A stretch of DNA of 64,000 nucleotides from contig JAFYXM010000004.1 in assembly GCA_017546175.1 (NCBI GenBank), positions 62,001 through 126,000 on the forward strand, written 5' to 3'. Below the pieces are notes generated by a model. It ran no database searches. It was not told the DNA's origin and worked only from the letters and a program-made list of their open reading frames with translations. Both the position numbers and the translations under genes were made by a program. Within the stretch, counting starts at the first letter, position 1; the number at the start of each line of letters is the position of its first letter. Of this stretch, positions 1-64,000 are shown in pieces. Origin of the DNA: Elusimicrobiaceae bacterium (lineage in GTDB: Bacteria; Elusimicrobiota; Elusimicrobia; Elusimicrobiales; Elusimicrobiaceae).

Positions 1-2087
1 ATAAAAAAAGCCAACAAAATTTTAACGGACACGGCTCTGCTATCGCGCAAGTGTATAATCATATCATTATGCCTTTGGCCAATGCCCGTGACAAAGAAAC
101 ACAAGTAAAATGGGGGTTGGCTGATTTTAAAAAGCGTTTTGGAAGAGAGCCCGAAGCTATGTGGTTAGCCGAGACGGCTTGTAATAGCGAAACGTTGGAA
201 GTGTTGGCCGCGCATGGGATGAAATATGTTATTTTAGCCCCCGGTCAATGTGCACGCGTGCGCAAAATCGGAGAGAAAAACTGGACGGATGTTTCGGGTG
301 CAAAAGTGGACCCCAAACGGCCTTATTTGTGTCAGCTGCCCAGCGGACGCAAAATTGCTTTGTTCTTTTACGACGGTCCGATTTCGCAAGGAATTGCTTT
401 TTCCGATACTTTAAAAAGCGGGGAAAACTTTGCCGGTCGTTTGCTCAGCACCTACAACAATTGCGCCGAGCCGCAACTGATGCATATTGCTACCGACGGA
501 GAAACCTATGGGCATCATCAGCATTTTGCGGAAATGGCTTTGGCGTATTGTTTGAAATATGTCAAAGAAAAACCGGACGTAAATATTACGGTATATGGCG
601 AATTTTTAGAGAAATTCCCACCCAAATATGAAGCACAGATTATTGAAAATACTTCTTGGAGTTGTTTTCATGGGGTGGAGCGCTGGAGAGCCGACTGCGG
701 TTGTAACTCCGGCGGCAGACCCAATTGGAACCAAAAATGGCGTGGCCCTTTGCGTGCGGCTTTAGATTTTATCCGCGATGAAATGGCCAAAACTTTTCAA
801 AATAAAGGGGCGGAGTATTTCAAAGATCCTTGGGCGGCCAGAAATGATTATATTGATTTGATTTTGGACCGCAGTTTGGATGCTCAACATCAATTTTTCT
901 TAAAGCATGCCACGGAAAAAGCATGGAATGACCGTAGCGGTGCTTTAAAACTATTAGAAATGCAACGTCACGCTATGCTGATGTACACCAGTTGCGGTTG
1001 GTTTTTTGATGAAATCAGCGGAATTGAAACGGTGCAGATTTTGCAATATGCGGCCCGTGCGCTAGAGCTTAATCGTCAAATGGGCGGTGCTGAGTTGGAG
1101 CCACAGTTTGTCAAAATGTTGCAGGCCGCCCCCAGTAACATCAAAGACTTTAAAAATGGTGCGGTAGTATATGAGCGTTTTGTAAAACCTTCGGCAGTAT
1201 CGGCTGCTAAGATTGCTCTGCAAACTGTTTTGCAAGATTTGCCTGCCAAAAAGCCCACTCCTCCCAAAGCTTATTGTTGCGACGTGCTCAACTATCAACG
1301 GGAGCGTATCCCCGTCAAAGAAGGAGTCCTGTGTTTGGGAAATATAAAGCTAAAAAATCGTATTACATTGGAAGAGGATGATATTGTATTTGCTGTTTGC
1401 CAAACGCAAAGCACGCGCTTAACCTGCGGCGCCAGCCATGCCAGAGAATTAAATCAATCGGAAATATTTGCTTTGTTAAAAGAGGCTGCACAAAAAGAAG
1501 ATCTGGAAACATTACATACGCAGATTGATCGGCATTTTAAAGAAAAATATCCTTTTACCTCTTTCTTTAAAGATGCCCAACGCAATGTAGTAGATCAAGT
1601 GTTAAGTGATATTTCTCAAGTTACGGGAGAAGAGTTTTCTCGTATTTTTGAAACGCAATATCCGGCTGTGCGTGGTTTAAAATATATCGGTGCGCCGTTG
1701 CCGTCTGCTTTTAATACGGTAGCTGATTTTGTGCTGACGTCTGATTTAAAAGCAGAACTGGAAAAAGATCCGGTAGATATCAATGCTTTGGAAGAACTAA
1801 TGGATGATGTGCGGACATTAGGGCTTCATTTAAACCAAGCGGAGATTAATCGTGTAGCGGAGAAAAAACTTTTGGCCTATGCTAAAGACTTTTTTGCTGC
1901 TCCCGGTCAGTTGGATATCTCTGTTAAAATGGTGGAATTTATGAACTATCTGGAGATTTTTGGTTTTACTCCGGATACCGTACAAGTGCAAAAATGGGTG
2001 TTTCAAGGCTTGGAAACATTGCCTAAAGAAAAGCGCGACAAGAGTATTTTAAAAGCCTTGGCGCGTAAACTAAAAATAGCCATTTAA
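1..2087 (+). CDS. Glycoside hydrolase family 57 / DUF3536 protein, 5' end outside window
   Basis: The reading frame is open from the first bases (frame starting at position 3, reading HGSAIAQVYNHIIMPLA), so the GTG at 51 is internal and the true start lies upstream of the window. The visible part, about 695 residues, matches the GH57-like proteins that carry a DUF3536 C-terminal region. Recognisable segments are WLAETACNSETLEVLA and HIATDGETYGHHQHFAEM, the latter carrying the acidic and histidine residues typical of the GH57 barrel. Family members are thought to act on alpha-glucans, but DUF3536 proteins are poorly characterised, so the substrate is an inference. No secretion signal can be judged because the N-terminus is missing. 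A strong intrinsic terminator follows directly. Confidence 0.85.
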   Translation, partial: KKSQQNFNGHGSAIAQVYNHIIMPLANARDKETQVKWGLADFKKRFGREPEAMWLAETACNSETLEVLAAHGMKYVILAPGQCARVRKIGEKNWTDVSGAKVDPKRPYLCQLPSGRKIALFFYDGPISQGIAFSDTLKSGENFAGRLLSTYNNCAEPQLMHIATDGETYGHHQHFAEMALAYCLKYVKEKPDVNITVYGEFLEKFPPKYEAQIIENTSWSCFHGVERWRADCGCNSGGRPNWNQKWRGPLRAALDFIRDEMAKTFQNKGAEYFKDPWAARNDYIDLILDRSLDAQHQFFLKHATEKAWNDRSGALKLLEMQRHAMLMYTSCGWFFDEISGIETVQILQYAARALELNRQMGGAELEPQFVKMLQAAPSNIKDFKNGAVVYERFVKPSAVSAAKIALQTVLQDLPAKKPTPPKAYCCDVLNYQRERIPVKEGVLCLGNIKLKNRITLEEDDIVFAVCQTQSTRLTCGASHARELNQSEIFALLKEAAQKEDLETLHTQIDRHFKEKYPFTSFFKDAQRNVVDQVLSDISQVTGEEFSRIFETQYPAVRGLKYIGAPLPSAFNTVADFVLTSDLKAELEKDPVDINALEELMDDVRTLGLHLNQAEINRVAEKKLLAYAKDFFAAPGQLDISVKMVEFMNYLEIFGFTPDTVQVQKWVFQGLETLPKEKRDKSILKALARKLKIAI

Positions 2088-2089
2088 AC

Positions 2090-2120
2090 AAAGCCCCGAC
2101 TTATCAGTCGGGGCTTTTTA
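2090..2120 (+). terminator. Intrinsic terminator after GH57 gene
   Basis: An 11-bp stem (AAAGCCCCGAC / GTCGGGGCTTT) with loop TTATCA is followed by a T run. It lies 3 bp after the GH57 stop and faces the end of lolD on the other strand, so it may act in both directions. Confidence 0.85.
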
Positions 2121-2161
2121 TGAAAAGAAACTCATTTTGCTAAAGTTGAGCGTTTGGGTTT

Positions 2162-2833
2162 TTATTTGGTTTTTATCAGTTTGCGTTCCTGTAAGGTGTA
2201 AACCACGTCTGCAAAGTCCGCCGCGTGCACATCATGCGTGACCATGAGAATGGTAATTCCTTCTTTTGCCAAAGCCGCAAAATCTTTAAATACCTGCTCT
2301 TTGCGCGCTGCGTCTAAGTTGCCGGTGGGTTCGTCGGCCAGCAGCAAGAGAGGTTTATTGCACAAAGCACGTGCAATGGCGGCACGTTGTTTTTCTCCGC
2401 CGCTTAAATCAGCCGGCATTTTGTGACTGATGGCTCCAATACCAAAATTTTCCAGCAATTCTTGAGCTCGTTTCTGCTTGTTCTTTCCATTCATCAGCCC
2501 CGGCAAAGCCACATTTTCCAAAAGAGAAAACTCAGGCAGTAAACCGTCAAACTGAAAAACAAAACCCATTTTGTTTAAGCGTAAATCTGAACGTTTGGTT
2601 TCGCTTTTAATGGCGGTAATTTCTCGGCCTTGGAAGAAAATCTGACCGGCCGTAGGTTTATCCAACATGCCGATTAAGTTTAAGAGGGTACTTTTTCCGC
2701 TTCCACTGGGCCCCAAAAGGACAACGAAAGTGCCTGCCGCAACGGATAAAGATACGTCCTCCAACACGCACAAGTTTTCTTTGCCTTGTCCGTAGATTTT
2801 GGTTAAATTTTTAATTTCAATGATATCAGCCAT
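2162..2833 (-). CDS. lolD: Lipoprotein-releasing ABC transporter ATP-binding protein LolD
   Basis: This 223-residue ABC ATPase belongs to the LolD/MacB class. Visible motifs are Walker A GPSGSGKST (about residues 38-46), the Q-loop in FVFQFDGLLPEFS, the signature LSGGEKQRAAIARAL, Walker B LLLADEPTGNLD and the H-loop in MVTHD. It would power release of outer-membrane lipoproteins from the inner membrane to LolA. Its start overlaps the end of the upstream permease gene by 8 bp, so the two are translationally coupled. LolD fits better than a MacB or FtsE ATPase because of the LolC/E-type partner and the presence of many lipoproteins in the window. Confidence 0.9.
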   Translation of the reverse strand: MADIIEIKNLTKIYGQGKENLCVLEDVSLSVAAGTFVVLLGPSGSGKSTLLNLIGMLDKPTAGQIFFQGREITAIKSETKRSDLRLNKMGFVFQFDGLLPEFSLLENVALPGLMNGKNKQKRAQELLENFGIGAISHKMPADLSGGEKQRAAIARALCNKPLLLLADEPTGNLDAARKEQVFKDFAALAKEGITILMVTHDVHAADFADVVYTLQERKLIKTK

Positions 2834-4046
2834 AACGTATCGCGTCCGTGGGGTTTACGCGGGAAGCTTTCACAGCCGGATACAGCCCCGCAAAGAAACA
2901 AACCAAATAGCTGCCGGCAATAACAGCCAATACGTCCATCAGCTGTATGCGTACCGGCACTTTGGTTAAATAATAAATATCACCTGGCAGTTCCACGATA
3001 TTAAACGTAGCAATGACCCAGCATAAAAGCAAAGCAAGCCCTACGCCAAGCACGATACCCACGGTAGCAGTCATCATAGCTTCCCACATAAAGATACCGC
3101 GTATCATTTTGGGGCTGGCACCTAAAGCGCGCATAATGCCGATATCGCGAAGTTTCTCGGTGCCGAGCAAAATTAAATTGGAGGCAATATTCAAGGAAGC
3201 CACTAGAATAATTAAGAATAAAATGATAAACATGACGGCTTTTTCCAGTTTTAGTGCGGCATATAAGGTGCTGTTCATTTGCGCAAACGTGCGTACGGCA
3301 TAGCCGTAACCTACAGCTTCTTGAATGTCTTTTGCCACAGCTTCGGCCTTGTTCATGTCTTTGAGGCGCACGGCAATACCCGTAACACCTTGTTTAAGGC
3401 CCAAAAAATCGCTGGCATCTGCCAAAGGAGCATAAGCGATAGTATTATCAAACTCATAGTATCCTGTGCGTAAAAGACCGCTGATGCGAAAGCGTTTCAT
3501 TTTGGGGAACATACCTGCTCCGGTGGAGATAGATTGAGGGGAAATTAACACCACCTCATCACCTACAAAGGCATTGATGTTTCCGGCTAACTCCGTACCC
3601 AGTACAAGCGGTGCGGGGGCGTCTTCTTCCCAATCTGTGGGGTTAAAAGAGCCCTCTACCAAAGAATTATTTAAATTGTTGATTTTAGCTTCTTGCTCCG
3701 GCACTAAACCGCGGATGACTACGCCGATACTTTGCCCGCGGTGGGAAACAATGGCCTGCCCGTAAATATTCGGAGCGGCCCCTACCACTTCGGGCAAAGC
3801 TTCCACCTGTTTGATTTTTTCAGGATATACTTCAGCTGCCATGCGGCCAAAGACCAAGATATGGCTTTGCGCACCGACAATCTTGTCCTTAATGTCGGTT
3901 TGAAAACCGGTCATGACGGCCAGTGTAGTGATAAGTGCCGCCACCCCTACGCTCACACCTGCCACCCCGATAAGAGTGGTGATGATGGCGAACAGGCCTT
4001 TGCGTTTGAGCATGTAGCGCGTGGCGATAAAGCGTTGAAATTTCAT
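2826..4046 (-). CDS. lolC: Lipoprotein-releasing system permease LolC/LolE
   Basis: This 406-residue protein has the LolC/LolE layout: one N-terminal membrane segment (about residues 20-45), a large periplasmic MacB-like domain, then three C-terminal membrane segments (from about residue 270) ending in the FtsX-type stretch GLYPAVKASRVNPTDAIRYG. Only one permease gene is present, so the complex may be a homodimer, as in many non-proteobacteria. There is no Shine-Dalgarno sequence before the ATG. A TACAAT -10 box lies exactly 6 nt upstream, so the transcript is probably leaderless. Its 3' end overlaps lolD. Confidence 0.9.
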   Translation of the reverse strand: MKFQRFIATRYMLKRKGLFAIITTLIGVAGVSVGVAALITTLAVMTGFQTDIKDKIVGAQSHILVFGRMAAEVYPEKIKQVEALPEVVGAAPNIYGQAIVSHRGQSIGVVIRGLVPEQEAKINNLNNSLVEGSFNPTDWEEDAPAPLVLGTELAGNINAFVGDEVVLISPQSISTGAGMFPKMKRFRISGLLRTGYYEFDNTIAYAPLADASDFLGLKQGVTGIAVRLKDMNKAEAVAKDIQEAVGYGYAVRTFAQMNSTLYAALKLEKAVMFIILFLIILVASLNIASNLILLGTEKLRDIGIMRALGASPKMIRGIFMWEAMMTATVGIVLGVGLALLLCWVIATFNIVELPGDIYYLTKVPVRIQLMDVLAVIAGSYLVCFFAGLYPAVKASRVNPTDAIRYG

Positions 4047-4052
4047 AGATAT

Positions 4053-4058
4053 ATTGTA
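4053..4058 (-). promoter_or_regulatory. -10 box of a probable leaderless promoter for lolC/E
   Basis: On the minus strand TACAAT is followed by ATATCT and then the ATG of lolC/E. A start 7 nt after the -10 box would fall on the A of ATG. No convincing -35 box and no Shine-Dalgarno sequence are visible. Confidence 0.45.
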
Positions 4059-4138
4059 CTTAATTATGAAGTATCTTTGGGTAAGGAACGGTTTTGCGGG
4101 TATTCTTATGTAAAAGTGGAAAAAACGTATAAAAAAGC

Positions 4139-4235
4139 AAAAAAAAGACCCCTGAACGTTACTGATAACTCTGGTGCCATATCAGTAACTACTGGCCAAG
4201 CGGCGGGCGACGCCACAAAAGGCAGTCAAGGGGTT
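4139..4235 (-). ncRNA. Candidate structured small RNA, unknown family
   Basis: This stretch codes for nothing recognisable but is strongly structured. Read on the minus strand, a closing stem ACCCCUUGA / UUCAGGGGU brackets the whole element, with a U-rich tract (4146 to 4139) at its end. Inside are a hairpin GUGGCG-UCGCC-CGCCGC, flanked by CUGCC / GGCCAG pairing, and a perfect 10-bp hairpin GUUACUGAUA / UAUCAGUAAC with a 12-nt loop. A promoter with -10 TATACT ends just upstream, so the predicted start near 4235 coincides with the closing stem. I do not recognise 4.5S, 6S, tmRNA, RNase P or riboswitch cores. The plus strand can fold similarly, so strand choice rests on promoter and U tract. 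Confidence 0.5.
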
Positions 4236-4241
4236 AGCACC

Positions 4242-4270
4242 AGTATAGCAAATAAGTCTAAAACAGGCAA
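4242..4270 (-). promoter_or_regulatory. Promoter of the candidate small RNA
   Basis: Minus strand: -35 TTGCCT (4270-4265), 17-bp spacer, extended -10 TGCTATACT (TATACT at 4247-4242). The predicted start is near 4235, at the base of the RNA closing stem. Confidence 0.5.
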
Positions 4271-4290
4271 AGTAGTCAAAGAGAAAAAAG

Positions 4291-4319
4291 AAAACCCCCG
4301 CTTTTGGCGGGGGGTTTTT
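4291..4319 (-). terminator. Bidirectional intrinsic terminator downstream of lysS
   Basis: The stem CCCCCGC (4295-4301) / GCGGGGG (4307-4313) is flanked by A and T runs. It lies 16 bp beyond the lysS stop and can terminate on both strands. Confidence 0.85.
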
Positions 4320-4334
4320 AAGTGAAACTTTTTA

Positions 4335-5855
4335 TTATTTCTCTTCTTCTTTTTCTGCAGTGAGCGATTTTAAAGTCGGGAAGAAGATAATTTCACGGAT
4401 AGAATCTTGTCCGGTCAGCAGCATGACCAAGCGGTCAATGCCGATGCCCATACCGCCCGTCGGAGGCATGCCCGATTCTAAGGCTTCAATGTAATCGCCA
4501 TCTAAAATGTCGGCGTTTTCGGCATCTTCACCTTGGGCCTTGGCTTTAGCCTGTGCTTGGTCTTTCAAGCGTTCAAATTGGTCGGCAGGGTCATTAAGCT
4601 CGGTGTATGCGTTGCCCAATTCTCCGCCACAGACAAATGCTTCAAAGCGTTCCACCAACTCAGGATCATTGGGTTTGGTTTTGCTGAACGGGCTGACTGC
4701 GGTGGGGTAATCTAAAGCAATAACGGGGCAATTGTAACCGGCTAACAATTTGGTTTCAAACAGTTCATCAAAAAGTTTGCTGTCCGGGTCAGCTGCAGAG
4801 AAAGAAATACCTTGCTCTTTAGCTAACTTAGCCAACGGCTCGCGTTTGAATTGGCGGCCGTCTAATACTTCGTGAATGTCTTGGCCGAAGGTTTCTTTCC
4901 AAGCTTCAGGGATGTAGAGGCGTTTAAATGGCGGTACTAAGTTGATTTCCTGACCGCGGTACATCACTTTTTCTACACCGATAGCTTTGGCGGCATTACC
5001 CACGATTTCTTCAAATAAATCAGCCATGGTGTTCACATCTCCATAAGCTTGATAAAGCTCCATCATGGTAAATTCGGGGTTGTGGGTGGTGTCAATGCCT
5101 TCGTTGCGGAACATGTGTCCGATTTCATAAATACGGTCAAAGCCGCCCACGATTAAACGTTTGTGATATAGTTCCAACGCAATACGCAAACGAAGCGGCA
5201 TTTTCAGCGCGTTGTGATAGGTTTGGAACGGACGAGCCACCGCACCGCCGGAATCGGGGGTTAAAACGGGGGTTTCTACTTCCAAATACCCTTGGTTTTC
5301 CAAAGTGCGACGAATGGAAGAAATAATTTTGGCGCGTTTGACGAAAATATCTTTTACGTCTTCGTTGGCAATTAAATCTAAATGGCGTTTGCGGAAGCGT
5401 ACTTCCGTATCTTGCAAGCCGTGGAATTTTTCCGGCATGGGGCGAATGGCTTTGGAAATAAGTTCTAAAGAGCTGGCTTTGATGGTTTTTTCACCTGTTT
5501 TGGTGACAAACATGTGTCCTTTGACGGCTACAAAGTCACCCACGGCCATGTGTTTCTTGAAAAAAGCATAAGCCTCATCGCCTAAATTGTCTTTGGCAAT
5601 GTAGAGTTGTACTTTGCCGGAGAAGTCACGAATATGGGCAAAAGCGGCCTTTCCCATCAGGCGCAGTTGTACCAAGCGACCGGCGGTGCTGACTTCGGTT
5701 TCTTCGGCAGCTTCTTTGGCTTCGGCGCAAGAATGTGTTTTTTCACAATGATTGGGATAAGGGTTGATGCCGGCGGCCTTAAGTTCTTCGGCCTCGGCGT
5801 AGCGTTGGGCAATAATACCGTCTAATGCGGTAGCGGGTTTTGTTGTGTTTTCCAT
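4335..5855 (-). CDS. lysS: Lysyl-tRNA synthetase, class II
   Basis: This 506-residue protein, close to the usual bacterial LysRS length, has an N-terminal OB fold (about residues 50-160) and a class II catalytic core. Visible are motif 1 (NQGYLEVETPVLTPDSGG), motif 2 (MFRNEGIDTTHNPEFTMMEL) and motif 3 (GMGIGIDRLVMLLT). It attaches lysine to tRNA-Lys in the cytoplasm. The ATG is preceded by AGAGG at a suitable distance. A terminator hairpin sits just upstream, between tRNA-Gln and lysS, so lysS either starts from read-through or from a promoter I could not identify. No T-box elements are seen. Confidence 0.97.
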   Translation of the reverse strand: MENTTKPATALDGIIAQRYAEAEELKAAGINPYPNHCEKTHSCAEAKEAAEETEVSTAGRLVQLRLMGKAAFAHIRDFSGKVQLYIAKDNLGDEAYAFFKKHMAVGDFVAVKGHMFVTKTGEKTIKASSLELISKAIRPMPEKFHGLQDTEVRFRKRHLDLIANEDVKDIFVKRAKIISSIRRTLENQGYLEVETPVLTPDSGGAVARPFQTYHNALKMPLRLRIALELYHKRLIVGGFDRIYEIGHMFRNEGIDTTHNPEFTMMELYQAYGDVNTMADLFEEIVGNAAKAIGVEKVMYRGQEINLVPPFKRLYIPEAWKETFGQDIHEVLDGRQFKREPLAKLAKEQGISFSAADPDSKLFDELFETKLLAGYNCPVIALDYPTAVSPFSKTKPNDPELVERFEAFVCGGELGNAYTELNDPADQFERLKDQAQAKAKAQGEDAENADILDGDYIEALESGMPPTGGMGIGIDRLVMLLTGQDSIREIIFFPTLKSLTAEKEEEK

Positions 5856-5868
5856 AAAAGCCTCTATG

Positions 5869-5901
5869 AAAAAAGCCGCCGCTTATATTGCGGCGGCTCT
5901 T
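5869..5901 (-). terminator. Intrinsic terminator between tRNA-Gln and lysS
   Basis: Minus strand: GCCGCCGC (5897-5890), loop AATATAA, GCGGCGGC (5882-5875), then TTTTTT. It ends tRNA-Gln transcripts and lies in the lysS leader, so it could also act as an attenuator. Confidence 0.8.
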
Positions 5902-5926
5902 GTCCTGAAAAATTTACTCAAATTTT

Positions 5927-5996
5927 TCCGGGACTAGGATTCGAACCTAGAATTAATGTTCCAGAGACATTCGTGTTACCATTACACCATCCCGGA
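5927..5996 (-). tRNA. tRNA-Gln (anticodon CTG)
   Basis: A full cloverleaf of 70 nt is visible: acceptor TCCGGGA / TCCCGGA, D stem GTGT / ACAC, anticodon stem AATGT / ACATT with loop CTCTGGA (anticodon CTG), and T stem CTAGG / CCTAG with TTCGAAT. The discriminator-CCA end is not encoded. A promoter with TTGCGC and extended -10 TGCTAAAAT lies upstream. Confidence 0.93.
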
Positions 5997-6007
5997 GTAA
6001 CGTATAT

Positions 6008-6037
6008 ATTTTAGCACTTTGTAAGGTAGAGGCGCAA
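6008..6037 (-). promoter_or_regulatory. Promoter of tRNA-Gln
   Basis: Minus strand: -35 TTGCGC (6037-6032), 18-bp spacer, extended -10 TGCTAAAAT (TAAAAT at 6013-6008). The start would fall a few nucleotides before the tRNA 5' end at 5996. Confidence 0.45.
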
Positions 6038-6095
6038 GGGTCAACGGCTTTTTAAGCCAAGGACGCTTGTAATTTGTTATAATAAATCTAGTTCT

Positions 6096-6169
6096 GCGCC
6101 TATAGCTCAATTGGTTAGAGCAGCCGACTCATAATCGGCCGGTTTCAGGTTCAAGTCCTGATGGGCGCA
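6096..6169 (+). tRNA. tRNA with CAT anticodon, probably tRNA-Ile2 (lysidine type)
   Basis: The 74-nt cloverleaf has acceptor GCGCCTA / TGGGCGC, D stem GCTC / GAGC, anticodon stem GCCGA / TCGGC with loop CTCATAA, and T stem TCAGG / CCTGA. A CAT anticodon can mean elongator Met or AUA-reading Ile2. The body resembles known tRNA-Ile2, and it has C4-G69 and C5-G68, the pairs that E. coli TilS recognises, so Ile2 is favoured. A TATAAT box is at 6078-6083. Eight T residues follow the discriminator base, and no CCA is encoded. Confidence 0.85.
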
Positions 6170-6194
6170 TTTTTTTTTCAAAAGTTTTCAATTA

Positions 6195-6266
6195 CGGGGC
6201 ATGGCCCAATGGTAGGGCGTCCGCTTTGGGAGCGGAAGGTTCCGAGTTCGAGTCTCGGTGCCCCGA
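6195..6266 (+). tRNA. tRNA-Pro (anticodon TGG)
   Basis: The 72-nt cloverleaf has acceptor CGGGGCA / TGCCCCG with the C1-G72 pair typical of bacterial tRNA-Pro, D stem GCCC / GGGC, anticodon stem TCCGC / GCGGA with loop TTTGGGA, T stem CCGAG / CTCGG and discriminator A. No CCA is encoded. It is probably co-transcribed with the tRNA 25 bp upstream. Confidence 0.95.
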
Positions 6267-6285
6267 GTTTGTTTGAGGGTTTGAA

Positions 6286-7245
6286 ATGAATCGCGCAGAA
6301 AAAAAACTGCCGTACCTCACCTTTTTTCACCGTCCGTGCCGCGGCTATCAGCTCAGCGGGGACGGAAAAGAACATATCATCTTATCGCCCGTTTTTGAAA
6401 CCAGTGTTTCTTTTTCCTCGTTAGTTTTGTCTTTAGATTTTTCTGCCAAGGGGCAAGATTGGTTGCTCAGCGAAGTGCAAATTTGCCAAGAGGGTAAATG
6501 GAGCCCCTTTTATAAACTGGCGCTTTATTCACAAAAGTTAAATCATAGTTTTGATGAGCAAGAGGACGGTTTTGCCCGTGTTTGTGTAGATGTGTTGCAG
6601 CTTAAAAAACCGGCACAGGCGTATCGGTTTCGTTTGACGATAGAAGGGGAAGCTGCCTTGCCGCGTGTGGCGGTATGTTTGACCGATGCTAATGCAGAAT
6701 ATGATCCGTGCGCGGCATTGCCTCCGGACGGGAAAAGAGAATTGGAAATAAGCCCCATTTCTCAAATGCGTTTAAGCGTTTGCGAAAAAGATCAAATTCG
6801 TTTATGCAGCCCTACCGCTTTGACTATGGCCCTAAATGCCTTGGGAATAGAGCTGGACCCTTTGCAAACGGCCGAATCTGTATATGACGATAAAGCCGCT
6901 ATCTATGGGAATTGGACCTTTAATACAGCCTATGCCTGCCGCATGGGGGCGGACGCTTTTGTTACTCGTTTTCAGCGCTTAAATCAGTTGAAAGATTTTT
7001 TAAAGAAAGACAGTTTGGTGCTTGCCAGTATTGCCTACAATAGGGCAGAGTTGACGGGGGCCGCTGTCAAACAAACCGCGGGTCATTTGGTGTTAATTTG
7101 CGGTTGGCAGGACAGCAAAATAAAAGTGGCTGATCCGGCCGCAGGCGAAACCAAAGACGTAATTCGCTATTATGATGCCGAAGAATTTGCCCGCGCGTGG
7201 CTGGTGCGTAAGCGCGGTTTAGCTTATATTGTGAGGAAAAAATGA
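6286..7245 (+). CDS. C39-like cysteine peptidase domain protein (Peptidase_C39_2 type)
   Basis: This 319-residue protein has an N-terminal beta-rich region (about 1-140) and a C-terminal papain-like domain of the C39_2 type. A plausible catalytic triad is visible: Cys174 in RLCSPTAL, His267 in AGHLVLICGW and Asp283 in KVADPAA. No signal peptide is seen, so it is probably cytoplasmic. GAGGG precedes the ATG at good spacing. It begins 19 bp after tRNA-Pro and its stop overlaps the start of the next gene (ATGA), so it is coupled to the peptide-binding lipoprotein. A role in peptide processing together with that protein is an inference. Confidence 0.75.
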   Translation: MNRAEKKLPYLTFFHRPCRGYQLSGDGKEHIILSPVFETSVSFSSLVLSLDFSAKGQDWLLSEVQICQEGKWSPFYKLALYSQKLNHSFDEQEDGFARVCVDVLQLKKPAQAYRFRLTIEGEAALPRVAVCLTDANAEYDPCAALPPDGKRELEISPISQMRLSVCEKDQIRLCSPTALTMALNALGIELDPLQTAESVYDDKAAIYGNWTFNTAYACRMGADAFVTRFQRLNQLKDFLKKDSLVLASIAYNRAELTGAAVKQTAGHLVLICGWQDSKIKVADPAAGETKDVIRYYDAEEFARAWLVRKRGLAYIVRKK

Positions 7246-8968
7246 GAAAAATATTTGTACTGCTGTTAGGGGTTTTATGTTTGGGTGCCTGCCAAAAGCA
7301 AGATGACAGGCAAACACTGATCGTGGCTCATGCGGGGGAGATGCAATCTTTAGATCCCGTATATTCTTATGACGGAGTAACACAGGGCATGATGATCAAT
7401 GTTTATGATACTTTGCTCAAGTTTAGCGGTAGCTCCATGACAGAATTTTTGCCGTCTGTGTCTGAAGAAGTGCCTTCCGTAGAAAACGGTCTGATTTCTG
7501 CTGACGGGCTGACGTATACTTTTCCGATTCGTAAAGGTATTAAATTTCACGACGGTACCGAACTTACGCCGGAGGACGTGCGCTACTCTATATTGCGTTT
7601 TATGATTTCCGATATTTCGGGCGGGCCGTCCAGTTTGCTCTTGGAGCCTATTTTGGGGATTACCTCTACGCGCAACGAAAAAGGGGAAATTATTTTAGAC
7701 TTTAAAGAGGCGGAAAAAGCCGTACAGGTGGACGGGCAAAATGTGGTGATTCGGTTAAAGCGGCCGTTTGCTCCTTTTTTGGGAGTAATTGCCCGTTGGG
7801 GATACATCGTGCCGAAACAGTGGGTAGCGCAAAACGGCGGTTGGGACGGAACGGAAGAAAATTGGACGAAATTTAATAATTTTGAAAAACAAAATTCTTA
7901 TCTTTTTGATCATATGAACGGCAGCGGTCCTTTCAAACTAGTGCGGTGGGACAATTCTGCCCGCCGTTTGCAGCTTTCGGCCCATGATGATTATTTTGAG
8001 GGAGCTCCCGCTATTAAAAATATTCACATGATGACGGTAAATGAGGGCAGTATGTTGCGCTTGATGCTGGAGACGGGCGATGCCGACATTTCCGAAATAC
8101 CGGCCCAGTTTGCAGATCAGTTGCGCGGTCAAGAGGGAATAGTGGTGTACGATAATTTGCCCCGCTTGCGCACAGACCCCGTCATTTTCTTTACATTGGA
8201 TATTAACACGAAGGGAAACCCTGATGTGGGCTCGGGCAAATTGGACGGAGCGGGTATTCCGGCTGATTTTTTTAAGGATGAAGATGTGCGCAAAGGTTTC
8301 TCTTATGCCTTTGATTATGACTCTTTCTTAAAGCAGTCTTTGGGCGGGCGCGGTACGCGCGCTTATGGGCCGGCCCCGGAAGGACTTTTGCATTATGATG
8401 AGGAAGATCCGCATTATGAATTTGATTTAAAGAAAGCCGAAGAACATTTCAAAAAAGCTTGGGGTGGAGAAGTGTGGGAGAAAGGTTTTGCTTTTACCAT
8501 TACCTACAATACCGGCAGTGCTCAACGGCAGATTGCGGCGGAAATGTTGAAACGTAATGTAGAAAAACTAAACCCCAAATTCAAAATAGATGTGCGAGGC
8601 GTGATGTGGGCCTCTTTCTTAGAGAAAACTACCGCCCGACAAATGCCCATGTGGGTGCGCGGTTGGGTGGCCGATTATGCAGATGCGCATAACTTCTATT
8701 TTGCTTTTATGCATGGGGACGGCCGCTATGCTTTCTCTCAAGGATATAAAATCCGAAAGCGGAAAAATTGGTGAGCCAAGCCGTAGCGGAAACAAACCCC
8801 GAAAAACGCGTGAAGCTTTATAAACAGTTACATCGTATTGCTTATGAAGATGCCATGCAGATTTACACCATTCACCCCACCGGCTTATGGGCAATGAGAG
8901 ATAGGGTGAAAGGTTTTGTGGATAATCCGGTGTATATGGGGTTATACTTCTACCCCATGTATAAATAA
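7242..8968 (+). pseudogene. Peptide-binding lipoprotein (SBP_bac_5 family), broken by a 1-base frameshift
   Basis: The first frame (7242-8774, 510 codons) starts with a lipoprotein signal, MRKIFVLLLGVLCLGAC with lipobox LGAC, and then shows the family 5 extracellular binding domain of peptide/nickel ABC transporters (TYTFPIRKGIKFHDGTEL). It ends abnormally with IRKRKNW. The expected C-terminus continues in another frame to 8968 (VSQAVAETNPEKRVKLYKQL and onward). The frames join perfectly as GYKNPKAEKLVSQ if one A is added to the AAAA run at 8748-8751. So this is either a real single-base deletion, a reversible homopolymer change, or a sequencing error. No transporter permease or ATPase genes are adjacent. 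Confidence 0.88.
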
Positions 8969-8983
8969 AGCGTAACGGCTTCT

Positions 8984-9016
8984 TCGGTTGCTTGTCTGAT
9001 TTTAGGCAAACGATTT
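8984..9016 (+). terminator. Weak terminator-like hairpin after the binding-protein gene
   Basis: GTTGCTT can pair with AGGCAAAC (one bulge), followed by CGATTTTTT. Weak, but placed 15 bp after the restored stop at 8968. Confidence 0.3.
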
Positions 9017-9064
9017 TTTATATTTGGACTTCTTTAACAGTTTTCTCAGTTATGAGTATTACGC

Positions 9065-9097
9065 ACACAGGGTAAAACGGAAAGTTTTACCCTGTGT
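9065..9097 (+). terminator. Perfect 14-bp hairpin, possible terminator
   Basis: ACACAGGGTAAAAC (9065-9078), loop GGAAA, GTTTTACCCTGTGT (9084-9097). It is followed by TGCTTG rather than a clean T run, so termination efficiency is uncertain. Confidence 0.45.
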
Positions 9098-9145
9098 TGC
9101 TTGTATGCTCAACAATTTTTCACATTTAAGCTCTTTTGCCGTCTC

Positions 9146-9182
9146 TTTGTGCTTATGTAGCTAACGCTACACTGCGCACAAA
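9146..9182. repeat. Nested inverted repeat in the intergenic region
   Basis: The 8969-9375 stretch has no gene. Here TTTGTGC pairs outwardly with GCACAAA and encloses GTAGC-TAAC-GCTAC. A further inverted repeat, GTAATAA / TTATTAC, lies at 9227-9251. Function unknown. Confidence 0.35.
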
Positions 9183-9279
9183 CTAAATCCGCCAAAATCA
9201 TCTTAAATTTGAAGAATCAGAATAGAGTAATAAACGTTTTTCAGTTATTACGAACGGCATAATGTTTTGTCTATTAGTC

Positions 9280-9375
9280 ATTCTTTCGTCGGAGAAAAAG
9301 AATAGCATTGACAAATCGTTTTTTTTTTTTGCTACGATTTTTTTAGACGGAAAAATAAATAAAAAGGAGAGAAAA
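9280..9375 (+). promoter_or_regulatory. Pilin-cassette promoter 1 with 12-T spacer tract
   Basis: TTGACA at 9308-9313, spacer AATCG-T12-GC (19 bp), -10 TACGAT at 9333-9338, then a conserved leader TTTTTTTAGACGGAAAA and the Shine-Dalgarno AAGGAGAG. The same arrangement precedes the pilin genes at 18276 and 63460. An inverted repeat ATTCTTT / AAAGAAT (9280-9303) lies just upstream of the -35 box. Confidence 0.7.
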
Positions 9376-9864
9376 ATGAAAAGAGGTTTTACACTCATTG
9401 AGTTATTAGTTGTTGTTTTAATTATCGGCATTTTGTCAGCGGTGGCCTTGCCGCAGTACAGAATTGCTGTAGAAAAAACCAAGATTTCTGAAGCAAATAT
9501 TATTTTAAAATCTTTAACTGACGCTTGCACTCGATATTGTTTAGAAAATGCTTGTTCAGACGAAGGCGCCTATAACTGGGATAATATAGACATTGAGCTA
9601 AATGGTATGGCTGAAGCAGATGGTGGTGCGTGCAGACAAGGAAAGAATTTCTACTACTGTTTGGATACGCCAAATATAGAAATATGGGCAGGCCGTGGTT
9701 TAAGAGATAATGATTCGGACTATTATATTAATTACAGATTTAAAGAAGAATACAATCCCGGATCTTATATTCGCACTTGTTTTGCAGTAACTGATTGGGG
9801 GGCAAAGGTATGTTCTTCTGTGTGCGGAAAGAAAACTTTGACTGATAATGAGTGTGAGTTTTAG
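9376..9864 (+). CDS. Type IV pilin-like protein (copy 1), cysteine-rich
   Basis: This 162-residue prepilin has a very short leader, MKRG, with the prepilin peptidase site G^F, Glu5 of the mature protein (FTLIE) and the hydrophobic N-terminal helix ending in AVALPQY. The C-terminal part is unrelated to copies 2 and 3 and contains at least ten cysteines, which suggests a disulfide-stabilised exported subunit. The start is the ATG at 9376, preceded by AAGGAGAG. An upstream in-frame ATG at 9262 is rejected because it lies before the promoter. It could be a minor pilin, a pseudopilin or a pilus variant. The first 62 coding bases are identical to copy 2 at 18276. Confidence 0.88.
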   Translation: MKRGFTLIELLVVVLIIGILSAVALPQYRIAVEKTKISEANIILKSLTDACTRYCLENACSDEGAYNWDNIDIELNGMAEADGGACRQGKNFYYCLDTPNIEIWAGRGLRDNDSDYYINYRFKEEYNPGSYIRTCFAVTDWGAKVCSSVCGKKTLTDNECEF

Positions 9865-9907
9865 GTGTTTTTATTCAGATAATATTATCGTCACTTCTTA
9901 GGCAGAG

Positions 9908-9936
9908 TTGCCAAGTTTTTTCATATTTGCTATAAT
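9908..9936 (+). promoter_or_regulatory. Promoter of initiator tRNA
   Basis: -35 TTGCCA (9908-9913), 17-bp spacer, extended -10 TGCTATAAT (TATAAT at 9931-9936). Only AAAG separates the -10 box from the tRNA 5' end, so transcription probably starts at or within 1 nt of the mature end. Confidence 0.7.
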
Positions 9937-9940
9937 AAAG

Positions 9941-10014
9941 TGCGGGGTAGAGAAGCCTGGTATCTCGCAAGGCCCATAACCTTGAGATCACTGGTTCAAA
10001 TCCAGTCCCCGCAA
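9941..10014 (+). tRNA. Initiator tRNA-fMet (CAT), atypical
   Basis: The 74-nt cloverleaf has acceptor TGCGGGG / CCCCGCA plus A73, D stem GAGA / TCTC (A11-T24 as in initiators), anticodon stem CAAGG / CCTTG with loop CCCATAA, and T stem ACTGG / CCAGT. The body matches bacterial initiators. It departs from the usual form in three ways: a T1-A72 pair instead of a C1-A72 mismatch, AGG / CCT instead of three G-C pairs next to the anticodon loop, and C33 instead of U33. No CCA is encoded. Confidence 0.9.
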
Positions 10015-10024
10015 TAGATTTTAT

Positions 10025-10051
10025 AACCGCCCGCCAGGGGGCGGTTTTTTT
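10025..10051 (+). terminator. Terminator after initiator tRNA
   Basis: ACCGCCC (10026-10032) pairs with GGGCGGT (10039-10045), followed by a run of Ts. Confidence 0.85.
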
Positions 10052-10127
10052 ATGGATAAGTTGTTTTGTACAATTTATAGAGAAAATATAAGTATCGGAC
10101 CGTCGTGTCCGTAAAGGGAGAAAGATA

Positions 10128-11132
10128 ATGAAGTATGTAGTATATGTAGCAAATCATAAAGAATTTTCGGGTTTGCGCTTGGGGGTACGTTTGGCGCAGA
10201 ATTTAGCTTGGAACGGCAACGACGTCATTTTGGCCGGACCGAAAGGAAAATTGCCCGATTATACAGGGTTAAAAACGGTAGAATTTGCTGCCACGGCTAC
10301 CACCAAAAAAATGGCAGAATTTTTAAAAAAAGAAGAAACGGAAAAGGTACTTTCTTTGGCTTCTTTGCCTATTTGTGAGGCAGCAGCTGCAAGTAAAATT
10401 CCGTTTGTGTATTGTGAGCCGGAAAATTTAAAAGAAGACAAAGCCGTTAAGAACAAAAAGACGATTTTGAAAAAAGCCAAAAAAGTGGTGGTGTTAGCTA
10501 AAACGGGCAAAGCTTTGGATAAAAAACTCTACGGTGCCAATGCCGTGCGCGTAACGGGCCCTGCCGTGTGGGTAGAACATTTTGGTCATGCCCGTCCGAC
10601 CTGCTTTAAGAAAGAAAACAATATTTTGGCTGCCGGCAAGCTGACTAAAACAGGTGGCTTTGACGTGCTTATCAAAGCATGGGCAAAATTGGCCGTGTTG
10701 CATCCGTCTTGGCATTTAACCATTGTGGGTGACGGACCGAGTAAAACCTCTTTGAAAAAATTTATTGAAAAAAATAATCTCTCCGCCAGTACCGAAATCA
10801 TGCCTGCCGGCTGTGATTTATACGGTCTTATACGCAATACCGATATCTACGTAAATTCGGCCCGCGAAGCGGAAGGCTTAAACGAGCTTTTAGATGCCAT
10901 GGCCAGCAAGTTGCCCGTTGTGGCTACAAATGTAAAAGGGGCTGATGAGTTGGTGCAAGACCGCGTTAACGGCCTTTTGGTAAACGCGGGTGATGAAGAA
11001 AGTTTGCAAGCAGCTTTGGATGAATTAATGGTAAACTGGGGGCATAGAGTGGGACTGGCTGTAGAGGCCGCCCGCTTGAAAGAGCGCTATCCGTTTGAAG
11101 TATTTATGGCATTTTTTGAACAAGACTCATAA
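10128..11132 (+). CDS. Glycosyltransferase, GT4 (GT-B fold)
   Basis: This 334-residue protein has the two-domain GT-B layout. The C-terminal nucleotide-sugar domain (about 165-320) shows NNILAAGKLTKTGGFDVLI, LTIVGDGP and the GT4 EX7E-type motif EAEGLNELLDAMASKLPVV followed by KGADELV. No signal peptide or membrane segment is seen, so it acts at the cytoplasmic face. It probably adds a sugar during LPS core or other surface glycan synthesis, because it is coupled (TAATG, 1-base overlap) to a GT9 heptosyltransferase-like gene and faces a flippase-like gene. The start has a good GGGAG site. Donor and acceptor cannot be read from the sequence. Confidence 0.85.
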   Translation: MKYVVYVANHKEFSGLRLGVRLAQNLAWNGNDVILAGPKGKLPDYTGLKTVEFAATATTKKMAEFLKKEETEKVLSLASLPICEAAAASKIPFVYCEPENLKEDKAVKNKKTILKKAKKVVVLAKTGKALDKKLYGANAVRVTGPAVWVEHFGHARPTCFKKENNILAAGKLTKTGGFDVLIKAWAKLAVLHPSWHLTIVGDGPSKTSLKKFIEKNNLSASTEIMPAGCDLYGLIRNTDIYVNSAREAEGLNELLDAMASKLPVVATNVKGADELVQDRVNGLLVNAGDEESLQAALDELMVNWGHRVGLAVEAARLKERYPFEVFMAFFEQDS

Positions 11133-12334
11133 TGAACTATACCCACGATAAAACACGGCTTTCTCTACTGGAGATGCAATCTGCCATTGAAATGTATGGC
11201 AGAGATTGCCGTGTAGTTCGCGGAGCGTTTGCATACCGCCGCTTGCGCAATAAAATTTGGTGGCAGTGGCGCAGACGGTTTTTATCTTTTTTTCAAAAAG
11301 GGCCTGCTTTGGATAACCGCTTGCACGTGTTTTGGCATTTGCGCGGCGGGGTGGGGGATGTAGCCGCGGCGCGCTTGGCTGTTTTGGCTATGCGGGAAAG
11401 ACTGCCCCAAGCTGTGTTTTATTATCATACCGATGCTGCGTCTGCCGCTTCTGCTGTGTTTGCGCAGGACGATAAAAATATATTTTTACCATCTTCAGAG
11501 CCCTTGTGGTACAAATATGATGTAGCCTTTGAGTTGTGTCAAAGTTTTAGGCTGGTCCACGTCAATTTAGAGCGCGTGCAAAAAGTGGCGCCGGACTTTT
11601 TGCCTCTATTGGATAAAATCAAAGAGCGCCAAAAAGAGTTTTCTTTTTTCTTAAGCGACAGCTACCTGTTGGAAGATTTGTTGGGCCGTTGGATGCTGGG
11701 CAACGGGCTTACCCGTTTAGATTTGCACAGTTATTTGAGCGGGTTAGATTTTGATGTAAAAGCCACCCCGTCTTTACCTCCCGAATTGACCAAACAAGAC
11801 AATATTAAAAAGTGGAATTTGTCGGGGAAAAAGTACATCACTTTTCATGATGGAATTGATGCCGGTTTTCAGCTAAACGGCAAACGCCCGATGAAATGCT
11901 GGTCTTCTGAGAAGTGGAAAGAATTGGCCCGTTTTATCAAAGAGAAATATCCGGATCTTTTACTGGTACAATTGGGCGGCAAAAACAGCTCTAAATTTGA
12001 TTTTGCCGATATTTGTTTGGTGGGAGAAACGAAACTTTCCGATTTGCCATCTTTGCTTCATCACGGTTGTTTGCATATAGACGGTGAAAGCGGCTTGGTG
12101 CAGTTGTCCAGATATTTGCAAAATAAATGTGTGGTGCTGTTCGGACCGACGGATAAACACTATTTTGAAATAGAGAAAAACATTAATTTAAAAGAAGATG
12201 TCTGCTCTAGCTGTATGTGGCTTTTGGGCCCACAGTGGCATACAAAATGTGCCTTGGGACATCAAACCTGCCAAAATATGCAAGCGCTCACCCCTGAGCG
12301 CGTATTTGAAGCCGTGCAAGAATCGTTAAAATAA
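11132..12334 (+). CDS. Glycosyltransferase family 9 (heptosyltransferase-like)
   Basis: This 400-residue protein resembles LPS heptosyltransferases. The N-terminal half has an RGGVGDVAAARLAVLAMRERLP segment like the family's GDxxxxTP region, and the C-terminal half has LVQLGGKNS and the GT9 motif region HIDGESGLVQLS followed by CVVLFGPT. An N-terminal basic stretch (RRLRNKIWWQWRRR) may bind the membrane. The C-terminal part has five cysteines (CSSCMW, CALGHQTC) that could bind metal or form disulfides. It is coupled to the GT4 gene, and its last 9 bp overlap the convergent flippase-like gene. The sugar transferred is not certain. Confidence 0.82.
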   Translation: MNYTHDKTRLSLLEMQSAIEMYGRDCRVVRGAFAYRRLRNKIWWQWRRRFLSFFQKGPALDNRLHVFWHLRGGVGDVAAARLAVLAMRERLPQAVFYYHTDAASAASAVFAQDDKNIFLPSSEPLWYKYDVAFELCQSFRLVHVNLERVQKVAPDFLPLLDKIKERQKEFSFFLSDSYLLEDLLGRWMLGNGLTRLDLHSYLSGLDFDVKATPSLPPELTKQDNIKKWNLSGKKYITFHDGIDAGFQLNGKRPMKCWSSEKWKELARFIKEKYPDLLLVQLGGKNSSKFDFADICLVGETKLSDLPSLLHHGCLHIDGESGLVQLSRYLQNKCVVLFGPTDKHYFEIEKNINLKEDVCSSCMWLLGPQWHTKCALGHQTCQNMQALTPERVFEAVQESLK

Positions 12335-13858
12335 ATTTTTAACGACTTTGGAAATTTCCGTAGATTTCAAAAATAATTCCAAATCTCTGCTTTTGTAAGA
12401 AATGATTAACAGTACCGTTACGTACACCGATCCGCAGAAAAGCAAACTCCAAAAATAGTTGTGTTCCGATAAGAAAATGCGAATAACAGCCGCCGGTAAC
12501 AGCGCAATAATATTAATAGCTACCAAGCGCAAAAGTTCCCAAAAAGAGCGGAAATAATTAACAAACGGAAAATGTTTTTTAAACAAAAAATAGTTTAACA
12601 TAAATCCAAAAATCGTACCTCCCGCAAGTAGGTACGGATAGCTAAACGCACCCCATTTTGGAATTAAAAACCAAAAAGCCGCCATCATGGATAAAGAAGA
12701 AATGAGCGCATAAGGGAAGCTTTCTTTCATTTTTAGCCAAGCGGCAATAGTGTTGTTTTGTAAATAAGCAGGTACGAGCAAAATCAACATAAAAATCATC
12801 GGACGCAAAAAGCGTACCGTGTTGGCGGCATCTTCGGGGCTGAAAGCGCCTCTTTCAAAGAAAAGCCCCACGATATCTAAAGCAAAATAAGAGCTAAATA
12901 CCGCCAGTGGCGTAAGTATAAAAAGCAGCAAATGATTGGTAGATAAAAAGTTTTTATTAAAGACATTCACTTGTCCTTTAGAGGCGTTTTCTGTCAGCTC
13001 TATTTTAGATACATTGGCCACACGCAGGGTAATGACCTCGGTGGCAGAGTCACTGAGCTGTTTGCAGTAGCTGAGGGCGCTGACAATGCCGCTGCCCATA
13101 CCGCTAATCAGATAAAGCGGTAATAAATTATTCACGATATCAATAATAGCTAAGGTTTGTCCCGTGAGCATATTTTTTTGAGCGCGTGGGTGAATGGGAC
13201 ACGGACGAGGGGTAAAATCCCAATGCAAGTATTTGCGCATTAAATGCATCAGTAGTAAAATCTGAATGATATTTGCTGCCAAAAAACCATATATCATGCT
13301 GATAATACCGATACTTCTGCCAAAAATTATCAGGCTGATTAAAGGCAATAGCGCGTTGAGCGGGCCCAAAAGTGCAGTAGCAAAAAATTTGTGCATTTCA
13401 GCCACTGCCAGCAAATAATAATAAATCAAATTGGTAGCAAACAACAAAAATGCGGTACAAAGCAAAAGCTGTTCCGTTTGCAATAAGGTCACATCAAAGC
13501 GGGAAAAAAGACCGACAACGTTTACGGGAAACAACAACCCCAACACGCACAGTGCCAAAGCCAAAAGCACATAAAAGTAAAACCCCATGGTTAGAAAACG
13601 GCGGCTTAATTTTTCGTCTTCTTCGGCTAAAAACATGGCTTCAGGAACAAGCACACTGCCGTTGAGCTTTTGCATAAAAGTAACACCAAAGCCTATAAGC
13701 ATGATAAGATAAAAGTACACGTCCGTATCGGCGCTGGCACCGAAATAAAGGGCAATCAAAATACTGCTGGCAAAGGAGGCCAACTTCCAAAAAGAAGTAG
13801 CAGCTACCGCCAAAGCGGCACCGGTTTTGTAAGAAGTTTTTTTAAAAATAGAAAGCAT
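12326..13858 (-). CDS. MurJ/MviN-like lipid flippase (MOP superfamily)
   Basis: This 510-residue, very hydrophobic protein has about 14 membrane segments. It shows the MviN/MurJ layout, including GLFFERGAFSPEDAANTVRFLR, which matches the family's FxRGxF-T-T segment. Such proteins flip lipid-linked precursors, lipid II in the case of MurJ, across the inner membrane. Placement beside two glycosyltransferases leaves open a role in a surface polysaccharide rather than peptidoglycan. There is no Shine-Dalgarno sequence. A TATAAT box lies 7 nt before the ATG, suggesting a leaderless or almost leaderless mRNA. The gene is divergent from gatB. Confidence 0.8.
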   Translation of the reverse strand: MLSIFKKTSYKTGAALAVAATSFWKLASFASSILIALYFGASADTDVYFYLIMLIGFGVTFMQKLNGSVLVPEAMFLAEEDEKLSRRFLTMGFYFYVLLALALCVLGLLFPVNVVGLFSRFDVTLLQTEQLLLCTAFLLFATNLIYYYLLAVAEMHKFFATALLGPLNALLPLISLIIFGRSIGIISMIYGFLAANIIQILLLMHLMRKYLHWDFTPRPCPIHPRAQKNMLTGQTLAIIDIVNNLLPLYLISGMGSGIVSALSYCKQLSDSATEVITLRVANVSKIELTENASKGQVNVFNKNFLSTNHLLLFILTPLAVFSSYFALDIVGLFFERGAFSPEDAANTVRFLRPMIFMLILLVPAYLQNNTIAAWLKMKESFPYALISSLSMMAAFWFLIPKWGAFSYPYLLAGGTIFGFMLNYFLFKKHFPFVNYFRSFWELLRLVAINIIALLPAAVIRIFLSEHNYFWSLLFCGSVYVTVLLIISYKSRDLELFLKSTEISKVVKNLF

Positions 13859-13865
13859 ATTTGAT

Positions 13866-13871
13866 ATTATA
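13866..13871 (-). promoter_or_regulatory. -10 box of a probable leaderless promoter for the murJ-like gene
   Basis: Minus strand TATAAT, then 7 nt, then ATG at 13858. A TTGGTT sequence lies 16 bp upstream as a weak -35 box. No Shine-Dalgarno sequence is present. Confidence 0.5.
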
Positions 13872-13893
13872 GTATTTTAGGAGATAAAACCAA

Positions 13894-15339
13894 GTGACTA
13901 CACAATTTGAACCCGTTATCGGACTTGAAATACACGTACAACTGGCAAGCAAAACTAAAATGTTTTGTGCTTGTCCCAACGGCATGGATGAAAGCTCCGG
14001 CCCGAATAGTGAAATCTGCCCCCGCTGCAGCGGTCAGCCCGGCACTTTGCCCGTAATCAATTTGGGGGCTGTGCGTTTGGGCGTTCGCGCAGGTTTGGCA
14101 TTGGGTTGCCAAATTAATGAAGTGTCTTCCTTTGAGCGAAAACATTATTTTTATCCGGACTTGCCCAAAGGTTATCAAATTACCCAAAACGCGCACCCGA
14201 TAAACGGGCGAGGTGAAATAGAAATTACTTTCGGTCCCAAAGAAAATTTGCAAAAAAAGAAAATCGGCATTCATCATGCTCATTTGGAAGAAGACGCTGC
14301 TAAATCTTCTCACTGCGCAGATTATTCTCTGGTAGATTATAACCGTTCCGGCTGTCCGTTGTTGGAAATCGTATCCATGCCGGATCTTCGCTCTGCCGAC
14401 GAAGCTTACGCCTATTTAACGGAAATTAAACGCTTGATGCAATGGGTAGATGCTTCTAACTGTGATATGGAAAAGGGCGAACTGCGTGTGGACGTCAATG
14501 TTTCCTTGCGTCCTGTGGGGCAAGAATCCTTTGGCACTCGCACCGAAATTAAAAATTTAAACTCCTTTAAAGCCGTGCGCGATGCGATTAATTTTGAAAT
14601 CAATCGTCAAAGCGAAGTGTTAAACAAAGGAGAAAAAGTAGTACAGCAGACCTTGCTTTGGGATAAAGAAAATAACCTTACTAAACCCATGCGCTCTAAA
14701 GAAGATGCGTTGGATTATCGTTATTTTCCGGAGCCGGACTTGCCTGCTTTGGTTTTAAACAAAGAACGTCTGCAAGAGCTTCGCGCCGAAATGCCCGAAC
14801 TGCCTGCCGCTAAAGAAGCCAAATTTATGGGGTTAGGGTTGTCTGCTTATGATGCGGGGGTGTTAACCATCAGCCGTGCTACTGCTGAATATTTTGAAGC
14901 GGTGTTGGCCGCTAAAGCGCCTGCCAAGGCAGCGGCCAACTGGATTACCACCGATTTAATGGGCCTTTTAAATGCCGATAAAAAAGATATTTCCCAAAGT
15001 CCCGTGGCGGCTGGAAACTTGGCTGAGTTGATCGGGTTGGTGGAAAGCGGCAAAATTTCGCGCAATCAGGCTAAGACCGTTTTTGAGCATATGTATAAAA
15101 CGGGTGAAAAAGCCGGTGTATTGGTGGAAAAATTGGGCCTTTCTCAGGTCAGTGATGAAGGGCAGCTTTTTGCTTGGGCTCAAGAAGCCATCAACGAATC
15201 TCCCAAAGCCGTGGCCGACTTTAAAAAAGGCAACCGTGCCGCGGTGGGTGCTTTGGTGGGCGCTGTGATGCGTAAGAGCAAAGGAAAGGCCAATCCCAAG
15301 AGAATGAATGAAATCTTGGTGGAGTTGTTGAGCAAATAA
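13894..15339 (+). CDS. gatB: Aspartyl/glutamyl-tRNA amidotransferase subunit B
   Basis: This 481-residue protein is a standard GatB. It begins EPVIGLEIHVQLASKTKMFC, has the zinc-site cysteines in CACPNG and CPRCSGQPG, the motif HLEEDAAKS, and a C-terminal YqeY-like tail (about 330-480). GatB binds mischarged Glu-tRNA-Gln or Asp-tRNA-Asn and activates it for amidation by GatA. The start is GTG at 13894 with GGAG upstream. gatA and gatC are not adjacent, so the complex is encoded at separate loci. A terminator follows. Confidence 0.96.
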   Translation: MTTQFEPVIGLEIHVQLASKTKMFCACPNGMDESSGPNSEICPRCSGQPGTLPVINLGAVRLGVRAGLALGCQINEVSSFERKHYFYPDLPKGYQITQNAHPINGRGEIEITFGPKENLQKKKIGIHHAHLEEDAAKSSHCADYSLVDYNRSGCPLLEIVSMPDLRSADEAYAYLTEIKRLMQWVDASNCDMEKGELRVDVNVSLRPVGQESFGTRTEIKNLNSFKAVRDAINFEINRQSEVLNKGEKVVQQTLLWDKENNLTKPMRSKEDALDYRYFPEPDLPALVLNKERLQELRAEMPELPAAKEAKFMGLGLSAYDAGVLTISRATAEYFEAVLAAKAPAKAAANWITTDLMGLLNADKKDISQSPVAAGNLAELIGLVESGKISRNQAKTVFEHMYKTGEKAGVLVEKLGLSQVSDEGQLFAWAQEAINESPKAVADFKKGNRAAVGALVGAVMRKSKGKANPKRMNEILVELLSK

Positions 15340-15362
15340 AGCCGGTTCTATCGTTTAAATTT

Positions 15363-15400
15363 AACAAAGCGCAAGGGATATACTTGCGCTTTGTTTTTCT
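15363..15400 (+). terminator. Intrinsic terminator after gatB
   Basis: AACAAAGCGCAAG (15363-15375), loop GGATATA, CTTGCGCTTTGTT (15383-15395), then TTTCT. The flanking sequence makes it potentially bidirectional. The rest of 15400-15506 holds no recognisable gene. Confidence 0.85.
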
Positions 15401-15506
15401 AATGCAAAAAGAAACTGGGCAAATTTGACTTGATATGATATAGAATAATTAGACACATAAATGAATGGGGGAAAAATAAAAGGGGGTTTTCGGCGATAAA
15501 GAGCGG

Positions 15507-15536
15507 TTGACCCCAGACCTAAAAGTCTGCTATTAT
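15507..15536 (+). promoter_or_regulatory. Promoter of the pal-cpoB-tolB operon
   Basis: -35 TTGACC (15507-15512), 18-bp spacer, -10 TATTAT (15531-15536). The spacer contains an inverted repeat CAGAC-CTAAAA-GTCTG (15514-15529), a possible operator. Confidence 0.6.
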
Positions 15537-15580
15537 TTATGTGTAGAAATAAATCTATAATGCAACATGGAGACACACAA

Positions 15581-16084
15581 ATGAAGAACTTGTTGAAACT
15601 GACCTTAGTGCTCGCTTTGGCCGCCGGCTTAACCGCCTGCAGCAAAAACGTCAAAGACGATGCCAACGCTGATGCCACCTTGGCCGGCACCTCTACTGAA
15701 ATGGTGTTGGAAGAAACCACTGTGACGGAAGCTATTCCTGCTCAAGTATCCTTGGGTGTGGTACACTTCGCGCTGGACAAATCTACTTTGACCGCCGAAG
15801 CTCGCAAAATTGTTGAAGCCAATGCTCAAGCCATCAAAGCTGCCGGAGACAACTACAGCGTAGTAGTAGAAGGCAACTGTGACGACAGAGGCACCATCGC
15901 TTACAACATTGCTTTGGGTGAAAAAAGAGCCAACGAAGTAAAAGCTTACTACGTTCGCTTAGGTATCCCCGCCGAGAAAATCAGCACCGTTTCTTACGGT
16001 AAAGAAAAACCGGTTTGCTACGAAGCCACGCAATCTTGCTGGGCCAAAAACCGCCGCGCTGATACTGTCTTGACGGCCAACTAA
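15581..16084 (+). CDS. pal: Peptidoglycan-associated lipoprotein Pal
   Basis: This 167-residue lipoprotein has a signal MKNLLKLTLVLALAAGLTAC with lipobox LTAC, a short linker, and an OmpA-family peptidoglycan-binding domain (about 70-165) with GNCDDRGTIAYNIALGEKRA and VSYGKEKPVC. It retains the Asp and Arg that bind diaminopimelate peptidoglycan. Pal anchors the outer membrane to the wall with TolB. ATG 15581 is chosen because GGAG lies just upstream and the lipoprotein signal begins there. An in-frame upstream ATG at 15560 is less likely. It is first in an operon with cpoB and tolB; tolQRA are not in the window. Confidence 0.93.
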   Translation: MKNLLKLTLVLALAAGLTACSKNVKDDANADATLAGTSTEMVLEETTVTEAIPAQVSLGVVHFALDKSTLTAEARKIVEANAQAIKAAGDNYSVVVEGNCDDRGTIAYNIALGEKRANEVKAYYVRLGIPAEKISTVSYGKEKPVCYEATQSCWAKNRRADTVLTAN

Positions 16085-16112
16085 TTGTTTTGAAAAAGGG
16101 GCCCGAACTGTT

Positions 16113-16802
16113 ATGAACAGAAATATAAAAATCTTTTGTTTAGGCGGTTTGGGCCTTTTGTTGTCCGGCTGCATCGCCAGCGAGCGGGATATGGGAACGC
16201 TCAAATTGCAGCTGAAAGAATTAAACGATACCATTGCCGTTATGCAAGTCAACCAGGCAGAGCTTGCCAGCAAAATGGAAGAGCTGAATCAAAACTTGTC
16301 GGTTTCTAATGAAAACCTTTCCCAGTTAGACGCGCAAATTTTTAATTTATCTGCTAAATTGGACGATATTAACGTAGCCGTAAAATCTGGCCAAAACGGT
16401 GCGGAAAATACGGGCGAACAAAAAGTATTGCTCCCTTCCGATATTTTTAACGAAGCCAAAAATCATTTAAACAAACAAGCCTATGATTTGGCGGTTACGG
16501 GGTTTAAACTTTATATTGAGCAGTATCCGGAAGGAGAAAATATTGAGCAAGCCTATATTTACATGGGTGATGCTTATTTTGCCCAAGAGCAAGCCAAACC
16601 CGCGGCCATTGCTTATGCCACGGTACTACAAAAATTTCCTGAAAGTAAAATTATTCCTACCGCGCGTTTAAAATATGCGCGCAGTATTATCCCTTTAGGC
16701 AAGACGGAAGAAGCCAAACGCTATTTTAGTTCCGTCGTGCAGGACTTCGGCTCTAGTCCGGAGGCCCGTCTGGCCAAAGAAGAACTGGCCAAATTAAAAT
16801 AA
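16113..16802 (+). CDS. cpoB: Tol-Pal system protein CpoB/YbgF-like lipoprotein
   Basis: This 229-residue protein has a signal ending in the lipobox LSGC, a coiled-coil region (about 28-90, LKLQLKELNDTIAVMQVNQ) and a C-terminal TPR domain (about 110-229, with AYDLAVTGFKLYIEQYPEG and AYIYMGDAYFAQEQ). This is the YbgF/CpoB layout, but with a lipid anchor instead of a simple signal peptide. CpoB links Tol-Pal constriction to peptidoglycan synthesis. It lies between pal and tolB, 28 bp after pal, in the conserved tol cluster position. Confidence 0.88.
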   Translation: MNRNIKIFCLGGLGLLLSGCIASERDMGTLKLQLKELNDTIAVMQVNQAELASKMEELNQNLSVSNENLSQLDAQIFNLSAKLDDINVAVKSGQNGAENTGEQKVLLPSDIFNEAKNHLNKQAYDLAVTGFKLYIEQYPEGENIEQAYIYMGDAYFAQEQAKPAAIAYATVLQKFPESKIIPTARLKYARSIIPLGKTEEAKRYFSSVVQDFGSSPEARLAKEELAKLK

Positions 16803-16808
16803 ACAGCC

Positions 16809-18104
16809 ATGAAAAATACTTCTAAACTTTTGCTCACCGCCCTGTTGGGGTTGTGTGGTGCGGCGGCTTTGTTTGCCGCGCCGCAAACGGACGTATATAT
16901 TGGTATTACGTCTTCCGGCGGCAAAAAGCTTCCTACGATTGCTATGCCTGCCTTTATTGCACCGGAAACGGCCCAAAATGCGGCCCAAACCGTGCATGAT
17001 ACATTGAGGGCCGATATTTTGTACGGACGTTATTTTGACGTGTCTGAGGATGGACCTGCGTTTGACCCGAAAGATTTAAAAGATACATTAAAAGGGTGGG
17101 GTAAAAAAAGAGCCAATTATATGATTGGCGGAAATATTACGTATGCTGAGCCTTACTACACCATTAAACTTTATGTTTATGACGTAGCTACCCGTGCGCC
17201 GGTGTTTGCCAAAGCATACAAAGGCAATCAGTCCAGCTTGCGCCGCTTATCCCATATTGCTTCCGATCAAATTATCCAAACTTTGACGGGGCGGCGCGGT
17301 ATTGCCGATACCAAAATTGCTTTTGCCAACAACTCTACCAAACATAAAGAAATTTATGTAGTAGATTATGACGGTCAAAACTTAAAGAAACTGACCAATG
17401 ACCGCAGCATTTCTTTGCTGCCGCGTTGGAGCAAAGACGGACGCATTTATTATACGACTTATCGCTATAAAAATCCGGACATTTTTGCTATTGATTTAAA
17501 AGCCGGCAAAATTGCTCCCGTGATTATCCGTGGTGGACTTTCTTTGATTGGCGGTGTTTCTCCGGACGGTAAAGCCTTAGTCTTTACCAGCTCCAAAGGG
17601 GCCAACCCCAGTATTTATATCTATAATTTAGAAACAGGCGAAAAGAAACAGATTACCAACCGCCACTCGGTGGACGGATCACCGTCTTATTCTCCGGACG
17701 GAAAGTTTATTACTTTTGTGTCTAACCGCGCCGGTAATCCGCAAATTTACGTAATGGAGCTGGCTACGGGGCAAACCCGCCCGCTGACCAAAACATTTAA
17801 CTGGTCTGACAGCCCGCAATGGTCCCCTACCGGAGAGTGGATTGTATTTGCAGGCCGTGAATCACCGTATCATCCGTTTGATATTTTCCTTGTGGACTTA
17901 ACGGGTACGCAGTTGCGCCGCTTGACTACGGATGCAGGATCAAACGAAGACCCGACGTGGTCCCCCGATGGGCGCTTTATTGCCTTTACCAGCACGCGCG
18001 ATGGCGGAAGACGCAAATTGTACGTAATGGATTCGGACGGCAGTGCGCCACATTTGGTGGCGGATCTGAAAGGGGATAGCTTTACACCGCACTGGTCGTT
18101 TTAG
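16809..18104 (+). CDS. tolB: Tol-Pal system beta-propeller protein TolB
   Basis: This 431-residue periplasmic protein has an N-terminal signal peptide (cleavage near LFAAPQ), a TolB N-terminal domain (about 25-165) and a WD40-like beta-propeller with repeated blades such as SPDGKFITFVSNRAGNPQIY and SPDGRFIAFTSTRDGG. It would bind Pal and take part in outer-membrane constriction. It begins 6 bp after cpoB. A terminator follows 22 bp after the stop. Confidence 0.96.
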   Translation: MKNTSKLLLTALLGLCGAAALFAAPQTDVYIGITSSGGKKLPTIAMPAFIAPETAQNAAQTVHDTLRADILYGRYFDVSEDGPAFDPKDLKDTLKGWGKKRANYMIGGNITYAEPYYTIKLYVYDVATRAPVFAKAYKGNQSSLRRLSHIASDQIIQTLTGRRGIADTKIAFANNSTKHKEIYVVDYDGQNLKKLTNDRSISLLPRWSKDGRIYYTTYRYKNPDIFAIDLKAGKIAPVIIRGGLSLIGGVSPDGKALVFTSSKGANPSIYIYNLETGEKKQITNRHSVDGSPSYSPDGKFITFVSNRAGNPQIYVMELATGQTRPLTKTFNWSDSPQWSPTGEWIVFAGRESPYHPFDIFLVDLTGTQLRRLTTDAGSNEDPTWSPDGRFIAFTSTRDGGRRKLYVMDSDGSAPHLVADLKGDSFTPHWSF

Positions 18105-18125
18105 GGATTCATTGGTTGTTTTTAT

Positions 18126-18163
18126 ACACCGCGTAGAACATAAGGTTTTACGCGGTGTTTTTT
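18126..18163 (+). terminator. Intrinsic terminator of the pal-cpoB-tolB operon
   Basis: ACACCGCGTAGAAC (18126-18139), loop ATAAG, GTTTTACGCGGTGT (18145-18158), then TTTTT. Confidence 0.9.
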
Positions 18164-18187
18164 GCGATGAAAAAAGTTAGTATTCTC

Positions 18188-18275
18188 CCGTCGGTAAAAA
18201 ATAGTCTTGACAAGCCGTTTTTTTTTTTTGCTACAATTTTTTCAGACGGAAAATTGAAGCAAAAGGAGAATAAAA
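18188..18275 (+). promoter_or_regulatory. Pilin-cassette promoter 2 with 12-T spacer tract
   Basis: TTGACA at 18207-18212, spacer AGCCG-T12-GC (19 bp), -10 TACAAT at 18232-18237, leader TTTTTCAGACGGAAAA, Shine-Dalgarno AAAGGAG. Homology to cassette 1 also extends upstream of the -35 box (CGTCGG then A-rich then ATAG). Confidence 0.7.
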
Positions 18276-18734
18276 ATGAAAAGAGGTTTTACACTCATTG
18301 AGTTATTAGTTGTTGTTTTAATTATCGGCATTTTGTCTGCTGTGGCCTTGCCGCAATATACAAAGGCAGTCACTAAGGCACGCTTCGCTGAAGCTTTTAC
18401 AAACTTAAAGATAATTGCTGATGCGGTAAAAATTTGTGAATTAGAAACAGGTACAAATGTGTATTTTGTTTCAGGCTGTGATTTGATGGAAAACCTATCT
18501 GTTTCTGTTGAGAATGAAAAAAATTTTTACTATCATGCAGGTCCTGGAACAGGGACTAGTGAAACAGTTAAAGCCTGTGCTTCCTATCAAAAGTTTGATA
18601 CGTGTTTGTGTATTCATGAAGATGGGCATTTTTCAGGCTATGTTGGGGATGGGTGTGGTACATCAGAAGAAGCTCCTTTTGATATACTGAAAGTGTTGAA
18701 TTTGGAACAAGAGGATGGTTGTCGTTGTTGCTAA
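18276..18734 (+). CDS. Type IV pilin-like protein (copy 2), cysteine-rich
   Basis: This 152-residue prepilin has the short leader MKRG, cleavage before Phe, Glu5 and the standard hydrophobic helix. The first 62 coding bases are identical to copy 1, but the rest is different. The C-terminal region has many cysteines (CLC, GDGC and the terminal CRCC). It is presumably exported and assembled or displayed through a type II / type IV pilus-like machine whose genes are not in this window. Start chosen from AAAGGAG upstream. The gene stands alone between two terminators with its own promoter. Confidence 0.88.
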   Translation: MKRGFTLIELLVVVLIIGILSAVALPQYTKAVTKARFAEAFTNLKIIADAVKICELETGTNVYFVSGCDLMENLSVSVENEKNFYYHAGPGTGTSETVKACASYQKFDTCLCIHEDGHFSGYVGDGCGTSEEAPFDILKVLNLEQEDGCRCC

Positions 18735-18737
18735 AAC

Positions 18738-18766
18738 AAAAACCCCCGCGGTAAGCGGGGGTTTTT
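18738..18766. terminator. Bidirectional terminator between pilin 2 and the minus-strand gene
   Basis: AAAACCCCCGC pairs with GCGGGGGTTTTT. It ends the pilin gene on the plus strand and the RDD gene run on the minus strand. Confidence 0.88.
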
Positions 18767-18779
18767 AGTTTAACAAAAC

Positions 18780-19682
18780 TTACTGACAAACGGGAACGGA
18801 GATGTTTTGGCAATCTTCGTTAGGGAAGATGTCGCAACAAACAGTTCCGTTCGGTTCGGGCAAGTAAAGCACATAGCTTTCGCCCGTTTCATCTTGGAAA
18901 AGTGCCCGATAGCCCGTTTCATCTTGAAAAAAAGTAATTTCACTTTGGGTAACCGGTTCAGCAATTCCGCCCTGTTGCGCTATGCCGGGCAATACAGATA
19001 CCGCAATTTTGGCCTTTAGGGCCGTAGGATTGGCCGTTTGTTTAGCCATATGCAGCAGCAGGGTAGCACCTAATAAAGCTAATACAGCCACGATTATGAC
19101 AAAAATTCCCCATCTGCTGTGCGTGTCCGGCAAGGAGTCTTCTTGTTTGAAATCAGCTTTAACCACATAAGTTTCGGCAATAAAATCATGCAAGGCTCTT
19201 TTTCGGTTGCTAAAAGGCGCCATCAAGAAACCTATATACAAAGTAACGTAAGATGCGATTTTAGCCAATGTTCTGCCCGTGGCATGGGCAAAGCCGAGGG
19301 CTGCACCCTCTTTGTTGACTACTTTTATTTTAAAGAGTCTTTTGCCCCAAGTGGCTTGATGTTTGCTGCTTTCTTGCCATGAAAAATAAAGCCAAAAAGA
19401 CAGCGCACCCAATACATTCCACACCAAGTACGCCACAAGAATGCCAACAGAATAACCTGCCGCATCGGCTCCCATTTGTTCTGCCTCAACACCTTTTTTT
19501 ACCAGCCAAAATATGACCGGAAAACAAATCAAGGCAGGCGGGACGGCAGATATAATGACGTCTATTAAAAACGCCACACATCTGCTCCAAAATCCGGCGT
19601 AAGGAGCTTCTTTATCAGGTACGGGGCCCGAGGATATTACTTCTTCCGACCAAGGGGTCTTAAGGGTATTTTCTTCGTTCAT
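18780..19682 (-). CDS. RDD-family membrane protein
   Basis: This 300-residue protein contains an RDD domain (about residues 25-165): AGFWSRCVAFLIDVIIS with its arginine and aspartate, two further membrane segments, GKRLFKIKVVN, and the closing RKRALHDFIAETYVV. A single membrane segment follows (about 188-212), then an outward-facing tail rich in acidic residues with four cysteines. The RDD family's biochemical role is not settled, and transport has been proposed. The start at 19682 overlaps the tdk stop as ATGA and has GAGAG upstream. The longer upstream reading is only tdk sequence in another frame. It is last in the long minus-strand gene run. Confidence 0.8.
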   Translation of the reverse strand: MNEENTLKTPWSEEVISSGPVPDKEAPYAGFWSRCVAFLIDVIISAVPPALICFPVIFWLVKKGVEAEQMGADAAGYSVGILVAYLVWNVLGALSFWLYFSWQESSKHQATWGKRLFKIKVVNKEGAALGFAHATGRTLAKIASYVTLYIGFLMAPFSNRKRALHDFIAETYVVKADFKQEDSLPDTHSRWGIFVIIVAVLALLGATLLLHMAKQTANPTALKAKIAVSVLPGIAQQGGIAEPVTQSEITFFQDETGYRALFQDETGESYVLYLPEPNGTVCCDIFPNEDCQNISVPVCQ

Positions 19683-20260
19683 TTGGCTTTTCTCTCTTTG
19701 GGTTTGCGATAGCAACGGCGGCAACGGGCTTGGTAAGCGTCCGTCGTGCCCACTACAATACGTTTGGTGTCTTTGGTCATGCGTTGCGTAAAAGTGGCAG
19801 GATTGCCGCATTTGGTGCAGACTGCATGGTTTTTCATCACAAATTCTGCTTTAGCCATTAAAGCAGCCGTCACTTCAAAGGGTTCGGCGCGATAATCGGT
19901 ATCCAAGCCGGCCACAATGACGCGTTTTCCTTGATTGGCCAACTTTTCACATACGTCAATAATTCCTTTATCAAAAAAGTTCACTTCATCAATCGCAATA
20001 ACTTGAGTATCTTTTTCAACGAGGGGTAAAATTTCAGCGGAGCTTTTTACACAGCAGGCATCTACTTTGTTTTGGTTGTGGCTGATAATGCTGCCAATGC
20101 CATAGCGCGTATCCAAACGAGAATTAAACAATTGGACCTTTTGTTTGGCAATCAGTGCGGTGCGCACGCGACGAATGAGTTCTTCGGTTTTACCGGAAAA
20201 CATACATCCGCAAATTACTTCAATCCAGCCTTGTTTTTTAAACATCAAGTTCGGGGTCAT
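19679..20260 (-). CDS. tdk: Thymidine kinase, type II
   Basis: This 193-residue enzyme has the P-loop GCMFSGKTEELIRR, Walker B-like IAIDEVNFF, the lasso region and four zinc cysteines (CTKCG, CRRC). It phosphorylates thymidine to dTMP for nucleotide salvage in the cytoplasm. Length and motifs are typical. It is coupled to the downstream RDD gene by an ATGA overlap and lies 37 bp after lptD. With deoC further upstream in the same run it gives a deoxynucleoside salvage theme. Confidence 0.95.
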   Translation of the reverse strand: MTPNLMFKKQGWIEVICGCMFSGKTEELIRRVRTALIAKQKVQLFNSRLDTRYGIGSIISHNQNKVDACCVKSSAEILPLVEKDTQVIAIDEVNFFDKGIIDVCEKLANQGKRVIVAGLDTDYRAEPFEVTAALMAKAEFVMKNHAVCTKCGNPATFTQRMTKDTKRIVVGTTDAYQARCRRCYRKPKERKAK

Positions 20261-20297
20261 GTTTCTTTTTCCTCTCTTTTTTTGCGATCTTTAAAAT

Positions 20298-22475
20298 CTA
20301 CATATCGCGCAGGTCATTTTCGCTGCGCCACGGGTACCAGTAGGTATCTTGCGCGTTTTGTTGAGTTTCTTTTCGTCCGTCTTTGCCGCATAACACAGAA
20401 ATGCGGAAAGCAAAAGACAAATTGTCATTTCGGTCTCGTACGGTTAACTCACCGATGGCATCATGGAAACGTTTGGTAAGGCGGATTAATTTATTAAAAG
20501 AGTCAAAAGATCCGCTTTGAATCTGAAAGTCCGTTCCCAAGTCTAAAGACCAAGTGGCATTCGGCAACCGTAAGCCAAAATTGGTAGTAAAGGTATAAGC
20601 ATCGGAAATATTTTTATACAGTGCATAGTCACTGCTTTCGGTAGTATCGTAGTTTGTTAAGCCGATGCCTAAATGCTGTCCTTTGATAATAAAATTGGTT
20701 TGCGCGATAAATGCTTGGTTCTTTTCTATTAAATCATATAAATTCTGCGCAAACAAGTTTATTTTTCCATCGGGGGAGTTGTATCCTGCTTCCAATAAAA
20801 TAGGCTCTACGCGGTGTTTAAGGTGTTGCCAAGAGTTGTTTTGAACGTCGTGATTTGCCAATCTAAAGCCGGTAGCCAAACGAACATAGGTATTAAAAGA
20901 CGGGCGATAATAATTTTCCAAATATAAGCGGTTTCTTTCTTCCCCGTGATCTAAAGAGAAAGTATCCGTTTTTAATGTACCAGTAGAGAGGCGTTTGGTG
21001 TATTGATAACCAAAATCTAATGTGCCGATGGGGGTATCTGTCTGTAAGTTCAAGTCCGTGCCCACACGCCCGACCCAAGCGGTTTTATCATTATAGTCAT
21101 CATCATCTAAAGAAACATGCTGATCATAAAAAACGCTGGGCAAAAAGGTAATCCCTTTTGCTAAACGAATAGATTTTTCGGTGGTCCAACGAGCAGAGCC
21201 TTGTTTTTTCCACTCTTCTTCCATATGAGAGGTATTATTAAAATTCACTTCCATGCGGTGCGTTAAACCCAGCAAAGGATCTTTGAAAGGAAGCAACGTG
21301 TAATCAAGCTGTGGCATATTTCGCTCTTTGGCAATAAAATCACCGCGTTGCCAATCAAAAATATCCATTTGCGTATAGCTTAAACGCAGCGTGGACCGGC
21401 GGCTTTGGCGGGAAAGAGAAAAATTGGTTTCCTGATCCGGAGTAAAAATATAAGGGTTTCCGCGGAAGAAAGAATCGTTAAAATATGGGTCTGATACCAT
21501 GCGGAACTGGGTCTGAAATTGATACAAAGCGCCTTTGTTATTATTAAAATGATCGGAGCTGTCATACATTTCCCACCAGTAACCGCCGCGCATACCCCAA
21601 CGTTTGGTGTCTTGGAGTTGGAAGGGGTGCCCGTCTAAGGTATATTCTTCGTCAGAGCTGGAGCGGTCATTGATATAATACACTTCGCCCGTACCGCGCA
21701 ACGTTTCGCTTTCTACCGCCATTAACTCAAGGCCCAAACCAACACCAGATTTGGTGTAATAGTCCAAATTCACTTTCGGGCGGAAACCGGCCACTTCTTG
21801 GAAAACGTTGGAAGTTAAAATGCCAAAGCCGGTGTCTCCGCTTTGCGTGAAATCTACGTGAGTGGTCCACGGTTTTTGACTGTCTAAAGAACGCCAAAAA
21901 ACAGGCAGCCACATAATGGGGAAACCATCTAATTTAAATACGGCATTGGTCCCAAAAACCCGTTTTTCCGGAGAAACTTTTAAATTTCCCAAGGTAATGG
22001 TATAGTGCGGTTCCGGATTGTCACAACAGGTCAGCACGGCTCCTTTTAGGCGTTCGGTACCGTCTTTCATGGAAATTTCTTTGGCGGAAATTACGCGCAG
22101 GGGGGGGTATTCGGTTTGAATATCTTCTGCATAAAAATCTTTGGTTTTATAATTGACCGATACATTGTTTCCGCTGACGGTAGCTCCCATTCCTTCCACG
22201 GTCATGGGACCGAGGGAGGAAATAGTGGTGTTGACTTGGTCAAAGGTAATGTCTTCGCCTTTGGCGGTGCGGATTTCCCCCGTTTGGGTTTGTTGGACCA
22301 AGGTGACATTTCCTTTTAGGTTAATCTTTTTGGCGGCAGGATCAGCCGAAGCTTCATCTGCGGTAAAATAAACAAACCCCTTCTCTTCGTCGGGTTGAGG
22401 CAGGACATTCTGTTCTGCCCACACAGGTAGAGAGAAAGAAACAAACAATACAAGGAGAAGGGGTAATTTTTTCAT
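20298..22475 (-). CDS. lptD: LPS-assembly protein LptD
   Basis: This 725-residue outer-membrane protein has a signal peptide (cleaved near VWA), an OstA/LptA-like beta-jellyroll (about 30-170, with GNVTLV and AKEISMKDGTERLKGA) and a large C-terminal LptD barrel. It inserts LPS into the outer leaflet. Cysteines at 150-151 (TCCDNP) and one near 696 could form the inter-domain disulfide known in E. coli LptD. Its ATG shares one base with the stop of the ROK kinase gene (TAATG). The presence of lpx genes elsewhere in the window supports the call. Confidence 0.9.
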   Translation of the reverse strand: MKKLPLLLVLFVSFSLPVWAEQNVLPQPDEEKGFVYFTADEASADPAAKKINLKGNVTLVQQTQTGEIRTAKGEDITFDQVNTTISSLGPMTVEGMGATVSGNNVSVNYKTKDFYAEDIQTEYPPLRVISAKEISMKDGTERLKGAVLTCCDNPEPHYTITLGNLKVSPEKRVFGTNAVFKLDGFPIMWLPVFWRSLDSQKPWTTHVDFTQSGDTGFGILTSNVFQEVAGFRPKVNLDYYTKSGVGLGLELMAVESETLRGTGEVYYINDRSSSDEEYTLDGHPFQLQDTKRWGMRGGYWWEMYDSSDHFNNNKGALYQFQTQFRMVSDPYFNDSFFRGNPYIFTPDQETNFSLSRQSRRSTLRLSYTQMDIFDWQRGDFIAKERNMPQLDYTLLPFKDPLLGLTHRMEVNFNNTSHMEEEWKKQGSARWTTEKSIRLAKGITFLPSVFYDQHVSLDDDDYNDKTAWVGRVGTDLNLQTDTPIGTLDFGYQYTKRLSTGTLKTDTFSLDHGEERNRLYLENYYRPSFNTYVRLATGFRLANHDVQNNSWQHLKHRVEPILLEAGYNSPDGKINLFAQNLYDLIEKNQAFIAQTNFIIKGQHLGIGLTNYDTTESSDYALYKNISDAYTFTTNFGLRLPNATWSLDLGTDFQIQSGSFDSFNKLIRLTKRFHDAIGELTVRDRNDNLSFAFRISVLCGKDGRKETQQNAQDTYWYPWRSENDLRDM

Positions 22476-23437
22476 TATTTTTTCAATTCTTGATGAATAG
22501 CGTACATGGCTGCGCCTACACCGCCAATATTGGGGTCTTGGGAAACCATGAGTTTTAATTTCTTAAACGGTGTTTGTATTTGCTGATGATGCAATACGTT
22601 TTCCGTAGCGGGCAAGAAATATTTAGCCGCTCCGGATACGCCGCCGGTTAAGACAACGGTATCCACATCTAAGACCAAACAAATATTGGAAATACCGATA
22701 CCTAAGAAAAAGCCGGTATCTTCCCAGATTTTTAAAGCAAGGGGGCATCCTCTGTCGGCCGCACGGGATACAAGCTCTATTTTAAAATTCTTTTCTTTGG
22801 CTACCATTTGAGCCAAAATAGATTGCGGATGCTCTAAAACGCCCTCCATCACTCTGCGGCGAATACCAATCGTTCCTACAAACGCTTCCAAGCAGCCGCG
22901 CGCACCGCAGCCGCATTGAGGGCCGGTTTTGGTACTGGCAATCTTGGTGTGCCCCACTTCTCCGGCGGTTCCGTTGGAGCCTTGATAAAGCTCTTTGTTG
23001 ATAATTAGGCCGCCGCCTACACCGGTACCCAACGTGATGACCAAGACATTATTGGCTTGGCGGTTTAAAGTGCTTTCATACACCCCCCAAGCGGCCATGG
23101 TAGCATCGTTGGCTACGTGCGGGCGAATGCCGGTCATTTTTTCCAAAATGTCTGCCAACGGCCAATCATCTACATCTTTAAATTTTAAATTGGGATTATA
23201 GCGCAGCACACCGTTTTGATTATCTACATCTCCGGGGGCGCCCACACCTACGGCTACTTTATGATCAGAAAATTCTGCTTTAATTTGATTAATAAATCCG
23301 GCAATTTGCTGCAAAAAGGCTTCAGCACCGTTTTCGTAGTTGGTTTCTACTTTTTCTTTGCGGATAATTTCTCCGTTTTCATTCATTACGTACAGCTTTA
23401 CAAAAGTACCGCCAATATCTACACCAATACCAATCAT
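22475..23437 (-). CDS. ROK-family sugar kinase (glucokinase-like)
   Basis: This 320-residue protein begins with the phosphate-binding DIGGT and has the catalytic-loop VANDATMAAWG, LGTGVGGG, the glucose-binding EVGH and the ROK zinc motif CGCGARGCLEAF. It most likely phosphorylates glucose or a related hexose with ATP. N-acetylglucosamine or N-acetylmannosamine kinase activity is possible. A repressor role is excluded because it lacks an N-terminal helix-turn-helix. It overlaps the recombinase gene by 4 bp and lptD by 1 bp. Confidence 0.92.
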   Translation of the reverse strand: MIGIGVDIGGTFVKLYVMNENGEIIRKEKVETNYENGAEAFLQQIAGFINQIKAEFSDHKVAVGVGAPGDVDNQNGVLRYNPNLKFKDVDDWPLADILEKMTGIRPHVANDATMAAWGVYESTLNRQANNVLVITLGTGVGGGLIINKELYQGSNGTAGEVGHTKIASTKTGPQCGCGARGCLEAFVGTIGIRRRVMEGVLEHPQSILAQMVAKEKNFKIELVSRAADRGCPLALKIWEDTGFFLGIGISNICLVLDVDTVVLTGGVSGAAKYFLPATENVLHHQQIQTPFKKLKLMVSQDPNIGGVGAAMYAIHQELKK

Positions 23438-24321
23438 GGTTTTAGCTCCTTGTTTTTGGGGTGGGCGTGCTGATACACGCTTTTTAATTTGTCCAGCGAC
23501 ACATGGGTATATACCTGTGTGGCCGCCAGTGTTTTGTGGCCCAACATTTCCTGCAAACTGCGTAAATCACAACCGTTGTTAAGCAAGTGCGTCGCAAACG
23601 AATGACGCAAACTGTGCGGGCTTACTTTTCTGGCGATATGTGATTGTATGGCCAGTTGTTTAAAAATATAAGCCAAGCCGTCTCCCGTTAAAGCGGTGCC
23701 GTTTTTATTTAAAAACAAAGGCTCCGTGGGTAAAGGGTTGGCACGGAAAGCCAAATAATTTTTAATAGCTTGCAATGCTTCATCGGTTACGGGAACGTAT
23801 CTTTCTTTATTGCCTTTTCCCAATACTTTTACAACACCGTTAAAAAAATCTACATCTGCTATTTTTAGGCCCGTTACTTCACTTCTGCGAAGACCACTGG
23901 AATAAATAAGCTCAAAAAGAGCTTTATTGCGCATTGCGTAGCGGCCTTTATTTGCGGCGGTATCTATCAAACGGGCGCTCTCGTCTATTGTTAAAAACTT
24001 AGGCAATAATTTTTCCCGCTTCGGAGCCGGCAAAAGCTTAAACGGATTTTTCTCTATTTTTCCCTGCTCCAGCAGAAACCCTGCAAAACTGCGCAAAGTG
24101 GCGATCTTGCGCAAAACGGTGTTTCTGGCGGGCTCTTTTTGGGTCAAATCGGCTAAAAAAGAACGAATAAAACTAAGCGTAAAATCTTGCGGTTTTGTTT
24201 TATTGCGTGCGGCACAAAAATTTACAAACTCTTGCAAATCTTCTCCATAACTTTTCACGGTCATGACAGAATAATTTTTATTTTTTAGTTGTAATAAAAA
24301 AGCTTGTGCCCATTCTTTCAT
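23434..24321 (-). CDS. xerC: Tyrosine recombinase XerC/XerD
   Basis: This 295-residue recombinase has the SAM-like core-binding domain (about 1-90) and the catalytic domain with the full active set: Arg in SSGLRRSEVTGL, Lys in GKGNKERYVPV, His-x-x-Arg in SPHSLRHSFATHLL, His in LGHKTLAATQ and Tyr in VYTHVS. It resolves chromosome dimers at dif sites. I cannot tell XerC from XerD here. It sits 7 bp after topA, in the dprA-topA-xer order seen in many bacteria, which favours the housekeeping role over a mobile-element integrase. Confidence 0.92.
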   Translation of the reverse strand: MKEWAQAFLLQLKNKNYSVMTVKSYGEDLQEFVNFCAARNKTKPQDFTLSFIRSFLADLTQKEPARNTVLRKIATLRSFAGFLLEQGKIEKNPFKLLPAPKREKLLPKFLTIDESARLIDTAANKGRYAMRNKALFELIYSSGLRRSEVTGLKIADVDFFNGVVKVLGKGNKERYVPVTDEALQAIKNYLAFRANPLPTEPLFLNKNGTALTGDGLAYIFKQLAIQSHIARKVSPHSLRHSFATHLLNNGCDLRSLQEMLGHKTLAATQVYTHVSLDKLKSVYQHAHPKNKELKP

Positions 24322-24328
24322 GCGCGGC

Positions 24329-26608
24329 CTAATTACTAGCGGCTTGTTTTTCGTGAGCCGCTTTTATTTTTTCTATTTCTTCATTGGATATCGTAACGAT
24401 ATTTTTGCATTTGGGATATCCGCCGCAGCCTAAGAAATAACCGCGTTTAGAGCTGCGAAGCACCATTTTCTTGCCGCATTTATCACACACGTGGTCGGTA
24501 ACGATCGGGCCTGAGGAGGCTACTTTATTTCCGTTTTCATCTACGGAGTAAGTATTTTTGCAATTGGGATAAGCAGAGCAAGCCATAAACTTACCTCTGC
24601 GTCCTGTGCGTATAACCATGGGGGCACCGCATTTGTCACAGACTTCGTTGGTGGTCTGCGGCTGAATTTTTTCGCCTTCTTTATTTAAATTGATTTTTCC
24701 TTTGCAATCACTATCACTGCAAGTTAAATATTGTCCGAAACGGCTGGTTTTCAGCAGCATCTGTTTTCCGCAAAGGGGACATTTTTCATCCGTCTGTTTG
24801 GCAGCAGGACGGAGCATGCCTTTGTCTGCATCGTCTAATTCTTTTTTGAAGGAAGCATAAAAATCTCCCAACAAATCTACCCATTTTTGACCGCCTTCGG
24901 CCACTTCGTCCAATTTTTCCTCCACACCTGCCGTGTAGGAAAGAGCCATGATTTCTTTGAAAAATTCCTTTAAGCTTTCCGTTACTGTAATGCCTAACTC
25001 CGTAGCTACTAATTTATTGGACTTGGGTTGACGCGTAATGTATTTACGATCCAAAATATTTTTAATGGTCGGTGCATAGGTGGAAGGACGACCGATACCG
25101 TGTTTTTCAAGCGTTTTAATTAAGCTTGCTTCGTTGTAATACGGAGGGGGAGTGGTTTTGTGATCTTTGGTGGTGATTTCTTTGAGCGTCAGCACGTCTC
25201 CTTCCGTCAACTCAGGCAAAAGTGCGGTTTCTTCGTTTTCGTTCTCGTTTTCATCTTCATCTTTGTAGATGGACAAATATCCGGGGAATTTGACTGTTCT
25301 TCCGCCCGCACGTAAAATACAATCTTTCTTTTCTCCGGCGGAGATATCCACCGTGACCGTATTAAACACCGCTTCAGCCATTTGGCTGGCCACAAAACGC
25401 AGCCAAATAAGTTCATAAAGTTTATATTGGTCTGCCGTTAAAAATTGCTTGATGCTTTGCGGAGTGCGGTTGACATCCGTGGGGTGAATAGATTCATGGG
25501 CCTCTTGCGCGCCTTTTACTTTGCTTTTATATACGTTCGGCGTTTTGGGTACAAAATTTTCCCCATATTTTCCGGCAATAAATTTTTTGGTTTGCTCTTG
25601 CAATAATTTAGATACGTTAAAAGAGTCCGTTCTCATGTAAGTAATTAAACCTACGGTTTGACCGGCAATTTCAATACCTTCGTAAAGGTGTTGGGCCGTC
25701 ATCATGGTTTTTTGAGAAGGGAAGCCTAATTTGTTGTATGCGTCTTGCTGCATGGAGCTGGTAATGAAAGGCGGTTTAGGTTTTTGCTTAACCGCTTTTT
25801 TCTCAATTTTTTCTACCGTGCAGGGGCCTTGACGTAAAAGCGCATTGACGGGGGCCAATTTTTCAGGAGCATCAAAAACGGTATTTTTTACCTTGTAATC
25901 TTCTGCAAATAAATGATACGTGGTGGTTTGTTCCACATTTTTGCCTTCCCATTTTAACAGGCGCGCCCAGAATAAAGGCTGGCAGTTGGGTTTCTCAAAC
26001 TGAGCTTTCATGCTCCAGTAGGGTTTTTCGGTAAATTCGGCAATTTCTTTGGCACGTTCTGCCAGTAAACGCACGGTAACCGATTGCACGCGACCGGCAG
26101 AAAGGCCGGAGGTAATTTTGCGCGACAATAGCGGCGAAAGCTTGTAACCTACAATGCGGTCTAAAATACGGCGAGCCTGCTGGGCATTGACCAAGTTGTC
26201 ATCAATTTTACGCGCATGGGAAAAAGATTCTTTAATGGCTGCCGGGGTAATTTCATGAAAGAAAATACGGTGATATCTTTCTTTAGGCAGTTTTAAAAGT
26301 TCCACCAAATGCCACGCGATCGCTTCCCCCTCGCGGTCAGGGTCGGTGGCCAGATAAATTTCGGGTGCGTTTTTGGCAACGGCTTCTAATTCTTTAATCA
26401 AGCGTTTGGCTCTTTCTACAGGCTGATAGGTGGGTTTGAATTGATTGTCAATATCTACCCCCATATCGTGAGAGGGCAAATCTCTCACGTGGCCAAAGGA
26501 ACTGCGGACCAAAAAATCCGCACCTAAAATTTTGCTGATGGTCTTTTGTTTGGTGGGAGACTCTACGATAACGAGTTTTTTCCCTTTAAAATTATTTGTT
26601 GTTGCCAT
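24329..26608 (-). CDS. topA: DNA topoisomerase I
   Basis: This 759-residue type IA topoisomerase has an N-terminal TOPRIM domain (KLVIVESPTKQKTI and DPDREGEAIAWHL), the active-site tyrosine in LITYMRTDS (about residue 325), the PPPYNEASLIKTLE region near 490, and three C-terminal four-cysteine zinc fingers (about 610-745: CPLCGK, CDKCGA, CDKCGK). It relaxes negative supercoils. An acidic EDENENENEE insert lies at about residue 449. It begins 22 bp after dprA in the gene run. Confidence 0.97.
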   Translation of the reverse strand: MATTNNFKGKKLVIVESPTKQKTISKILGADFLVRSSFGHVRDLPSHDMGVDIDNQFKPTYQPVERAKRLIKELEAVAKNAPEIYLATDPDREGEAIAWHLVELLKLPKERYHRIFFHEITPAAIKESFSHARKIDDNLVNAQQARRILDRIVGYKLSPLLSRKITSGLSAGRVQSVTVRLLAERAKEIAEFTEKPYWSMKAQFEKPNCQPLFWARLLKWEGKNVEQTTTYHLFAEDYKVKNTVFDAPEKLAPVNALLRQGPCTVEKIEKKAVKQKPKPPFITSSMQQDAYNKLGFPSQKTMMTAQHLYEGIEIAGQTVGLITYMRTDSFNVSKLLQEQTKKFIAGKYGENFVPKTPNVYKSKVKGAQEAHESIHPTDVNRTPQSIKQFLTADQYKLYELIWLRFVASQMAEAVFNTVTVDISAGEKKDCILRAGGRTVKFPGYLSIYKDEDENENENEETALLPELTEGDVLTLKEITTKDHKTTPPPYYNEASLIKTLEKHGIGRPSTYAPTIKNILDRKYITRQPKSNKLVATELGITVTESLKEFFKEIMALSYTAGVEEKLDEVAEGGQKWVDLLGDFYASFKKELDDADKGMLRPAAKQTDEKCPLCGKQMLLKTSRFGQYLTCSDSDCKGKINLNKEGEKIQPQTTNEVCDKCGAPMVIRTGRRGKFMACSAYPNCKNTYSVDENGNKVASSGPIVTDHVCDKCGKKMVLRSSKRGYFLGCGGYPKCKNIVTISNEEIEKIKAAHEKQAASN

Positions 26609-26630
26609 ATTTAGTTCCCTACGCTAAAAA

Positions 26631-27746
26631 TTAAAATTTGCTTTTGCTATATAAGCCCGCTTTACAAGAAAGAAGACCTTTTACTTCTAATTCAAATAGA
26701 GCAGTAGCTGCCTCTTGTACCGAAAGTCCCATTTCTTCCACCACTTGGTCGGCAGAAACTTCCGAAGTGGCGATAAACTGCATAATCTTTTGTTGCAAGG
26801 GGGGCAAAGATTCATCGGTTTCTTGACTTTGCGGAGTCTCTTGCATTTGTAAATCAAAAAGCTGTGGGCTCGGTATATAGTCTATTATATCTTTTACCGT
26901 GGTGACAACACCTGCCCCGTCTTTTATCAAATTATTAGGGCCGCCGCTTTGTGGGCTATCTATCGGGCCGGGGACGGCTAATACGTCTTTTCCCATTTCT
27001 AAAGCCAGCTTAGCCGTAATGAGTGCTCCAGATTTTACTTCGCCTTCCACGACCACCACCAATTCAGACAAAGCAGCAATAATGCGGTTTCTGCGCGGGA
27101 AGTGAAAAGCATGGGGAGGCTTATTAAAAGGAAGCTCTGATACAATCGCACCGCCATGTTGTAAAATAGCGCGGGCCAATTCTCTGTTTTCGGGCGGATA
27201 GCAACGGCCTATGCCTGTACCGATGACGGCAATCGTCGGTTTTTGTAAACGTACCGCTGCGCTGTGGCATTCGCTGTCAATTCCGCGGGCCAAACCGCTG
27301 ACCACTACGGCTCCTGCTTGCGTAAGACCGGTAGAGAGCGTATTGGCTACTCGGCGGCCGTAAGCGGTAATTTTACGCGTACCCACCATACCGATATAAG
27401 CCTTGTTCGGTGGCAATTTGCCTAATACGTACAAAGCGATGGGAGCTTCTTTGATATCGCGCAGACTTTGCGGATAATCTTCGTCTTCCGGTACTAAAAT
27501 TCTTCCGCCGTATTTTTGTGTTTTTTCCAGTTCTTCTTGCGGATTGACGGCAAAGGCATCTCTTAAAAAGTGCGCGGCGGTGGAAGGGTTCATTTGTGCT
27601 TGTTGAGCTAAGGTTTGGGCATCTTGCTTTAAAATCTCTTGAGCAGAGCCGAAAATATCAATAAGGCGCTTTAACCAATCGGCCCTAAAATATAAAAAAG
27701 CATTGATGCGAATACGCGCTAAACGCTCTTGCTCGGAGATGCTCAT
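26631..27746 (-). CDS. dprA: DNA processing protein DprA
   Basis: This 371-residue protein has a SAM-like N-terminal helical region, the Rossmann-like DprA core (about 80-290, with VGTRKITAYGRRVANTLS, GLARGIDSECHSAA and FHFPRRNRIIAALS) and a C-terminal winged-helix DprA-like domain (about 310-370). DprA loads RecA on incoming single-stranded DNA in natural transformation. Next to comM and pilin-like genes it suggests competence. It overlaps comM by 4 bp. Confidence 0.95.
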   Translation of the reverse strand: MSISEQERLARIRINAFLYFRADWLKRLIDIFGSAQEILKQDAQTLAQQAQMNPSTAAHFLRDAFAVNPQEELEKTQKYGGRILVPEDEDYPQSLRDIKEAPIALYVLGKLPPNKAYIGMVGTRKITAYGRRVANTLSTGLTQAGAVVVSGLARGIDSECHSAAVRLQKPTIAVIGTGIGRCYPPENRELARAILQHGGAIVSELPFNKPPHAFHFPRRNRIIAALSELVVVVEGEVKSGALITAKLALEMGKDVLAVPGPIDSPQSGGPNNLIKDGAGVVTTVKDIIDYIPSPQLFDLQMQETPQSQETDESLPPLQQKIMQFIATSEVSADQVVEEMGLSVQEAATALFELEVKGLLSCKAGLYSKSKF

Positions 27747-29281
27747 AGATCAGGCACCCCCTTTCTGTCTAAGGGTCTGTATTGCAAGACCTCAATCAGG
27801 TGGGTGTTTTCTATATTGGCTTTACCTTCTAAATCGGCAATGGTGCGGGCCGTTTTAAGTACTTTATCTAAACTGCGCGCACTAAGGCCGAACTTACGCA
27901 TGGCTGTTTCCAAAATGCTGTCGGCTCCGGCCGGTAAAGGGCAAAACTCTTTGATCTGTTTTTGCGTCATAAAAGCATTGGCCGTAGTAGGCGTGCCTTT
28001 AAAGCGCTTTTGCTGAATTTCACGGGCAGAAATTACTCGTGCGCGAATTTGGGCGGTGGTTTCGCCTTCGCTGGGCTTGTTCCAATCTCCGTATTGGACG
28101 GGGTTTAAATTGACCGTCAGGTCAATACGGTCCAAAAGCGGCCCCGAAATTTTAGATTGATAACGGTTTATTTGCATGGGAGAACAAGTGCATGCTTTAT
28201 GCGGATTTCCCAAATTGCCGCATGGACAGGGGTTCATCGCCGCAATTAAAGTAAAGCGGGCCGGATAAGATACGGTTTCTTTGGCGCGGGAAATAGTGAC
28301 GGTGCCATTTTCAAGAGGCTGACGCAATACTTCCAGGGTAGTGCGGGAAAACTCTGCAAATTCGTCTAAAAACAAAACACCATTGTGCGCCAAAGACACT
28401 TCCCCCGGCTTTGGCGTGCTCCCTCCTCCGATAAGCGCCACATCAGAAATCGTGTGATGAGGATCTCTAAAAGGACGATGAGTTAGTTTTTTAGTTTTCC
28501 CAATCAGATTACAAACGGAATAAATTTTAGTAATTTCTAAGATTTCTTCTTCACAAAGCGGCGGTAAAATACCGGGGAAGCGCTTGGCTAACATACTTTT
28601 ACCCGTACCGGGCAGGCCAATCATGAGTACATTGTGCCCTCCTGCGGCCGCTATTTCCAAAGCTCTTTTGGCTACCGCTTGTCCTTTAACATCACAAAAA
28701 TCTAGGGAAGAGATAGATTGCTCTTCTTGTTCGGGAAGAAAAGATACTTTTACACTTTCGTCTTCCTTTTTTCCTTCCAGCCAATCAGCTAAATCACGCA
28801 ATGTGCGCGGAGTCACAAAAGGCACGGTAGAGGTTTGCGCTTCTAAAATATTAGCAGGGGGAACGATTACGGTTTTTCCTGTATTTTTGACGGAAATCAA
28901 CATGGGCAGCACCCCAGCACACGGGCGCAAGGAGCCGTCTAAAGCCAATTCTCCCAAAAAGAGCAACTGCTTGGCCTTTTCAACGGCTTTTTCCGACAAA
29001 GCTTCCGACGCGGCCAAAATACCTACGGCAATAGCCAAATCAAATTGAGTACCGCTTTTGCGCAGTTCGGCAGGGCTTAAATTGACGGTAATTCTTTTGA
29101 GAGGAAAATCAAATCCGCTGTTGCGAATGGCTGCAATGACGCGGTCTTTGCTTTCTTTTACTTCTGCATCGGGCAAACCTACCACGGAGAAAGTGGGCAT
29201 TCCTGAAGAAATGTCCACCTCTGCCGTTACTTCAAATCCGTCTATGCCTTTGAGAGCGCAGGTTTGTATGCTGGCTAACAT
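27743..29281 (-). CDS. comM: YifB/ComM family Mg-chelatase-like AAA+ ATPase
   Basis: This 512-residue protein has the N-terminal ChlI-type domain (about 20-150), the central AAA+ module with Walker A GLPGTGKSM and Walker B GVLFLDEFAEF, a zinc-like cysteine group (NPCPCGNLG, CTC), and the C-terminal Mg_chelatase_C helical domain. ComM is a hexameric helicase that promotes branch migration during natural transformation. It overlaps dprA, and both are in the competence part of this long gene run. Confidence 0.95.
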   Translation of the reverse strand: MLASIQTCALKGIDGFEVTAEVDISSGMPTFSVVGLPDAEVKESKDRVIAAIRNSGFDFPLKRITVNLSPAELRKSGTQFDLAIAVGILAASEALSEKAVEKAKQLLFLGELALDGSLRPCAGVLPMLISVKNTGKTVIVPPANILEAQTSTVPFVTPRTLRDLADWLEGKKEDESVKVSFLPEQEEQSISSLDFCDVKGQAVAKRALEIAAAGGHNVLMIGLPGTGKSMLAKRFPGILPPLCEEEILEITKIYSVCNLIGKTKKLTHRPFRDPHHTISDVALIGGGSTPKPGEVSLAHNGVLFLDEFAEFSRTTLEVLRQPLENGTVTISRAKETVSYPARFTLIAAMNPCPCGNLGNPHKACTCSPMQINRYQSKISGPLLDRIDLTVNLNPVQYGDWNKPSEGETTAQIRARVISAREIQQKRFKGTPTTANAFMTQKQIKEFCPLPAGADSILETAMRKFGLSARSLDKVLKTARTIADLEGKANIENTHLIEVLQYRPLDRKGVPDL

Positions 29282-29282
29282 A

Positions 29283-30389
29283 TTAGATAAAGTTCAACAC
29301 GATTTTTTGCGGAGAAATAGCCATCACCGTAAAATTTACATTGTAATTTCTGATGATTTTGGCGGTTAACTCTTCGCCGGAGGATACATTGGCCGCAATT
29401 TCAAAATGAGCGTCAGAATTGGTGTATTGAGTTAAATTATAATCTTCTATCTCGCGCATTTCTTTAAAAATATCCTGAATTTGTTTCAAGCGTTCAATGG
29501 TTTTTACGTTTTGCACAACCACATTAAACTTAGTGGCAGAATTGATGGCCGCATTGATGGGCTCTACCAATTGTTTGGCGGCCGCTTCACAAGCGGCGGC
29601 AATAGATTTTTGCGCCGCAATATCTTCCATAGGGTCTAAGCCGCTTACTTGGTCTGCCCCTTCGGCCACTACTTGATAGTTTTTGGTGGAGGCCACTTTG
29701 AGATTAGCGCGGGCGCGATAGGTTTTAAAAGGAGAAGAAATCCCCGGTAATGCCTGCAGGGGGGCTGTTTCTACATCTGCCATGATGATAAAACGGGCAC
29801 CGTCTTGGCGGGCTTTATCAATGATAGGGGTAGGATTGTCCAAATTGTTTTGGCTTAAATTATCGCCGTTTACCAAAGCATAAGGTTGGCTCTTTAAAGC
29901 ACGGTAAATGGCTTGTTTGCAGTCTTGTTTTAAGGATAGATCTTCTCCGACAGCTTCCCGAGAAGTAACCAAAATGGTTGTTTTTTTGGCAAAAGCATCA
30001 GACTCAGATTGTTTAATAATCTCGCCCACGTCTTTAACCAATACCATCACGCGCACGCGAGTGTACCACTGGTCTGCTTTGCGGTAAGCTTTTTGCACAT
30101 AACCTCTGCGGATAAAGCCGGCTGTTTTGGAGGTAATTTTTTCTTCCACCAGTTGGGCTTGTTCTACGGTGGAAGTGGAGGAAATAAAGATACCCGCCAC
30201 TTTTTCTACAGCTGCTTTTTGAGCGGCCAATTCCCCTTCTTTTTTCATAGAGGCAAGATTATTTTCGTCGTAAGGAACCAAAGATTCCGCTACCACATAC
30301 TCGCCCTCTCCCTTGGGACCAATATGCAATGCGCGGCAAGCCCCCAAAACAAAAGTGGACAATAAAGCAATGAGCAAAATTTTTTTCAT
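29283..30389 (-). CDS. Lipoprotein with FlgT-like N-terminal domain
   Basis: This 368-residue protein has a lipoprotein signal with lipobox LGAC. Residues about 45-125 (AAQKAAVEKVAGIFISSTST, ending VRVMVLVKD) resemble the N-terminal domain of flagellar assembly protein T. A middle alpha/beta region (130-230) is similar to the FlgT middle domain, and the remainder is unrecognised. No flagellar genes are in the window and the lineage is probably non-flagellated, so a flagellar role should not be assumed. It is likely anchored in the periplasm or outer membrane. It lies 23 bp after another small lipoprotein and immediately before comM. Confidence 0.65.
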   Translation of the reverse strand: MKKILLIALLSTFVLGACRALHIGPKGEGEYVVAESLVPYDENNLASMKKEGELAAQKAAVEKVAGIFISSTSTVEQAQLVEEKITSKTAGFIRRGYVQKAYRKADQWYTRVRVMVLVKDVGEIIKQSESDAFAKKTTILVTSREAVGEDLSLKQDCKQAIYRALKSQPYALVNGDNLSQNNLDNPTPIIDKARQDGARFIIMADVETAPLQALPGISSPFKTYRARANLKVASTKNYQVVAEGADQVSGLDPMEDIAAQKSIAAACEAAAKQLVEPINAAINSATKFNVVVQNVKTIERLKQIQDIFKEMREIEDYNLTQYTNSDAHFEIAANVSSGEELTAKIIRNYNVNFTVMAISPQKIVLNFI

Positions 30390-30412
30390 TTATTCCTCCA
30401 AGAAGCAAAGAG

Positions 30413-30829
30413 CTATTGTAATTTTTCTTTGCTTATACGCATAATAACGGTACAACCGCCGTCTTCTAAGTATTCGGTAGATACCAACTCCATGTGATTT
30501 AACACACCGCTGGCGGAGCTGTGAATGGTAGACCCTTCAGAGACGGCGTCCACAATTTGCACGTTACTTTCCAAGTTTGCTCCATAAATTACTTCGGTAG
30601 CTCTTTGGTAGGCATGTGCAATAGCTGCTTCTCTGGATAAGATTCTGCGTTGAGAATCGGTTTGGTGATTGGGATTAGCTGCACCAAAACCGCGAACCCA
30701 AAGATAGTGATCGTCTACTAACGTATCATTAAAAGCAGGAGCTATCACCCCGTCTTTGACGGCACTGTTTAAACCGCCGCAAGCCGATAAACAGAAAAGA
30801 CCCAACAACAAAAGAGCCAGTTTTTTCAT
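30413..30829 (-). CDS. Small LPP20-like lipoprotein
   Basis: This 138-residue protein has a lipoprotein signal with lipobox LSAC, then a region (about 50-138) resembling the LPP20 lipoprotein domain: a helix (REAAIAHAYQRATEVIYGA) followed by beta strands ending in CTVIMRISKEKL. Its function is unknown. Its start overlaps the stop of the large DnaA-like gene by 4 bp (ATGA), so it is translationally coupled to it, and the FlgT-like lipoprotein follows closely. Confidence 0.6.
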   Translation of the reverse strand: MKKLALLLLGLFCLSACGGLNSAVKDGVIAPAFNDTLVDDHYLWVRGFGAANPNHQTDSQRRILSREAAIAHAYQRATEVIYGANLESNVQIVDAVSEGSTIHSSASGVLNHMELVSTEYLEDGGCTVIMRISKEKLQ

Positions 30830-33800
30830 CTTAATAACTCCGATAAAATTTTAACATACGTGCTGGGGGCGTTTACTTTTTCGTAATTGATGACGCCGCA
30901 GCGAATGAGCATGATTTCTAACATATGCGTTAAAATATCATAAAAGTTTTCCCGGACGGAAGATTCACAAACATCTAATTCCGGCCCCAAAATGACCGCG
31001 CCTTTTAACTTTTTATTATCGCAAAGGTTGGCAATTTTAAAAGCGGAAGAAATAATGTTATCCGTGGAATAAGATGATCTTACCGCCAATTCCGGTCCTC
31101 CCGGAATGCCCAACTCTTTAGCACGCTGTTGCAGAGCAAACAGCAGCCAATTCATCATATTGGAATTGTTTTGCGGATAGAAGAAGCCGATTTTGCCCCA
31201 TTCACCGTTTCCGGTAACGGGCGAATTGCCTACTTCAGAAATTTCCCGAATAGCCACTTGGCTGGAGCGATCTTCTCCGGTGGTGGCTAACAATTGTTCA
31301 AATATATCTTTGGAAGAGCGTTGTTGGGGGGGGAGTTGCGGGAAAATAAGTCTTTCCAGTACCCGTACCCGACGAATAGCCCGATTGACCGTACCCAAAG
31401 ACATATTAGGTTTGCCAAAGAAGCGGTTGGCCTCTTCATCCGTGATGCTGATGTTATTGGCCAGTAACATTCTTTGGATAATTTGCGTACGGGTTTTTCC
31501 GGCGGCATCTTTTAACTCAGAGATCCAACCGGAATCTAATTTGAAATCTAACAATTCTTCCAACTTGGCCAAACTTTCCGGCGGATATTTGGAAGTAAGG
31601 ACAATTTGTTTGTGTTGAGCTCTAAAATCTTTGAGCAATTTGGATAAATGGGCACGATTTTGCTCATTGACGGCGATTAAGTGTATATCGTCAATTAAAA
31701 TGGCTTGGGCATTATTGGTAAATTCTTCAAATTTTTTAATATTGCCTTCCATTACGTAGCGTTGAATGCCGCGGGATAAACGTACACCGTTAGTGATAAA
31801 GATATTTTCTTGCCCGAATTTTTTAGATAAGGCATAACCGATGGCATGCAAGAAATGCGTTTTACCCGTACCGCTAGCTCCGTGCAACACAAGCGGATTG
31901 TAAAGTCTTCCGGGATTGTCAATAACAGAAATAGCAGTAGCATGGGCAAAGCGGTTGACCGATATCGTCATGTTTTCCAACGTATAGGTAGGAATCAAAG
32001 GTACTTCCAACGGCCAATTGTGCTTTTTGAGTTCCGAAAGAGGCAACTCAATGGAATGGTCAATGGTTCTTGTTTTTTCCAAAATAGTGTGGGCACTGGG
32101 GCGCCGTCTGCGCAAAATAGTATGATGCTTTTCCTCTTGCGGTTTTTCAATTTCCGGAACCGGTGTTTGAGCAACAGGCTCTGTAGCAACAGGCTGGACC
32201 GGTTGAGGTACGGGAGGTACAGGGGCAGCAGCCGTCGGAGCATTAGGCGCAGCAGGTGCAGCAGGTGCGGGCGGAACCGGCGGCAAAGGTGCGACAGGAG
32301 CAGCCGGAGCGACCGGTTCCTGTGCTTTGCGTTTGATGCGTAAAATTGGTTTTTTATCCCCTGTGTTTTCAGACATAATATTTTTCTCCATAATAGGTGC
32401 TGCCGGAGGCGGAATAACCCTGTCTTCCCGCTCCGTTGAGCCGGATAATTCTTTCGGCTGCGGCAAAGGTTCCTCTGCTTTGGAGATGTTTTCTTCCTCT
32501 ACGGGAACCGTGTTTTCCTCCATATTTTTAACGGGAGGAAGCGGCGCTTGCTGCGGTGCAATCTCATCAATTGCCGGTGCAGCGGGTGCCTGTTGTGCTT
32601 CTTGAGTAGGCGTTAAATTTTCCGCTGTATTTTCTTTCTTGGCAGCGGAGGCAAGTAACTGTTCAAAAGGGTCTAATACTTCTTCTTGATCTTCTTTTTG
32701 TTGTTCAAATCGACTAAAGGGTATAGATACGGCCAGGGTCGATTTCTTGGCAGAAGGCTTTGACGGTTGTGTTTGTGGAGTTGTATCCGAAGAAGAAACC
32801 GCTACTTCAGCATGCTCTACAAAGCCCATGTCTTTTTGGGTAATACGTTCTGTGATTTGTTTTACATCATCAAAATCTACAAAACAGGTTTGGTCTTTGA
32901 TTTGTTGGTCAAAAATATTAAAGCCTTCATTTTCTGTATTTTTTTCTTCTGACAAATCGTCGGCAGATAAAGTTTGTTGCTGTAAAGAAAGCTCTTCCTG
33001 TTTTTTCTGCTCTTCTTGTTTGGCTTGGGCTGTTTCTTGGTTGTTTTGCGGAGCCAATTTTTCCAAATCTAAGAACATATCGTATTTGGTTTCTGCAGAA
33101 AAAATATCTTCCAAAGATTGATCTAATAAGGTCCCTTCCATGTCTTTGTTAAGCATGTCTTTGTCGGTCAAAGGAAGGGGATCTTCTTGCGTGTCGGAGC
33201 TTTCGTTTTTCTCTTGTGCCACTTCGGCGTCAGATAAAACGGGCTCAGATTCTTTTAAAACAGGGTCAGCTTCTTTTAAAATAGGAGCAGGGGCCTCTGG
33301 GGAAAGAGTTTTGCCCAAGGTAATGGTTTTGACGTGAGGCAAATCTTCCGCAAATCCGGCAGCGTCATTTTGCGCGTTGGCATCTTCTTCTGCAGAAGGA
33401 ACATCATTTAAAGAGGAATCTTCCGTCATTTCCGGTAAAGGCCGTATTCCGTCTAATGTATTGGCCGGCGCCTCAACAGAGGCGGAAATATCTTCAACGG
33501 AATCTAAATTGATTTGTCTGTGCTGTAATTCTTCTACTTCCGGTAAAGAAATGTTAGAAGAAGATATTTCTTCAACACTGGGGGCTTGGAAAAAACTGGC
33601 AGAAGGGTCTAAAGTGAGAAAAGTGGGAAAGTCTTTATCTTCTTTAGATACATCGTCATTAAACAAGGCATTGCCAAATCCGCCGCCCGGCACAAATTCA
33701 TTTACCTTTTTTGCCTGTTCAATGCCTTCTCGCACGGCGGTACGTATTTTTTCCACGGTATCTTCGTCCAAATCGTCCGGCAACGGAAAACGATACACAT

Positions 33801-33954
33801 ACGGAGCCAAAGCCGGCTGCGGAGATTGAACGTATCCTTGCAGCTTTTTGGCAATCAAGCGTGCATCATGCTCCGTTCCATCAATCAGTAAAGAATAAGT
33901 GATGGAATTGCTTTTCGGACTGATATTGGAGATGATATCCCACTGAGTAATCAT
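30826..33954 (-). CDS. Large DnaA-like AAA+ ATPase with long disordered N-terminal region
   Basis: This 1042-residue protein has four parts. Residues 1-100 form a small folded domain I cannot name. Residues about 100-640 are low-complexity, acidic, then proline/alanine-rich ([13 protein letters not shown]). Residues about 645-870 are an AAA+ domain of DnaA type with Walker [10 protein letters not shown] (about 690), Walker B ILIDDIHL (about 753) and TSKYPPESL. Residues about 900-1042 are an unrecognised domain with [20 protein letters not shown]. The DnaA domain IV DNA-binding helix-turn-helix is absent, so it is not the replication initiator. It is coupled to deoC upstream and an LPP20-like lipoprotein downstream (4-bp overlaps). 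Membrane segments are not seen. Confidence 0.7.
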
Positions 33955-34595
33955 TTTCCCTCTATGATTTTTATTCCGGCACTGGCCCCGATACGGGTAG
34001 CACCAGCAGCAACCATTTTATCAAAGTCTTCTTTGGTCCGTACTCCGCCGGAAGCTTTTACCTGCATATCGGCAGATACATTTTCTTTCATGAGTTTGAC
34101 GTCTTGCGCCGTAGCACCGCCACCGGTAAAACCGGTAGAGGTTTTGACAAAATCAGCCTTTGCTTGGGTGCAAAGTTGGCAAAGTTTTACCTTTTCTTCT
34201 TCGGTTAAGACGGAAGTTTCGATAATCACTTTTAACGTAAAATTTTCACCGGCATGGCGCACGGCCTCAATATCGGCCAAGACGGTTTGCCAGTCTGCAC
34301 TTTTTACGGCGCCGAGGTTGACAACCATATCTAACTCATCGGCGCCATTTTTCAAAGCGTCTTTGGCTTCTAATACTTTGACTTCGGTGGTGTTGGCTCC
34401 CAAAGGAAAACCAATTACGGTGCATACTTTTACATCACTGCCCTTTAATTGTTCTTTGCAGAACGGTACCCAGTACGGATTTACGCAAACGCTGAAAAAG
34501 CCATATTTACGAGCTTGCTCGCATAAGTTTTTAATTTCCGCTTGGGAGGCTTGAGGTTTGAGTAAGGTATGGTCAATGTATTTAGCCAAGTTCAT
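33951..34595 (-). CDS. deoC: Deoxyribose-phosphate aldolase
   Basis: This 214-residue TIM-barrel aldolase has [11 protein letters not shown] at the N-terminus, the Schiff-base lysine in DFVKTSTGF and KASGGVRT. It splits deoxyribose 5-phosphate into glyceraldehyde 3-phosphate and acetaldehyde. Start ATG 34595 is preceded by AAGGAGC at good spacing. The longer reading upstream lies in the tpiA end. Its product feeds TpiA, encoded 10 bp upstream, which makes functional sense. It overlaps the DnaA-like gene by 4 bp. Confidence 0.96.
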
Positions 34596-34605
34596 AAGAT
34601 GCTCC

Positions 34606-35361
34606 TTAGTTAAAATTGATAATGCGGGCAAATTTATCGGCCAGTAAGGCTTGTCCGCCAACCAAAGCACCATCCACATCCGGTTGAGCCATGATTTCAT
34701 CTACGTTGCTGTCTTTTACGCTTCCGCCGTACAAGATGCGGGTGGCATCGGCATATTCTTTGCCGTATTTGTCTGCTAAAAATTGGCGAATGGCAGCATG
34801 TACTTCTTGGGCTTGCTCCGGAGTGGCGGTTTTGCCTGTTCCGATGGCCCAAACAGGTTCGTAAGCAATGACCATACCTTTAAGATCTTCGGCGCTATAG
34901 CCTTTTAAGCCGTTTTCCAATTGGCCGTTAATAACAGCGATGGTTTCATTGGCTTCGCGTTCTTGCAAGGTTTCACCTACGCAGAAAATAATGGTAAGAC
35001 CGTGGCGCAAAGCGGCGGCTACTTTTTTGTTCAAAATTTCATCAGTATCTCCAAAAACGCTGCGGCGTTCGCTGTGACCCAAAATAGCATGGGTAGCACC
35101 GGCATCTTTGGCTTGGACGGGGGAAACGGCACTGGTGAAGGCACCTTTATCTTCCCAATGTACGTCTTGGCAGGCTACTTGGATATGAGAGCCTTTGGCT
35201 AGTTCAGCTACTTTGGCTAAAGAGGTGAAAGAGGGAGCTACGATTACTTCGGCATTGTTTTTGTTACCGGCAGTTTTCAAAGCTTCAATTAAAGCGGCAG
35301 ATTCTGCCAAGGTATTGTGCATTTTCCAGTTTCCGGCAATGATAGGGGTTCTTTTTGTCAT
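34606..35361 (-). CDS. tpiA: Triosephosphate isomerase
   Basis: This 251-residue enzyme has the active-site lysine in AGNWKMHN, His in ILGHSERR, catalytic Glu in [12 protein letters not shown] and the phosphate-binding ILYGGSV. It interconverts dihydroxyacetone phosphate and glyceraldehyde 3-phosphate in glycolysis. GAGG precedes the ATG. It is first in the run of 13 minus-strand genes. The leader contains a small inverted repeat (ACCGTC / GGACGGC, 35398-35417). Confidence 0.97.
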
Positions 35362-35492
35362 ATTTTTTCCTCGTTAAAATAAGTATAAAAAACATCTACC
35401 GTCTTTGCTGGGACGGCCTATATTAGATAGTACCATAAAAAAGAAGGTTTTTAAAGGGGGGAAAAGAAAAGTTTTTAGCAAATAAGAAAAAG

Positions 35493-35524
35493 AAAAACCC
35501 CGCCCTTAAAAGAGCGGGGTTTTG
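35493..35524 (-). terminator. Intrinsic terminator after the POT transporter gene
   Basis: Minus strand AAACCCCGC pairs with GCGGGGTTT around a loop of about 10 nt, then T-rich sequence. It lies 12 bp beyond the transporter stop. Confidence 0.8.
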
Positions 35525-35535
35525 ATAAAGCGTTT

Positions 35536-36903
35536 TTAATTGACGCCGTGCATCCACTTTTTGATTTTTCCGGAAGCGGCCCATACGAGTAAGCCGAAAA
35601 CCATCAAAATGACGGCCGGAATAGCAAAGAAGGTGGTGATGGAGCTGAGCTTAGAAGATAATACGGCAAAGTAGCCGCCCATCAGGTTGCCGAAGAAAGA
35701 AGCGGCCAACCATACACCCATTAACATGGACATCAATTTGGCAGGAGCCAACTTGGTTACCATGGACAAGCCCACAGGGGATAAGCAGAGCTCACCACAA
35801 GTGTGGATTATGTACAAAGCTACCAACCACATCATGTTGATCTGATGCTCAGGAGCTAAGAAAGTAGATCCGATGGCAATGACCAAGAAACCAAAACCCG
35901 TCAAGAATACGCCCAAGGCGAATTTGAGGGGAATAGAAGGTTCTTTGCCCACAGAGCCGAGTTTGATCCACATTTTGGCAAACAAAGGAGCCAAAACAAC
36001 GACGGCAATGGGGTTAATAGATTGGAACCAAGAAGCTTTGACTTCCAATACCCAACCAAAAATATGGAAGGTAGGCAAGGCAATGGAGGTTTGCGCAAAT
36101 TTGCTTAAAGAAGAACCGGCTTGTTCAAAGAAAGCAAAGAAGAAAATAGCGATAAACGTAAAGGTAAATACCGCTTTGATTTTATCTTTGTCTTCAGAGG
36201 TTAAGGGTTTGTCTTCTTCTACAGCTTTGGCCGTTTTGTGTTGAGATACGGGGTAAAGACCGATATCTCCCAAGAATTTTTTCTGTTGGAGCAAATACCA
36301 AGCCAAACCGATAATCATACCTACACCGGCAGTCATGAAACCCCATCTCCAATCTACCCAAGAGGGGGAGGTGGCCGTTACTTCTCCTACATAACCGGTT
36401 ACGAACGGAGCGATGAAAGCCCCTACGTTAATACCCATGTAGAAAATGGTAAAACCGGCATCTCTGCGCGGGTCATTGGGTTCGTACAACTCACCTACAA
36501 TACTGGAAATATTGGGTTTAAAGAAGCCGTTACCGATGATGATTAAAGCCAAGCCGGCAAACAAGGCCACTCTGGCCGGAACAAAGCCATAGGAAGCGAG
36601 CACAAATTGCCCTAAGGCCATTAAAATAGCACCAATGGTAATAGAATGACGTTTGCCGATGTAATTGTCTGCAAACCAACCACCGATGACGGGGGTAAGG
36701 TATACTAAAGCGGTAAACCAACCATAGATTTGATAGGCCTGCGGATCGGAAAAACCGATTACGGCGCTTGTCATAAAGTAAACAAGCAACGCTCTCATAC
36801 CGTAGTAGTTAAAACGTTCCCACATTTCAACCATAAACAGCATGTATAATGCTCTAGGTTGACCTTTGGCGGGAACACTTTGTTGTACTTCTTGATTCGT
36901 CAT
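35536..36903 (-). CDS. POT-family proton-dependent oligopeptide transporter
   Basis: This 455-residue membrane protein has about 12 to 14 membrane segments. Signatures of the PTR2/POT family are ERFNYYGMRALLVYFM in the first helix (the ExxERFxYYG motif), GGWFADNYIGKR and FYMGINVGAFIAPFV. It imports di- and tripeptides with protons. It is preceded by AAGGAG and an extended -10 TGCTAAAAT (36945-36953, minus), and followed by a terminator, so it is probably monocistronic. It fits a peptide-fermenting life together with the peptide-binding lipoprotein at 7242. Confidence 0.95.
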   Translation of the reverse strand: MTNQEVQQSVPAKGQPRALYMLFMVEMWERFNYYGMRALLVYFMTSAVIGFSDPQAYQIYGWFTALVYLTPVIGGWFADNYIGKRHSITIGAILMALGQFVLASYGFVPARVALFAGLALIIIGNGFFKPNISSIVGELYEPNDPRRDAGFTIFYMGINVGAFIAPFVTGYVGEVTATSPSWVDWRWGFMTAGVGMIIGLAWYLLQQKKFLGDIGLYPVSQHKTAKAVEEDKPLTSEDKDKIKAVFTFTFIAIFFFAFFEQAGSSLSKFAQTSIALPTFHIFGWVLEVKASWFQSINPIAVVVLAPLFAKMWIKLGSVGKEPSIPLKFALGVFLTGFGFLVIAIGSTFLAPEHQINMMWLVALYIIHTCGELCLSPVGLSMVTKLAPAKLMSMLMGVWLAASFFGNLMGGYFAVLSSKLSSITTFFAIPAVILMVFGLLVWAASGKIKKWMHGVN

Positions 36904-36975
36904 GTGTGTCTCCTTACGTATTTTTTAAAACAAGATTACTCCATATTTTAGCAAAAAAAAGCAGGCTAGTATAGA

Positions 36976-37344
36976 TTAAATTGCAGAGGAAAGCACGGCT
37001 GAGAAAGTCTGAGATACCAGCAAATAAGACTGATAAAGCATATAGAGCAGGTAAGCAGAAAACAGGCCGATACCCACAGACCACGCACATTTAACGGTGA
37101 TGGAGAGTTTGCGTGATAACCAAAGCGGCAGTAAGGAAACAGGGCCGGCAATTAAGGTACATAATAAAATTCCGCCATGGTCATACCAGAACCCCATAAA
37201 GGGACGCAAGGGCTTTCCGCAGTGGCGGCAATAACAATCTAACTCTTCAACGGGTTGTTTGCAGCGTTTGCATCGCAAACTTTGTTGTTTGAGCACTTGT
37301 TGCATTAGGCGCTCTTCTTGAGGGGTCATGGGAGCAATATTCAT
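36976..37344 (-). CDS. Zinc-ribbon membrane protein, unknown function
   Basis: This 122-residue protein has an N-terminal zinc ribbon with CxxC pairs at Cys25/Cys28 and Cys39/Cys42, then two hydrophobic segments (about 53-75 and 82-105). I do not recognise a specific family. Its ATG shares one base with the relA stop (TAATG), so it is translationally coupled to the (p)ppGpp synthetase gene. Confidence 0.65.
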   Translation of the reverse strand: MNIAPMTPQEERLMQQVLKQQSLRCKRCKQPVEELDCYCRHCGKPLRPFMGFWYDHGGILLCTLIAGPVSLLPLWLSRKLSITVKCAWSVGIGLFSAYLLYMLYQSYLLVSQTFSAVLSSAI

Positions 37345-38783
37345 TAAATATCCTCCCCATGAGTGCGCAGATAACGTTTGATGCGGCTGCGAGCATTGGC
37401 TGTGCGGGCAAACTCCAACCAGTCCCGTTTAGGTTGAGCATTTTTTTTGGTAATGACTTCACAAACGTCACCGGTTTTAAATACATAATCCATACGCACC
37501 ATGCGGTTATTCACTTTGGCCCCCATGTAACGATCGCCGATATCCGTGTGAATGGCATAAGCAAAATCAATAGGGGTGGCGCCGTCCGGTAAAGGTTTTA
37601 CATCGGCTTGAGGTGTAAAAACAAAGACTTGCTGCAGGTTAATATCCGTTTGAAAACCTTCCAAAAATTCGCGCGGAGCGGTTAAATCGCGCTGCCATTC
37701 AATCCATTGACGGATCCAGTTAATTTTTTCATCAAAGTTTTTGTCTTTTTTACCACCCAGTTTGTAACGCCAATGAGCAGCGATACCATACTCGCATGTG
37801 CGGTGCATTTCTTCGGTGCGGATTTGAATTTCTACAATATCTCCGGTAGGCACCAATACGGTGGTGTGGATACTTTGGTACATATTGGCCTTGGGAGTGG
37901 CAATATAATCGGTAAAAGTACCTGCCAACGGTTTGAAACGAGAATGTACCACTCCGAGTGCTTTGTAACAATCTTGTAAATTTTTAGTAATAATACGTAC
38001 ACCCAAAGAGTCTTGAATTTCGGCGAAAGAAAGCTTTTGTTGTTGCATTTTGCGGTAAATGGAATAGTAGTTTTTAGCGCGCGAAAGCAGACGATAGTCT
38101 AAATTTTCTTCTTTAAGAGCCGGCTCTAAAAGGCGTTTAAATTCGCTTAAGGCAAATTCGCGATCGGCGGTTCTTTTTTCTACTTGTTCAACTAAATCTA
38201 CAAATTCTTCGGGATGTAAATATTTAAAAGCTAAGTCTTCCAGTTCGGTTTTAATGGTGAACATGCCTAAGCGTTGGGCTAAAGGGGCGTATAAAGTAAT
38301 GGTTTCGTAAGATTTAAATTTTTGCTTTTCCGGCGGCATGACATCCATGGTACGCATGTTGTGGGTGCGGTCGGCCAGTTTGATTAAAATAACGCGCACG
38401 TCTTCTGCTACGGCAATAAGCATTTTACGCCAGTTTTCCACAGTTTCTTCGTCAGTGGAAGAAAACTTTAAATCGCTGATTTTGGTAACCCCTTGTACCA
38501 TGTGGGCAATGTCTTTGTTAAATTCTTTCTTTAATTCTTCCGCCGTTACGCCGGTATCTTCCACCGTATCGTGTAAAAGCCCGGCACAAACGGTTTCTTC
38601 GTCCATTTTAAAATCTAAAAGAATTTGAGCTACCGCCGCACAATGGTTGAAATACGGCTCACCGGTTTCGCGCTGTTGGTCTTTATGGGCATTATAGGCA
38701 AAAGAATAAGCCTTCTCCAACATAGAGGTATCTGCATTGGGGTTGTATTCTTTAAATTGGGCAATAAGTTCTTTAAGCTGCAT
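37344..38783 (-). CDS. RelA/SpoT bifunctional (p)ppGpp synthetase/hydrolase, short form
   Basis: This 479-residue protein has an N-terminal HD hydrolase domain (HCAAVAQILLD, LLHDTVEDTG and KLADRTHNMRTM, all intact), the synthetase domain (SRAKNYYSIYRKMQ, IQIRTEEMHRTCEYGIAAHW) and a TGS domain (about 395-455). It ends there, lacking the helical, zinc-finger and ACT regions of full-length Rel (about 700 residues). Both catalytic sites appear intact, so it probably makes and degrades (p)ppGpp. Loss of the C-terminal region would alter ribosome sensing. It lies 3 bp downstream of lpxB in an operon. Confidence 0.9.
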   Translation of the reverse strand: MQLKELIAQFKEYNPNADTSMLEKAYSFAYNAHKDQQRETGEPYFNHCAAVAQILLDFKMDEETVCAGLLHDTVEDTGVTAEELKKEFNKDIAHMVQGVTKISDLKFSSTDEETVENWRKMLIAVAEDVRVILIKLADRTHNMRTMDVMPPEKQKFKSYETITLYAPLAQRLGMFTIKTELEDLAFKYLHPEEFVDLVEQVEKRTADREFALSEFKRLLEPALKEENLDYRLLSRAKNYYSIYRKMQQQKLSFAEIQDSLGVRIITKNLQDCYKALGVVHSRFKPLAGTFTDYIATPKANMYQSIHTTVLVPTGDIVEIQIRTEEMHRTCEYGIAAHWRYKLGGKKDKNFDEKINWIRQWIEWQRDLTAPREFLEGFQTDINLQQVFVFTPQADVKPLPDGATPIDFAYAIHTDIGDRYMGAKVNNRMVRMDYVFKTGDVCEVITKKNAQPKRDWLEFARTANARSRIKRYLRTHGEDI

Positions 38784-38786
38784 AAA

Positions 38787-39941
38787 TTAATTGTTTCCTA
38801 TATCTTCTAAAATCTCTTTTGCCGCACGGTGTGCAACACCTTTTTCGCCCAAGCTGGCCCGCAGTTTAAGCAGTTCATCTTTTTGCGCTTGTAAACGGGC
38901 GGGATTTCGGAACATGGATATGACTTGCGCAGCCAAAGCTTCGGGGGTGGCTTTCTCTTGAATTAATTCTTTTACCACTTCTTTTTGCGCCAAAATATTG
39001 ACTAAAGAAATATGTTTTACTTTGATGACCATTTTGGCAATTTGATACGTAGGCCAGAACATTTTATAAGCTACCACCATAGGCACGCCCAAGAGGGCAT
39101 TCTCCAAGGTGGCCGTACCGGAGCAGGCCAACAAAAAGTCCATTTGGCTTCTGAGTTCGTAATTTTTGTCTTTCACAATGTGAAAATTCGGATGAGGGAC
39201 CTCTCCCAATAAATCTAAAAATTTCTTTTCGTCGGCATCAGGTAAGGCAAACAAATAAGCCTGCGTGTTTGGAAACGCTTTGACCACTTGTTTGAAAGCT
39301 TGGTAAAAAGCCGGCGTTAAACGGGAAATTTCGCTATTTCGGCTTCCCGGCAAAAGACCTAATTTCCAAGCTTTGTTTTGAACATCTTCCGTCTGAAAAG
39401 AATGTTCTGCCGGAGCAGGCATAATGTCTAAAAGGGGGTTTCCGCGGAAAACGGCATTGCCGCCGAATTTTTTGTGAAAGTCCGGCTCAAAAGGATAAAT
39501 GACAAACATTTTTTGAGTCAAACGGGCCAATTGTTTGGCACGGTATTGACGGCTGGCCCATACTTGCGGAGCTACATAATAAAAAGCAGGAATTTGCAGC
39601 TCTTTGGCGATATTTAACACCTGATGGTTAAAACCATAGAAATCTACTGTAATAACGGCACAAGGTTTTTGCCCTTGTATATATTGGCGAATTTGTTTTA
39701 AGAGTTTTAGCCACAACGGCATTTTTTTAAGAGGCTCAATAAAGCCTGTAGCCCCTTGGGCGGCTAGGTCAAAAAGAAAAGTATCTGCCTCTTGTTTCAT
39801 CAGTCTTCCGCCAATAGCGGTAATATGCATCTGCGGGCGCAGAGCCTTTATTTCGCGGATTAAATTGGCCGCATGTAAGTCTCCGGATACATCTCCGGCA
39901 ACAATTAAAATATTTTGGGCGGGTAAAGAGCTGTTGTTCAT
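38787..39941 (-). CDS. lpxB: Lipid-A-disaccharide synthase
   Basis: This 384-residue GT19 enzyme has LIVAGDVSGDLHAANLIR at the N-terminus, YYVAPQVWAS, LLPGSRNSEI and CSGTATLENALLGVPMVVAYK. It condenses UDP-diacylglucosamine with lipid X to form the lipid A disaccharide. AGGAAG precedes the ATG, and TATAAT (39970-39975, minus) lies upstream, divergent from ndk. It is separated from the other lpx genes, which sit 3 kb away on the same strand, and is coupled to relA. Confidence 0.96.
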   Translation of the reverse strand: MNNSSLPAQNILIVAGDVSGDLHAANLIREIKALRPQMHITAIGGRLMKQEADTFLFDLAAQGATGFIEPLKKMPLWLKLLKQIRQYIQGQKPCAVITVDFYGFNHQVLNIAKELQIPAFYYVAPQVWASRQYRAKQLARLTQKMFVIYPFEPDFHKKFGGNAVFRGNPLLDIMPAPAEHSFQTEDVQNKAWKLGLLPGSRNSEISRLTPAFYQAFKQVVKAFPNTQAYLFALPDADEKKFLDLLGEVPHPNFHIVKDKNYELRSQMDFLLACSGTATLENALLGVPMVVAYKMFWPTYQIAKMVIKVKHISLVNILAQKEVVKELIQEKATPEALAAQVISMFRNPARLQAQKDELLKLRASLGEKGVAHRAAKEILEDIGNN

Positions 39942-40023
39942 AAAAAGTTCTTCCTATAATACTCATTTTATTATATCATAACTACGCGCGTAAGGAACGC
40001 ACAACTAACAAAGCTTTTTTAGG

Positions 40024-40029
40024 TATAAT
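40024..40029 (+). promoter_or_regulatory. -10 box of a probable leaderless promoter for ndk
   Basis: TATAAT (40024-40029), then ATGCTT, then ATG at 40036. A start 7 nt after the box falls on the A of ATG 40036. No clear -35 box is visible. AGG at 40021-40023 could serve as a weak Shine-Dalgarno site for ATG 40030 instead. Confidence 0.45.
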
Positions 40030-40035
40030 ATGCTT

Positions 40036-40482
40036 ATGGAACAGACACTTATTTTAATCAAGCCCGATGCTATTGAAAAAAAACTGACGGGTATTATTTT
40101 AAGCCGCTTTGAAGCGCTGGGACTGGAAATTGCAGGAGCCAAAGTGGTGTGCGCGACCGAAGAACTTTTGCGGGAGCATTATGACAATTTAAAAGGCAGC
40201 CCTTTCTTGGACGGGGTGCTGAAATTTATGTTGGGTGAATATAATAATTTACCCGATCATCGCATTCACGCTTTTGTGTTACGCGGGGAAAATGCGGTAG
40301 CGCGTGTGCGCGCAGCCTTAGGGGCCACTAATCCCGAAAAGGCCGAACCGTGGACCTTGCGCGGTCAGTTTGGTTGTATTAAAAATGGGGTTATGCAAAA
40401 TGCGGTACATGCTTCCGGCACACCGCAGGAAGCACAACGCGAAATTAATTTGTGGTTTAAACCGGAAGAAGTATTGAAATGA
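40036..40482 (+). CDS. ndk: Nucleoside diphosphate kinase
   Basis: This 148-residue enzyme has the NDK core: EQTLILIKPDAIEK, the phosphate-binding LRGQFG and the active-site histidine in NAVHASGTPQEAQREI. It transfers the gamma phosphate of ATP to other nucleoside diphosphates. Two ATGs are possible, 40030 and 40036. The second fits the family N-terminus and a leaderless transcript from the TATAAT at 40024. It overlaps the next gene by 4 bp. Confidence 0.95.
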   Translation: MEQTLILIKPDAIEKKLTGIILSRFEALGLEIAGAKVVCATEELLREHYDNLKGSPFLDGVLKFMLGEYNNLPDHRIHAFVLRGENAVARVRAALGATNPEKAEPWTLRGQFGCIKNGVMQNAVHASGTPQEAQREINLWFKPEEVLK

Positions 40483-41324
40483 AAAAAATCTGGTGTATGG
40501 CAGGGGCCGTTTTGTTGGCCTTTCCCACTTTTGCCCAAGAAACGATGAAAGGTCATCCGGCGAGTTTTCAAACGCAAGACGGCTGGTCTATTTCTGCGCT
40601 TTATCAAGCAGCAGCACCGGAACAAAAAACGGTACTTTTGCTGCATGATGCAGGAAAAACACATACTGATTTTGCTTCTTTTGCTGCCAAATTGGAAGAG
40701 AAAGGCTTTGGCTATTTGGCACTAGATTTACGCGGTCACGGCAAAAGCACGGGCAAAGGTGTTTACACTTCTTTTGCCAAAGAAGGCGTTGATAATGACT
40801 ATAATAAAATGACGCGCGACATCAATGCCGCCATGGACTATTTGAAAGGCAAAGGCGTGGCGGAAGAAGATGTTTTCTTTGTCGGAGCAGGTTTAGGAGC
40901 CAATGTAGCCGCTAAATCTGCCAGTCTGTGGCCGTCTGTGGCCGGTGTAGCTTTGTTGACTCCGGTAACTAACTTCCGTGATGTATTGCCTATTTCTGCT
41001 TTGCGTGTGTATAAAGGGAATATTTTTATTGCAGCTGCGGCTGATGATAAAAAACCTTTTTTGGAAGCCAGTGTTATACGCAATGTAGCTTTTTTGTCCA
41101 GCGGAGAAGGAAAAGTAACTTTTGCCACGGCTTATGATAAAAAAGGTCATGAACTTTTGGACCGTTGGGTATCTGCGGAGCTTTTACAATGGTTGCAAAC
41201 CCCGCAAAAACCGGAGCTTAAGCCTGATGTTATAGAAACAGAAGAAGACCCTTATGCTGGGGCTTATGAAGAGGTGGCTCCTTCCACTACCGAAGAAGCT
41301 TTGTTCCCGTCTATTTTAGAGTAA
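40479..41324 (+). CDS. Exported alpha/beta-hydrolase-fold protein lacking the nucleophile
   Basis: This 281-residue protein has a signal peptide (cleavage near TFAQE), then an alpha/beta hydrolase fold: VLLLHDAGKTH (oxyanion region), LALDLRGHGKS and the nucleophile elbow VGAGLGAN. In active relatives the elbow is GxSxG; here Gly138 replaces the serine. A histidine is present in KKGHELLD. It is therefore probably non-catalytic or uses another chemistry. It is coupled to ndk (4-bp overlap) and followed 9 bp later by a degenerate GH3 gene. An acidic C-terminal tail (ETEEDPYAGAYEE) ends the protein. Confidence 0.75.
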   Translation: MKKIWCMAGAVLLAFPTFAQETMKGHPASFQTQDGWSISALYQAAAPEQKTVLLLHDAGKTHTDFASFAAKLEEKGFGYLALDLRGHGKSTGKGVYTSFAKEGVDNDYNKMTRDINAAMDYLKGKGVAEEDVFFVGAGLGANVAAKSASLWPSVAGVALLTPVTNFRDVLPISALRVYKGNIFIAAAADDKKPFLEASVIRNVAFLSSGEGKVTFATAYDKKGHELLDRWVSAELLQWLQTPQKPELKPDVIETEEDPYAGAYEEVAPSTTEEALFPSILE

Positions 41325-41333
41325 GGAGAATGT

Positions 41334-42278
41334 ATGAAACCGTCTCGCATTGTTTTTCCCGCTTTTTGGTTTGGTGAAAGTGATATGGCTCTTGCCAAGG
41401 AGCAAGCCAAACGCGGTGTGGGCGGATTTTGCGTCTATGGCGGAACAGCCGAAGAAACAAAGGCCTTTATTCATGAAGTCAGAGAGGTTTCTCCTTACGA
41501 TCATTTGTTGATTTGCGCTGACATAGAGGAAGATCTGTCGGAAGTGGTTACCGATGCTCCCGCTTTGCCCAGTAATGCTGAATTGGGCGCCAATGCAGAC
41601 ACGGAGGGTGCGTATCGCAAAGGGCTTGTCAGTGCGCGCATGGCACGCAGTATAGGGATAGACTGGCTTTTGGCTCCTGTGGTGGATGTGGGATACCAAA
41701 GCCCTGCCTTTTGTGAGACACCGATGTTGGTGGCTCGCTTGGCGGGCGATTATGTAGCAGGGGTATCCAACGGCGGCCTTTTAAACTGTGTAAAATACTT
41801 CCCCGGAGTGAGCGGATTTTTAAAGACGTTGGCACAAATGGAAGACTGCGAATTTGTGCCTTATAAACATATGTTCCGTCGTGCTGATGCAGTAATGCCG
41901 TCTGACATGGTATTTGCCAACATAGATCCTGCCAACAGGGCTATGATGTCTGAAAACATTATTAAAGGTCTTTTGAAAAAGCGCCTAAATTATAAAGGAT
42001 GTGTCATCGGTGCGCCGCTATATAAGAGCCGTATTAAAAATGAAGGAGCTGCCGCTCTTAAAATGATTGGTTGCGGTGTGGAAATGATTATGGCTCCGCG
42101 TGACGGAAATGCCGTGCTGGACGCGGTGGAACGAGAATTTGATAAGGGAAATATCGTAGATGCGGTCATTGCCTCTATTTCCAGTTTGGAAATGTTCACC
42201 AGCAAAGTGGTCAGTTTTAGTATGTTACCTTTTTCGCAACAAGAAGCTTTTGAACAAGCAAAAAATTTCAAGAAATAA
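41334..42278 (+). CDS. GH3 (NagZ-like) fold protein with degenerate active site
   Basis: This 314-residue protein follows the NagZ beta-hexosaminidase fold: WLLAPVVDVG, CVKYFPGVSG and SENIIKGLLKKRLNYKG. Key catalytic positions are changed. The KHFPG motif reads KYFPG (154-158), the D-x-H general acid/base loop is missing, and the nucleophile motif TDD is replaced by CVIGAPLY (about 223-230). No signal peptide is seen. It is probably not an active glycosidase and may bind a sugar or have a structural role. It has a good GGAG site and ends the ndk operon at a terminator. Confidence 0.7.
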   Translation: MKPSRIVFPAFWFGESDMALAKEQAKRGVGGFCVYGGTAEETKAFIHEVREVSPYDHLLICADIEEDLSEVVTDAPALPSNAELGANADTEGAYRKGLVSARMARSIGIDWLLAPVVDVGYQSPAFCETPMLVARLAGDYVAGVSNGGLLNCVKYFPGVSGFLKTLAQMEDCEFVPYKHMFRRADAVMPSDMVFANIDPANRAMMSENIIKGLLKKRLNYKGCVIGAPLYKSRIKNEGAAALKMIGCGVEMIMAPRDGNAVLDAVEREFDKGNIVDAVIASISSLEMFTSKVVSFSMLPFSQQEAFEQAKNFKK

Positions 42279-42292
42279 GTTTTTATCGGGAA

Positions 42293-42328
42293 AGAAAAAA
42301 CGCAAGGTTTTGGCCTTGCGTTTTTTTT
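42293..42328. terminator. Bidirectional terminator between the ndk operon and lpxI
   Basis: CGCAAGG (42301-42307), loop TTTTGG, CCTTGCG (42314-42320), with an A run before and eight Ts after. Confidence 0.9.
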
Positions 42329-42348
42329 ATGGATAGATTGTTCGGAAA

Positions 42349-43176
42349 TTAAATAGCCATTAAGCACAGGTGGTGCTTGTCGGCCAAAGCGATGACTTCT
42401 TGCAAGTCCAACACCAAGGTTTTTTCGGCTTCAAAGGCAAGCACCTTAAACCCTGCCTTTACGACGGACTCAATGGTTCCTTTGCCCACAACGGGCAAAT
42501 CAAAGCGGTTGTCTTGGTCCGGCCGCGCCACTTTCACAACGGCTACGCTGGAGCTTTTTTCAGCTGCGTTTTTATACAGTTCTCCGGCCCGCAAAATGCA
42601 GTTGTCGGTGCCTTCCATGCCTTCTACGGCAATGACCGCGCTTTGGCTGACCACGCAGGTAAGCCCGATATCTAAAGCGGCAATACCTTTGGCTATTTTA
42701 TAGCCGTACTGCACGGTTTGCGTTTCCTCTTGAGAGGGTTGTTTTTTGGAAAGGACTCCTTTTTTGGGCATGTAATGCTCCAGATAAAGAGCGGAGCTGA
42801 CAAATTCCAACCCTTCTTTTTTAAACTCGTCCATGATTTTGTTTAAAAGATAGCTGGTCTGCATAGATTTGAGCGAGGCTAAAAATTTAGCCCCGCGCAA
42901 ATCTGGCATTAAATTCTTAAAAATAGTGCTGTGTTGCACGCGTCCTGCCATGACAATCTGGGTAACTTGATGCTCTTTAAAGAATTTAAAAGCACCCCCC
43001 ATTTGGCCGATGCGCATTTCTTTGAAAACGGTCGCCGCGCCCTGAAAATCTGCTTCTCGGGCGTTTCCTTTGATAGCGGCTACGAAAACTTCTACTCCTT
43101 TTTCAGCCGCCTCACGGGCGATATAAACGGGCATCTTGCCTTCGCCGGCAATGATGCCCAGTTTGTTATTCTTCAT
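42349..43176 (-). CDS. lpxI: UDP-2,3-diacylglucosamine diphosphatase LpxI
   Basis: This 275-residue protein matches LpxI (formerly DUF1009): NNKLGIIAGEGKMPVYIARE at the N-terminus, VMAGRVQHSTIFKNL, CVVSQSAVIAVEGMEGTDN and DLPVVGKGTIE. It hydrolyses UDP-diacylglucosamine to lipid X and UMP, replacing LpxH. ATG 43176 is preferred by family comparison, although an in-frame GTG at 43185 is possible. It overlaps the 3' end of lpxA by about 10 bp and is last in the envelope operon. Confidence 0.93.
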   Translation of the reverse strand: MKNNKLGIIAGEGKMPVYIAREAAEKGVEVFVAAIKGNAREADFQGAATVFKEMRIGQMGGAFKFFKEHQVTQIVMAGRVQHSTIFKNLMPDLRGAKFLASLKSMQTSYLLNKIMDEFKKEGLEFVSSALYLEHYMPKKGVLSKKQPSQEETQTVQYGYKIAKGIAALDIGLTCVVSQSAVIAVEGMEGTDNCILRAGELYKNAAEKSSSVAVVKVARPDQDNRFDLPVVGKGTIESVVKAGFKVLAFEAEKTLVLDLQEVIALADKHHLCLMAI

Positions 43177-43975
43177 CAGAGTCACTATTTTTGCATCTTA
43201 CGGATGCGATGCCGCGTTGGGTATTTTTGCAAAACTCCAACATTTCCTTTACAGGAGCAATCGGGTTTTCGGCTTCCAACTGGGCAATGGCGTCTTTGAG
43301 TAACATTTTGGAGCGGAACAACGTCTTAAAGGCACGTTTAACCGCCATAATTTCATCTCTGCCCATGCCGGCTCTGCGCATACCGATAACGTTTAAACCC
43401 ACCAAGCGGGCGCGCTCACCTTGCGCGGTACAGTAGGGCGGGATATCCAACACGGTCATAGAACCGCCGGAGATCATGGCTTGTCTGCCGATGCGCACAA
43501 ATTGGTGCATGCCTACAAGCCCTGAAGCAATGGCTCTATCGGCAATTTGTACATGCCCTGCTACACCGGTGCAGTTACCCAAGATAATATTGTTGCCTAA
43601 TTGGCAATCGTGTGCCACATGGGAGTTGGCCATTAACAGGCAGTTGTTCCCGATGCGGGTAGGTACATCTAATTTAGTGGAACGGTGAATGGTTACGCAT
43701 TCGCGAATTTTATTTCCGTTTCCCATTTCTACCATGCTTTGCATGGAATCGTCGTAGGATAAGTCCTGCGGCTTCACGCCGATAGTGGCGTGCCCGATAA
43801 GTTCATTTCCATCGCCCATGACTGTATTTTCAATAATACAGAAAGGCCCGATGCGGTTGTCCTTACCAATAGTAACTCTCGGCCCAATAACAGTATACGG
43901 ACCTATTACCGTGGAAGGATCAATCTTTGCGCTAGGGTCAATGATAGCGGTGGGATGAATGAGGTTGTCAGACAT
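43166..43975 (-). CDS. lpxA: UDP-N-acetylglucosamine acyltransferase LpxA
   Basis: This 269-residue enzyme has a left-handed beta-helix of hexapeptide repeats (about 8-190, such as IDPSTVIGPYTVIG), the catalytic-histidine segment HVAHDCQLGNNIILGN, and a helical C-terminal domain with GLNVIGMRRAGM. It adds the first 3-hydroxyacyl chain to UDP-GlcNAc. It overlaps fabZ by 8 bp. Confidence 0.96.
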   Translation of the reverse strand: MSDNLIHPTAIIDPSAKIDPSTVIGPYTVIGPRVTIGKDNRIGPFCIIENTVMGDGNELIGHATIGVKPQDLSYDDSMQSMVEMGNGNKIRECVTIHRSTKLDVPTRIGNNCLLMANSHVAHDCQLGNNIILGNCTGVAGHVQIADRAIASGLVGMHQFVRIGRQAMISGGSMTVLDIPPYCTAQGERARLVGLNVIGMRRAGMGRDEIMAVKRAFKTLFRSKMLLKDAIAQLEAENPIAPVKEMLEFCKNTQRGIASVRCKNSDSDEE

Positions 43976-44462
43976 GTAGGTTTTCTCCTAAAATAAACAT
44001 CAGGTTCGCCTCTACACAGAGTTTGCCGTTGACGTACGCTTGTGCGGAAATACGCGAAAGCTTGCCAAGGCGCAGCACCTGTATCGGCATTTCTAAAGTG
44101 TCCCCCGGTACAACCATTCCTCTGAATTTGGCATTTTCAACGCCCAAAAATAACGGGATTCCCTTGCCTGTTTTGTTGACGTGTGGCATCATGGCCCCGC
44201 CAAAGGCTTGGGAAATGCTTTCCAAGACCAGTACCCCCGGCATAATCGGCTTTTGCGGAAAATGCCCCTTGAAAAACTCCTCTTCCCCTGTTATTTTATA
44301 AATTCCAATACAGCTTTTCCCTTCTTCCAATATACGAATTTCATTCACAAAAAGAAAGGGCTCCCTGTGAGGAATGTTCTTTTTGATTTCTTCAACATCC
44401 ATGATTCTTTGTACCGGCATAGATAATAACGGTAACAAAGATTTCTCCTCTACTTTACTCAT
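43968..44462 (-). CDS. fabZ: 3-hydroxyacyl-ACP dehydratase FabZ
   Basis: This 164-residue hot-dog-fold enzyme has IPHREPFLFVNEI, the catalytic histidine and glutamate in GHFPQKPIMPGVLVLESISQ, and FRGMVVPGD. It competes with LpxA for 3-hydroxyacyl-ACP and is commonly found between lpx genes. A 25-residue N-terminal extension precedes the core. It overlaps lpxC by 4 bp and lpxA by 8 bp. Confidence 0.95.
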   Translation of the reverse strand: MSKVEEKSLLPLLSMPVQRIMDVEEIKKNIPHREPFLFVNEIRILEEGKSCIGIYKITGEEEFFKGHFPQKPIMPGVLVLESISQAFGGAMMPHVNKTGKGIPLFLGVENAKFRGMVVPGDTLEMPIQVLRLGKLSRISAQAYVNGKLCVEANLMFILGENLHV

Positions 44463-45283
44463 TTAACCTCCGCGTTTGCTACTAGCAGCCGCCCGAACAG
44501 CACATTGTGTTTGTGTCCCCCCATGCGGCAAGTGATTTTCAACGGCGGCAAGCGTTTACCGATTAAGCTGAAATCTCCGACTAAGTCTAAAATTTTATGG
44601 CGTACCAGTTCATCGGCATAGCGAAGTTCGTTTAAGTATTTTTCTTTGCCGATAACGATGGCATTTTCAAGGCTGCCGCCTTTGGCCAAACCATGTGCTT
44701 TTAAGAAAGCAAGTTCCTCTTCAAATCCGAAGGTACGTGCGGACGAAATTTGCTCCATGTAATTTTCGGTATTTAATTCTACCGTATATTCTTGGCGGCC
44801 TACCAACGGATGTTTGTGTTCATAGATAAAAGTGACGGTCAGCTTATCGGCCGGTTCGGCACTGTAGGTGATAGGACCGTAAGAATAGGTAACCGGTTGT
44901 TTGAGGGTTAATTGCGGCAAATCGCCCTCCAAGGTGCGAAAGCCGACCTCTTGTAAATGCTGCGCATAGACTTTGGCAGAGCCGTCTGTAATAGGCGGCT
45001 CGGGACCGTCCATTTCTACCAACACGTCAGTGATACCCAAGGCACTTAAGGTAGAAAGTACATGCTCTACGGTCCATACCTCGGCGGTTTCATTTTTAAG
45101 GTTGGTACCGCGCAAGGTGGATCCTACGTGGTCTAAATCTGCCTTGATCGGCTCCGAACCGGCAATATCTACACGGACGAAATGAATACCGTCTTCGGCC
45201 GGTTTAAAAGTCATGGTGGAGGGAGCTCCTGTGTGGAGCCCTACACCCTTTACACTAACGGTGTTTAAAATGGTTTTTCTCAT
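44459..45283 (-). CDS. lpxC: UDP-3-O-acyl-N-acetylglucosamine deacetylase LpxC
   Basis: This 274-residue zinc enzyme has TLNTVSVKGVGLHTG-type N-terminus (ILNTVSVKGVGLHTG), the metal-binding histidine in EHVLSTLSALGI, HKILDLVGD, and the C-terminal catalytic histidine in GGHKHN. It performs the committed step of lipid A synthesis. The gene is separate from fabZ, unlike the LpxC-FabZ fusions of Bacteroidota. It lies 2 bp after lpxD. Confidence 0.96.
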   Translation of the reverse strand: MRKTILNTVSVKGVGLHTGAPSTMTFKPAEDGIHFVRVDIAGSEPIKADLDHVGSTLRGTNLKNETAEVWTVEHVLSTLSALGITDVLVEMDGPEPPITDGSAKVYAQHLQEVGFRTLEGDLPQLTLKQPVTYSYGPITYSAEPADKLTVTFIYEHKHPLVGRQEYTVELNTENYMEQISSARTFGFEEELAFLKAHGLAKGGSLENAIVIGKEKYLNELRYADELVRHKILDLVGDFSLIGKRLPPLKITCRMGGHKHNVLFGRLLVANAEVK

Positions 45284-45285
45284 AC

Positions 45286-46311
45286 TTATTTTTCCACAGC
45301 CTTTTTAATGAGTTTTAAATCTTTATAGATTTCAGGCAATTTTCCTTCAATAGCCAAGATTTTCAAAGTCTCTCTCATCGGGCGAGCAGGAGTACCGAAA
45401 TAGGCTTGTCCGTCTGCTAAATTATCCATCACGCCGGACTTAGCCCCGATTTGAATGCCGCTGCCGATTTTTAAATGACCTACAATGCCTACCTGGCCCG
45501 CAGCCACTACACCATTACCAATAGTGGTGGTGCCGGCTACACCCACTTGGGCGCACATGATACAACCTTGGCCTACTTTTACATTATGCGCAATTTGGAC
45601 CAAGTTGTCTATCTTTGTATTTGCACCGATTACCGTATGGGCCAGTTTAGCGCGGTCCACACAGCTGTTGGCTTGAATTTCCACATCGTCTTCAATGATT
45701 ACATTGCCGATTTGCGGTACTTTATGGTGGCGGCCTTCGTGGAACATAAAACCAAAACCGTCATTGCCTATTTTGGCTCCCGGTTGTAAGATAACGTGAT
45801 TTTTAAGTACACATTCTTCGCGCACGACTACTTGCGGATACAAAATACAATTTTGTCCGATTTGGGTGCGTTTGCCCACATATACTTGCGGAAAAATGAC
45901 GGTATTATCGCCGATGACTACATCATCTTCAATCACGCTGTAAGCACCTACGGATACATTCGCGCCCAATTTGGCAGACGGACTGATAACGGCGGTAGGA
46001 TGAATGCCGGCGGTATGTTTGGGTTTTTGTGCGTCATAATATTGGACCAACAAATTGAAAGCCCATTCCGGATTTTTGGCAAATAAGAAATTGGTTTTAA
46101 TAGGTAAAGGCAAGCCTTTGGCTGATTCGGGTAAAATAATGGCTCCGGTGGTAAAATGGGGGGGTACAGCCACTTTTTCAATGCTGATTAAATAACAGAT
46201 ACCGTCTGCTTGCGGGGCGGTTAGATCACAAAGGTGGCGAATGGTAAAGCTCTCATCGCCCACTAACTCTGCTCCGGTAATTTTAGCTACTTCTTTAAGT
46301 GTGATTTCCAT
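45286..46311 (-). CDS. lpxD: UDP-3-O-acylglucosamine N-acyltransferase LpxD
   Basis: This 341-residue enzyme has an LpxD N-terminal uridine-binding domain (about 1-100), then hexapeptide repeats (about 105-300) with the catalytic histidine in LVQIAHNVKVG, and a short C-terminal helix. It adds the second acyl chain in lipid A synthesis. It lies 12 bp downstream of the Skp-like gene, the usual bamA-skp-lpxD order. Confidence 0.96.
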   Translation of the reverse strand: MEITLKEVAKITGAELVGDESFTIRHLCDLTAPQADGICYLISIEKVAVPPHFTTGAIILPESAKGLPLPIKTNFLFAKNPEWAFNLLVQYYDAQKPKHTAGIHPTAVISPSAKLGANVSVGAYSVIEDDVVIGDNTVIFPQVYVGKRTQIGQNCILYPQVVVREECVLKNHVILQPGAKIGNDGFGFMFHEGRHHKVPQIGNVIIEDDVEIQANSCVDRAKLAHTVIGANTKIDNLVQIAHNVKVGQGCIMCAQVGVAGTTTIGNGVVAAGQVGIVGHLKIGSGIQIGAKSGVMDNLADGQAYFGTPARPMRETLKILAIEGKLPEIYKDLKLIKKAVEK

Positions 46312-46323
46312 AGATACCTCCGG

Positions 46324-47295
46324 TTATTTTTTCCGGTATTTTTTAGATTTTTTGAGTCGGTTCACAAAGTCTGTCGTTACATTCACCGGCTCTTGTCCGT
46401 ATAAAATTTCATCTTTGCGCACTACGGCGCCGATATTGCGCTTTTTGGCAAAAGATTTTATTTCGTTGTAAATATCCTGCAAAATAGCTTTTACTTCCTG
46501 TTGTTCCAATTGCAAGATTTCTTCACGAGTCTGATACTTATAATTATCAATAAAAAAGCTTCTTTCCGCAATGATTTTTTTGTTCGCACCGATTCGTTCG
46601 GTCAAATCATCTAGTCTGGCCGGAGAATTTAAGGGAGAGGTGGAAAGCACTTCCGTACCGGAAAAAATAAGGCGGTTTAATGTGTTATTTAAGAGCAAGG
46701 TATCCGCCGCTTCCGGTACTTTGGGCAGGAGGACTTGATCGGTAACAATCTTTTCATAAAAAGGTTTTAGCTCCGTCAGCTGTCTGGAAAGAAGTTTGTT
46801 TTCTGCTTCCAATGCATGGATAATATCTTTGGCATTTTCCACTTCACGCTGTTTAGATTTGATTTTTAAATCAATTTGTTTTTTAACAGCCTGAGTACGC
46901 GGATGTTCGTTAAAGGCAATGTCAATGTCAATGTAAGCTACCAAAAGACATTTTTGAGGGGTTTTTTCTTTTTCTTCTCTCTCGTCCTCTATGTATTCTT
47001 GTGGTGTTTCTTCAAGCAGCAGATTTTGCGTTTGTGTTTCGGGTTCTCTCAGGGCCTCTTGCTTGGTTTGCTCAGAGAGTTGAATCTCTGAAGAATCAGC
47101 ACTTCCTTTTTCGGCAGGCGGCTCTTGTATAGAGATGGCTTGACCCGAAGTTTTTTGCGTGGAAGATACGGTGTTTTTGGCTTTAATGGCTTCTATAATA
47201 TCCATTTCTTCTTGCGTCAGTTCCTCTGCCGCTTCCTGAGCAGAAAGCGGTAAAGAAAGCACTACAAAAAGAAAAAGCCAAAAGAGTTTTTTCAT
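46324..47295 (-). CDS. OmpH/Skp-family periplasmic chaperone-like protein, long form
   Basis: This 323-residue protein has a signal peptide (cleavage near LSAQE), a glutamate-rich low-complexity region (about 22-120), then an OmpH-type domain (about 125-320): VAYIDIDIAFNEHPRTQ, a long coiled coil (KQREVENAKDIIHALEAEN) and the closing NIGAVVRKDEILYG. Skp is usually about 160 residues, so the N-terminal extension and a longer coil are unusual. Position between bamA and lpxD supports a chaperone role for outer-membrane proteins. Confidence 0.82.
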   Translation of the reverse strand: MKKLFWLFLFVVLSLPLSAQEAAEELTQEEMDIIEAIKAKNTVSSTQKTSGQAISIQEPPAEKGSADSSEIQLSEQTKQEALREPETQTQNLLLEETPQEYIEDEREEKEKTPQKCLLVAYIDIDIAFNEHPRTQAVKKQIDLKIKSKQREVENAKDIIHALEAENKLLSRQLTELKPFYEKIVTDQVLLPKVPEAADTLLLNNTLNRLIFSGTEVLSTSPLNSPARLDDLTERIGANKKIIAERSFFIDNYKYQTREEILQLEQQEVKAILQDIYNEIKSFAKKRNIGAVVRKDEILYGQEPVNVTTDFVNRLKKSKKYRKK

Positions 47296-47302
47296 AAAAT
47301 CT

Positions 47303-49669
47303 TTACATCATGTTGGAAATATTGAAATAAAAGTGAGAGCGGTCCTCATTGCTCTTATGGTTTAAGCCGTAGCCCCAATCAATACGAATGGGCAAGGACG
47401 GTGTGGTAAAGCGCAACCCTACACCGACACCGGCTTTAAACTGGCTGTCTTCGGGGCCAAAAGAGAAGTCCACATCATCAAAATGATTCCAAGAGTTGCC
47501 GATATCGGCAAATAAAGCAAACTGGGCCATGGTGCGCCGTCCTTCGCGTGCCAACGGGAAGCGAAGTTCTGCGTTCATTACATAGTAGGTGGTGCCGCCG
47601 TATTGGGGACCTACTTCTCCGGCACGTTCATAACCGCGTACAGTGTCTGCACCACCCAAGAAAAACTTTTCGTAAGGAGGTACTTCCTTGGTGCGGCCAT
47701 AGGCGCGTACGGAGCCGATTTTGTTGGATAACACAAATACAATCGGATAGTTTCCGCCGATGTTTAATACCGTATGATTAAAAATAGAGCGGGCGTTTAA
47801 ATACCACAAATCTAAATCGCCGCCAATCGGGCCGCCGGCCAAAGATACACCTAAAGAATTGCGCCAACCGGAAGTGGGATCCCAAATATTATCGCGAGTA
47901 TCTACAGCAATATCTGCACTGAAGGTGGACATGTATTGATCCCCTTTAGGCAGATAGTTGTCATCTCCGGGCTGTGCATTTGGCTCTGTGAAGCGTTCGT
48001 CAATATCGTAAATATCAATGTTTTCAAAAGAGTAACCGAAACTTAATTGATAAATATCGTCATTAAAGCGCGGTCCTACGCGCAAACGTCCGCCGACGCG
48101 TCTTTCCGTATAAGCTTGGTTTTCATCGGCAAAGGAACGGTAGCGGCGCGTATTAAATAAATCTGCTCCCAAAGAAATGGGTTTGTCATAAATCCACGGG
48201 GTGGACCAACTGACCGTATAGTCTAAAATTTCTTCACCGAATAACGTACGCAAAGACAGACGCTGTGCACGACCAAAAAGGTTCATGTGATTGATGGATA
48301 CTTCCCCGTATAAACCGTCTAAGGAACTCATGGCAAGACCTGCGGTAAACATGCCGGGTCTTCCTTCAACTACATTAAAGCCAAGGTCCACTTTTTGCGG
48401 GTCGGCGGTGGGCTGGATATCAATCTGTACGTCGTTAATAAAACCTAAATTCAAGATTTTGGTTTGACTGCGTTGAATTTTTTCCGAATCATACAAATCG
48501 CCGGGTTTGACGGAAATTTCACGCGTGAAAACGTATTTTTTGGTGTTTTCGTAACCCGTCACGTCAATGTTGTCAATGTAGAAAACATTGCCTTCGGAAA
48601 TATCATAATTAATGTTTAATTGTCCGTTTTCAATGGTTTTTTGCGGTTCAACGCGCACCTGCAAATAACCCTTGTTGGCATATTGTTGCTGAATGGCAAT
48701 CACGGTATCATCAAAATCTTTTTGATTGTATAATTTTCCCTCGCGGATATAGACGTGTTCTTGTAACTCCTCGGGGGTAAAGACATTGTTGCCGTCAAAA
48801 GAAACCGTGCCGAAATTTACCTTTTCCCCTTCGGTAACGTCATAAGAGAGGGTCACTTCGGTTTGCTCTTGATTTACCTCTATTTTCGGCTCGGAGAGGT
48901 TAAATTCGCTAAAGCCTTCATTGCGTCCGTACAGGACCATTTTTACCCAGTCCCGTTGTAGATTTTGAGGTTTAAATACTTTGCCGGTGCGGTTGGAAGC
49001 TTTTTTAATAATTTTTTCGGCGGGAAGCGTGTCGCCATCCGAAAGACCGTTTAAATGTAGAGCAGCCACTCTTACGCGCGGGCCTTCATCAATAATTAGA
49101 TTGACGGTAACGGTATTGGTTTTTTCATCGGGGATTACTTCGTAATTTACTTGAGCGGAGATATAGCCTTTTTCGGCATATTTGGCCCTAATACGCTCCA
49201 TATCCCCCATGAGCTTGCCCTCATTAAAGGGGTCTTTGAGCTTTAAGGTCATGGCACCGGTAATGGCACTTTTGCCCAATTTTTTGCGGCCTTGATAAGT
49301 AATACGGTCAAAAATGGGTTTTTCTTCTACGATGTAAGTGAGGCGGTGGCAGGGATAATCTTGCCCCAGTTCATCTTGGCGAGCACCTTTGCTGCGGGAA
49401 ATATCCACTTGTACACTGTCAAAGTTTCCCAAAGAGGAAATGTCTAAAATATCTTCGTTGACGGTGTATCTTTCGTACAGCTCCCCTTTTTTAGAATGTG
49501 CCGCCTTGGTAACGGTGCGTTTGCTGATGTTTTTCAGCCCGTCCACCTCCACATCACAAATCATCCACGGACCATAAGGGTCCACTTCTTCGGTGTTTTC
49601 TTGAGCAGGCAAAGCCAAGGGCCATACCAAAAGAAAGAAAGTCCACAACCACTTATTCCAAGACGTCAT
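47303..49669 (-). CDS. bamA: Outer membrane protein assembly factor BamA
   Basis: This 788-residue Omp85 protein has a signal peptide (MTSWNKWLWTFFLLVWPLAL), five POTRA domains (about 30-440) and a C-terminal beta-barrel with the family motif VRGYERAGEVGP and a final strand ending in FYFNISNMM. It folds and inserts outer-membrane proteins. ATG 49669 is chosen over the upstream GTG (49675) because GGGGG lies 5 nt before it. It begins the envelope operon. The only upstream signal is the rpmB terminator, so its promoter must lie in or before that region. Confidence 0.96.
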   Translation of the reverse strand: MTSWNKWLWTFFLLVWPLALPAQENTEEVDPYGPWMICDVEVDGLKNISKRTVTKAAHSKKGELYERYTVNEDILDISSLGNFDSVQVDISRSKGARQDELGQDYPCHRLTYIVEEKPIFDRITYQGRKKLGKSAITGAMTLKLKDPFNEGKLMGDMERIRAKYAEKGYISAQVNYEVIPDEKTNTVTVNLIIDEGPRVRVAALHLNGLSDGDTLPAEKIIKKASNRTGKVFKPQNLQRDWVKMVLYGRNEGFSEFNLSEPKIEVNQEQTEVTLSYDVTEGEKVNFGTVSFDGNNVFTPEELQEHVYIREGKLYNQKDFDDTVIAIQQQYANKGYLQVRVEPQKTIENGQLNINYDISEGNVFYIDNIDVTGYENTKKYVFTREISVKPGDLYDSEKIQRSQTKILNLGFINDVQIDIQPTADPQKVDLGFNVVEGRPGMFTAGLAMSSLDGLYGEVSINHMNLFGRAQRLSLRTLFGEEILDYTVSWSTPWIYDKPISLGADLFNTRRYRSFADENQAYTERRVGGRLRVGPRFNDDIYQLSFGYSFENIDIYDIDERFTEPNAQPGDDNYLPKGDQYMSTFSADIAVDTRDNIWDPTSGWRNSLGVSLAGGPIGGDLDLWYLNARSIFNHTVLNIGGNYPIVFVLSNKIGSVRAYGRTKEVPPYEKFFLGGADTVRGYERAGEVGPQYGGTTYYVMNAELRFPLAREGRRTMAQFALFADIGNSWNHFDDVDFSFGPEDSQFKAGVGVGLRFTTPSLPIRIDWGYGLNHKSNEDRSHFYFNISNMM

Positions 49670-49694
49670 ATCCACCCCCGGTTATGCGTTCAAA

Positions 49695-49730
49695 CAAAAA
49701 AGCCCGCGCCAAATTACCAGCGCGGGCTGA
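49695..49730 (-). terminator. Intrinsic terminator after rpmB
   Basis: Minus strand: AGCCCGCGC (49728-49720), loop, GCGCGGGCT (49709-49701), then TTTTT. It lies between rpmB and bamA. Confidence 0.85.
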
Positions 49731-49764
49731 CTATCAGAAAACAAAAAACAGCGCAAAGCCGGAC

Positions 49765-49959
49765 TTATTTGGCCGGTCTTTTGGCCAGTCCGCTTTTGAT
49801 GCAATTGGTGCACACGTAGGCCGTTTGCGTTTTGCCTTCCAACACCACTTTTTGTTTTTGCAAGTTGGGGTTGAAGGTACGTTTCGTTCTGAGGTTAGAG
49901 TGGCTGTAAGAACCGCCGGAGACGGGGCCTTTGCCACAGATTGCACATTTATACGCCAT
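49765..49959 (-). CDS. rpmB: 50S ribosomal protein L28
   Basis: This 64-residue basic protein matches L28: YKCAICGKGPVSGGSYSHSN, RTKRTFNPNLQ and VCTNCIKSG. It has the two CxxC pairs of the zinc-binding form. Its promoter (49999-50028) overlaps the region just before the terC stop, and AAGGAAGG precedes the ATG. Confidence 0.96.
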   Translation of the reverse strand: MAYKCAICGKGPVSGGSYSHSNLRTKRTFNPNLQKQKVVLEGKTQTAYVCTNCIKSGLAKRPAK

Positions 49960-49998
49960 AAAGTCCTTCCTTATATATAAGTTAAATTCGGTCTTTAT

Positions 49999-50028
49999 AT
50001 TCTAGTAAATATTGCCGAGTTTGTCCAA
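49999..50028 (-). promoter_or_regulatory. Promoter of rpmB
   Basis: Minus strand: -35 TTGGAC (50028-50023), 18-bp spacer, -10 TAGAAT (50004-49999), about 40 nt before the ATG. Confidence 0.6.
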
Positions 50029-50970
50029 TTAATTAGCCGTTTCTTTTGGTGGAAAGAATTTGCTGGCCAACATAGACACCGCCAAAATGAATATGATAAT
50101 GCCCAAAGAAGCGGGTACGGGAATCTTTACAAAGTGGGAAATAATCATTTTGACGCCCACGAAGAATAAAATAACGGAAATGCCGTATTTGAGATACGGG
50201 AATTTGCCCGCCATACCGGAAAGCAAGAAATACAAAGAACGCAAACCGATAATGGCAAAAATATTAGAGGAATAAACCAAAAAAGTATCCTGCGTAATAC
50301 CCAAAATAGCCGGAATAGAATCAATCGCGAAAATAACGTCAGACATTTCAATGACCAAGAGAGCGGCAAATAAAGGAGTGGCAAACCACTTGGCATTGTC
50401 TTTGATGAAGAAGTTTTCCCCGTGATAGTCGGTTTTGATGGGCATAATTTTTTTGAAAACTTTTAAGATAAAAGACTGGCTGGGGTCAAATTTATCATCT
50501 TCTTTTTGCATAAGCATTTTGATAGCGGTAATAATCAACAAAGCGCCAAAAACATAAATCATCCATGCAAAAGCGGAAATGAGCTGTACACCGACGAAAA
50601 TGAACAAAAAGCGCATGGCCACGGCACCCAAAATACCCCACAAAAGCACTTTGGGTTGCAACTCATTGGGTACGGCAAAGTAGCCAAAGATCATGATAAA
50701 CACGAACATATTATCTATAGAGAGCGAATATTCTAACACATAGCCTGTGTAAAATTCTAAAGCGTGGCGAGGTCCTTCAAACAACCAAATAGCTGCTCCG
50801 AACAAAAGTGCCAAAGAAATCCAAGCACTGACCATTACGGCTGCTTCTTTGATGGAGACATGACCTTTATGTTTGTTCATGACGGCTAAGTCAATAAACA
50901 GGGCGGCTAATACAATGACCCAAAACGCGATCCACATAGCAATGGATACGCCGGTGGTAACAGGTTCCAT
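50029..50970 (-). CDS. TerC-family integral membrane protein
   Basis: This 313-residue protein has about nine membrane segments and TerC motifs: LEYSLSIDNMFVFIMIF and VIEMSDVIFAIDSIPAILG, whose conserved aspartates probably bind metal. TerC/Alx proteins are associated with manganese export, and some with tellurite resistance, during membrane protein metalation. ATG 50970 with AGGAG 9 nt upstream is preferred to the in-frame TTG at 50976. It is transcribed alone, and I see no clear terminator. Confidence 0.9.
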   Translation of the reverse strand: MEPVTTGVSIAMWIAFWVIVLAALFIDLAVMNKHKGHVSIKEAAVMVSAWISLALLFGAAIWLFEGPRHALEFYTGYVLEYSLSIDNMFVFIMIFGYFAVPNELQPKVLLWGILGAVAMRFLFIFVGVQLISAFAWMIYVFGALLIITAIKMLMQKEDDKFDPSQSFILKVFKKIMPIKTDYHGENFFIKDNAKWFATPLFAALLVIEMSDVIFAIDSIPAILGITQDTFLVYSSNIFAIIGLRSLYFLLSGMAGKFPYLKYGISVILFFVGVKMIISHFVKIPVPASLGIIIFILAVSMLASKFFPPKETAN

Positions 50971-51018
50971 AGACAAATACTCCTAACTTGTAAAATATGG
51001 CAAAAAGCCAAAGAAAAA

Positions 51019-51091
51019 AGCCGAGGATGGGAGTCGAACCCACAACCTACGGTTTACAAAACCGTTGCTCTGCCAGTTGAGCTACCTCGGC
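51019..51091 (-). tRNA. tRNA-Thr (anticodon TGT)
   Basis: The 73-nt cloverleaf has acceptor GCCGAGG / CCTCGGC, D stem GCTC / GAGC, anticodon stem ACGGT / ACCGT with loop TTTGTAA, and T stem GTGGG / CCCAT. The base after the acceptor is T and a T run follows. CCA is not encoded. Confidence 0.94.
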
Positions 51092-51186
51092 ACTACTTAT
51101 TTATGATATCAAATTTTTATCACTCACTCAAATAGTAAAAAGAAAAGTGAAAAAGTATTATAATGAGAAGAACAAGGAGTCATTTT

Positions 51187-52884
51187 ATGAAAAAATTACT
51201 ATTTTTATGTATATGTTTTATGCCTTTAAATCTTTTGGCGGAAGCTAATTGCAGGGTAGAAGAACAACTCCCTTTACAGCTGATGCAACAGGAGCTTAAA
51301 AGAAATTTTAAGATTCTTAAAAAACAAAAACCTCCTATTTATTATATCTCCTATACCTATACACAAGGGGAAGATATTTATTTGAGTTTTGCCAATGGCG
51401 GACTGAAAGAAGAGTATAAAAAGCCCGTTTCGGCGGCGGAAGTTTTGCTTCGCGCCGGAAGTTCTGTTATGGATAATACCCGTTCTTTGCGTGGGGAAAA
51501 TCGGCGAAATCAATGGATCAAACCGGAAGAGGTGGCTCAGGTAACACCGGATAATACAGATGATTTTTTGCATAGCTTTTGGCGGGCTACACAGCAGTTA
51601 GCCAAAAATGCTCAAGAAGATTTTATTCGCGTTAAAACGAATGTTCGCTCTCGGGCCGAGAACAAAGACAAATCAGATGATTTTGTTTTTCCTCCGCTGA
51701 GTTATTACTGTCATGAAGAACCTTTGCAGCATTTTGATATATCAAAAATAAAAGATTTGTTGGCAGCGGCTTCTCGTTTGACAATTGGGGAAGAAACTGT
51801 TTTGTGGTCGTCTTTTAATTTTTCCGTAGAACAGGGGCATCGGTATTTTGTGGACAGTGTGGGCACAGAGCTCAAAACTCCGTATGCCTATATTCGCCTG
51901 ACCTATTCTTTATATGGTCGTGGACAAGACGGAGCAGAAATTGAACGATTTAAAGATTATAATTTAATCAGCCAAGAGGACTTGCCGTCTTTAGAAGGAT
52001 TGAAACAAGATATTGCCGCTTCTGTGGACGAATTAAAATCTTTGTCTAATGCGCAGGAGGGGGAATCGGCCAACGTTCCTGTTATTTTAAAAGGCCGTGC
52101 AGCTGCGGTATTTGTGCATGAAGTGATGGGGCACCGATTGGAGGGAGATCAGCTAAAAGATGCTGAAGACGGACAAACACTCTCCGGTAAATTGGGACAG
52201 CAAGTGATTTCTCCGCTAATTACAATTACGGCTGATCCTACCCTTACCGAGTTTAACGGCGAGCCTCTGCGCGGCGCATATGAATATGATGATGAAGGGG
52301 TAAAAACGAAGCCTGTTGTTTTAATTGAAAATGGGGTTTTGCGTAACTTTATGATGCGCAGCTCTCCCATACAGGGTTTTCCTGTCTCCAATGGACACGG
52401 ACGAAAAGAAAGAGGCTATAAACCGGCTGCGCGCATGAGTGTACTTAAAGCCACTGCTTCAGAGCAGGTGCCTTATGAAGAACTTGAAAAAATGCTTTTG
52501 ACGGAAATTAAAAAACAAAATAAACCCTATGGTTTTATTGTGGAAGATTTGGGCGGAGGTTTTACCTTTACCGGTTCAGCCATGCCGCAAAGCTTTAAAT
52601 TGGAAACAAAACTGGTTTATAAAATCTTTCCCGATGGTAAAAAAGAAGTAGTGCGCGGACTGGATGTAATCGGCACGCCGCTAGTGAGCTTTAACCGTAT
52701 TATAGCGGCTGGAAATGATGATGCCGTGTTTAACGGCAGTTGCGGCAGTGTGTCGGGCTGGGTACCTCAAACCAATATTTCTCCCAGTTTGTTGTTTGAA
52801 AATATGGAATTTCAAAAAGCCCAAAAGAGTGCTTTTAAACCTCCGGTGCTACCGGCGCCGAACTTTAAAAAAGGGGGGAAATAA
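51187..52884 (+). CDS. Secreted TldD-like metalloprotease
   Basis: This 565-residue protein has a signal peptide (MKKLLFLCICFMPLNLLAEA) followed by a TldD/PmbA domain. The metal-binding motif HEVMGH is at 311-316 in AAVFVHEVMGHRLEGD, with the downstream glycine-rich FIVEDLGGGFTFTG and VVRGLDVIGTPL segments. TldD proteins are usually cytoplasmic peptidases working with TldE on small peptides; an exported version is uncommon. ATG 51187 follows AAGGAG; TATAAT lies at 51159-51164. The next gene, its metal-free paralogue, begins directly after the stop. Confidence 0.88.
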   Translation: MKKLLFLCICFMPLNLLAEANCRVEEQLPLQLMQQELKRNFKILKKQKPPIYYISYTYTQGEDIYLSFANGGLKEEYKKPVSAAEVLLRAGSSVMDNTRSLRGENRRNQWIKPEEVAQVTPDNTDDFLHSFWRATQQLAKNAQEDFIRVKTNVRSRAENKDKSDDFVFPPLSYYCHEEPLQHFDISKIKDLLAAASRLTIGEETVLWSSFNFSVEQGHRYFVDSVGTELKTPYAYIRLTYSLYGRGQDGAEIERFKDYNLISQEDLPSLEGLKQDIAASVDELKSLSNAQEGESANVPVILKGRAAAVFVHEVMGHRLEGDQLKDAEDGQTLSGKLGQQVISPLITITADPTLTEFNGEPLRGAYEYDDEGVKTKPVVLIENGVLRNFMMRSSPIQGFPVSNGHGRKERGYKPAARMSVLKATASEQVPYEELEKMLLTEIKKQNKPYGFIVEDLGGGFTFTGSAMPQSFKLETKLVYKIFPDGKKEVVRGLDVIGTPLVSFNRIIAAGNDDAVFNGSCGSVSGWVPQTNISPSLLFENMEFQKAQKSAFKPPVLPAPNFKKGGK

Positions 52885-54558
52885 ATGAAAAAAGCAATAG
52901 TATTATTCTTTAGTTTTCTTTCAATAGCGGTGTGGGCGGGTAACTTGCCGGAGCATATGTATTTTCAGGCAATGAATGATGAAATGCAACGCACCCAAAA
53001 AGAGCTAAGAATCAAAGGCAGTTCCGTTCCGTTTTTTACCGTGTATAAATTAACGGATGTTTTTAGACATCAGGTATCCTCTTCTCTGGGGGCGGCTTTG
53101 CCGGAAGAAGAACCGAATAATAATTTGTCTGCGTTAGTGTATATGTACACGGGTAATGCTCAAAAGAACAGCTCCGCTTTTGTGCCTTATTCTGAATCTC
53201 AAAATAAAAAGGCAGAATTTGCGCCGGAAAACGGCAATTACATTGCGCAAAGTTACGAAGGACTCCGACGGGAACTTTGGCAATTAACAGACAAAGCTTA
53301 TATTTTTGCATCTTCAGCTTATGATAAAAAAGAAGCCTATAAAAAAAGAAAAGGGTTAAAAGACGAATTGCCCGATTTTAGCAAAGCTCCTAAAGCCGCT
53401 TACCAGCAAGAAATTCCTGCTTTTGTCCCTTTGTCGTCTGATACACAGGAAAAAATAAATGAAATTTCTAAATTAGGCAAAAAATTACCCTATTTGGAAA
53501 AATTTATTGTCAAACGGGAACGACTGCAAAATCGCTACTATCTTTTGGATAGCGAAAAAGATTTCGCCCAATATTTCGTACCGCAAGATTATGTGCACAT
53601 TCAGGCCTTATTTCGCGGAAAAGAGGGACATCGTTATAGTTTATACCGAACCTATAACTTGCCTGAAGATGAGTCCTTACAGCAAGCTCAAATGCAACAA
53701 TATGCCGAAGAAATATTGAAAGAAGTACAAGCACAATATCAAGCAGTAAAAATGCAAAAGCCTTATATCGGGCCCGTTTTATTTGAAAAGAAAGCAGCAG
53801 CGGACTTTTTCTTCTTTTTATTTTATCCGTCTGCTCGCTACAGCAAACCCCTTTTAAGAGGAGACGACCGAACGGACAGCGATGCCGGCTATTTTAAAGA
53901 CAGAGTCGGCATGCGGGTCATCAGTCCTTTGTTTGATGTGTATGATAAACCGCTTCTTTCCCATTATCAAGGGGTAGCTTTGTCAGCCTTTATGCCGGTA
54001 GATGACGAGGGAGTGGCCGCGCAAGACTTACAATTGGTACAGGAAGGCAAATTGATTGCTTTGCCTACTTTGCGAAGTCCGCTGGAAGGGCAAAAGGAAA
54101 ACAACGGCCATGGGCGGGCCAACTTAATCAGTATGCCCAGAGCGGGACTGACCAATTTGATTTTTGCAGCCAAAGAAGGTTTTTCTCAAAAGCAAATGGA
54201 AGAAAAATTGTTGCAACGTTGCAAAGAATTAGACCTAGAGTATTGCTATATTATTGTGTCTTCTTTTGATTATTGGAAAGGAGAAGGCTGGCCGGAGTTA
54301 GTAGAGCGTATTTATACCCAAGACGGCAGAAAAGAAGCAGTAACGGGCTTGGAACTGGCCGGTCTTTCCGCGCGTAGCTTGCGTAATATTTTAGCGGCAG
54401 GGGATAAACAATACATATTTGGTGATTTCTCCCGCTATGAAGCGTATCGCGGAGTCAGTGCCGTCTCTATTGTGGCGCCTTCAGTTTTGGTAGATGAAAT
54501 TGAGTTAGTGCCGGATATGAAAGTGCCGGATACTGCGCCGTTGGTACCTATTCCATAA
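52885..54558 (+). CDS. Secreted TldE/PmbA-like paralogue without metal site
   Basis: This 557-residue protein has a signal peptide (cleavage near VWAGN) and the same overall layout as its neighbour. Where TldD has HEVMGH it has AAADFFFFLFYPS (about 308-320), so it cannot bind the metal. In E. coli the TldE (PmbA) subunit also lacks the metal site and forms a heterodimer with TldD, so a secreted TldD/TldE pair is the best reading. Similarity is clear in NNGHGRANLI and in the C-terminal AVTGLELAGLS. The ATG follows the upstream stop with no gap. A terminator follows. Confidence 0.8.
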   Translation: MKKAIVLFFSFLSIAVWAGNLPEHMYFQAMNDEMQRTQKELRIKGSSVPFFTVYKLTDVFRHQVSSSLGAALPEEEPNNNLSALVYMYTGNAQKNSSAFVPYSESQNKKAEFAPENGNYIAQSYEGLRRELWQLTDKAYIFASSAYDKKEAYKKRKGLKDELPDFSKAPKAAYQQEIPAFVPLSSDTQEKINEISKLGKKLPYLEKFIVKRERLQNRYYLLDSEKDFAQYFVPQDYVHIQALFRGKEGHRYSLYRTYNLPEDESLQQAQMQQYAEEILKEVQAQYQAVKMQKPYIGPVLFEKKAAADFFFFLFYPSARYSKPLLRGDDRTDSDAGYFKDRVGMRVISPLFDVYDKPLLSHYQGVALSAFMPVDDEGVAAQDLQLVQEGKLIALPTLRSPLEGQKENNGHGRANLISMPRAGLTNLIFAAKEGFSQKQMEEKLLQRCKELDLEYCYIIVSSFDYWKGEGWPELVERIYTQDGRKEAVTGLELAGLSARSLRNILAAGDKQYIFGDFSRYEAYRGVSAVSIVAPSVLVDEIELVPDMKVPDTAPLVPIP

Positions 54559-54561
54559 AAA

Positions 54562-54590
54562 AATAAACCCCGCCAAAAGCGGGGTTTATT
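54562..54590. terminator. Bidirectional terminator after the TldD/TldE-like pair
   Basis: AAATAAACCCCGC pairs with GCGGGGTTTATT around CAAAA. It also serves the minus-strand cluster whose last gene ends at 54589. Confidence 0.85.
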
Positions 54591-55548
54591 AATGTAAAAG
54601 ATGTCGGGCTACTTTATTGGCAAAGGAATCTTTATCTAACTCTTTTATTTTTTGCAAAGCTTGTAAGGATTGCTCTTTTTGATTTAATTTCTGCAAGTTG
54701 AGAAATATTGTAAAAAGTGCCAGTTCGTTTTCCGGCTCTTGTTTTAACAGTTCTATAGCTGAGGAAAGAGAGGACGTGTATTGGGCCATTTGATAAAGCC
54801 ACATGGCTTTGATGATTTTTAAATCAGTCCTGTTCGGCTCCAAAAAAATAGCTATTTCTAAGTCTTCCAGAGCCTCTTTCGGCATAGACAGGCCCTTATA
54901 GGCCCGCGCACTGAGCAACCAATAATCAGCTTGAGAAGGCTCCTCCATTTTGGCCATGGTAATATGGATTAGCGCATCGGCATAATTGCGTTGTTTGGAG
55001 AAGGTATAGGCGTATCGTGCGCGGTTAATAGCAGGGGCCTGAGGATCTAATTCAAAAAATCGGTCATAATACGTACGGGCCTTAGAATAAAAACCCATAT
55101 CAATATAATTTTCTGCCTGCCCCGATAATGCAATCAGATTGTCCGGTTCTATTTTTAAGGCTTGATTATACAGATTGATAGATTGGTCCGTTAAGTCTGT
55201 TCGGTGATAAAGTTCCGCTGCTGCCAAAAGAAGAGGGACATCTTTTTCATGGAAAGTTAAAGCTTCTTTATAAGTTTCCAGTGCCTTGCCGGGCATATCC
55301 AGTTTTTCGTAAGCCAACCCCAACAGACGATAGGCTCTGGCTTCTCTGCGCTTAATGTTTTTGGTTTTATAAATATAATCGGAAAGTTGGGCAACGGCTT
55401 GTTCGTAATTTCCTTGATTATATGTTTCTCTGGCGTGTACAAACTCTTGACGGTCTTTGGGGCTGATGCCGAATAACCCCGCCTCTGTAGAAGGCAGAGT
55501 AAAAAAAAGAAAACCGATCAATAAGAAATATTTATTTTTGAACCACAT
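54589..55548 (-). CDS. TPR-repeat exported protein
   Basis: This 319-residue protein has an N-terminal hydrophobic signal (FLLIGFLFFTLPSTEA) and about seven TPR units (for example AYRLLGLAYEKLDMPGKALE and LLSARAYKGLSMPKEALEDL). It presumably scaffolds proteins in the periplasm. It overlaps the patatin gene by 17 bp and ends the envelope cluster. Confidence 0.8.
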   Translation of the reverse strand: MWFKNKYFLLIGFLFFTLPSTEAGLFGISPKDRQEFVHARETYNQGNYEQAVAQLSDYIYKTKNIKRREARAYRLLGLAYEKLDMPGKALETYKEALTFHEKDVPLLLAAAELYHRTDLTDQSINLYNQALKIEPDNLIALSGQAENYIDMGFYSKARTYYDRFFELDPQAPAINRARYAYTFSKQRNYADALIHITMAKMEEPSQADYWLLSARAYKGLSMPKEALEDLEIAIFLEPNRTDLKIIKAMWLYQMAQYTSSLSSAIELLKQEPENELALFTIFLNLQKLNQKEQSLQALQKIKELDKDSFANKVARHLLH

Positions 55549-56485
55549 GATCTATAGCAAACAGAAGGATATCTTCCTGCAGGTCCTTTATTTCTTTGTT
55601 AGCAGAGCGGATACCTATCTCTCCGGCTTGGTGCAATTTGTCTAGCTCTAACGTGCTGATATCTAAGACTCTGTTTTGAATAACAAAATTAGCTTTCTGA
55701 GCCGATTCTTCAATCATAGCCGCTCCCCGTACATCTCCGATGCGTAATAAATAAGCCGCCACCGTTTTAGGTACTTGAGAAGAGAAATCTAAGGGCGTTA
55801 CCGAAGCGATAATATAGTCGGCCCCTTGGTTTTTGACCAAATTGACAGGCAGGTAATTGACCACTGCGCCATCTACCAAATAACGATGTCTATATTCTAC
55901 GGGATCAAAAACACCGGGCAAATTCATACTGGCTCTGACGGCAATATCTAAAGGACCGGAGTCAAAAATGACCTGTTCCCCCGTTTTTACGTCCATGGCA
56001 GCGGTGGCAAAAGGAATTTCTAAATCTTCAAAGCGTATATGACCGATTTGTTCATTAAAAAAAGACTGTAAATTTTGCGAAGAGGGGAGTTTTTGAAGAA
56101 ATAAAAACTTAAACAAACCCATAAGGTTAAAATCAGGGGTGATTTTTTTAAAATTGATATGCTTGCCGATTTCCCATAACTCTTGCGGAGGTAATCCTGC
56201 GGCATACAAAGATCCGATCACCGCTCCCATGGAGGTACCTGCCATAGCATCAATGGGCATGCCTGCGTTGTTTAACACTTCCAATACTCCTACATGGGCA
56301 AAGCCTCTTACCCCTCCGGCAGACAAAGCCAATCCGATTTTAGGACGCTGATTAGCCGGCACAGAAATAAATTCTTCCCATAAAAAATCACGCAAAATTC
56401 CGTCTTCGGTTACATTGGGCAATGCCCAAAGAGCAGAAGAGAGGAACATAACTGCTAATGATAAAAAAGTGCGTAATTTTTTCAT
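55532..56485 (-). CDS. Exported patatin-like phospholipase
   Basis: This 317-residue protein has a signal peptide (cleavage near LWALP) and a patatin domain: oxyanion loop SAGGVRGFAHVGVLEVL, nucleophile GTSMGAVIG (GxSxG) and the catalytic aspartate in DGAVVNYLPV. It would hydrolyse acyl esters of lipids in the periplasm or outer membrane. It overlaps the TPR gene and follows the TolC-like gene by 13 bp, suggesting a joint envelope function. Confidence 0.9.
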   Translation of the reverse strand: MKKLRTFLSLAVMFLSSALWALPNVTEDGILRDFLWEEFISVPANQRPKIGLALSAGGVRGFAHVGVLEVLNNAGMPIDAMAGTSMGAVIGSLYAAGLPPQELWEIGKHINFKKITPDFNLMGLFKFLFLQKLPSSQNLQSFFNEQIGHIRFEDLEIPFATAAMDVKTGEQVIFDSGPLDIAVRASMNLPGVFDPVEYRHRYLVDGAVVNYLPVNLVKNQGADYIIASVTPLDFSSQVPKTVAAYLLRIGDVRGAAMIEESAQKANFVIQNRVLDISTLELDKLHQAGEIGIRSANKEIKDLQEDILLFAIDHVVQK

Positions 56486-56498
56486 GGGAAAAGTAAAA

Positions 56499-57800
56499 TT
56501 ATAAATCGCGTCCGATAGCCCATTCCAAGGATGCTTTAGATGTCAGATTATGTAAAATTCCTTGATAATAGTCTTTTCCGCTTAAGTAATAGGCATCCAA
56601 TGCTTCCAATGCGTTTAAATTAACGCGAGAAGAATTTTCGGTCTTGTTAAGCAATTTTTGTACTTCTTGCCATGTATTTTGGCGGGCAAATACTTCCTTT
56701 TGCCAAAAGAGCAAATTGGTATAATTTTCTGCCACTTGTACGCGGATTTTATCTTCCATAGCCGCTCTGCGCAAGGTGCTTTGTTTTTGCTCGGCTTTTC
56801 GTTGAGAGGTTTGAGAGGCTATGTTGTAAGGAAGCGGCAGCCGAACCGCCAAAGAGATTTGTTTGTTTTCATCATCTAAGTTTTCTGTGCCCAATCGTTC
56901 ATAACTGCCGGTTAAAATCAGATCCGGATAACGACGGGATAAGGCCAAATCTATAGCCAAATTATCTAATTCTAATGCATAAATAGCTGCTTTTAATTCC
57001 GGTCTAAATTCCATGGACCACAAATTAAGTCCTGCAAAATCTAGTTTGGTTTCTATGGGAGCAAAATCTCCTTTCACTTTTACGGGACTGTTAAGCTCTT
57101 TGTTTAAACTGACTAGCATAGCCAATTGGGCTTTTTGCAGTTCATTGGTGGCAAGGTTTTTTTGGGAATATAATTTAGACAGCACATACTGTGCTTTGAT
57201 TTTATCCCAAGAAGAAACACTTAAATTGCGCTCATATTTTTGAGCTTTTTGGTCTATTTGATTAGCCAAGTCCAGCAGGTTTTGCGCATAAAGCAGCTGA
57301 AAAAAAGATTTTTTAATATCCAATACTACGGCATTTTTGACCGATTCATATTTGCTTTGTACCTGTTTTAAATTGGCTTCCGCCATTTTCAAGGCACCGC
57401 GGATTCTGCCGCCGGAGTAGAGGTATTGTGTGCCGGATACACCCACCCCAAAGAACTGGTGCTTGTCCCCGGCGGGTTGAGAATCATTGTTGGGAATGAG
57501 ACGATTGGCCACTGATTCTGGCAAAACCATCGGATAATCTAAATCGTACCAAGTGGCTGTACCCTGCAGAGCAAACTGCGGCAAAAAAAGGAATTTGGCC
57601 TGTTTTACTTTTTGTTCGGCAACAATTACTTCCTGCTGAGCGAGCAGAAAATCGCTGTTATTTTCCAGTCCGATGCGAATTGCATTTTCTAAAGTTAGTT
57701 CGTCATTGATTAAGCTGGAAAAGCGCAACCCGTATTCTTTTTGTGCCGTTGCCGGCAAAGCCAACAGCAGTGCCAAACATAAAAAACATAATTTCTTCAT
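56499..57800 (-). CDS. TolC-family outer membrane efflux protein
   Basis: This 433-residue protein has a signal peptide (cleavage near ATAQK) and two outer-membrane efflux protein repeats (about 30-225 and 240-430), with long helices such as KQVQSKYESVKNAVVLDIKK and QYLYSGGRIRGALKMAE. It forms a trimeric tunnel for export, but no inner-membrane pump or adaptor gene is adjacent. It lies 9 bp after the HAMP-domain gene. Confidence 0.88.
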   Translation of the reverse strand: MKKLCFLCLALLLALPATAQKEYGLRFSSLINDELTLENAIRIGLENNSDFLLAQQEVIVAEQKVKQAKFLFLPQFALQGTATWYDLDYPMVLPESVANRLIPNNDSQPAGDKHQFFGVGVSGTQYLYSGGRIRGALKMAEANLKQVQSKYESVKNAVVLDIKKSFFQLLYAQNLLDLANQIDQKAQKYERNLSVSSWDKIKAQYVLSKLYSQKNLATNELQKAQLAMLVSLNKELNSPVKVKGDFAPIETKLDFAGLNLWSMEFRPELKAAIYALELDNLAIDLALSRRYPDLILTGSYERLGTENLDDENKQISLAVRLPLPYNIASQTSQRKAEQKQSTLRRAAMEDKIRVQVAENYTNLLFWQKEVFARQNTWQEVQKLLNKTENSSRVNLNALEALDAYYLSGKDYYQGILHNLTSKASLEWAIGRDL

Positions 57801-57809
57801 AATCCCCCG

Positions 57810-58265
57810 CTACTTCTTGTTTTTATTAATTTCTTCTTCCACGCGATCCATCATCTTGTTAAACTCGTCTTGCAGTTCCATAAACTGGTCCCCTTTGCGC
57901 AAGTGTATCCGTTGTGAAAAATCTCCTTTGGCAATCGCCTTACAGGTTTGTTCAAAACGATATACGGGGCCGGCCATTCTGTGAGAAAGAATAGCAGAAA
58001 TCAAGATCACAAAAACTACATAAATGATGAGTTTGTAAATAAATCCATAAGCCAAACGGGGGAAATGTTCGTAAAGTGGCTGCAAAAGAACGGGGTGTTG
58101 ATCAAACACTTCGCTAAGAGTAAACACAAGCTCAAAAGACATAATCAAAAGGCCTGCGAGTACGCTTAAAATAATCAGTGTCATGTAACGGAATTGAAGA
58201 CCTTTTTTAATAAAAATAGTTCTTCTTTTAAACTGCTGTTTTTGAGGGGGCGTTTGTGTTTGCAT
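57810..58265 (-). CDS. Stand-alone HAMP-domain membrane protein
   Basis: This 151-residue protein has two membrane segments (about 28-48 and 72-92), a short loop between them, and a C-terminal HAMP domain (about 93-147, with HRMAGPVYRFEQTCKAIAKG and LRKGDQFMELQDEFNKMM). It lacks any kinase, cyclase or methyl-accepting output domain. It may relay a signal to a partner protein. It is embedded in the envelope cluster. Confidence 0.8.
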   Translation of the reverse strand: MQTQTPPQKQQFKRRTIFIKKGLQFRYMTLIILSVLAGLLIMSFELVFTLSEVFDQHPVLLQPLYEHFPRLAYGFIYKLIIYVVFVILISAILSHRMAGPVYRFEQTCKAIAKGDFSQRIHLRKGDQFMELQDEFNKMMDRVEEEINKNKK

Positions 58266-58277
58266 AAGGGCTGCCTG

Positions 58278-58985
58278 CTAAAAATTGGTTACGTAGCGCA
58301 GTTGTAATACGCGCTCATTATCGCTGCCTCTGCCGATACGGCGCACGGCACCGGTTAAGGTAAGGGCAGGAGAAATGAAAATATTAGCACCCAAATTAAA
58401 GCGGGAATCACGGATATTATTGATATTGTCCCACTCGGCCAAAAAAGCAAAATGATCTTTGATTTGCCAAGACATACCCGTAAAGGCAAAGATGTCATGG
58501 CGGTTAAAATCAGATAAGTTGGCCCCCAAAGACAAATGAAGGCCGGGGGTAAAAAGTTCCCGTGTTAAAGTAATATAACCGCCTTTGCGATCATCTAAAT
58601 ATTTTTTAGTTTGGCGGTTGTAGCCGTAGCGTCTGCCGTCGTAGCCGATGGCAATAGCCGGAAAATACAAACTTCCGTCAAAAAGTTTCCATTTTACCTG
58701 AAAATCAGGATCTAGGACTTTAATGTCATCAGAGCTGCCCACCAACTCATACACAGCCAAAGAAACACCGATATTAACCTGCGCAATTACGCCAAAATCT
58801 AAGCTTTCCATAATAGTGCCGTTGGCATAGGCACGGGTAAGCAAGGAGGCTTGATATTTGTCTAATACATTGGCGGTCGGTACGTCTAAAATCAAGGTTT
58901 CGGAGTTTAATAAATCTGATTCTTGGGCAGAAACGCACAGAGGAAAAATCAAACATGCGGCTAAAAATAAGCATTTTTTAAACAT
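58278..58985 (-). CDS. Predicted outer-membrane beta-barrel protein (YjbH-like)
   Basis: This 235-residue protein has a signal peptide (cleavage near VSAQE) and a series of short beta strands typical of a barrel, such as LHLSLGANLSDFN and ALTLTGAVRRIGRG, ending with an aromatic (VTNF). It resembles the YjbH/DUF940 barrel family, whose role is in exopolysaccharide or lipid transport; this assignment is tentative. ATG 58985 follows AGGAG. It lies 11 bp after the small lipoprotein gene. Confidence 0.6.
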   Translation of the reverse strand: MFKKCLFLAACLIFPLCVSAQESDLLNSETLILDVPTANVLDKYQASLLTRAYANGTIMESLDFGVIAQVNIGVSLAVYELVGSSDDIKVLDPDFQVKWKLFDGSLYFPAIAIGYDGRRYGYNRQTKKYLDDRKGGYITLTRELFTPGLHLSLGANLSDFNRHDIFAFTGMSWQIKDHFAFLAEWDNINNIRDSRFNLGANIFISPALTLTGAVRRIGRGSDNERVLQLRYVTNF

Positions 58986-58996
58986 ATTTTTTTCTC

Positions 58997-59554
58997 CTAT
59001 AACCAAATGCGCGGGTCTTTATGCTCGGGTTTTTGAATATAGCGCACATTGTGCAGGAAAATGAACTCGCGTGCGGCCATAAAGTCGTTACTGTCGCGCG
59101 GAAATTCCAACTCCACAACCCCTTCTTCCATGCGGGAAGTGTCATACACTACCCCTTTCTGCCAACGGTCAAGTTTGGCGGTGTCTTTGTCTAATTGGCG
59201 GGGATTGTGAAAATTGCGTAAGACCACTTCTCCTCTAAGCAACTGGCCTCCGGAAACGGGAGAGGTTTGCTCAATAACGTCAGTAGTGAAAATGGTTTTT
59301 CCTTCGCACGGACCGTTGACAAAGGTCACTTTAAAACGCGGATCACAATCGGTCGGTTTGCGGTTGATGCGAGCCAAGGAATAGGTGGAGTAGGGTTTTC
59401 CTTCGTTTAAGCAGGAAGCAAAGACATTGTTGCGAAAGTTGCGCTCATAAGTATCTGCACTAGATTGTCTGTTGTAGGGGGCCTCTTTTTTCTCTTGATG
59501 GCAGGCGGTAGTAAAAGCGAAAACGAAAAGAAGCGGTAAAATAATTTTTTTCAT
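58997..59554 (-). CDS. Lipoprotein of unknown function
   Basis: This 185-residue protein has a lipoprotein signal with lipobox TTAC, then a soluble domain with three cysteines (about 47-82: SCLNEG, DCDPRF, GPCEGK) and a hydrophilic C-terminal half. I recognise no family. ATG 59554 has GGAG upstream; the longer reading begins inside the promoter. It is the first gene of the envelope cluster with a good promoter at 59606-59635. Confidence 0.65.
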   Translation of the reverse strand: MKKIILPLLFVFAFTTACHQEKKEAPYNRQSSADTYERNFRNNVFASCLNEGKPYSTYSLARINRKPTDCDPRFKVTFVNGPCEGKTIFTTDVIEQTSPVSGGQLLRGEVVLRNFHNPRQLDKDTAKLDRWQKGVVYDTSRMEEGVVELEFPRDSNDFMAAREFIFLHNVRYIQKPEHKDPRIWL

Positions 59555-59605
59555 AAAATCTCCATGAGTAAAGTAAAAACTACGGGCACAAAGACCCTTA
59601 CCACA

Positions 59606-59635
59606 AGTATAGCTGTTTTGCGCTACTTTTGACAA
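59606..59635 (-). promoter_or_regulatory. Promoter of the envelope cluster
   Basis: Minus strand: -35 TTGTCA (59635-59630), 18-bp spacer, -10 TATACT (59611-59606). It drives the run 59554 to 54589. Confidence 0.7.
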
Positions 59636-59644
59636 GGTTTTTTA

Positions 59645-59665
59645 GAACGCGCCCGCGCGGCGTTC
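59645..59665. promoter_or_regulatory. 21-bp palindrome upstream of the cluster promoter
   Basis: GAACGC-N9-GCGTTC lies 9 bp upstream of the -35 box in a GC-rich patch. A possible regulator binding site. Confidence 0.35.
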
Positions 59666-59699
59666 GGTGGGGGGAGAGTGTATTATTGCTATCAATATA

Positions 59700-59731
59700 A
59701 AAAACACCCGCCTGTGTCGGGCGGGTGTTTG
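59700..59731 (-). terminator. Terminator of the 694-residue protein gene
   Basis: Minus strand AAACACCCGCCC pairs with GGCGGGTGTTT around GACACA, then T-rich sequence. Confidence 0.85.
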
Positions 59732-59745
59732 AAACAGACATAGTA

Positions 59746-61830
59746 TTATAAAGCCATAATATCATCCATAGAAGAACCACTTGATTCTGCCATTTCTTCC
59801 TGTAAATTTTCACTATGGTATTTCAAGTAAAGTTGCGCACATTTTTGATGTGCTTGTTGGATTAGTCCCGTTTCATGAGCGGTGTGATGAACTTCCGCAT
59901 TTCTTTTTAATATTTGTTTATGTAATTGTTTACCACGTTCGGTAAAGTCTACCTCGTTTGCTGCATCTAAAATTTGACTGTCTTTCGTCTCATCATAAAC
60001 AATACGAAGTGCATTCGGCAACACTTCTTTCATGGCCAACGCATTTGCCGGGGAAGGAATATAATAGACTTTGGGGTTTCTTCTATTTTCTTGATTAAGC
60101 GTCTCCATGTTTTCTGCGTTGTACGGAACATATGCTAAACCGACTCCGCCAGTTTGCTGATATTCTAGCAAGCGGTCTACTTCTTCTTCTGTTTCGGCTG
60201 TTTTGATTTTTTGTGTGAAGAAATCCGTAAACAGCGGAGATATAACGTTCAGCGGATCTCCCGAGTATTCCATCCCGGAGCTTTGTACGGTATGGCGTAA
60301 TTCCGGATTGTCACCTAAATATTCTCCTCCTACCCAATAACAGGGATTACTATTGCTGCATCCTTGCTTTTCCAATATATAATTGACAAATTCTTGATTT
60401 ATTTTCATTCTGGCTTCCTCTTCAGCTTCTTCTTTTCTTTGCAAGGCATATTTTTGCTGCTCTTCGGGGGAGAGAGAGGCCAACATTTCTTCCGTCATAT
60501 TTTCTTCAGAAATGGGTTCGCCAAACTCGTCATATTTTTTTTCATATTTGTTTGACGGTTCCAAAAGTTCTTGCAGCTTTTCCGAATCGGCTTTTCCCAA
60601 AATGACCATCATCGGGATGGGATTTTTTGCAAAATTTTCGTCAATAGCGGCAAGTTCCCCATGCATGCGTTTCATGTTTTCGGAAGCCAACTGGTTGTTT
60701 TTCTGTAACTCTTCTTGAGGATCAAGATTCTTTTTCAAGGTTTCTCCCGAAATAGTCGGATCCTGGCAGGAGGAAGCACCCGGTGAGCGATAGAGAGAGT
60801 TTATTGTCTTGTTTTGCATACAATCTCTCACGATGGTTTCAGCTACAAAATTCCTCTCTTCTTTCTGCTCTTCCTGACCCATTTTTTCCCAAAGAATCTC
60901 ATTCGTTGCCCTGAATTGTTTTCTTTTGGTATCATCTATGATTTTTTGTGTTTGCTCTAAGAATTTTTGGGCTTGTTGTGGTGTTAATGTTTCGTGGGCC
61001 AGTTTCGTATAACTTTCGGCCATATCGTCAAAAGCTCTAGTAGGATTAAAAATGTCTTCCAAAGAGGCTTCCCCGTTTCCAAGTTCCCACTCAGAGGCAG
61101 AAATATTGGCCGATTTTCCGCGTCTGTAAGTGCTACCCTGTTTGTAGCTATCCTTTCCAAGGCCGGTGCTGGCAGAAGCCAAAAGATAGGCATTTTCACC
61201 GGTGGCTTCTTGTACGGTGTCCGCTTCATCTTCTCCGGTGAAGAAAGCCTTAATAGGTTTCCACAGGCGGGCCCACTTAGAATCGGGAATGGCCGGCCCT
61301 GCATCAGCGCCAGCTTTGCCCGTATAGCGAGCCGCACGTTCTTGGCGGACGTGGCGGTCATAGGCACTTTCGCGCGTGTTGATTTCATGCATGCCCAAAT
61401 TGGCCGATTCGGGAGCCGTTTGGCGCACCAAAATCCATTCGCCGTTTTCATTGACCATGCCTGCTTCGCCATAGGCATAACTGGCATCTACTTCGGTGCT
61501 GTATTCAAAGTTTTTTCCCTCTTCTTCCGCTCTTTGCAGGGCGTATTTTTGCTGTTCTTCAGGGGAGAGAGAGGCTAACATTTCTTCGGTCATACCATCG
61601 GAGTAAGAGGGGGCTTTTTGGCTGTCGCGCTTAAACATGGCGAACACTTTTTGCACCAAGTCGCTCAACGGATTGGAGGTGAAAATTTGCGGTACGGCCT
61701 TTTTGCCGCCTGCGCCGCCAGAGGCGGCAGGGCTATCTAAAAAGGGAAGCAACAAAAAGAATAAAATAGCCAAACTTAAAACAATGATAATAATTTTTCC
61801 GGCGGTTTTCGCCTTGTGTTTATTAGCCAT
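59746..61830 (-). CDS. Large membrane-anchored protein of unknown function with internal repeat
   Basis: This 694-residue protein has a basic N-terminus, one membrane segment (about 12-31), then a long hydrophilic, glutamate/glutamine-rich outer region. A 21-residue segment beginning MTEEMLASLSPEEQ occurs twice (80-100 and 445-465). Cysteines are few and paired (DCMQNK and SSCQDP; GCSNSNPC). I recognise no known domain. A promoter (TTGCTT-18-TATACT) and GAGAGG precede the ATG, and a terminator follows, so it is a single-gene unit. Confidence 0.7.
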   Translation of the reverse strand: MANKHKAKTAGKIIIIVLSLAILFFLLLPFLDSPAASGGAGGKKAVPQIFTSNPLSDLVQKVFAMFKRDSQKAPSYSDGMTEEMLASLSPEEQQKYALQRAEEEGKNFEYSTEVDASYAYGEAGMVNENGEWILVRQTAPESANLGMHEINTRESAYDRHVRQERAARYTGKAGADAGPAIPDSKWARLWKPIKAFFTGEDEADTVQEATGENAYLLASASTGLGKDSYKQGSTYRRGKSANISASEWELGNGEASLEDIFNPTRAFDDMAESYTKLAHETLTPQQAQKFLEQTQKIIDDTKRKQFRATNEILWEKMGQEEQKEERNFVAETIVRDCMQNKTINSLYRSPGASSCQDPTISGETLKKNLDPQEELQKNNQLASENMKRMHGELAAIDENFAKNPIPMMVILGKADSEKLQELLEPSNKYEKKYDEFGEPISEENMTEEMLASLSPEEQQKYALQRKEEAEEEARMKINQEFVNYILEKQGCSNSNPCYWVGGEYLGDNPELRHTVQSSGMEYSGDPLNVISPLFTDFFTQKIKTAETEEEVDRLLEYQQTGGVGLAYVPYNAENMETLNQENRRNPKVYYIPSPANALAMKEVLPNALRIVYDETKDSQILDAANEVDFTERGKQLHKQILKRNAEVHHTAHETGLIQQAHQKCAQLYLKYHSENLQEEMAESSGSSMDDIMAL
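60436..60498 (-). repeat. Internal 63-bp repeat, unit 2 (partner at 61531-61593)
   Basis: Codons 445-465 of the 694-residue protein repeat codons 80-100. The protein is identical over the 21 residues and the DNA differs only at several synonymous positions. Confidence 0.8.
61531..61593 (-). repeat. Internal 63-bp repeat, unit 1
   Basis: Codons 80-100 of the 694-residue protein; the partner copy is at 60436-60498. Confidence 0.8.
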
Positions 61831-61863
61831 AAAAAACCTCTCAAATTAGAAGAGTATAAATAA

Positions 61864-61893
61864 AGTATAAACAGTTTTACCGTGAGAAAGCAA
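61864..61893 (-). promoter_or_regulatory. Promoter of the 694-residue protein gene
   Basis: Minus strand: -35 TTGCTT (61893-61888), 18-bp spacer, -10 TATACT (61869-61864). Confidence 0.6.
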
Positions 61894-61922
61894 GGACCTT
61901 TTGGCCTATATGAAAAATAGGT

Positions 61923-62672
61923 CTATTTTTCGCGTTGAAACGGGCGGCACACCATTTCCCACGCTTTGGCAATATGATTGGATATTTTGTCCCATACGGA
62001 GTTATTGTTTGCTTTGTCGGCAGAGGTAAGTACGGGCGGAAAATAATTTTTGGCATTGAGCAGTTTAACCAAATAATTGGAAGGAACGGAAAAATTTAAG
62101 TTTTGGTTACCCTCTCCTTTATAGCTTGAAAATGCCACGGAAACCACCAACCCTTCTTTATTAAATACAGGGCTTCCGCTGGAGCTGGGGGAAATGGGCG
62201 CGCTGATTTGATGCCAAATAATACCGTCAGATTTTTTACGCACTTGGCTGATTAAGCCGGAAGTAACGGTATTTTGCAGACGGCGAGGGTTGCCGATGAC
62301 GGTGATTTCTTCGCCCGGAAGCACATAGTCTGAATTTCCTAAAGAGACGGTAGGTAAGTTTTTGGCCTCTATTTTAATAAGAGCAAGGTCCACTTCGCCT
62401 GCTTGTACCAGTTGTTTAGCCTCTCCCGATATAGCACCCGTATTGAAGGTAACATTTACAAACATCGCTCCTTCCACCACGTGCCGGCTGGTGGCAATAA
62501 CGCCGTCTTGCGTGACCACAAAGCCCGTGCCGTTAAAGGTGGTGCCGTCTTTTTTGAGCACATTGATAGCCACAATAGCGGGGGAGTTTTCCTCCGCTAT
62601 TTCCACATGGCTTTTGGCGCAAAGCGGCAAGCACAGGGCAAGAAGTGTTATTAAACAAAAAAGGGCTCTCAT
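61923..62672 (-). CDS. Exported trypsin-like serine protease (HtrA/S1C type, no PDZ)
   Basis: This 249-residue protein has a signal peptide (cleavage near LCAKS) and a chymotrypsin-fold protease domain: His64 in TSRHVVEG, Asp95 in VDLALIKI and Ser165 in SPSSSGSPVF. The usual GNSGG reads SSSGS, a mild change around the nucleophile. There is no PDZ domain. It would act on periplasmic or envelope proteins. There is no Shine-Dalgarno sequence. TATAAT lies 6 nt before the ATG, suggesting a leaderless mRNA. Confidence 0.88.
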   Translation of the reverse strand: MRALFCLITLLALCLPLCAKSHVEIAEENSPAIVAINVLKKDGTTFNGTGFVVTQDGVIATSRHVVEGAMFVNVTFNTGAISGEAKQLVQAGEVDLALIKIEAKNLPTVSLGNSDYVLPGEEITVIGNPRRLQNTVTSGLISQVRKKSDGIIWHQISAPISPSSSGSPVFNKEGLVVSVAFSSYKGEGNQNLNFSVPSNYLVKLLNAKNYFPPVLTSADKANNNSVWDKISNHIAKAWEMVCRPFQREK

Positions 62673-62678
62673 GTAGTG

Positions 62679-62684
62679 ATTATA
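62679..62684 (-). promoter_or_regulatory. -10 box of a probable leaderless promoter for the HtrA-like gene
   Basis: Minus strand TATAAT, then CACTAC, then ATG. ATTACA at 17 bp spacing (62707-62702) is a plausible -35 box. Confidence 0.5.
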
Positions 62685-62720
62685 TAAATTTCACAAAAAA
62701 TTGTAATGTTTTTTCTGCGG

Positions 62721-62749
62721 TTGCTTATTTGGTGCATAAATAGTACACT
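62721..62749 (+). promoter_or_regulatory. Promoter of greA
   Basis: -35 TTGCTT (62721-62726), 17-bp spacer, -10 TACACT (62744-62749). Confidence 0.5.
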
Positions 62750-62772
62750 CTATATCTACAGGAGTGTGTTTT

Positions 62773-63243
62773 ATGGAAAAATATTATGTAAGCCGTAAGA
62801 AGTACGAAGAACTTGTGCAGGAACTGAAAAATTTGAAAGATTTAAAAGCATCTCTTTCGGTGGAAATCGGTGAGGCTGCCGCTCAGGGGGATTTAAGAGA
62901 AAATGCCGAATATCATGCCGCCAAAGAAAAACAAGCCGAAACTTTGATTCGTATCCAAGAATTGGAAACCAAACTCAGAAATGCGGAAATTACCGATAAT
63001 TTAGACGTAGACCACAGCGAAGCGCGTATCGGTGCCACCGTAACCATTAAAGATGAGGATGCCGATATTGAGTTTACTTATACTTTGGTGGGTTCCATGG
63101 AATCTAACCCCGACAAAGGTTTGTTGTCTGTGAAAAGTCCGTTGGCCTCTGGCGTGTTGGGCCATAAAGAAGGTGAAGAATTTGAGGCGCAGTTGCCGCG
63201 CGGACCGAAGAAGTATAAACTTGTGAAATTGGAATATAAATAA
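62773..63243 (+). CDS. greA: Transcription elongation factor GreA
   Basis: This 156-residue protein has the GreA N-terminal coiled coil with the catalytic acidic tip in GDLRENAEYHAAKEKQ and the C-terminal FKBP-like domain (about 80-156, ending GPKKYKLVKLEYK). It stimulates transcript cleavage by backtracked RNA polymerase. ATG 62773 with AGGAG 8 nt upstream is preferred to the GTG at 62764, which overlaps that site. Confidence 0.96.
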   Translation: MEKYYVSRKKYEELVQELKNLKDLKASLSVEIGEAAAQGDLRENAEYHAAKEKQAETLIRIQELETKLRNAEITDNLDVDHSEARIGATVTIKDEDADIEFTYTLVGSMESNPDKGLLSVKSPLASGVLGHKEGEEFEAQLPRGPKKYKLVKLEYK

Positions 63244-63261
63244 GTTTGTCCTTACTTGATA

Positions 63262-63290
63262 ACCACCCCGCCAAAAGCGGGGTGTTTCTT
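63262..63290 (+). terminator. Intrinsic terminator after greA
   Basis: CACCCCGC (63264-63271), loop CAAAA, GCGGGGTG (63277-63284), then TTTCTTTT. Confidence 0.85.
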
Positions 63291-63369
63291 TTCCTAAAAA
63301 TAGGTTTTTTATAAACATTTCTAATATCGGCGGAAAACAGTAAGAAAAGGGAAGTTTCTTTTTTAGTTG

Positions 63370-63459
63370 TTTTCCCATAGAGGGAAAAGAAAAGATTTGA
63401 CAAACCGTTTTTTTGCTACAATTTTTTTAGATGGAAAACTAGAAAAAAGGAGAATAAAA
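63370..63459 (+). promoter_or_regulatory. Pilin-cassette promoter 3 with 7-T spacer tract
   Basis: TTGACA at 63397-63402, spacer AACCG-T7-GC (14 bp), -10 TACAAT at 63417-63422, leader TTTTTTAGATGGAAAA, Shine-Dalgarno AAGGAG. A 14-bp spacer is far below the 17-bp optimum. A palindrome TTTTCCC-ATAGA-GGGAAAA (63370-63388) lies upstream of the -35 box. Confidence 0.7.
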
Positions 63460-63975
63460 ATGAAGAAAGGTTTTACATTGATAGAACTATTAGTGGTTGT
63501 CTTGATTATCGGTATTTTGTCTGCGGTAGCTTTGCCTAATTATCAAAAAGCGGTATTGAAAGCAAAAATCCAAAGCTTGATGCCTGTTGTAAAAGCTGTG
63601 GCCGATGCGGAAGAAATATATTATTTGTCCAATGGATCTTATACAAAGGACTTGGAAAATTTAGATATAGATCTTCCGAATGCTTCTTATGTGAGGGGAC
63701 ATACAGACTGGAGTGAATATTCTTTCGGCAGTGACGGAAAAGCAACCATATTAATAAATCTACCTACCAATGATGTTTCTCTTGTATATGAAGTGCCAGG
63801 TAATGGAACTACTCATGATTTGGAATTGCGCATAGCATTTCAAAATGGGAATCATTATGCCTTAGGAAAAGGGCAGTGGGCCTGCCGAGACCAAAGCATT
63901 GCCGCGATGACACAAGTGTGTAAAAATTTGGGTTATACGGTAAGAAAATCGTATGATTTTATGGTACAACCGTAG
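63460..63975 (+). CDS. Type IV pilin-like protein (copy 3)
   Basis: This 171-residue prepilin has the leader MKKG, cleavage before Phe, Glu5 and the hydrophobic helix ending AVALPNY. A central beta-rich region (SLVYEVPGNGTTHDLELRIA) resembles PilE-type minor pilins. It has only two cysteines (WACRDQ and VCKNLG) near the C-terminus, so it forms the usual disulfide loop and is less unusual than copies 1 and 2. Its N-terminal coding sequence has diverged from theirs at synonymous sites. Start ATG 63460 follows AAGGAG. Confidence 0.9.
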   Translation: MKKGFTLIELLVVVLIIGILSAVALPNYQKAVLKAKIQSLMPVVKAVADAEEIYYLSNGSYTKDLENLDIDLPNASYVRGHTDWSEYSFGSDGKATILINLPTNDVSLVYEVPGNGTTHDLELRIAFQNGNHYALGKGQWACRDQSIAAMTQVCKNLGYTVRKSYDFMVQP

Positions 63976-63983
63976 AAAGCTTA

Positions 63984-64000
63984 AACAAACACCCCGCCAA
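63984..64000 (+). terminator. Left half of a terminator cut by the window end
   Basis: ACACCCCGCCAA matches the left arm and loop of the greA terminator at 63264-63276; the right arm lies beyond the window. Confidence 0.4.

Follow-up and report, generated by a model that had tools for sequence, protein, structure and literature searches.

Phages are known to carry antisense RNAs, such as OOP of lambda, which is directed against cII at its 3′ end, and sar of P22. Structured elements of another kind, the Rickettsia palindromic elements, are short and occur in frame within open reading frames (ORFs) as well as in spacers. In the Salmonella prophage BTP1, the RNA STnc6030 is antisense to a tailspike gene and to an injection gene and causes superinfection exclusion (PMC7067206). 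The moron small RNAs (sRNAs) and anti-sRNAs of EHEC prophages, AsxR and AgvB, are 51–60 nt long, with a conserved 3′ part and a 5′ end that varies (PMC4104026).

The locus described here is a candidate sRNA gene between lysS and lolC/E in a 64 kb stretch of DNA from a gut Elusimicrobiaceae bacterium, which we call the window. Its relatives in prophages of the same genus resemble OOP, STnc6030 and sar in having a promoter of their own and in lying antisense to a phage gene, but differ in that a single constant promoter is combined with many RNA bodies unrelated to one another. A further difference is that the window copy faces no phage gene, its site being a host spacer, and it is not counted here as a member of the phage cis-antisense RNAs. 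With AsxR and AgvB the phage copies share their nature as short prophage sRNAs, a conserved site beside a phage gene, in antisense orientation and 3′ of it, and the combination of a conserved and a variable part. In our case, however, it is the promoter that is constant and the whole RNA that varies, and a core sRNA target is known only for the EHEC RNAs. The likeness to the Rickettsia palindromic elements lies in the short structured element found both in frame within ORFs and in spacers, whereas, in contrast to these and to REP elements, there is a single copy per genome, and a promoter and a T run are present.

Prophage antisense RNAs and moron sRNAs are already known; the novelty here is the constant-promoter, variable-RNA cassettes. 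A brief search of the literature gave no description of such an arrangement in a virion gene with host-spacer copies, and a limited search of the open-access literature returned no sRNA paper on the phylum. At the level of sequence, the promoter, the structure, the terminator, the phage copy and the cassette family are all evident, and we read the element as a real sRNA gene that is shared with phages. We give a probability of about 0.6 to the joint proposal that it is an independent sRNA gene, that prophages have this cassette in common with the host, and that antisense base pairing is its most likely action. A cassette with a constant promoter and a variable RNA, lying antisense within a virion gene and copied in host spacers, would clearly exemplify a trade in regulatory RNAs between phages and hosts.

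The element between lysS and lolC/E

On the minus strand of the window, lysS (5855–4335) is followed in order by the lysS terminator (4295–4313), a −35 hexamer, a −10 hexamer, the RNA, a T8 run and lolC/E (from 4046). The −10 hexamer TATACT (4242–4247) is extended, with TGC before it, and the −35 hexamer TTGCCT (4265–4270) stands 17 nt upstream; in a second, distinct copy in the same-genus genome G023, TTGACA is found at the same spacing. The RNA body is predicted to start at 4235 and to end in the T8 run (4139–4235), limits that are drawn from the fold and from the copies in G023 and in a further genome, G025. Together with the closing stem of the RNA, the T8 run (4139–4146) forms a predicted intrinsic terminator, which would end the RNA ∼93 nt before the start of lolC. 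As the lysS terminator lies upstream of the sRNA promoter, the transcripts of lysS and of the sRNA would be separated. The whole sRNA gene, from the −35 hexamer to the T8 run, occupies 4270–4139. The original prediction had placed a small RNA candidate at 4139–4235 between lysS and lolC/E, and this is borne out, with the minus strand as the strand that it left unstated. The extended −10 and the 3′ U tract that it named are also present, and all the parts that it described lie within 4139–4247; the −35 hexamer was absent from its description. The locus thus combines, as predicted features, what is expected of an independent bacterial sRNA gene, i.e. its own promoter, a structured RNA and an intrinsic terminator. 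Close to the lolC ATG there is a TACAAT motif, which is kept in relatives as TAAAAT or TAGAAT. This motif and the position of the T8 run bear on whether the element may instead be a riboswitch-like 5′ leader within the lolC transcript.

The 97-nt RNA is predicted to fold into a three-way junction at −36.4 kcal/mol, compared to −24.2 ± 3.2 kcal/mol for shuffled sequences (z = −3.8), and none of the 200 shuffles folded as well. The closing stem pairs 4227–4233 with 4148–4154 on the minus strand, its 3′ arm standing directly before the T run, as seen in the fold and in the comparison with G023. Inside it, a bulged stem (4221–4226 with 4191–4197, minus strand) encloses hairpin 1 (GUGGCG-UCGCC-CGCCGC, 4200–4216, minus strand), which has a U–G pair where G023 has U–A. 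Hairpin 2 (4158–4189, minus strand) has a perfect 10-bp stem and a 12-nt loop, UGGCACCAGAGU (4179–4168), which is unchanged in G023. The closing stem, the bulged inner stem with its hairpin, the perfect 10-bp hairpin and the 12-nt loop had all been described beforehand, and each was recovered. The plus strand of the element folds well too (z = −3.3) because the sequence is palindromic; the promoter and the T run occur on the minus strand only. A pseudoknot had also been proposed, between the loop sequence GGCACCAG and CTGGTGC just upstream of the element. These letters exist, but CTGGTGC extends into the −10/+1 region, and the G023 copy has ATTTGTA in its place; the pseudoknot was rejected.

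Both strands of the 64 kb were scanned for TTG-20-TATANT with, after it, a structure whose closing stem ends immediately ahead of five or more T. Two matches were returned, namely the sRNA element and the tRNA-Met gene at 9941, whose promoter is TTTGCTATAAT. The two promoters are nearly alike (TTGCCT...TTATTTGCTATACT for the sRNA and TTGCCA...ATATTTGCTATAAT for tRNA-Met). When the loose rule was applied to 60 random windows with matching dinucleotide composition, it gave 0.45 matches per window and none of the 60 contained one with a fold energy per base comparable to those of the sRNA and tRNA-Met matches; as the rule was composed after the element had been seen, these figures describe rarity in the window and are not a blind test. 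When the window was searched with Rfam 15, only tRNAs reached the gathering threshold, in agreement with the original prediction that the element fits none of the known RNA families. At permissive E-values, the low-scoring matches were far below threshold and fell mostly on the lysS terminator. The same search of the phage loci and a sample of the relatives' spacers gave one tRNA only.

The copy inside a prophage gene

In G023, the element lies antisense inside the 3′ end of a 914-aa podophage-like prophage gene, on a contig that also encodes virion structural families, portal and major head among them, and where Pfam gave only weak SU10-type matches. The match to the window extends over 116 nt (90% identity), beginning at the −10 hexamer and stopping at the T run, with nothing outside. 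The G023 promoter, TTGACA-17-TATACT, agrees with the consensus at 11 of 12 positions, and its −35 hexamer lies outside the matching stretch. This second copy has an independently placed and better promoter, which gives sequence support to the claim of a structured RNA with its own promoter and terminator. It folds at z = −4.4 and carries T6 at the position of the T8 run. The near copy in a prophage gene suggests a phage-derived regulatory RNA that moves between phages and hosts. A PBECR-type toxin domain was considered for the end of the phage gene and is unsupported, with no Pfam match at 0.01.

Comparison of the helices in the window and in G023 revealed three U–A/U–G exchanges, one each in the closing stem, the hairpin 1 stem and the hairpin 2 stem, all of which would be A–C mismatches on the plus strand. 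Pairing is therefore kept only on the minus strand, which favours this strand as the RNA, although three events are few. The window lacks one pair at the end of the closing stem, for which a shifted register, CCCC/GGGG, can substitute. Nearly all of the changes in the G023 copy leave the stems of a minus-strand RNA paired. The original prediction had proposed compensatory changes as a check, and the outcome is weakly positive: the three exchanges are one-sided, no two-sided change was seen, and with only two distinct sequences of this RNA known, for which shuffles are uninformative, covariation of the window RNA is not established.

The G023 element is in frame inside a real phage ORF, and protein-level explanations may remain for this copy. 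What is conserved could be a peptide segment of a phage protein (RPLN.TDNSGAISVTT..AGDATKGSQG), with the RNA features as a by-product, consistent with a frame that is open in all three copies and with the position of the G023 copy inside the 914-aa ORF. However, the frame in the window is without a sensible start and runs antisense through lolC, six of the nine differing codons change the residue (by reading of the two sequences), and at this position the residues of homologous phage proteins are unrelated. We regard a purely peptide-based explanation as extremely unlikely.

Distribution and the wider cassette family

The element is present in 3 of 66 genomes of the genus (the window genome G000, G025 and G023), and no other credible copy was found among 340 genomes of the phylum. 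The only covariance-model match outside the genus (G131, E = 8e-5) was judged by inspection to be AT-rich coding sequence resembling pgi and aligns poorly; weak matches in G065 and G089 were poor too. A search of genome contigs gave G025 as the only relevant match, two others being titled Alphaproteobacteria and Pseudoalteromonas. Exact element patterns had no match in viral contigs, tblastn had none in phage records, and an alignment of the C-terminal part of the phage protein found no viral relatives. A search with the promoter 17-mer returned 12 contexts, which were judged by inspection to be chance matches.

The G025 copy occupies the same lysS–lolC site and is identical to the window RNA at 97 of 97 positions. 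Between these two genomes, lolC is 81% and lysS 86% identical, and the lysS–lolC spacer is 95–100% identical except for the −35/spacer stretch (87%). In lolC protein identity, the relatives of the window genome rank as G033 (97%), G023 (96%) and G025 (92%); G023 is without the element at its lysS–lolC site, and G033 has other material next to lysS and lolC. Relatedness by lolC and presence of the element are thus discordant, which suggests that lineages have recently exchanged the spacer. That the RNA is identical in G000 and G025 is therefore not readable as constraint on its own, and may reflect this exchange instead. A structured-looking insert in G023's own lysS–lolC spacer does not fold significantly (z = −1.35).

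Eight loci in seven genomes have the arrangement TTGnnn-17-TATACT and, behind it, a structure that closes at a T run, with a spacer of 17 in all of them. Their fold z-scores lie between −1.7 and −4.6, and the two weakest loci, in G029 and G074, are not significant individually. In G007, G005, G029 and G023, the promoter lies antisense 47–49 codons from the end of homologous phage genes; related prophages have the same promoter in the same place, followed by different structured RNAs that are terminated by a T run. G005 and G007 share the RNA and not the coding sequence beyond the T run, and G007 and G029 share the promoter side and not the RNA, which places the exchange boundaries close to the ends of the RNA. 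An RNA with its own promoter on the strand opposite a phage gene is encoded in G023, G007, G005 and G029 and also in G068. There (L141, C2 467500–468650), two broken tandem phage gene ends are degraded and have lost the coding frame, and the antisense promoter and RNA are intact in each. The prophage gene ends in G007 and G029 (L138 and L139) carry two tandem C-terminal modules, MRDFMRVLLSPQFGG and LRDLIILLSRPF.LG. A second antisense promoter-like site, TTGACA-17-TATGCT, precedes the inner one in G007, as would be expected if tips had been acquired in succession.

Similar elements were found in host DNA. A second RNA of ∼75 nt, promoter-led and T-terminated, lies downstream of a parB-like gene in G028 (L147/L171, 1500–1590), and is 98% identical over 83 nt to a copy at an unrelated host site in G023 (C17, L172, 1500–1590). 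In a host intergenic region of G025, the terminal hairpin of a promoter-led spacer RNA matches the phage cassettes of G068 and G029 at 92%. In G068 and G010 (L169 and L170, ∼1500), relatives of the hairpin of the G007 phage RNA immediately follow a host gene, where the hairpin appears to serve as the terminator of that gene; hairpins of this type show one two-sided compensatory change. The promoter sequence TTTGCTATACTATT also precedes pilin-like genes in the genus, and is thus an ordinary strong promoter of these bacteria rather than a phage speciality.

Hairpin cassettes at unrelated places would also fit a palindromic mobile element that enters spacers, and genes in frame, like the Rickettsia palindromic elements, with the promoter and terminator features being incidental. 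Both the position of the element in phage genes, in frame and close to the C terminus, and the coincidence of the G023 match boundaries with the unit agree with this. Nevertheless, each genome has one copy, the sequences are several and unrelated rather than one multiplied family, and the promoter spacing is constant while the bodies vary, which makes a mobile element very unlikely in our judgement.

Origin and proposed action

The plus-strand frame opposite the window RNA resembles the phage protein beyond the repeat, on both sides (SIANK..KTGK), which favours transfer from phage to host as the direction. In origin the sRNA is probably a cis-antisense RNA to a virion gene, comparable to OOP, sar or STnc6030, that has since become established in the host. 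The same phage-like residues are also what would be left by a remnant of a prophage gene end in the lysS–lolC spacer, with the promoter and terminator carried along and an RNA that, if made, would be functionless here. The presence of the element in so few genomes of the genus (3 of 66) is in line with such a remnant, as is a target search in which complements of the loop within the window occurred at chance level. On the other hand, the RNA is identical at 97 of 97 positions in G025 despite 81% identity in lolC, the promoter and T run in the window are intact, and other host-spacer cassettes also have an intact promoter and terminator. We consider a functionless remnant unlikely.

For the reading that we prefer, a working sRNA gene derived from phages, we infer that a sigma-70 promoter of the kind driving a tRNA in the same window would transcribe an RNA of ∼95 nt with a three-way junction, and that the closing stem and the U run would act as an intrinsic terminator. 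In prophages of the genus, the promoter would drive either this RNA or another one, transcribed antisense within the 3′ end of a virion-associated gene, and the product would pair with the mRNA of the gene that contains it. The phage RNAs are complementary by construction to the mRNA of the virion-associated gene, and the window copy would be ∼90% complementary to such an mRNA in trans. The lysS–lolC copy would act in trans on related phages or on host mRNAs, starting from its invariant loop.

A more speculative and rather improbable extension is that the phage cassettes confer specificity, as modules, on an RNA-based system of superinfection exclusion, and that hosts such as this one captured them as immunity RNAs. 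The constant antisense promoter in the virion gene would then drive an exchangeable RNA that silences only phages with the same cassette, which would explain why the RNA varies behind a constant promoter. The cassettes give a defined system in which RNA-based exclusion could be tested.

As a separate observation, the length of the lysS–lolC spacer ranges from 94 to >3000 bp across the genus (L005, L035 and L073–L076). Several genomes of the genus have a pilin-like gene on the opposite strand in this spacer, recognized by eye from its N-terminal motif. In its behaviour the spacer resembles a hot spot for insertions, and several assemblies have contig breaks at this site.

What the first reader, a model, noticed from the sequence alone, without database searches (positions are those of the whole stretch)
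9308..9338. Pilin genes driven by a shared promoter with a slippage-prone poly-T spacer
Three dispersed pilin-like genes (9376, 18276, 63460) share one cassette: TTGACA, a 5-base block (A/G-A/G-T/C-C-G type), a pure T tract, GC, TAC(A/G)AT, a conserved leader ending GACGGAAAA or GATGGAAAA, and a strong Shine-Dalgarno sequence. T tracts are 12, 12 and 7, giving -35/-10 spacers of 19, 19 and 14 bp. Homopolymers between promoter boxes are a known phase-variation device (for example porA in Neisseria and fim genes in Bordetella). Tract lengths straddling the 17-bp optimum suggest that each pilin gene is switched by T-tract slippage. I know of no description of this in this lineage.
Basis: partly seen in the sequence, partly recalled or inferred. 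Interest (0 to 1): 0.8.

Follow-up and report, generated by a model that had tools for sequence, protein, structure and literature searches.

The report
Fixed T12-spacer promoter of pilin genes
A group of gut bacteria (Elusimicrobiota) with dozens to hundreds of pilin genes scattered over very small genomes drives most of them, in this genome and its closest sampled relative, from one unusual promoter built around a run of about twelve T's; the run looks like a fixed working part of the promoter rather than the length-changing on/off switch first proposed.

Summary
All three prepilin genes of the window have TTGACA-N5-T(12,12,7)-GC-TAC(A/G)AT (spacers 19, 19, 14), with no match in shuffles. 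It is far larger than the window. The genome has about 65-75 prepilin genes. At least 41 carry this type of promoter, and all 18 strict genome matches lie just upstream of a prepilin. It is essentially confined to the gut genus Avelusimicrobium (51 of 66 genomes; 2 of 275 other Elusimicrobiota genomes with a T>=11 form).

The interpretation, slippage switching of each pilin, is not borne out. Across eight relatives about 83% of 299 sites have exactly a 16-bp spacer, and T11 goes with an extra base before the tract. At one slot chosen by its neighbouring gene, six species all have T12, while three close relatives have impure T-rich spacers of 17-18 bp. These facts fit a length- and purity-constrained promoter element. 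This genome is atypical (modes 16 and 19, T7-T14), and no read or strain data were available, so occasional switching is not excluded.

Also seen: chromosomal slots are conserved between two species, but 13 of 19 carry unrelated pilins. New variant of a known kind.

The parts
9308..9338 (+). promoter 1: -35 TTGACA 9308-9313, AATCG 9314-9318, T12 9319-9330, GC 9331-9332, -10 TACGAT 9333-9338 (TGC forms an extended -10); spacer 19
9339..9375 (+). short leader of pilin 1 with GACGGAAAA (9346-9354) and Shine-Dalgarno AAGGAG (9364-9369)
9376..9864 (+). prepilin 1 (162 aa, MKRGFTLIELLVVVLIIGILSAVALPQY)
   Evidence: PF07963 31.7 bits against cut-off 21.2
18207..18237 (+). promoter 2: TTGACA-AGCCG-T12 (18218-18229)-GC-TACAAT; spacer 19
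18238..18275 (+). short leader of pilin 2 with CAGACGGAAAA and AAGGAG
18276..18734 (+). prepilin 2 (152 aa); ortholog in the same slot of G019 (83% in the C-terminal part)
63397..63422 (+). promoter 3: TTGACA-AACCG-T7 (63408-63414)-GC-TACAAT; spacer 14
63423..63459 (+). short leader of pilin 3 with GATGGAAAA and AAGGAG
63460..63975 (+). prepilin 3 (171 aa); the same slot in G019 holds an unrelated pilin with T12

Best explanation
The cassette is a sigma70-type promoter with an extended -10, dedicated mainly to a very large, fast-changing prepilin family of Avelusimicrobium. A pure T tract of about 12 forms most of the spacer and acts as an integral, sequence- and length-constrained promoter element. 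It sets the distance and phase of -35 and -10 (16 bp in most species) and gives the spacer the stiff, narrow-groove shape of an A-tract, perhaps read by RNA polymerase or an unknown regulator. This puts dozens of scattered, exchangeable pilin genes under one control. Shown: shared sequence, pilin association, conserved length and purity, genus restriction. Inferred: promoter activity, the structural role of the tract, co-regulation. Deviating lengths (7-11, 13, 14) are most simply weaker or stronger variants left by occasional slippage.
For: All 18 strict matches in the genome precede a prepilin. T-tract promoters precede 41 of 65 parsed prepilins in G000 and 77 of 93 in G019. Spacer 16 at 61 of 77 G019 sites, 48/57 in G026, 36/44 in G038, 59/71 listed in G004, 14/14 in G013, 12/12 listed in G029 (hand counts). 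TTGACATCG-T11 and TTGACTTG-T12 keep the same total. Six orthologous slots all T12; three relatives impure with spacers 17, 17, 18. No interior substitution in G019 T12 tracts, while mismatches do occur in -35 and -10; leaders of such promoters are 68% and upstream DNA 50% identical. Long A/T runs are otherwise rarer than expected in the window.
Against: In this genome the lengths are broader (T7-T14) and the commonest spacer is 19, not 16; a purely spacing-constrained tract should be T9 there. About a sixth of sites in relatives deviate, mostly by 1-2 bases, as slippage would produce. No transcription start is mapped and no regulator identified. Uniformity could partly reflect copying between paralogs. 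A few T-tract promoters precede non-pilin secreted proteins.
Confidence: 0.6

Rival explanations
1. The T tract is a contingency locus: slipped-strand mispairing changes the -35/-10 distance and switches each pilin gene on, off or between levels, giving combinatorial pilus composition.
For: Pure runs of 11-14 T are in the slippage-prone range; lengths 7-14 among paralogs in G000; about a sixth of sites in relatives deviate, mostly by 1-2. Known precedent for T-tract control of surface proteins (sabA, PMC4081817; Spy1336/R28, PMC7098570).
Against: Length nearly fixed among paralogs and orthologs; compensation keeps the spacer at 16; close orthologs lack a pure tract. By contrast sabA ranges T5-T22 among 51 strains.
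Confidence: 0.2
2. The cassette is uniform because promoter, leader and first codons are copied between paralogs by recombination; the identical 5' module is mainly a recombination anchor for exchanging pilins between fixed chromosomal slots.
For: 13 of 19 two-sided slots carry unrelated pilins with mean flank identity 83%; orthologous pilins may carry a different promoter/leader class in the two species; the N-terminal coding part is near identical in many copies.
Against: Leaders are 68% and upstream regions 50% identical while tract, -35 and -10 stay near 100%, so homogenisation would have to stop at the promoter boxes. T11 plus one extra base is not a copy of T12.
Confidence: 0.15
3. The lengths in this genome are partly consensus or assembly errors in homopolymers and mean nothing biologically.
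For: G000 has a broader length distribution than relatives; read type unknown; one relative has an N gap exactly over the tract (G001); contigs of G019 end at these cassettes.
Against: The same T12 is found in many independent assemblies.
Confidence: 0.05

Closest known systems
Helicobacter pylori sabA promoter T-tract (PMC4081817)
   Same: poly-T in the promoter of a surface adhesin; the tract acts through DNA geometry and RNA polymerase binding
   Different: the sabA tract lies adjacent to the -35 element, outside the spacer, and varies T5-T22 between strains; here it is inside the -35/-10 spacer, mostly one length, and shared by dozens of paralogs
Streptococcus pyogenes Spy1336/R28 T-tract (PMC7098570)
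   Same: T homopolymer (8-13 T) in the intergenic regulatory region of a surface-protein gene; one base changes transcript level
   Different: one divergent gene pair, polymorphic between isolates; here a genus-wide pilin family with mostly fixed length
Phase-variable spacer promoters: Bordetella fim, Neisseria porA, Mycoplasma hyorhinis vlp (from memory, not read here)
   Same: homopolymer between or near -35 and -10 of surface-protein genes; vlp has one tract per paralog
   Different: those tracts are demonstrated switches; here orthologous length is conserved and switching is not shown
Extended -10 sigma70 promoters
   Same: TTGAC(A/T) and TGNTAnnnT boxes, 16-bp spacer in most relatives
   Different: nearly the whole spacer is a pure T12; the 19-bp class of this genome is outside the usual range

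Membership tests
Type IV prepilins | N-terminal methylation motif and hydrophobic stretch (PF07963) | tested here: met
   three window proteins at 31.7-31.9 bits against cut-off 21.2; 75 hits in the genome
Simple-sequence contingency (phase-variable) promoter | long pure homopolymer in the promoter | tested here: met
   T12, T12, T7
Simple-sequence contingency (phase-variable) promoter | tract length varies at the same locus between close relatives or isolates | tested here: not met
   Six orthologous xth slots all T12. G000/G019 slots with tracts in both: difference 0 in 9, 1 in 7, 2 or more in 3 of 19, most of them with replaced cassettes. Tested between species only; isolates of one species were not available.
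Simple-sequence contingency (phase-variable) promoter | mixed lengths within a population | not testable with these tools
   no reads
Simple-sequence contingency (phase-variable) promoter | transcription changes with tract length | not testable with these tools
   no expression data
Sigma70 extended -10 promoter | TTGACA-like -35, TGNTAnnnT, spacer 16-18 | tested here: inconclusive
   boxes present; spacer 16 at most sites in relatives but 19, 19, 14 in the window; transcription starts not mapped
Sigma54 promoter (known for some pilins) | GG-N10-GC at -24/-12 | tested here: not met
   no GG 10 bases before the GC in the cassettes; the tract occupies it. Sigma54 is reported absent from Elusimicrobium minutum (PMC3162934).

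The most novel reading that the evidence does not exclude
A distributed phase-variation array: 40-80 or more pilin genes per cell, each with its own T-tract spacer, mostly parked at the on-length and slipping off at low rate, together with slot-wise replacement of pilins, so that a minimal gut bacterium displays a combinatorial pilus surface.
Probability: 0.15. Interest if true: 0.8.

Novelty: new variant of a known kind. Interest (0 to 1): 0.5.

Why it matters
It points to a genus-wide pilin regulon in a poorly known gut phylum, with genomes of about 1-1.8 Mb carrying 22 to more than 100 prepilins. It also offers a natural series of promoters in which T length, purity and spacer length vary independently, so the role of a rigid spacer in bacterial promoters can be tested. 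The conserved slots with replaced pilins suggest strong pressure on pilus diversity in the gut.

Tried and rejected
Rfam search of the leaders: no family. RNA structure of the 73-nt leader: RNAalifold finds no consensus structure; a hand-set 8-bp stem is paired in 79% of cells against 77% in shuffles; inconclusive. A leader peptide LxSDPxLKxxLLGLKAV in those leaders: open frames no more frequent than in column shuffles. Looking for the AAATCG class in other named genomes: none. Viral contigs: none. Contrast in pilin turnover between T-tract and other pilins: 13/19 against 4/11 replaced, not significant (p = 0.13). One search used a pattern one T too short (spacer 15) and was repeated correctly. 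No held paper found describes Elusimicrobiota pilin promoters or pilin numbers; the E. minutum genome paper is not held, so prior notice of the pilin expansion cannot be excluded.

Full report
Observation. The window holds three prepilin genes, at 9376, 18276 and 63460 (PF07963 above cut-off). They are the only ones in the window. Each follows TTGACA-N5-Tn-GC-TAC(A/G)AT with n = 12, 12 and 7 and spacers of 19, 19 and 14. The pattern never occurs in 100 dinucleotide shuffles. The two T12 runs are the only A/T runs of 10 or more in the 64 kb; about 4.9 would be expected, and runs of 7 or more are also rarer than expected (47 against 85). Long A/T runs are thus depleted in general and kept here.

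Scale. The window is C1:62001-126000 of a 1.34-Mb genome. PF07963 finds 75 matches in it. The strict cassette occurs 18 times, and every copy lies directly upstream of one of those genes; the reversed-pattern control gives 0. A second pattern, T9-GNTACAAT, gives 23 matches, by inspection also all upstream of prepilins. Of 65 prepilins parsed with upstream DNA, 41 have a T-tract promoter: T12 in 25, T13 in 7, the rest 7-14. Spacers are 16 in 9 and 19 in 12. The sequence between TTGACA/T and the tract falls into a 5-base class (AATCG type, spacer mostly 19) and a 1-3-base class (GG, GA; mostly 15-17).

Taxon and distribution. One genus member is Candidatus Avelusimicrobium excrementipullorum: DWVB01000014.1 of 29,253 bases equals G006:C61 by length and site position. 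Another is UBA1436: DCTQ01000095.1 of 17,239 bases equals G001:C15. Looser T8+ forms occur in 51 of 66 genus genomes. A T>=11 form occurs in 47 of 66, and in only 2 of 275 other Elusimicrobiota genomes. It is therefore a genus trait.

Length constraint. In G019, the closest sampled relative with many copies, 77 of 93 parsed prepilins have the promoter, and 61 of 77 have a 16-bp spacer (15 in 10, 17 in 5, 14 in 1). Hand counts of the listed matches give spacer 16 in 48/57 (G026), 36/44 (G038), 59/71 (G004), 14/14 (G013), 12/12 (G029), 10/16 (G021) and 7/8 (G012). With G019 this is 247 of 299. G004 and G029 have three bases before the tract and T11; most others have two bases and T12. The total is kept, not the T number. 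One G019 copy (TTGACACGA-T11) shows the same compensation. G000 departs from this rule: its 5-base class also has T12, giving 19.

Purity. With up to three mismatches allowed at the 16-bp spacing, G019 gives 69 sites, 60 of them perfect. The mismatches lie in -35, -10 or at the tract edge, and none lies inside the run, apart from one three-mismatch hit that is probably unrelated. Among 39 G019 long-leader promoters chosen for T12 and spacer 16, mean pairwise identity is 50% upstream, 94% in -35, 100% in -10 and 68% in the leader.

Orthologous test. To avoid choosing by the promoter, the gene next to one pilin slot (exodeoxyribonuclease III, xth) was searched in the genus. Among genomes with a prepilin directly downstream and a readable promoter, G051, G008, G059, G063, G013 and G010 all have TTGACTCG-T12-GATACA. 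G061, G007 and G047 have T-rich but broken spacers of 17, 17 and 18 bp. G001 has an N gap over the tract. G007 and G061 are 97% identical around the locus; their spacers differ by substitutions, not by length. The tract length is therefore conserved where it exists, and the pure tract is dispensable where it does not. This is not the pattern of a contingency locus such as sabA, with T5-T22 among 51 strains (PMC4081817).

Slots. Comparing flanks, 19 T-tract pilin slots of G000 have both flanks in G019 at a mean 83% nucleotide identity. In 13 the C-terminal pilin part is unrelated (36% identity or less), and in 6 it is orthologous (57-98%). Orthologous pilins often carry different promoter and leader classes. 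Pilins and their 5' modules are exchanged at fixed chromosomal sites. The window's third pilin (T7) sits in a slot where G019 has an unrelated pilin with T12.

Mechanism. What is shown: a shared, pilin-associated, genus-specific promoter-like sequence whose T tract is as conserved as its -35 and -10 boxes in relatives. What is inferred: it is a sigma70 extended -10 promoter; the tract is a structural part of the spacer; the pilins are co-regulated. Slippage surely occurs at some rate and may explain the deviating lengths, but switching as the purpose of the tract is not supported. The main gap is the absence of reads and of several strains of one species; G000's wider spread could be biological or a consensus artefact.

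Novelty. Promoter homopolymers at surface genes are known. A mostly fixed T12 spacer shared by dozens of pilin paralogs across a genus was not found in the papers searched. It is therefore reported as a new variant of a known kind, with moderate interest.

Noticed in passing
L052, L054, L058 (G000); L150, L151, L157, L161 (other species): Another conserved prepilin leader: (A)CTACGGCTGTT...AGCAGCCGTTTTT, a hairpin followed by T's like an attenuator or terminator upstream of the start codon; no Rfam match.
   Followed up: partly
L171, L173, L179, L197 (G026); L176, L180, L196, L200 (G038): Palindromic repeat-like inserts between -10 and Shine-Dalgarno of T-tract pilins (CTGGATCCCGG...CCGGGATGACG; GTCATCCTGAG...), different in the two species.
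   Followed up: no
73-nt leaders in G019 and G000: Leaders of constant length with a recurring possible peptide LxSDPxLKxxLLGLKAV ending at the Shine-Dalgarno; not above column-shuffle expectation.
   Followed up: partly
L201 (G001), L202 (G002), L285 (G019): T-tract promoter in front of non-pilin secreted or lipoprotein-like genes.
   Followed up: no
G026 and G038 prepilins (L171-L200): Many prepilins there have AFTLIELL, alanine instead of glycine before the cleavage site.
   Followed up: no
window about 9285-9300 and 9346-9354; also L063: Class-1 promoters are flanked by an inverted pair (T)CCGTC(GG)...GACGGAAAA about 60 bp apart, possibly an operator or part of the module.
   Followed up: no
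window 22100-22107 and 31326-31333: Two G8 runs inside long minus-strand reading frames (20298-22475 and 30826-33954), the longest G runs in the window and possible coding contingency tracts.
   Followed up: no
G000:C4 and C8 contig ends (L031, L032): Two prepilin copies at contig ends share an identical 105-base upstream region and a TTGACTA-T12 promoter with spacer 15, as do their orthologs in G019.
   Followed up: partly
chromosomal pilin slots, G000 against G019: Conserved neighbours but unrelated pilins in 13 of 19 slots; one pilin family (L055/L264) sits in different slots in the two species.
   Followed up: partly
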